The notes below the pieces were generated by a model. The model worked only from the letters and a program-made list of their open reading frames with translations, had not been told where the DNA came from and made no database searches. A stretch of DNA of 11,856 nt, from the NCBI GenBank assembly GCA_023435545.1, contig JAEYRQ010000632.1, forward strand, positions 1 to 11,856. The letters are read 5' to 3'. Position numbers and translations under genes: made by a program. Origin of the DNA: Pseudomonadota bacterium. Its GTDB lineage: Bacteria; Pseudomonadota; Alphaproteobacteria; Rhizobiales; Tepidamorphaceae. Below, one piece after another: positions 1 to 11,856 of the stretch (its first letter is position 1; each line of letters opens with the position of its first letter).

Positions 1-258
1 TTTGGTGCCGCCTAGCGCGCGGTGCGCGAGGGCGGCGCGCTGGTGGCACTGGTCAGCCGCTATTATTCGGTCGGCCAGCTCGCGGCCTCAAAGGCGATGC
101 GCATCCTTGAAGGCGCCTCGCCGGAGACAATTCCCGTCGAGACGCTGAGCCGGTTCTCGCTGATCATCAATATGGACGTCGCCCGGGAGCTCGACCTCTA
201 CCCGCCGATCGAGATGCTGAACTACGCCGAGGTGCTCACCAACGCGCCGCGGTCGTGA
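1..258 (+). CDS. ABC transporter substrate-binding protein, C-terminal end (partial, frame disrupted)
   Basis: The readable frame from about position 16 to the TGA at 256-258 encodes the end of a periplasmic substrate-binding protein of the TrpX/YtvP type (ABC_sub_bind family). The visible landmarks are GGALVALVSRYYSVGQLAA, the AxxILEG segment, then IPVETLSRFSLIINMDVARELDL and a final PPxEMLNYAEVL. The family uses this tail to close the second lobe around a small ligand, often an amino acid, and deliver it to a membrane permease. The frame has a TAG at 13-15, but the +2 frame just before it reads LVPPSAR, which looks like the family's stretch leading into VREGGAL. So a one- or two-base indel near 14-22 probably splits the gene. 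A GTG at 22 is only an internal codon, not a credible start. The next gene starts 19 bases downstream, suggesting one operon. The substrate cannot be read from this tail. Confidence 0.7.
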
Positions 259-277
259 ACGCGCAACGGAGCTGGAC

Positions 278-961
278 GTGCAGTCAACCGGCCTAATCGC
301 TCCGCACCCAACGGCGCTCACGCGCCGCGCGCTTGGCCCCGACGATCTCGATGCGGTGATGGCCCTGCATCTCGCCGCAACCGCGGCGGTCGGCCGGCCT
401 GATCTGATCCGGCCCGAGAGCCGCGACTTCTTCGAGGCACTGATCGCCGGCGGCGGCTGGCTCGCCGGGGTGGTCGACGCCGAGGGGCTGCTGGCCTACG
501 GCGTGCTGCAGTGGGATCTACCGCCGGCGGAGAACCTGCGGCCCCTGCTCGGCCTCTCCCCCGAGGCGCCCTTTGCCAAGCTGGCCGGCGCCTCCGTCAG
601 GCCGGGATGCTGGGGCAGCGGCCTGCACGAGGAGCTGATCGCCATCAGGGTGGCGGAGGCGCGCCGGCGCGGCCTGCGCCACCTCTACGCCACCTCGGCG
701 CCCGGCAACGCCCGCAGCTGGGAGAACCTCATCGCCCAGGGCTTCGCGGTTCGCGGCCTCGTCGAGCAGTATGGCGGGAACATGCGATACATCCTCTACC
801 AGACCGCCGATGCACAGGAGGCTCCCGCTTCGGCGGGAACCTGGTGCGATACCGCGGATATCGCACGGCAGCGCGAATTGCTGGCCTCGGGACTGATGGG
901 GGTGGAGTGGCGGCGCGGCGGCAACGGCGGACGCGAGATATGCTGGCACCCGATCCCGTGA
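278..961 (+). CDS. GNAT-family N-acetyltransferase
   Basis: The 227-residue protein has the GNAT fold layout. It opens with LTRRALGPDDLDAVMALHLAA, a typical first strand and helix, followed by a central strand GVVDAEGLLAYGVLQW. Motif A has V107-R-P-G-C-W-G-S-G115, close to the family's V-x-P-x-x-x-G-x-G acetyl-CoA pyrophosphate loop, and is followed by a helix (LHEELIAIRVAEARRRG), then YATSAPGNARSWENLIAQGFAV, the usual last strand and helix. GNAT enzymes transfer an acetyl group from acetyl-CoA to an amine; the substrate here is unknown. The start is GTG at 278 with GGAG at 268-271, six bases upstream. The 3' end overlaps the next gene (ATG 940), so the two are probably translationally coupled. 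Association with a substrate-binding protein and a racemase suggests an amino-acid-like substrate, which is inference only. The last 45 residues lie outside the core domain and are unassigned. Confidence 0.85.
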   Translation: MQSTGLIAPHPTALTRRALGPDDLDAVMALHLAATAAVGRPDLIRPESRDFFEALIAGGGWLAGVVDAEGLLAYGVLQWDLPPAENLRPLLGLSPEAPFAKLAGASVRPGCWGSGLHEELIAIRVAEARRRGLRHLYATSAPGNARSWENLIAQGFAVRGLVEQYGGNMRYILYQTADAQEAPASAGTWCDTADIARQRELLASGLMGVEWRRGGNGGREICWHPIP

Positions 962-2112
962 GGAATCCGTCGATCGTGGAGCCCAGTCCGGCGCTCGCGG
1001 TCCATGAGCAGTACCCGGTGCTTGAGATCGACCTCGCCGCGATCCGCGCCAACTGGCGCGCCATGGCCGCGCGCTACGCCGGACCGGTGGTGTCGGCGGT
1101 GGTGAAGTCCGACGCCTATGGTCTGGGTCTCGACAGGGTGGCCGCCACGCTGGCCGACGCCGGCTGCGCGACGTTCTGGGTGAACGATCTCGACGAGGCG
1201 GTCCGGCTGCGCATGGCGCTGCCGGATATGACTGTCTACGCACTGTTCGGGCTGGGACTGCACGGTCCCGTCAACTTCGTCGGTACCGGCATCGTGCCTG
1301 TCCTGTCCAGCCTCGCCGAGGTGGAGCTCTGCGCCGACGCCGCGCGGCGTGGCGGGCGCCGGATGCCGGTCGCGGTGCAGCTTGACACCGGCCTCGGCCG
1401 CCTCGGCCTCACCCGACGCGATGTGGACCGCCTCGCCGGGCGGCGCGACCTGCTGGATGCGCTCGAGATGCGCTGCTGGGTCTCGCACCTGGCCGCCTTC
1501 GACCTGCCCGACGAAGCCTCCAACCTCCGCCAGCGGGCGGCGCTGGTGGACTGGGTCGGGCGGCTCAAGCCGGCGCCGATCAGCCTCGCCTCCTCCGCCG
1601 CGATGTACATGGGCGCGGATTGGCATTTCGACATCGCCCGAATCGGCAGTGCGCTGTTCGGGGTTCAGACCTCGGTGCGCTGGCAGGAGGGACTCCGGCC
1701 CTGCTACCGGCTCACCGCCCCGGTGCTGCGGGTGGCCGATCTGCCGGCCGGCAGCACCCTCGGCTATCGCGGCGCGGCACGGCTCGAACGCCGGTCGCGC
1801 ATCGCCACCACCATCCTCGGCTACGCCAACGGACTGCCGCAGGCCTTCGCCGGCTTCGGCACCGCGCGGTTCGACGACCATGCGGCCCCCTTCGTCGGCG
1901 GCCTGTCGATGAACCTGTCGATGCTGGACGTGACCGATCTGCCCGAATGCGCGGCGACGGCGGGCGCCCGCTGCATTGTCTTCGACGAAAACTCGACGAT
2001 CGACAGTGCCGCAGCACGGCTCGGCTGCGCCCCGAACGCGCTCCTCACCCAGATCGGCGGCAACACTCGCCGCCGATATGTCGATGAGGCAGCTACCCCG
2101 ACAGGGCGCTGA
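940..2112 (+). CDS. alr: Alanine racemase family protein (fold-type III PLP enzyme)
   Basis: Starting from ATG 940 the protein has 390 residues, near the usual length for alanine racemase. The N-terminal barrel begins with LEIDLAAIRANW and carries the PLP lysine K56 in VVKSDAYGLG, the family signature. LDTGLGRLGL and HFDIARIGSALFG (the arginine facing the PLP ring nitrogen) follow. The C-terminal domain has the second catalytic base Y276 in TLGYRGAARL, then RIATTILGYANGLPQA and SMNLSMLDVTDLPE. The enzyme family interconverts L- and D-alanine for peptidoglycan, in the cytoplasm. Oddly, the usual C-M-D loop reads S-M-N here (N325 replaces the aspartate), so another amino acid substrate is possible. 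GTG 958 (overlapping the previous stop as GTGA) and GTG 976 (with GAGG at 960-963) are alternative starts. No catalytic residue is lost. The gene's last 20 bases overlap the convergent STAS gene. Confidence 0.88.
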   Translation: MLAPDPVRNPSIVEPSPALAVHEQYPVLEIDLAAIRANWRAMAARYAGPVVSAVVKSDAYGLGLDRVAATLADAGCATFWVNDLDEAVRLRMALPDMTVYALFGLGLHGPVNFVGTGIVPVLSSLAEVELCADAARRGGRRMPVAVQLDTGLGRLGLTRRDVDRLAGRRDLLDALEMRCWVSHLAAFDLPDEASNLRQRAALVDWVGRLKPAPISLASSAAMYMGADWHFDIARIGSALFGVQTSVRWQEGLRPCYRLTAPVLRVADLPAGSTLGYRGAARLERRSRIATTILGYANGLPQAFAGFGTARFDDHAAPFVGGLSMNLSMLDVTDLPECAATAGARCIVFDENSTIDSAAARLGCAPNALLTQIGGNTRRRYVDEAATPTGR

Positions 2113-2428
2113 CGGCGGCGCCGGCGTCATCATAGATCGCAAACAGCTTGGCGAAGCCGCTGACCTGGAATACCTCACGCACCTGCGGCGCCATTCCCGA
2201 GAGCGCCAGCGGCACGCCGCTCGCCCTGCTCTTCTTGGCCGCCATCAGCAGGACCCGAAGCCCGGCGCTGGAGATGTAGGTCAATTCGGCGAAATCAACG
2301 ACGATGGCGCGGCCCGTGTCGAACTTCGGCAGCAGCGCCGCCTCGGCGTCGCGGGCGGTGTTGCTGTCGATGCGGCCCACCGGCGCCATGACGCAGACCC
2401 CCTCGCGATCCTCTTCCCGGATATCCAC
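2093..2428 (-). CDS. STAS-domain anti-sigma factor antagonist (SpoIIAA/RsbV-like)
   Basis: The 111-residue protein is a single STAS domain. It begins with short strands (VCVMAPVGRIDSNTARDAEAAL), followed by AIVVDFAELTYISSAGLRVLLMAAKKSRA, the diagnostic strand-turn-helix, and ends with LALSGMAPQVREVFQVSGFAKLFAIYDD. S54 in ISSAGL matches the serine that the partner kinase phosphorylates in SpoIIAA/RsbV proteins. In the known switch, the unphosphorylated antagonist binds the anti-sigma kinase and frees the sigma factor. The kinase domain is fused into the gene immediately upstream, whose TGA lies one base before this GTG. The GTG start at 2428 has a strong AGGGAGGT site (2440-2433), five bases away. 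The two products are therefore probably made together and act on each other. The target sigma factor is not in the window. Confidence 0.9.
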   Translation of the reverse strand: MDIREEDREGVCVMAPVGRIDSNTARDAEAALLPKFDTGRAIVVDFAELTYISSAGLRVLLMAAKKSRASGVPLALSGMAPQVREVFQVSGFAKLFAIYDDAGAAVSALSG

Positions 2429-2429
2429 G

Positions 2430-4133
2430 TCAACCTCCCTCTTCGCTGTTCGCGACCCTCGCCGGCAATCGCTTGGTCAGCGTCACCTCGTTGCGCCCCT
2501 CGTGCCGCCGGTAGTCGAACCCGTCCATCATCTCCCGTACGAAATGCACGCCGAGCCCGCCGATCGGCCGCTCCTCGACGCCGGATTCGAGATCCGGCTC
2601 CGGCGCGTCGGAGGGATCGAACGGCAGCCCGGTATCGCTGATTCGCACATTCAGGATATCCCCCGCCAGATCGACCAGCACCTCGATCCGCCGGTCCTCG
2701 ATGCCGGCGAAACCGTAGCTGATGGTGTTGGTCAAGAGTTCGTCGAGCGACAGATTGACCGCGTGCGCCACGTCGGATCCGATGGCATGCACCTCGCAGA
2801 ATGCCTCGATCCGCGCGGCGAGGACGGAAATCTCGGCCAGATCGTCGCCGACGTCCAGGCGCATCCGCGTCGGCGGCGGCTGGCGGCTCGGCACCATCGT
2901 TTCCCCGGGCTCCGCCACCGCGGCCTCCGTATGCCGATCCTGGACCAGGTACACGTCCTCGCTGCCGAACTGCTTCGGCAGTTGCTTGCGGCCAAGATAC
3001 GTCACGCCGTAGCGCGGCGCATAGTCCTGCCCGGTCAGCCGTGCCTCGTCGGCCCGCTCGTCCATTTCCGCCTTCAAGAGCGCGACGAAGTGTTGGGAGG
3101 CGCAGATCGCGCCGGGAATCGCCAGCGGCTCTATGCGGGCGGCGCGGTTGACGTGGTGGCCGAAGATCATGCTGCGTCCGGTCAGCGGATGCAGGCCAAC
3201 GAAGACCGGCCCCGCATGCAGCGCGATCCGGAAGCGCGGCCGGTGGCTGAGCCCGAAGCCCGACGGCTCAATACCCGCCACAGCATCGGTCAGCGCCGCG
3301 GCGTAGTCGGCGAGATCGTGTGCGGTCTCCGCCGCCGCATGCACCGCGTCGCCCCAGGTGTTGATCAGGATCGGCGGTTTCGCCCGCTCCTCGACCTGTT
3401 GCTGCGCCTCGGCGAGGAAGTCGAACAGCAGCGGGATCTCGCGGTCCTGGAACTGCGTGTAGGTGGCGATGTCGGCGAACAGGATCGCGCGGATCGCCCT
3501 TGGGCTGACGCCGAGCTCGAAGCCGTCGAGATCGATGTCGTCGATGTCAAGTGGATCGACAGAGCTACCCTCGCCGCCTGCCCCGAGTTCGTCGATGTCG
3601 ATGATCGACAGCCGTGAGAGTTCCGGCCACTGGTCCATGAAGTCGGCGGGGCTGCCGGGCTCCGGCGCCGCCCGCGGGCTCCACAGCAGCAACAGGTGCG
3701 GCGGCTGGTCCAGCGCTTCGCCGCGCAACCGCGCCATGCCTTGCAGCATCTGGTTGTTGAAGCGCACCAAGGTCTCGTCGCCGAGCAGCCGCTCCTCGCA
3801 GCTGACGTTGACGCTGGCCGCCTTCCCGCACAGGGCCTCGAAGCGGTCGACCCAGCCGTCACCGGCGGGCGCGACGTACTGGTCGACGAAATCGGCGCGC
3901 TCGCAGGGAAGCCAGATGTTCAGCTCCCCCCCGAGCGCGACCATCTCCTCGCCGAAGATGATGTCGCCGCCCGCCGAGGCCGACGCGTAGCCGATCATCG
4001 CGCCGAGCTCGACGAGCCTGGCGCGCGTCGCCGCGCGCACGGCACCCTCGAGCGGCTCGGGGAAGTGTCCGGCCCTCGCGCCCTGGTCGATGCGCTGGCC
4101 GGCGCACAGGACGATCGGAGCCTGCGCGCTCAA
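2430..4133 (-). CDS. Fusion: Rossmann-like sensor + class III nucleotide cyclase + RsbW-like anti-sigma kinase
   Basis: From TTG 4133 the protein has 567 residues in three parts. Residues 1-150 look like a Rossmann-type nucleotide-binding domain (IVLCAGQRID, FPEP, then GYASASAGGDIIFGEEM and a strand ending in LP); this region often precedes bacterial cyclases and resembles SLOG-type domains (inference). A low-complexity acidic linker (DPLDIDDIDLDGFEL) follows. Residues 212-398 are a class III adenylate/guanylate cyclase: D221 and D262 (TWGD) for metals, N329 and R333 in HHVNRAARIEP for the transition state, and HAGPVF. Residues 423-557 are a GHKL kinase of the SpoIIAB/RsbW type: N-box E465-LLTN469, D500-T-G502 and GGLGVHFV from 525. 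No membrane segment is visible, so it is probably cytosolic. Catalytic motifs of both enzymes are intact. The start overlaps the ridA stop region; ORF reading further upstream is ridA shadow. The STAS partner follows directly. Confidence 0.87.
   Translation of the reverse strand: MSAQAPIVLCAGQRIDQGARAGHFPEPLEGAVRAATRARLVELGAMIGYASASAGGDIIFGEEMVALGGELNIWLPCERADFVDQYVAPAGDGWVDRFEALCGKAASVNVSCEERLLGDETLVRFNNQMLQGMARLRGEALDQPPHLLLLWSPRAAPEPGSPADFMDQWPELSRLSIIDIDELGAGGEGSSVDPLDIDDIDLDGFELGVSPRAIRAILFADIATYTQFQDREIPLLFDFLAEAQQQVEERAKPPILINTWGDAVHAAAETAHDLADYAAALTDAVAGIEPSGFGLSHRPRFRIALHAGPVFVGLHPLTGRSMIFGHHVNRAARIEPLAIPGAICASQHFVALLKAEMDERADEARLTGQDYAPRYGVTYLGRKQLPKQFGSEDVYLVQDRHTEAAVAEPGETMVPSRQPPPTRMRLDVGDDLAEISVLAARIEAFCEVHAIGSDVAHAVNLSLDELLTNTISYGFAGIEDRRIEVLVDLAGDILNVRISDTGLPFDPSDAPEPDLESGVEERPIGGLGVHFVREMMDGFDYRRHEGRNEVTLTKRLPARVANSEEGG
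2433..2440 (-). promoter_or_regulatory. Strong ribosome binding site for the STAS gene
   Basis: Read on the minus strand, AGGGAGGT lies inside the last codons of the cyclase-kinase gene, with its GGAGG core ending five bases before GTG 2428. It fixes the GTG as the start and implies coupled translation of the two switch partners. Confidence 0.7.
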
Positions 4134-4139
4134 GGCCGG

Positions 4140-4143
4140 CCTC
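4140..4143 (-). promoter_or_regulatory. Ribosome binding site selecting the TTG start at 4133
   Basis: Minus-strand GAGG at 4143-4140 overlaps the ridA stop codon (TGA 4144-4142) and lies six bases before TTG 4133. The frame stays open further upstream, but those residues are arginine/glycine-rich and merely shadow ridA, so this site is the best argument for a TTG start with coupling to ridA. Confidence 0.5.
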
Positions 4144-4498
4144 AGGCGCCGGCGGCCGCAACCACTGCGATCTCGACCAGATAGCTCGGCGCGGCCAGCT
4201 TCGCCTCGACGGTAGCGCGCGCCGGCGTGTTGCCGGGCGACACCCAGGCGTTCCACACCTCGTTCATCTCGTTGAAGCGCGACATGTCGGTGATCCAGAT
4301 GGTCGCGGACAGGAGACGGCTCTTGTCGGTGCCGGCCTCGGCCAGGAGGCCATCGATCCGGCGCAGGATGTTCGCGGTCTGCTCGCCGACCGTCGCGGCC
4401 GGGCCGTCCAGATCGACCTGCCCGGCAAGGAACACGAGGCCGCCATAGGCGACGGCCTGGCTCATTCGGCGTCCGGTCTGGTGGCGCGTGATGGTCAT
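4142..4498 (-). CDS. RidA family protein (enamine/imine deaminase)
   Basis: The 118-residue protein is a full-length member of the YjgF/YER057c/UK114 (Rid) family. It shows MSQAVAYGGLVFLAGQV near the N-terminus, a helix with RRIDGLLAEAGTDKSRLLSATIWITDM, and the active-site end PGNTPARATVEAKLAAPSYLVEIAVVA, where R94 and E109 match the arginine and glutamate that bind and hydrolyse the 2-aminoacrylate-like substrate in RidA. Rid proteins are cytosolic trimers that release ammonia from reactive enamines or imines formed by PLP enzymes and amine-degrading pathways. It lies 29 bases after the aldehyde dehydrogenase and is followed by the cyclase fusion with coupled translation, so it is part of the run. 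Its presence hints that the catabolic module handles an amine- or imine-forming compound. A GGGAG lies 11 bases before the ATG. It could be a Rid subgroup other than canonical RidA. Confidence 0.9.
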   Translation of the reverse strand: MTITRHQTGRRMSQAVAYGGLVFLAGQVDLDGPAATVGEQTANILRRIDGLLAEAGTDKSRLLSATIWITDMSRFNEMNEVWNAWVSPGNTPARATVEAKLAAPSYLVEIAVVAAAGA

Positions 4499-4527
4499 GG
4501 CGGATCGTTCTCCCTCGGTTGTTCGGC

Positions 4528-5973
4528 CTAGATCCCGATGCAGGCGTACTTGACGTCGAGGTACTCGTCGAGCCCGTATTTCGACCCTTCGCGTCCGAGG
4601 CCGGAATCCTTCACCCCGCCGAACGGGGCGACCTCGGTGGTGATGACACCGGCATTGATGCCCACCTGCCCGTACTGAAGCTTCTCCATCACCCGCATCG
4701 CCCGGCTGAGATCACGGGTATAGGCATAGGCCGCAAGCCCGAACTCGGTATCGTTCGCCATCGCCACCGCCTCGGCCTCCGTCTCGAACCGGAAGATGGG
4801 GGCGAGCGGCCCGAAGGTCTCCTCCCGGGCTACCTTCATCGCCGGCGTCACGCCCGTCACCACTGTCGGCTCGAAGAATGTGTGGCCGAGCCCGTGGCGT
4901 TCTCCCCCGGTGACGATCCGCCCGCCCTTCGACAGCGCGTCCTGAAGATGCTCCTCGACCTTGGCGACCGCGGCCTCGTCGATCAACGGCCCCTGCGCGA
5001 CGCCGTCCTCGAGCCCGTTGCCGACCTTTAGCCTGGCGGCGGAGGCGGCAAATTTCTCGACGAAGGCGTCATGAATGCCGGACTGGACGAGGATGCGGTT
5101 GGCGCAGACGCAGGTCTGGCCGGAGTTGCGGAATTTTGACTGGACGGCGCCATCGACGGCGGCATCGAGATCGGCGTCGTCAAAGACGATGAACGGCGCA
5201 TTGCCGCCCAGTTCCATCGATACCCGCTTCATGCCGGCGGCGGCAGCCGCGGTGAGTGCCTTGCCGACCTCGGTCGATCCGGTGAAGGTGATCTTCCTCA
5301 CCGCCGGGTTCGAGGTCATCTCCTCGCCAATCGGCCGCGCCGATCCGGTGACGACGTTGAGCACGCCCGCCGGGACGCCGGCCTCCTCGGCGAGCACGCC
5401 CCAGGCGATGGCGGAATAGGGCGTCTGGCTCGCCGGCTTGGCGACGACGGTGCAGCCGGCAGCCAGTGCGGCGCCGATCTTGCGGGCCAGCATCAGCGTC
5501 GGGAAGTTCCACGGCGTGATCGCCGCGACGACCCCGACCGGCTGCTTGATCACCATGATCCGCCGCTCCGGCCAGGGCGAGGGGATGGTGTCGCCGTAGA
5601 CCCGTCGCGCCTCCTCCGAGAACCAGAGCACATACTGCGCCGCGAGCCCTACCTCACCCCGCGATTCGGTGAGCGACTTGCCCTGCTCGGTGGTCAGCAG
5701 ACGGGCGAGATCCTCCTTGTTCGCCTCGATCGCAGCCGCCAGGCGCCGCATGATCTCGGCCCGAGCCGCGCCGGTGCGCCCGCTCCAGTCCGGGAACGCG
5801 CTCTCGGCCGCCGCGATCGCGCGGCGCGTCTCGGCCGTCCCGACGCCCGGAACGGTGCCGATCACATCCCCGGTCGCCGGGTTGGTAACGTCGAATGTCT
5901 TGCCGTCGTCGGCACCCACCCACTCGCCGCCGATGAAGTTCGCCTCGCGCTGAAAGGGCAGTAGGTTTCTCAT
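4528..5973 (-). CDS. gabD: NAD(P)-dependent succinate-semialdehyde-type aldehyde dehydrogenase
   Basis: The 481-residue length is usual for GabD-type enzymes, which oxidise succinate semialdehyde to succinate. N-terminal FIGGEWVGADDGKTFDVTNPATGDVIGTVPG is typical. The catalytic residues are all visible: W-N156-F in ITPWNFP, K179 in AKPASQTPYSA for cofactor binding, G-x-T-G-S around 229-233, E254 in ELGGNAPFIVFDDADLDAA, and C288 in SGQTCVCANRI. The second cysteine, C290, two residues on, matches the redox-switch cysteine pair known in succinate-semialdehyde dehydrogenases. EETFGPLAPIFRF and PFGGVKDSGLGREGSKYGLDEYLDVKYACI complete the C-terminus. ATG 5973 was chosen because the family begins with MRNLLPFQREANFIGGEW; an in-frame GTG at 6024 runs into the previous gene. 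The gene lies 44 bases after the alcohol dehydrogenase and probably takes over its aldehyde product. Related semialdehydes (glutarate, 3-sulfolactaldehyde) cannot be excluded. Confidence 0.92.
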   Translation of the reverse strand: MRNLLPFQREANFIGGEWVGADDGKTFDVTNPATGDVIGTVPGVGTAETRRAIAAAESAFPDWSGRTGAARAEIMRRLAAAIEANKEDLARLLTTEQGKSLTESRGEVGLAAQYVLWFSEEARRVYGDTIPSPWPERRIMVIKQPVGVVAAITPWNFPTLMLARKIGAALAAGCTVVAKPASQTPYSAIAWGVLAEEAGVPAGVLNVVTGSARPIGEEMTSNPAVRKITFTGSTEVGKALTAAAAAGMKRVSMELGGNAPFIVFDDADLDAAVDGAVQSKFRNSGQTCVCANRILVQSGIHDAFVEKFAASAARLKVGNGLEDGVAQGPLIDEAAVAKVEEHLQDALSKGGRIVTGGERHGLGHTFFEPTVVTGVTPAMKVAREETFGPLAPIFRFETEAEAVAMANDTEFGLAAYAYTRDLSRAMRVMEKLQYGQVGINAGVITTEVAPFGGVKDSGLGREGSKYGLDEYLDVKYACIGI

Positions 5974-6017
5974 GAGCGTTTCCCGTCCATATCGTTTCAG
6001 TGTGCCGTGGGGATCGC

Positions 6018-7175
6018 TCACCACGCCGCCCGGTAGATCGCCAGCGCATCCGCTCGGGTCACAGGGCGGGGATTGTTGACCAGCAGCCGGGTCTGCTTGA
6101 TGGCGTCGTCGGCCATCATCTCGAGTGCGTCCTCGGGGATACCGACATCCCGCAGCCTGGGCCGCAGCCCGCAGCGCGTGGACAATTCGGCCAGACGATC
6201 GGCGAATGCCGCGCCCCGCGCCTGCGTTCCGATCTCGGCAAGCTCCGGAAACACGATCGGCGCGATGTCGGCATAGGCCTCGCCGGCCGTTTCCGCGTTG
6301 AAGCGCAGCACATGCGACAGCACCAGCGCGTTCGACAGGCCGTGGGGAATGTGGAAATGCCCACCGATCGGATAGGCGAGCGCGTGCACCGCGGCGACCG
6401 GCGAGTTGGCGAAGGCCTGGCCCGCCAGCATCGAGCCGAGCAGCATGTCGGCGCGCGCCGCCCGGTCCTTGCCGTCATGCACCGCCGTCTCGATCGCAGC
6501 GCCCATCAGCCGCAGCGCCTCGCAGGCGAGCGCCCGTGACACCGGATTGTTGTTGGCGCTCGCCGAGGCATAGGCCTCGATGGCGTGCACCATCGCGTCG
6601 ATCCCGGTAGCGGCCGTCACCGCTGGCGGCAGGCCGACGGTGAGTTCGGGATCGAGCAGCGCGATGTCCGGCAGGAGGACGGGCGAGACCACGCCCATCT
6701 TCTCGTGGGTGCCGGTGGTGACGATCGAGATCGGCGTCACCTCCGACCCCGTCCCCGCGGTGGTCGGCACCAGCATCAGCGGCAGGCGCGGCCCCCTGGC
6801 GTTGCCGACACCGTAGACCTGCGGCAGCTTCTCCTTGCCCACCGCCAGCAGCGCCACCAGCTTGGCGACGTCGAGCGAGGAACCGCCGCCGAAGCCGATC
6901 ACCGCATCGGCCCTGTGGTCGAGCGCGTGCTTCGTCGCAGAATGGATCACGTGCTCCGGCGGATCGGCCTCCACGTCGGAGTAGACCGCGACGTCGAGGT
7001 CCGCATCACGCAGTGCGGCCAGCGCCGGCTCTATCAGTCCGAGCTTCACCAGCCCCGGATCGGTGACGACGAGCACGCGGCGCCAGCCCCTTGCCGCGGC
7101 GAGCGTCCCGATTCGCGAGGACTCGCCCGACCCGAAGACGATGCTGCCGGCGGTGTTGAAGGTGAAAGGCCTCAT
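6018..7175 (-). CDS. Iron-containing alcohol dehydrogenase (group III)
   Basis: The 385-residue protein is of normal length. The N-terminal domain binds NAD(P): FGSGE near 14-18, VLVVTDPG, and GFGGGSSLDVAK at 94-105, with PTTAGTGSEVTP at 137-148. The C-terminal helical domain provides the metal site: D193 and H197 in GIDAMVHAIEAY, H264 in AAVHALAYP and H278 in HIPHGLSNA, matching the Asp and three His ligands of FucO-type enzymes. The fourth conserved histidine of FucO (H267) is Y268 here, which I believe recurs in one subfamily. The enzyme should interconvert an alcohol and its aldehyde in the cytosol. With the succinate-semialdehyde dehydrogenase downstream, 4-hydroxybutyrate is a plausible substrate; this is inference. 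ATG 7175 overlaps the symporter stop in an ATGA, with GGAG nine bases upstream, so translation is coupled to the transporter. Confidence 0.93.
   Translation of the reverse strand: MRPFTFNTAGSIVFGSGESSRIGTLAAARGWRRVLVVTDPGLVKLGLIEPALAALRDADLDVAVYSDVEADPPEHVIHSATKHALDHRADAVIGFGGGSSLDVAKLVALLAVGKEKLPQVYGVGNARGPRLPLMLVPTTAGTGSEVTPISIVTTGTHEKMGVVSPVLLPDIALLDPELTVGLPPAVTAATGIDAMVHAIEAYASASANNNPVSRALACEALRLMGAAIETAVHDGKDRAARADMLLGSMLAGQAFANSPVAAVHALAYPIGGHFHIPHGLSNALVLSHVLRFNAETAGEAYADIAPIVFPELAEIGTQARGAAFADRLAELSTRCGLRPRLRDVGIPEDALEMMADDAIKQTRLLVNNPRPVTRADALAIYRAAW
7172..7175 (-). promoter_or_regulatory. ATGA stop/start overlap (symporter to alcohol dehydrogenase)
   Basis: On the minus strand the TGA of the symporter shares bases with the ATG of the iron alcohol dehydrogenase (ATGA). 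This arrangement commonly gives re-initiation by the same ribosome and ties uptake to the first oxidation step. Confidence 0.75.
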
Positions 7176-9172
7176 GATCCGAAACTCCAGTTGAGCAGGG
7201 TGGCCACGGCGGCGATCAGTACGACGACCCAGAACCAGATCATCACGAGCTTCGTGCCGGCCGCGGGCGGTGGCGGCAGAGTGCGCTCGGCCTTGGTGGC
7301 GAGCTGGATGAATTTCGTCGGCATCGTCGCCATGCCCATGCGATCCGCGAGGAACCACACCAGCAGCACACCGAGCGCCCACCACAGGAACTGCCAGGCC
7401 CACAGCGGCGGGATGGCGAGCGGCCAGGCCTCCAGTCCGCCGGTCGAATTGCCGAACAGCACGTTGCCGATCACCGCCCCCGGACCCAGCGCGAAGAACA
7501 GCCAGGCGATTGCCACCGCCCATGCCACGAGCTTCAGATAGTGGCGGCGGACAGGGAGCACGGCATGGCTCGCCAGGAAGTCGTGGAAGGCCCGGCGCTG
7601 CGATCTCTCTTCCTCGCGCTGGCTGATCAGCGAGATGACGATGACGATGACGATATTGGCGAAGAGGCCCCAGCCGCCGGAATGGATGGTCCACGGCCAC
7701 CGGCCCCAGGGAATCTCCAGCCCGAAGAAGCCGGCGAGCGCGATGCCGAAGTCCTCGGTGAACAAGACGAAGGCCATGCCGGTGACAAGCCCGACGGTCG
7801 CCGCCGGCCTCGTGATCCAGGGGATCCAGCAGATCCCGGCGAGCACCGGCAGCAACTGCAGGCCGAAGCCGAGCGCCAGAGCGCCGAGCGCCACCGCCGC
7901 GCCCGGTGCGAAACTCTGCAGCATCAGCGCGATCAGGATGATCAGGCCGACGCCGATGCGGGCATAGAGCCGCTGGCGTTCCAGATCGAGCTCGGGGTCG
8001 ATGTAGCGGCGGAACACGTCGCGGACGACCAGGGTGCTAGCCGCCGAGGCCGACATCGCCGCGAGCCCCTGCACCGCAGCGACCGCGCAGACGGCGGAAA
8101 TGGCCGCGAACCAGGGCGCACTGTCGGCCAGCATCGAGACGTAGGCACCGACCACGCCGCCGGGCCCGGTCGCCAGTTCGATCGCAGGCTCGCCGAGGAG
8201 ACGCAGGCCGAGCCCCTGCGCGACCGCGAACATCAGCAGCACGCCGCCCATGAGGCCCGCGGAGGCCCATGTCGCCTGCACGCCGAAGCCCTTTGGACTG
8301 CGGCTGGAGAAGGCCAGCACCGAGAACACCGGATTGAGCGACAGCCCCATCAGCGCCAGCCCGAACGACAGGATCATCGCCCCGGTCCAGAGGCTTCCCG
8401 CCGGCGCCTCGACACCAAGGCCCATCGTGTACTGGATGGCGCCGGGTATCCCGAAGTAGGACGCGGTGACGGGCGCGACCTCGCCCTCGGCCGGCGTCGT
8501 GGCGAGGCTCAGCTGGCCGAGACCGGCGGTGAAGGCTCCGAACCCGCCGACGAACCAGTAGGCGTAGAGGCCGAGCAGGACGATGCCCGCCACCATCAAC
8601 ACGCCCTGCAGCGTGCCCACATAGGCCGCCGCCCGCATGCCGCCGAAGGCGACATAGGCGAACACGATCACGGTCATCACCCACATCGCCGTGTGCCGGC
8701 CGACCCAGCCCTCGCTCAGCGAAGCGACGATCGAGCCGGCAACGCCGAGCTGCATCGAGACGAACGGGATCGCGAAGGTGAGCGCAATCACCAGCATCGC
8801 CAGCCGGATCACTTCGCCGCCGAAGTAATGCCCCGCCATCTCACCCGGCGTGACGTAGCCGAAACGCTTGCCGAGCATCCACTGGCGCTTGAGGAAGAAG
8901 GCCGAGCCGAGCCCGATGGTGACTGCTCCGAGGCAGACTTCCGCGAAGGGGAAGCCGTCGCGCAGCACCATGTCGGGAAATCCGAGCGCCATCCAGCCGT
9001 TGAAGGCGAGCGCGGTGCCGGCGGCGACAACGACCCAGGACGGCAGGTTCCGGTCGGCCAGGAAGTAGCTGCGCGGATCGTCCGACAGTCGCGCGCTCGC
9101 AAGCCCCCAGAACAGGCTGAAGGCGCCGTAGAGACCGAGGAAGGCGATGAGCCAGACCGCCGTCTCACTCAA
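7172..9172 (-). CDS. Sodium:solute symporter (SSS family)
   Basis: The protein has about 666 residues and is almost entirely hydrophobic helices, roughly 13-15 by eye. It starts with an outer-facing segment and first helix (TAVWLIAFLGLYGAFSLFWGLAS), followed by the SSS-typical SYFLADRNLPSWVVVAAGTALAFNGWMALGFP. The region AAMSASAASTLVVRDVFRRYIDPELD (about 371-396) corresponds to the helix whose Ser/Thr residues bind sodium in this family. TPGEMAGHYFGG and FAYVAFGGMRAAAYVGTLQGVLM are also characteristic. The C-terminus carries an extra charged loop (EEERSQRR) and a proline run before a last helix. It would bring a small organic substrate into the cell with Na+. TTG 9172 is preferred because GGAG at 9184-9181 sits eight bases upstream; GTG 9181 would touch that site. 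The substrate is unknown; the downstream dehydrogenases suggest a hydroxy- or amino-acid-like compound. Confidence 0.92.
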   Translation of the reverse strand: MSETAVWLIAFLGLYGAFSLFWGLASARLSDDPRSYFLADRNLPSWVVVAAGTALAFNGWMALGFPDMVLRDGFPFAEVCLGAVTIGLGSAFFLKRQWMLGKRFGYVTPGEMAGHYFGGEVIRLAMLVIALTFAIPFVSMQLGVAGSIVASLSEGWVGRHTAMWVMTVIVFAYVAFGGMRAAAYVGTLQGVLMVAGIVLLGLYAYWFVGGFGAFTAGLGQLSLATTPAEGEVAPVTASYFGIPGAIQYTMGLGVEAPAGSLWTGAMILSFGLALMGLSLNPVFSVLAFSSRSPKGFGVQATWASAGLMGGVLLMFAVAQGLGLRLLGEPAIELATGPGGVVGAYVSMLADSAPWFAAISAVCAVAAVQGLAAMSASAASTLVVRDVFRRYIDPELDLERQRLYARIGVGLIILIALMLQSFAPGAAVALGALALGFGLQLLPVLAGICWIPWITRPAATVGLVTGMAFVLFTEDFGIALAGFFGLEIPWGRWPWTIHSGGWGLFANIVIVIVISLISQREEERSQRRAFHDFLASHAVLPVRRHYLKLVAWAVAIAWLFFALGPGAVIGNVLFGNSTGGLEAWPLAIPPLWAWQFLWWALGVLLVWFLADRMGMATMPTKFIQLATKAERTLPPPPAAGTKLVMIWFWVVVLIAAVATLLNWSFGS

Positions 9173-9238
9173 GGCGGCCACTCCGCGTGTGTCCCGGCTC
9201 CTGTGTCGCTGCGCTCGTCATCTGCCGGCGGCCGCCCG

Positions 9239-9673
9239 CTAGTTCCTGTGGATGTGGAACATGGAGAAGGCCCCCTTCAGCCCGAACCGCGTCGCCAGGT
9301 AGACCACGAAGCAGGCGGCCGCGACCGCGAGCCCGAGCAGCCCGGAGAGTGCGTTCGACAGCGTGAAGGCCGGATCGAAGGCCCAGAACACCAGGAAGCT
9401 GAACGCCGCCAGGCCGAACAGCGAGATGCCGGCGGCGATCTCGCCCGACCGGAAGCCCATGCCGTAGATCCGGTTGATGATCAGGTGCGACACGAAGCCG
9501 GCGACGAGGACGAGGTAGCCCGCCGCCGCGACCAGGATATGGTCGGCGCGAAAGCCGGTCGCCACGAGCGCGAGGCTGAACGCGCCGAACAGCCCCCAGC
9601 TCGTCAGCACCGCAAGCCGCTGCTCGGCATCGGTCTCGGCTTCGCTCATACCCTCCCCCGTCGGTGTCGTCAT
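9239..9673 (-). CDS. Small four-helix membrane protein, possible symporter partner
   Basis: I do not recognise a named family. The 144-residue protein has a hydrophilic acidic start (EGMSEAETDAEQR), then four hydrophobic segments at about 23-41 (LTSWGLFGAFSLALVATGF), 46-66 (ILVAAAGYLVLVAGFVSHLI), 79-102 (IAAGISLFGLAAFSFLVFWAF) and 108-126 (LSGLLGLAVAAACFVVYLA). It ends with the charged tail RFGLKGAFSMFHIHRN. It lies 57-66 bases ahead of the symporter gene on the same strand. Several SSS carriers are known to be encoded beside small integral proteins, so a role in assembly or stability is a reasonable guess, no more. The ATG at 9649 (GGGGGAGGG directly upstream, but only two bases away) is an alternative start. 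GGAGG before ATG 9673 is 13 bases away, so neither start is well supported. Confidence 0.75.
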   Translation of the reverse strand: MTTPTGEGMSEAETDAEQRLAVLTSWGLFGAFSLALVATGFRADHILVAAAGYLVLVAGFVSHLIINRIYGMGFRSGEIAAGISLFGLAAFSFLVFWAFDPAFTLSNALSGLLGLAVAAACFVVYLATRFGLKGAFSMFHIHRN

Positions 9674-9733
9674 CTCGCGTCAGCCGCCTCCGGTCGCCGA
9701 CCGGGTCCGGCCTCGCCCCGACGCGTTGTCCGC

Positions 9734-11476
9734 CTACTGCTTCGTGCCCGACGCCTTGCCGCCGCGCGGCGGCTTCTTCTCATCGGTCTCCGGCGTGTAC
9801 TGCGCCTTCGAGAGGCCTTCGAGCCCGTTGACATTGATGGAATGCGGCGACACGCCGATCTCCTTCAGGAGCGAGTCAACGAAGGGTGCCTGCGCCCGAT
9901 ACTGCAGAGCGGAGTTCACCACCGCTTCGGCCAGATTGGTCGGCGCCTTGCCGCCTCCTCCACCACCACCGCCATCGCCGCCAGCCGCGCCGCTCGCCAT
10001 CAGGCCGTCGCCGCCGACATGCGTGCCCGAGAAGCCGGGCAGGCCGTCGACATGCAGGATGCGAATCGATTCGATCTGCTCCATCGGCTTGACGCTCTCG
10101 CGGATGATCGCCGGCAGGTTCTCCACCAGACGCTGGTGCAGCGCACTGCGGCGGTTGGCGTCCGAGCGCAGGTTCTCCGCCTCGTTGAGCTTGCGCTTGC
10201 CCTCGGCCTCGACCGCGAATCGCTCCTCCAGTGCCTTGACCGCGAGGCGGTCGGCGTCGGCGCGGTCCTTGGCGGCGGCCTTCTCGGCGTCGGCGGCGGT
10301 CTTCAGCTTGATCGCCTCGCGCTCGGCCTCCTGCGAAGCCATTACTAGCTCGATCAGCTTGCGGCGCTCGGCCACCTCGGTCTCGCGGCGGGTGGCGACC
10401 TTCTCCTGCGCCACGATCATGGCGGCGCGCGCCTCCTCGGCGGCGGCCTGCGCCTCGGACTGCTCCTTCGACTTCATAGCCACCGCGATCGCGCTCATCT
10501 GCTCCTCGAGCTGGCGCAGCTTGGCGCGCTCGATCTCGAGCTTCTCCAGCGCCTGTTCGCGCGCCACCCGCTCGGCGTCGATGACGCGCTCGCGGGCGAT
10601 CCGGGCCTTCTCGATCTCCTCGCCGGCGCGGATCTGCGCCTGCTCCATCTCCCGCTCGCGCTCGGCCTTTTCCTGCGCGATCTCGGCGCGCTGCTGGGCG
10701 CGGCGGAACGAGACCTCGCGCTCCTGCTCCAGACGGGCGTACTCGCTGTCCCGCTGGATGTTCAGCGCCAGCATCTCCGCCTCCAGGTTTTTCTTGCGCA
10801 TGGCGATCATCGTGTCCTGCTCGATGTCGTTGCGCTTCTTCTTGCGGGATTCGATCTCCTGGGTGAGGCGGGTCAGGCCTTCCGCGTCGAAGGCGTTGGA
10901 GGGATCGAACAGCTTTATGTCGGCCTGGTCGAGGCTGGTCAGCGAGACGGTCTCGAGCTCCAGCCCGTCCTGGGTGAGTGTGTCGGCGACGAGAGACCTG
11001 ATCGAACGGATGTAGTCGGCGCGATGCTCGTGGATCTGCTCCATCGTCATCTGCGCGGCCACCGCGCCCATCGCATCGACGAAGCGGCCCTGCACCAGGT
11101 CCTTCAGGCTTTCCGGGTTCATCGTCCGGTGGCCGAGAGTTCGGGCGGCGGCGGCGACCGATTCCGCGTTGGGTGTCACCCGGACCGAAAACTCGACGGT
11201 CACCTCGATGCGCAGCCGGTCCTTGGTGATCAGCGACTGCTCGCGGGCGCGCCGCACCTCGAGCTTCAGCGTGTTCATGCTGACGTCGGTAACGTCGTGG
11301 ACGATCGGCAGCACGAAGGCGCCGCCGCCCATCACCACCTTCTCGCCGCCGAGACCGGTGCGCACGAAGGAGACGTCCTTGGACGAGCGCCGGTAGAGCC
11401 AGTGCAGGAGGTAGGCCAGCACCGCGATAACGATGGCGGCCAGAATGATGAAGGCAATGATGTCTGCGCCGGTCAT
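9734..11476 (-). CDS. Flotillin/SPFH-domain (YqiK-like) membrane scaffold protein
   Basis: The 580-residue protein begins with a single membrane helix at about 5-27 (IIAFIILAAIVIAVLAYLLHWLY) and basic YRRSSKD. An SPFH/band-7 domain follows, about 30-200, with FVRTGLGGEKVVMGGGAFVLPIVHDVTDVSMNTLKLEVRR, then EVTVEFSVRV and DGLELETVSLTSLDQADIKLF. From about 205 to 445 comes a long charged alpha-helical coiled coil rich in E, K, R, Q and A, as in flotillin heads. The C-terminus has NLPAIIRESVKPMEQIESIRIL, a run of eight glycines (about 502-509) and a last helix. Flotillins oligomerise at the inner membrane and organise lipid domains. ATG 11476 has GGGAGGG seven bases upstream. It sits 67 bases after the rhodopsin and before the small membrane protein. 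NfeD/YqiJ, the usual flotillin partner, is not visible here. Confidence 0.92.
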   Translation of the reverse strand: MTGADIIAFIILAAIVIAVLAYLLHWLYRRSSKDVSFVRTGLGGEKVVMGGGAFVLPIVHDVTDVSMNTLKLEVRRAREQSLITKDRLRIEVTVEFSVRVTPNAESVAAAARTLGHRTMNPESLKDLVQGRFVDAMGAVAAQMTMEQIHEHRADYIRSIRSLVADTLTQDGLELETVSLTSLDQADIKLFDPSNAFDAEGLTRLTQEIESRKKKRNDIEQDTMIAMRKKNLEAEMLALNIQRDSEYARLEQEREVSFRRAQQRAEIAQEKAEREREMEQAQIRAGEEIEKARIARERVIDAERVAREQALEKLEIERAKLRQLEEQMSAIAVAMKSKEQSEAQAAAEEARAAMIVAQEKVATRRETEVAERRKLIELVMASQEAEREAIKLKTAADAEKAAAKDRADADRLAVKALEERFAVEAEGKRKLNEAENLRSDANRRSALHQRLVENLPAIIRESVKPMEQIESIRILHVDGLPGFSGTHVGGDGLMASGAAGGDGGGGGGGGKAPTNLAEAVVNSALQYRAQAPFVDSLLKEIGVSPHSINVNGLEGLSKAQYTPETDEKKPPRGGKASGTKQ

Positions 11477-11483
11477 TGGCGAA

Positions 11484-11490
11484 CCCTCCC
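11484..11490 (-). promoter_or_regulatory. Ribosome binding site for the flotillin gene
   Basis: Minus-strand GGGAGGG ends seven bases before ATG 11476. It is one of the best sites in the window and fixes the start ahead of the membrane helix. Confidence 0.6.
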
Positions 11491-11543
11491 GTCCGAATTC
11501 CTGCTCACGCGCTTCGACGCATCATCGTGTCGGACACCGCCGG

Positions 11544-11856
11544 TCATCGCGGCGCCTCCCCCGGCTTCAGGGCCACGGCGAGAAACGCCAGGCCGAATGC
11601 GATGCGATTGATGAAATCGGTGAGGTTGTAGGCGATGGCGAGCCCGCCGGTGTCGACGCCGCCGCCGAAGCTCGAGATGAAGTTGCCGAGTGGATAGATC
11701 GCCCAGCCGATGGTGACGATCAGCCTCAGCCAGAAGTAGCCGCGCTGCAGCCGCGCGTCGTTGCTCTTCGCGACGACCTCGCTCATCTGGCCGAAGAAGG
11801 CTTCGCCCAGGATGTAGAGCCAGCCGACGATGCCGATCAGGAAGGCGAGGGTGGGA
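11544..11856 (-). CDS. Microbial rhodopsin homologue lacking the retinal lysine (partial, 5' end outside window)
   Basis: The last 103 residues (codons from 11855) are visible, covering helices E to G. Helix E reads TLAFLIGIVGWLYILGEAF. Helix F reads LRLIVTIGWAIYPLGNFI, with the pocket residues W51, Y54 and P55 (numbered within the visible part), as in proteorhodopsin GWAIYPxG. Helix G reads AIAYNLTDFINRIAFGLAFLAVA, aligning with proteorhodopsin IYNLADFVNKILFGL. The conserved aspartate D80 is kept, but the Schiff-base lysine four residues later is R84, codon CGC at 11606-11604. No other lysine lies in the visible helices; K30 is in the E-F loop and K97 near the C-terminus. Rhodopsins are seven-helix membrane proteins using covalently bound retinal for pumping or sensing; this one cannot form the normal Schiff base. 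It ends 67 bases before the flotillin gene. ATG 11786 is internal. Confidence 0.9.
   Translation of the reverse strand, partial: PTLAFLIGIVGWLYILGEAFFGQMSEVVAKSNDARLQRGYFWLRLIVTIGWAIYPLGNFISSFGGGVDTGGLAIAYNLTDFINRIAFGLAFLAVALKPGEAPR

Follow-up and report, generated by a model that had tools for sequence, protein, structure and literature searches.

Rhodopsin homologs without the retinal-binding lysine are not new. Lysine-less flotillin-associated rhodopsins (FArhodopsins) have already been published, with arginine among the residues that replace the lysine (PMC10308929). Marine FArhodopsin genomes also encode a canonical proteorhodopsin at another place; the authors could not test this for freshwater ones (PMC10308929). 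Rh-noK of betaproteobacteria is another lysine-less proteobacterial rhodopsin, according to passages in PMC10308929. The haloarchaeal opsin-related proteins of group A also have arginine at the lysine site, and a role other than light reception is proposed for them in the part of PMC4915679 available to us. Among metabolic loci, the closest is blcABC of Agrobacterium, which converts gamma-butyrolactone to 4-hydroxybutyrate and then to succinic semialdehyde (PMC5924552, in the sections available to us).

The window analyzed here, a stretch of 11,856 nucleotides, ends in a FArhodopsin that lacks the lysine. We place the opsin in the published group because of its flotillin neighbor: on the same strand, the flotillin gene (11476-9734) follows the opsin, which ends at 11544. 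The features of the window are:

11855-11544, minus strand: lysine-less flotillin-associated rhodopsin, 3' part (helices E-G; the 5' end lies past the window), PF01036 match
11606-11604, minus strand: Arg codon CGC at the position of the retinal Schiff-base lysine in helix G, read from the sequence
11476-9734, minus strand: flotillin (SPFH and Flot domains), directly 3' of the opsin; PF15975 E=1.7e-33, PF01145 E=3.5e-15
9239..9673, minus strand: 144-aa protein without a Pfam family at E<=0.1; some segments look hydrophobic by eye
7172..9181, minus strand: Na+/solute symporter (SSF); PF00474 E=2.3e-12
6018..7175, minus strand: iron-containing alcohol dehydrogenase (Fe-ADH), its ATG overlapping the symporter stop; PF00465
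4528..5973, minus strand: succinate-semialdehyde dehydrogenase (SSADH); TIGR01780, 668.4 bits against a cut-off of 646.35

Further downstream (4256-2093, minus strand) lies a gene with class III cyclase-like and RsbW-like ATPase domains, with a STAS anti-sigma-antagonist-like gene directly 3' of it. These genes look unrelated to the opsin cluster, because neither has a match near the opsin in the first 26 related loci or in L027 and L028. There is no HAMP/MCP transducer among the scanned window proteins, which cover the downstream side of the opsin, or among the conserved cluster genes of relatives.

The opsin reading frame is open from the window edge over the last 312 bases before it, and reads ...YNLTDFINRIAFGL... 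including helix G. It matches the Pfam family Bac_rhodopsin (PF01036) with E=1.2e-10 and 41.6 bits (cut-off 24.6) over profile positions 129-221 of 224. An earlier reading of this DNA from its letters alone (the sequence-only reading) had claimed that the helix-G lysine that binds retinal in photoactive type-1 rhodopsins is replaced by arginine here, and this is what we find: the codon at 11606-11604 is CGC. The same reading was right that the rest of the pocket is kept, since the Trp, Tyr and Pro of helix F and the Asp of helix G are all retained in the fragment. It also held that a base-call error is unlikely; CGC differs from both AAA and AAG at all three bases, and arginine recurs in 23 of 26 related loci. 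Its caution that the loss of the lysine may not be new in itself was justified, as arginine at this site is already reported in PMC10308929.

The window covers helices E to G only, and our statements about helices A to D, including residue 122, are inferred from relatives. The closest of these, L001, is 81% identical to the window opsin over the fragment, and the model of L001 predicts the seven-helix rhodopsin fold. Scanning genome contigs with the window fragment gave 26 loci, in which the site is occupied by Arg (23), Glu (2) or Lys (1). The codon is CGN in all 22 Arg loci that were read (of 23; L020 was left out). Over ten pairwise comparisons, between pairs of our choice, dN/dS lies between 0.03 and 0.37; for the window against L001 it is 0.26. 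Because of the arginine in 23 of 26 loci and these low ratios we conclude that the window opsin is not decaying, in agreement with the sequence-only reading. One could also ask whether the lysine has merely moved to another helix. We reject this for the relatives: among the 105 Arg-type rows in the listed matches no column in the core is mostly lysine, and the sole column that is (96 of 105) lies where helix B ends or begins, at its edge.

Helix D and the order of events

A second residue, 122 in helix D, is of particular interest. It is numbered as in bacteriorhodopsin, and in rhodopsin structures it lies by the retinal ring. Our alignment has 352 rows, taken from the best 120 of 4604, 2945 and 1378 matches. 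Some proteins are in the table twice (e.g., L001 and P0002), and because of these duplicates and the restriction to the best 120 of each match list, counts from it are not independent. Among these listed matches, with the window set aside for want of helix D, 218 of 220 lysine-less rows have Arg122; the exceptions are P0280 (Gln) and P0131, which is apparently frameshifted. For Arg-type rows with that column in the listed matches the count is 105 of 105. The 128 lysine rows of the listed matches have Glu (88), Gln (23), Gly (14), Arg (2) or Lys (1) instead, and in a sample of the class all 29 canonical loci (L051-L079) have Gly. Lysine-bearing FArhodopsins are not all blocked at 122, as L084 and L085 have Gly and L080-L083 have Ala. 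By eye, Thr216 of P0091 and Glu216 of P0131 look like frameshift artefacts; both are still counted in the 352-row table.

Our tree contains 100 rows, including L001 and excluding the window fragment. It is rooted on 4knf and 7b03, and two trait columns were removed. An earlier tree was rejected since its root lay on very distant rhodopsins (branch length 10), and the proteorhodopsin-rooted tree replaced it. For both, 343 of the 352 rows were thinned at 80% identity; the window fragment, P0091, P0131, P0154, P0160, rows outside 200-300 letters and rows gapped at 216 were dropped from both, and L031, L032, L034, L035, P0224 and P0241 from the second as well. The three proteorhodopsins chosen as outgroup do not form one side of a branch, as 9r22 fell on the other side.

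In the rooted tree PsFAR, L026, L027 and the Arg122 rows form a single clade (support 100/95), with 4knf, 7b03, 9r22 and P0212 outside. Through L001, the opsin thus belongs to the proteorhodopsin family and branches apart from the pumping proteorhodopsins. PsFAR is reportedly also the subject of a 2025 paper, on the protein without retinal. Together with P0280 the Arg122 rows form one clade (100/100), in which two rows that combine lysine with Arg122, P0285 and P0300, are sister to the 79 lysine-less rows (99/98). On this tree, then, closure of the ring site would have come before the loss of the lysine, and that loss would have happened a single time, after residue 122 had become arginine, with P0285 and P0300 as apparent intermediates that precede it. 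The intermediate state rests on these two rows, both from contigs shorter than 1.4 kb. Glutamine at 216 was probably later replaced by Arg, Leu or Glu.

The gene cluster and a proposed light-independent role

What could an opsin without its lysine do for the cell? The genes around it provide the most concrete hints. We compared proteins in stretches of about 9.5-20 kb around 39 lysine-less opsins. Flotillin, an ABC ATPase and both permeases of a CUT2-like importer are found at all 39 loci, and wherever positions were listed the flotillin adjoins the opsin on the same strand. The symporter and the binding protein are each present at 38 of 39, an alpha/beta hydrolase and an SCP2-like protein each at 37, a match to the 144-aa protein at 34, a metallo-lactonase and an IclR regulator each at 33, Fe-ADH at 23, SSADH at 20 and a Zn-ADH at 9. 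The stretches of L001, L019 and L025 stop before the cluster does. Fe-ADH is missing, without a stretch end to excuse it, from L018, L022, L024, L039, L040 and L042-L049. The window itself has the symporter and Fe-ADH that are typical neighbors of FArhodopsins, and relatives have the importer and the hydrolase upstream. The likeness to SCP2 is weak (E 0.02-0.07, below the Pfam cut-off, in 6 of the 11 proteins given, amid other matches at chance level), and the predicted structure of the SCP2-like protein has a pLDDT of 59.

L046-L049 are very divergent lysine-less FArhodopsins with Leu216 and Arg122. They keep the set of flotillin, importer and symporter and are without lactonase, IclR regulator and 144-aa protein. 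The hydrolase of L004 is 78-82% identical to that of lysine-bearing FArhodopsin loci, where the opsin is only 30-40% identical; in L046-L049 the hydrolase identity is 42-47%.

Four of the six lactonases given (L004, L001, L024 and L084) pass the NCBIfam cut-off of the AttM family. The lactonase of L085, truncated where the stretch ends, falls just short (387.5; cut-off 390), and that of L022 is nearer to AhlS and under the AhlS cut-off as well. L084 and L085, which are lysine-bearing FArhodopsin loci, likewise carry a lactonase of AttM type. Lactonase, alcohol dehydrogenase, SSADH and IclR regulator occur together in many relatives, such as L004; the window shows only the two dehydrogenases, and the other two genes would lie past its edge. 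A locus on an Agrobacterium plasmid encodes SSADH, IclR regulator, Fe-ADH and lactonase that are 58, 43, 56 and 62% identical to those of the window, L001, the window and L004, respectively. Judged from enzyme families alone, the cluster enzymes resemble the gamma-butyrolactone (blcABC) pathway, and a substrate of this kind may be inferred. Plasmid CP070278.1, listed as Dysgonomonadaceae, is of near-equal length to the Martelella plasmid NZ_CP066788.1 and gave equal match scores, so it is probably mislabeled.

We lean, with some reserve, toward the view that the opsin is a light-independent membrane subunit of a flotillin-organized uptake system for lactones or hydroxy acids. The lysine-less opsin would no longer use light. 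Flotillin would gather it, together with the symporter and the importer, into a membrane patch, where contact between opsin and transporters is suggested by gene neighborhood alone. The patch would import a compound resembling a lactone or hydroxy acid. Lactonase, alcohol dehydrogenase and SSADH could then convert it to succinate, as Agrobacterium does with gamma-butyrolactone. Arg122 would close the old chromophore cavity, and a charge network of Arg122, Arg216 and the helix-B acid would hold it closed. As a precedent we count E120G, one half of the double mutant H84V/E120G of PsFAR in the title of PDB entry 9r23; this Glu aligns with Arg122 here.

One could also argue that the chromophore site was put to a new use. 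Arg216 and Arg122 might hold a carboxylate, or a lipid-like acid, in the former retinal cavity, and the opsin might then signal or gate transport, a chemoreceptor that we think doubtful but worth discussing. Such binding is at least conceivable: in the retinal-free proteorhodopsin structure 8cnk, decanoate sits with its carboxylate salt-bridged to the Schiff-base lysine (PMC11322631, as far as the source was available), and an arginine could copy this. The cavity residues Trp86, Trp138, Trp182, Tyr185 and Pro186 are invariant in all 105 Arg-type rows of the listed matches. Of the 105 Arg216 rows in the listed matches, 100 also carry an acid on helix B, at residue 56 by L001 numbering; for Gln216 with Arg122 it is 26 of 95. 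Pocket columns, chosen after bacteriorhodopsin, also vary less than other membrane columns in the Arg type, a weak signal at one-sided p=0.03, uncorrected. The same comparison is similarly weak for the Gln type (p=0.05) and gives p=0.23 for lysine-bearing FArhodopsins. For the selection on pocket residues that the sequence-only reading wanted checked, this is a weak sign in the Arg type, and the FArhodopsins that kept the lysine show no such conservation, which speaks against a receptor. So do the facts that Arg122 may itself fill the cavity, that sister groups have Gln, Leu or Glu at 216 and have not kept the charge, and that none of the conserved cluster genes found is a signaling gene.

A narrower version, a light-independent receptor or gate of rhodopsin fold for a small carboxylic acid, in which Arg122 and Arg216 stand in for the ring site and the Schiff-base lysine and hold a lactone-derived hydroxy acid or something similar, and the protein controls uptake by the flotillin-organized symporter and ABC importer, seems to us a shade less probable still. 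If true, it would be a prokaryotic type-1 opsin that acts like a chemical receptor. Light-independent sensing, as the sequence-only reading proposed, is a possible role.

Light-related genes in the host genomes

Could the opsin still respond to light? If it held retinal or another carotenoid product non-covalently, as the sequence-only reading suggested, one would look for genes that make the chromophore. The aromatic frame of the pocket is kept, and there are a few such genes. DNA of the blh family occurs in one of the 39 lysine-less genomes (G018); it is the C-terminal half of the gene (profile 158-267 of 267), in open frame, and a contig end is not the cause of its shortness. RPE65-family oxygenases are present in three of 39. 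A full-length heliorhodopsin is encoded in G001, the genome bin of the closest relative (contig 115, 13383-14093, in L095; E=1.2e-89), so that retinal may be present there; no heliorhodopsin was found in the other 38 lysine-less genomes. The 17.9-kb heliorhodopsin contig has 70.2% G+C compared with 66.5% for the opsin contig, a difference that does not settle whether it belongs, and the gene may be contamination. Scavenged retinal is conceivable as well.

The evidence on the other side is stronger. Arg122 sits at the site of the retinal ring in all 105 Arg-type rows of the listed matches, and Asp85, the proton acceptor, has become Gly or Ala in 100 of 105 aligned Arg-type rows of the listed matches. 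In E. coli, retinal binding was not seen for a related rhodopsin with the lysine intact, according to the part of the mSystems paper available to us. The search for blh suggested by the sequence-only reading yielded the half gene in G018 and no match in the other 38 genomes. Absence from a single genome proves little, because only 21 of 34 genomes with lysine rhodopsins have blh. These 34 come from a sample of 385 genomes of the class, 36 of which have a rhodopsin match; G022 (lysine-less and searched before) and G654 (below the cut-off) were left out, and all those kept have lysine rhodopsins. Another comparison comes from the family of Hoeflea alexandrii, where 31 of 394 genomes have a type-1 rhodopsin. 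Four have lysine rhodopsins of other kinds, with blh adjoining in 4 of 4, and 27 have a lysine-less FArhodopsin, with blh in 0 of 27 (Fisher p=3e-5). With arginine in the ring site and blh in one of 39 genomes, non-covalent binding of retinal is unsupported, and a still light-responsive opsin is improbable. A carotenoid ligand other than retinal is conceivable.

Even less probable is a mixed complex in which the opsin modulates a true rhodopsin, as has been proposed for marine FArhodopsins and Rh-noK. Two genomes of the class sample with lysine-bearing FArhodopsins, G666 and G744, do have a canonical rhodopsin and blh, and G001 has its heliorhodopsin. However, each of the 39 lysine-less genomes encodes a single type-1 rhodopsin, heliorhodopsin is missing from 38 of them, and G592, G686 and G764, with lysine-bearing FArhodopsins, also have one type-1 rhodopsin each. 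The second, lysine-containing rhodopsin for which the sequence-only reading advised a search is thus not there, at least not of type 1, in any of the 39 genomes, nor is the canonical proteorhodopsin found elsewhere in marine genomes. With one type-1 rhodopsin per lysine-less genome, pairing with a true type-1 rhodopsin is unsupported. Among the first 26 genomes this applies to the 25 lysine-less ones; G026, with lysine-bearing FArhodopsins, has two.

Several genomes with lysine rhodopsins deserve mention in their own right. Both rhodopsins of G026 (L026 and L027, in a 1.4-Mb genome) are lysine-bearing and FArhodopsin-like, and canonical rhodopsin and blh were not found there. L081, L082 and L083 (in G592, G686 and G764, respectively) have Ala122 with Val at the neighboring blocking site, so that their pocket is perhaps open; blh was not found in these three genomes. 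L035 (G047) is a lysine rhodopsin with Asn85 beside a low-scoring blh-family match. G426 and G558 (L087 and L088) are small genomes that have lysine rhodopsins with His82 and no blh match.

A decaying pseudogene or an assembly error, for which one could cite the truncation of the opsin by the window edge, is rejected, given the open frame, the arginine in 23 of 26 loci and the dN/dS of 0.26 against L001.

The sequence-only reading had held that the protein was retained for another role. What stands of this is a relative of proteorhodopsin under selection (dN/dS 0.03-0.37), with an invariant frame of Trp, Tyr and Pro and no Schiff base; retinal binding and pairing with a true type-1 rhodopsin are unsupported. 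Our preferred reading remains that of a subunit in an uptake system.

Comparison with known systems

The lysine-less FArhodopsins of cultured Rhizobiaceae and Roseobacteraceae could be useful for finding out what FArhodopsins do. Most light-related confounders are removed, because these genomes lack a further type-1 rhodopsin and, for the most part, blh. The lactone and hydroxy-acid enzymes of the cluster provide a first concrete list of substrates. More generally, the tree suggests how a photoreceptor fold may come to do without its pigment, with closure of the ring site as the first step and a single, later loss of the lysine as the second.

Of the 16 haloarchaeal group A proteins, 15 have a chemotaxis transducer next to them, and the group clusters with sensory opsins (in the available part of PMC4915679). 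Our opsin belongs to the proteorhodopsin family and has flotillin and transporters as neighbors; no adjacent HAMP/MCP transducer was found among the scanned window proteins and the conserved cluster genes of relatives. Rh-noK is related to xanthorhodopsin and lies in tandem with a functional rhodopsin (passages in PMC10308929), whereas the 39 genomes here have no second type-1 rhodopsin. In PsFAR (PDB 9r21) the lysine is retained and the equivalent of residue 122 is Glu; the Arg type has arginine at both sites.

Agrobacterium blcABC/attKLM shares with our cluster an AttM lactonase, alcohol and semialdehyde dehydrogenases and a separate repressor (PMC5924552, in the sections available to us). 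The FArhodopsin cluster goes beyond it with importer, symporter, flotillin, opsin, hydrolase and SCP2-like protein, and its substrate is a candidate only.

The closest match is the freshwater lysine-less branch of FArhodopsins (PMC10308929), which is also a relative of proteorhodopsin, forms a clade of its own and adjoins flotillin. The published cluster likewise contains a sodium symporter, Fe-ADH, an alpha/beta hydrolase and a sterol-carrier-like gene (PMC10308929). Unlike there, the hosts here are Rhizobiaceae, Kaistiaceae, Devosiaceae, Roseobacteraceae, Rhodovibrionaceae and others, a second type-1 rhodopsin is absent, and lactonase, SSADH and IclR regulator are part of the cluster. The main text of PMC10308929 contains none of the words lactonase, butyrolactone, semialdehyde and Rhizobi. 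Our literature search found no paper that joins rhodopsin, flotillin and N-acyl homoserine lactonase, and no work on FArhodopsins after 2023. Hence, the loss of the lysine is not new, and the order of events and the link to lactones appear to be. What this analysis adds to the published FArhodopsins is the order of events, the lactone module and the finding that light-related genes are nearly absent.
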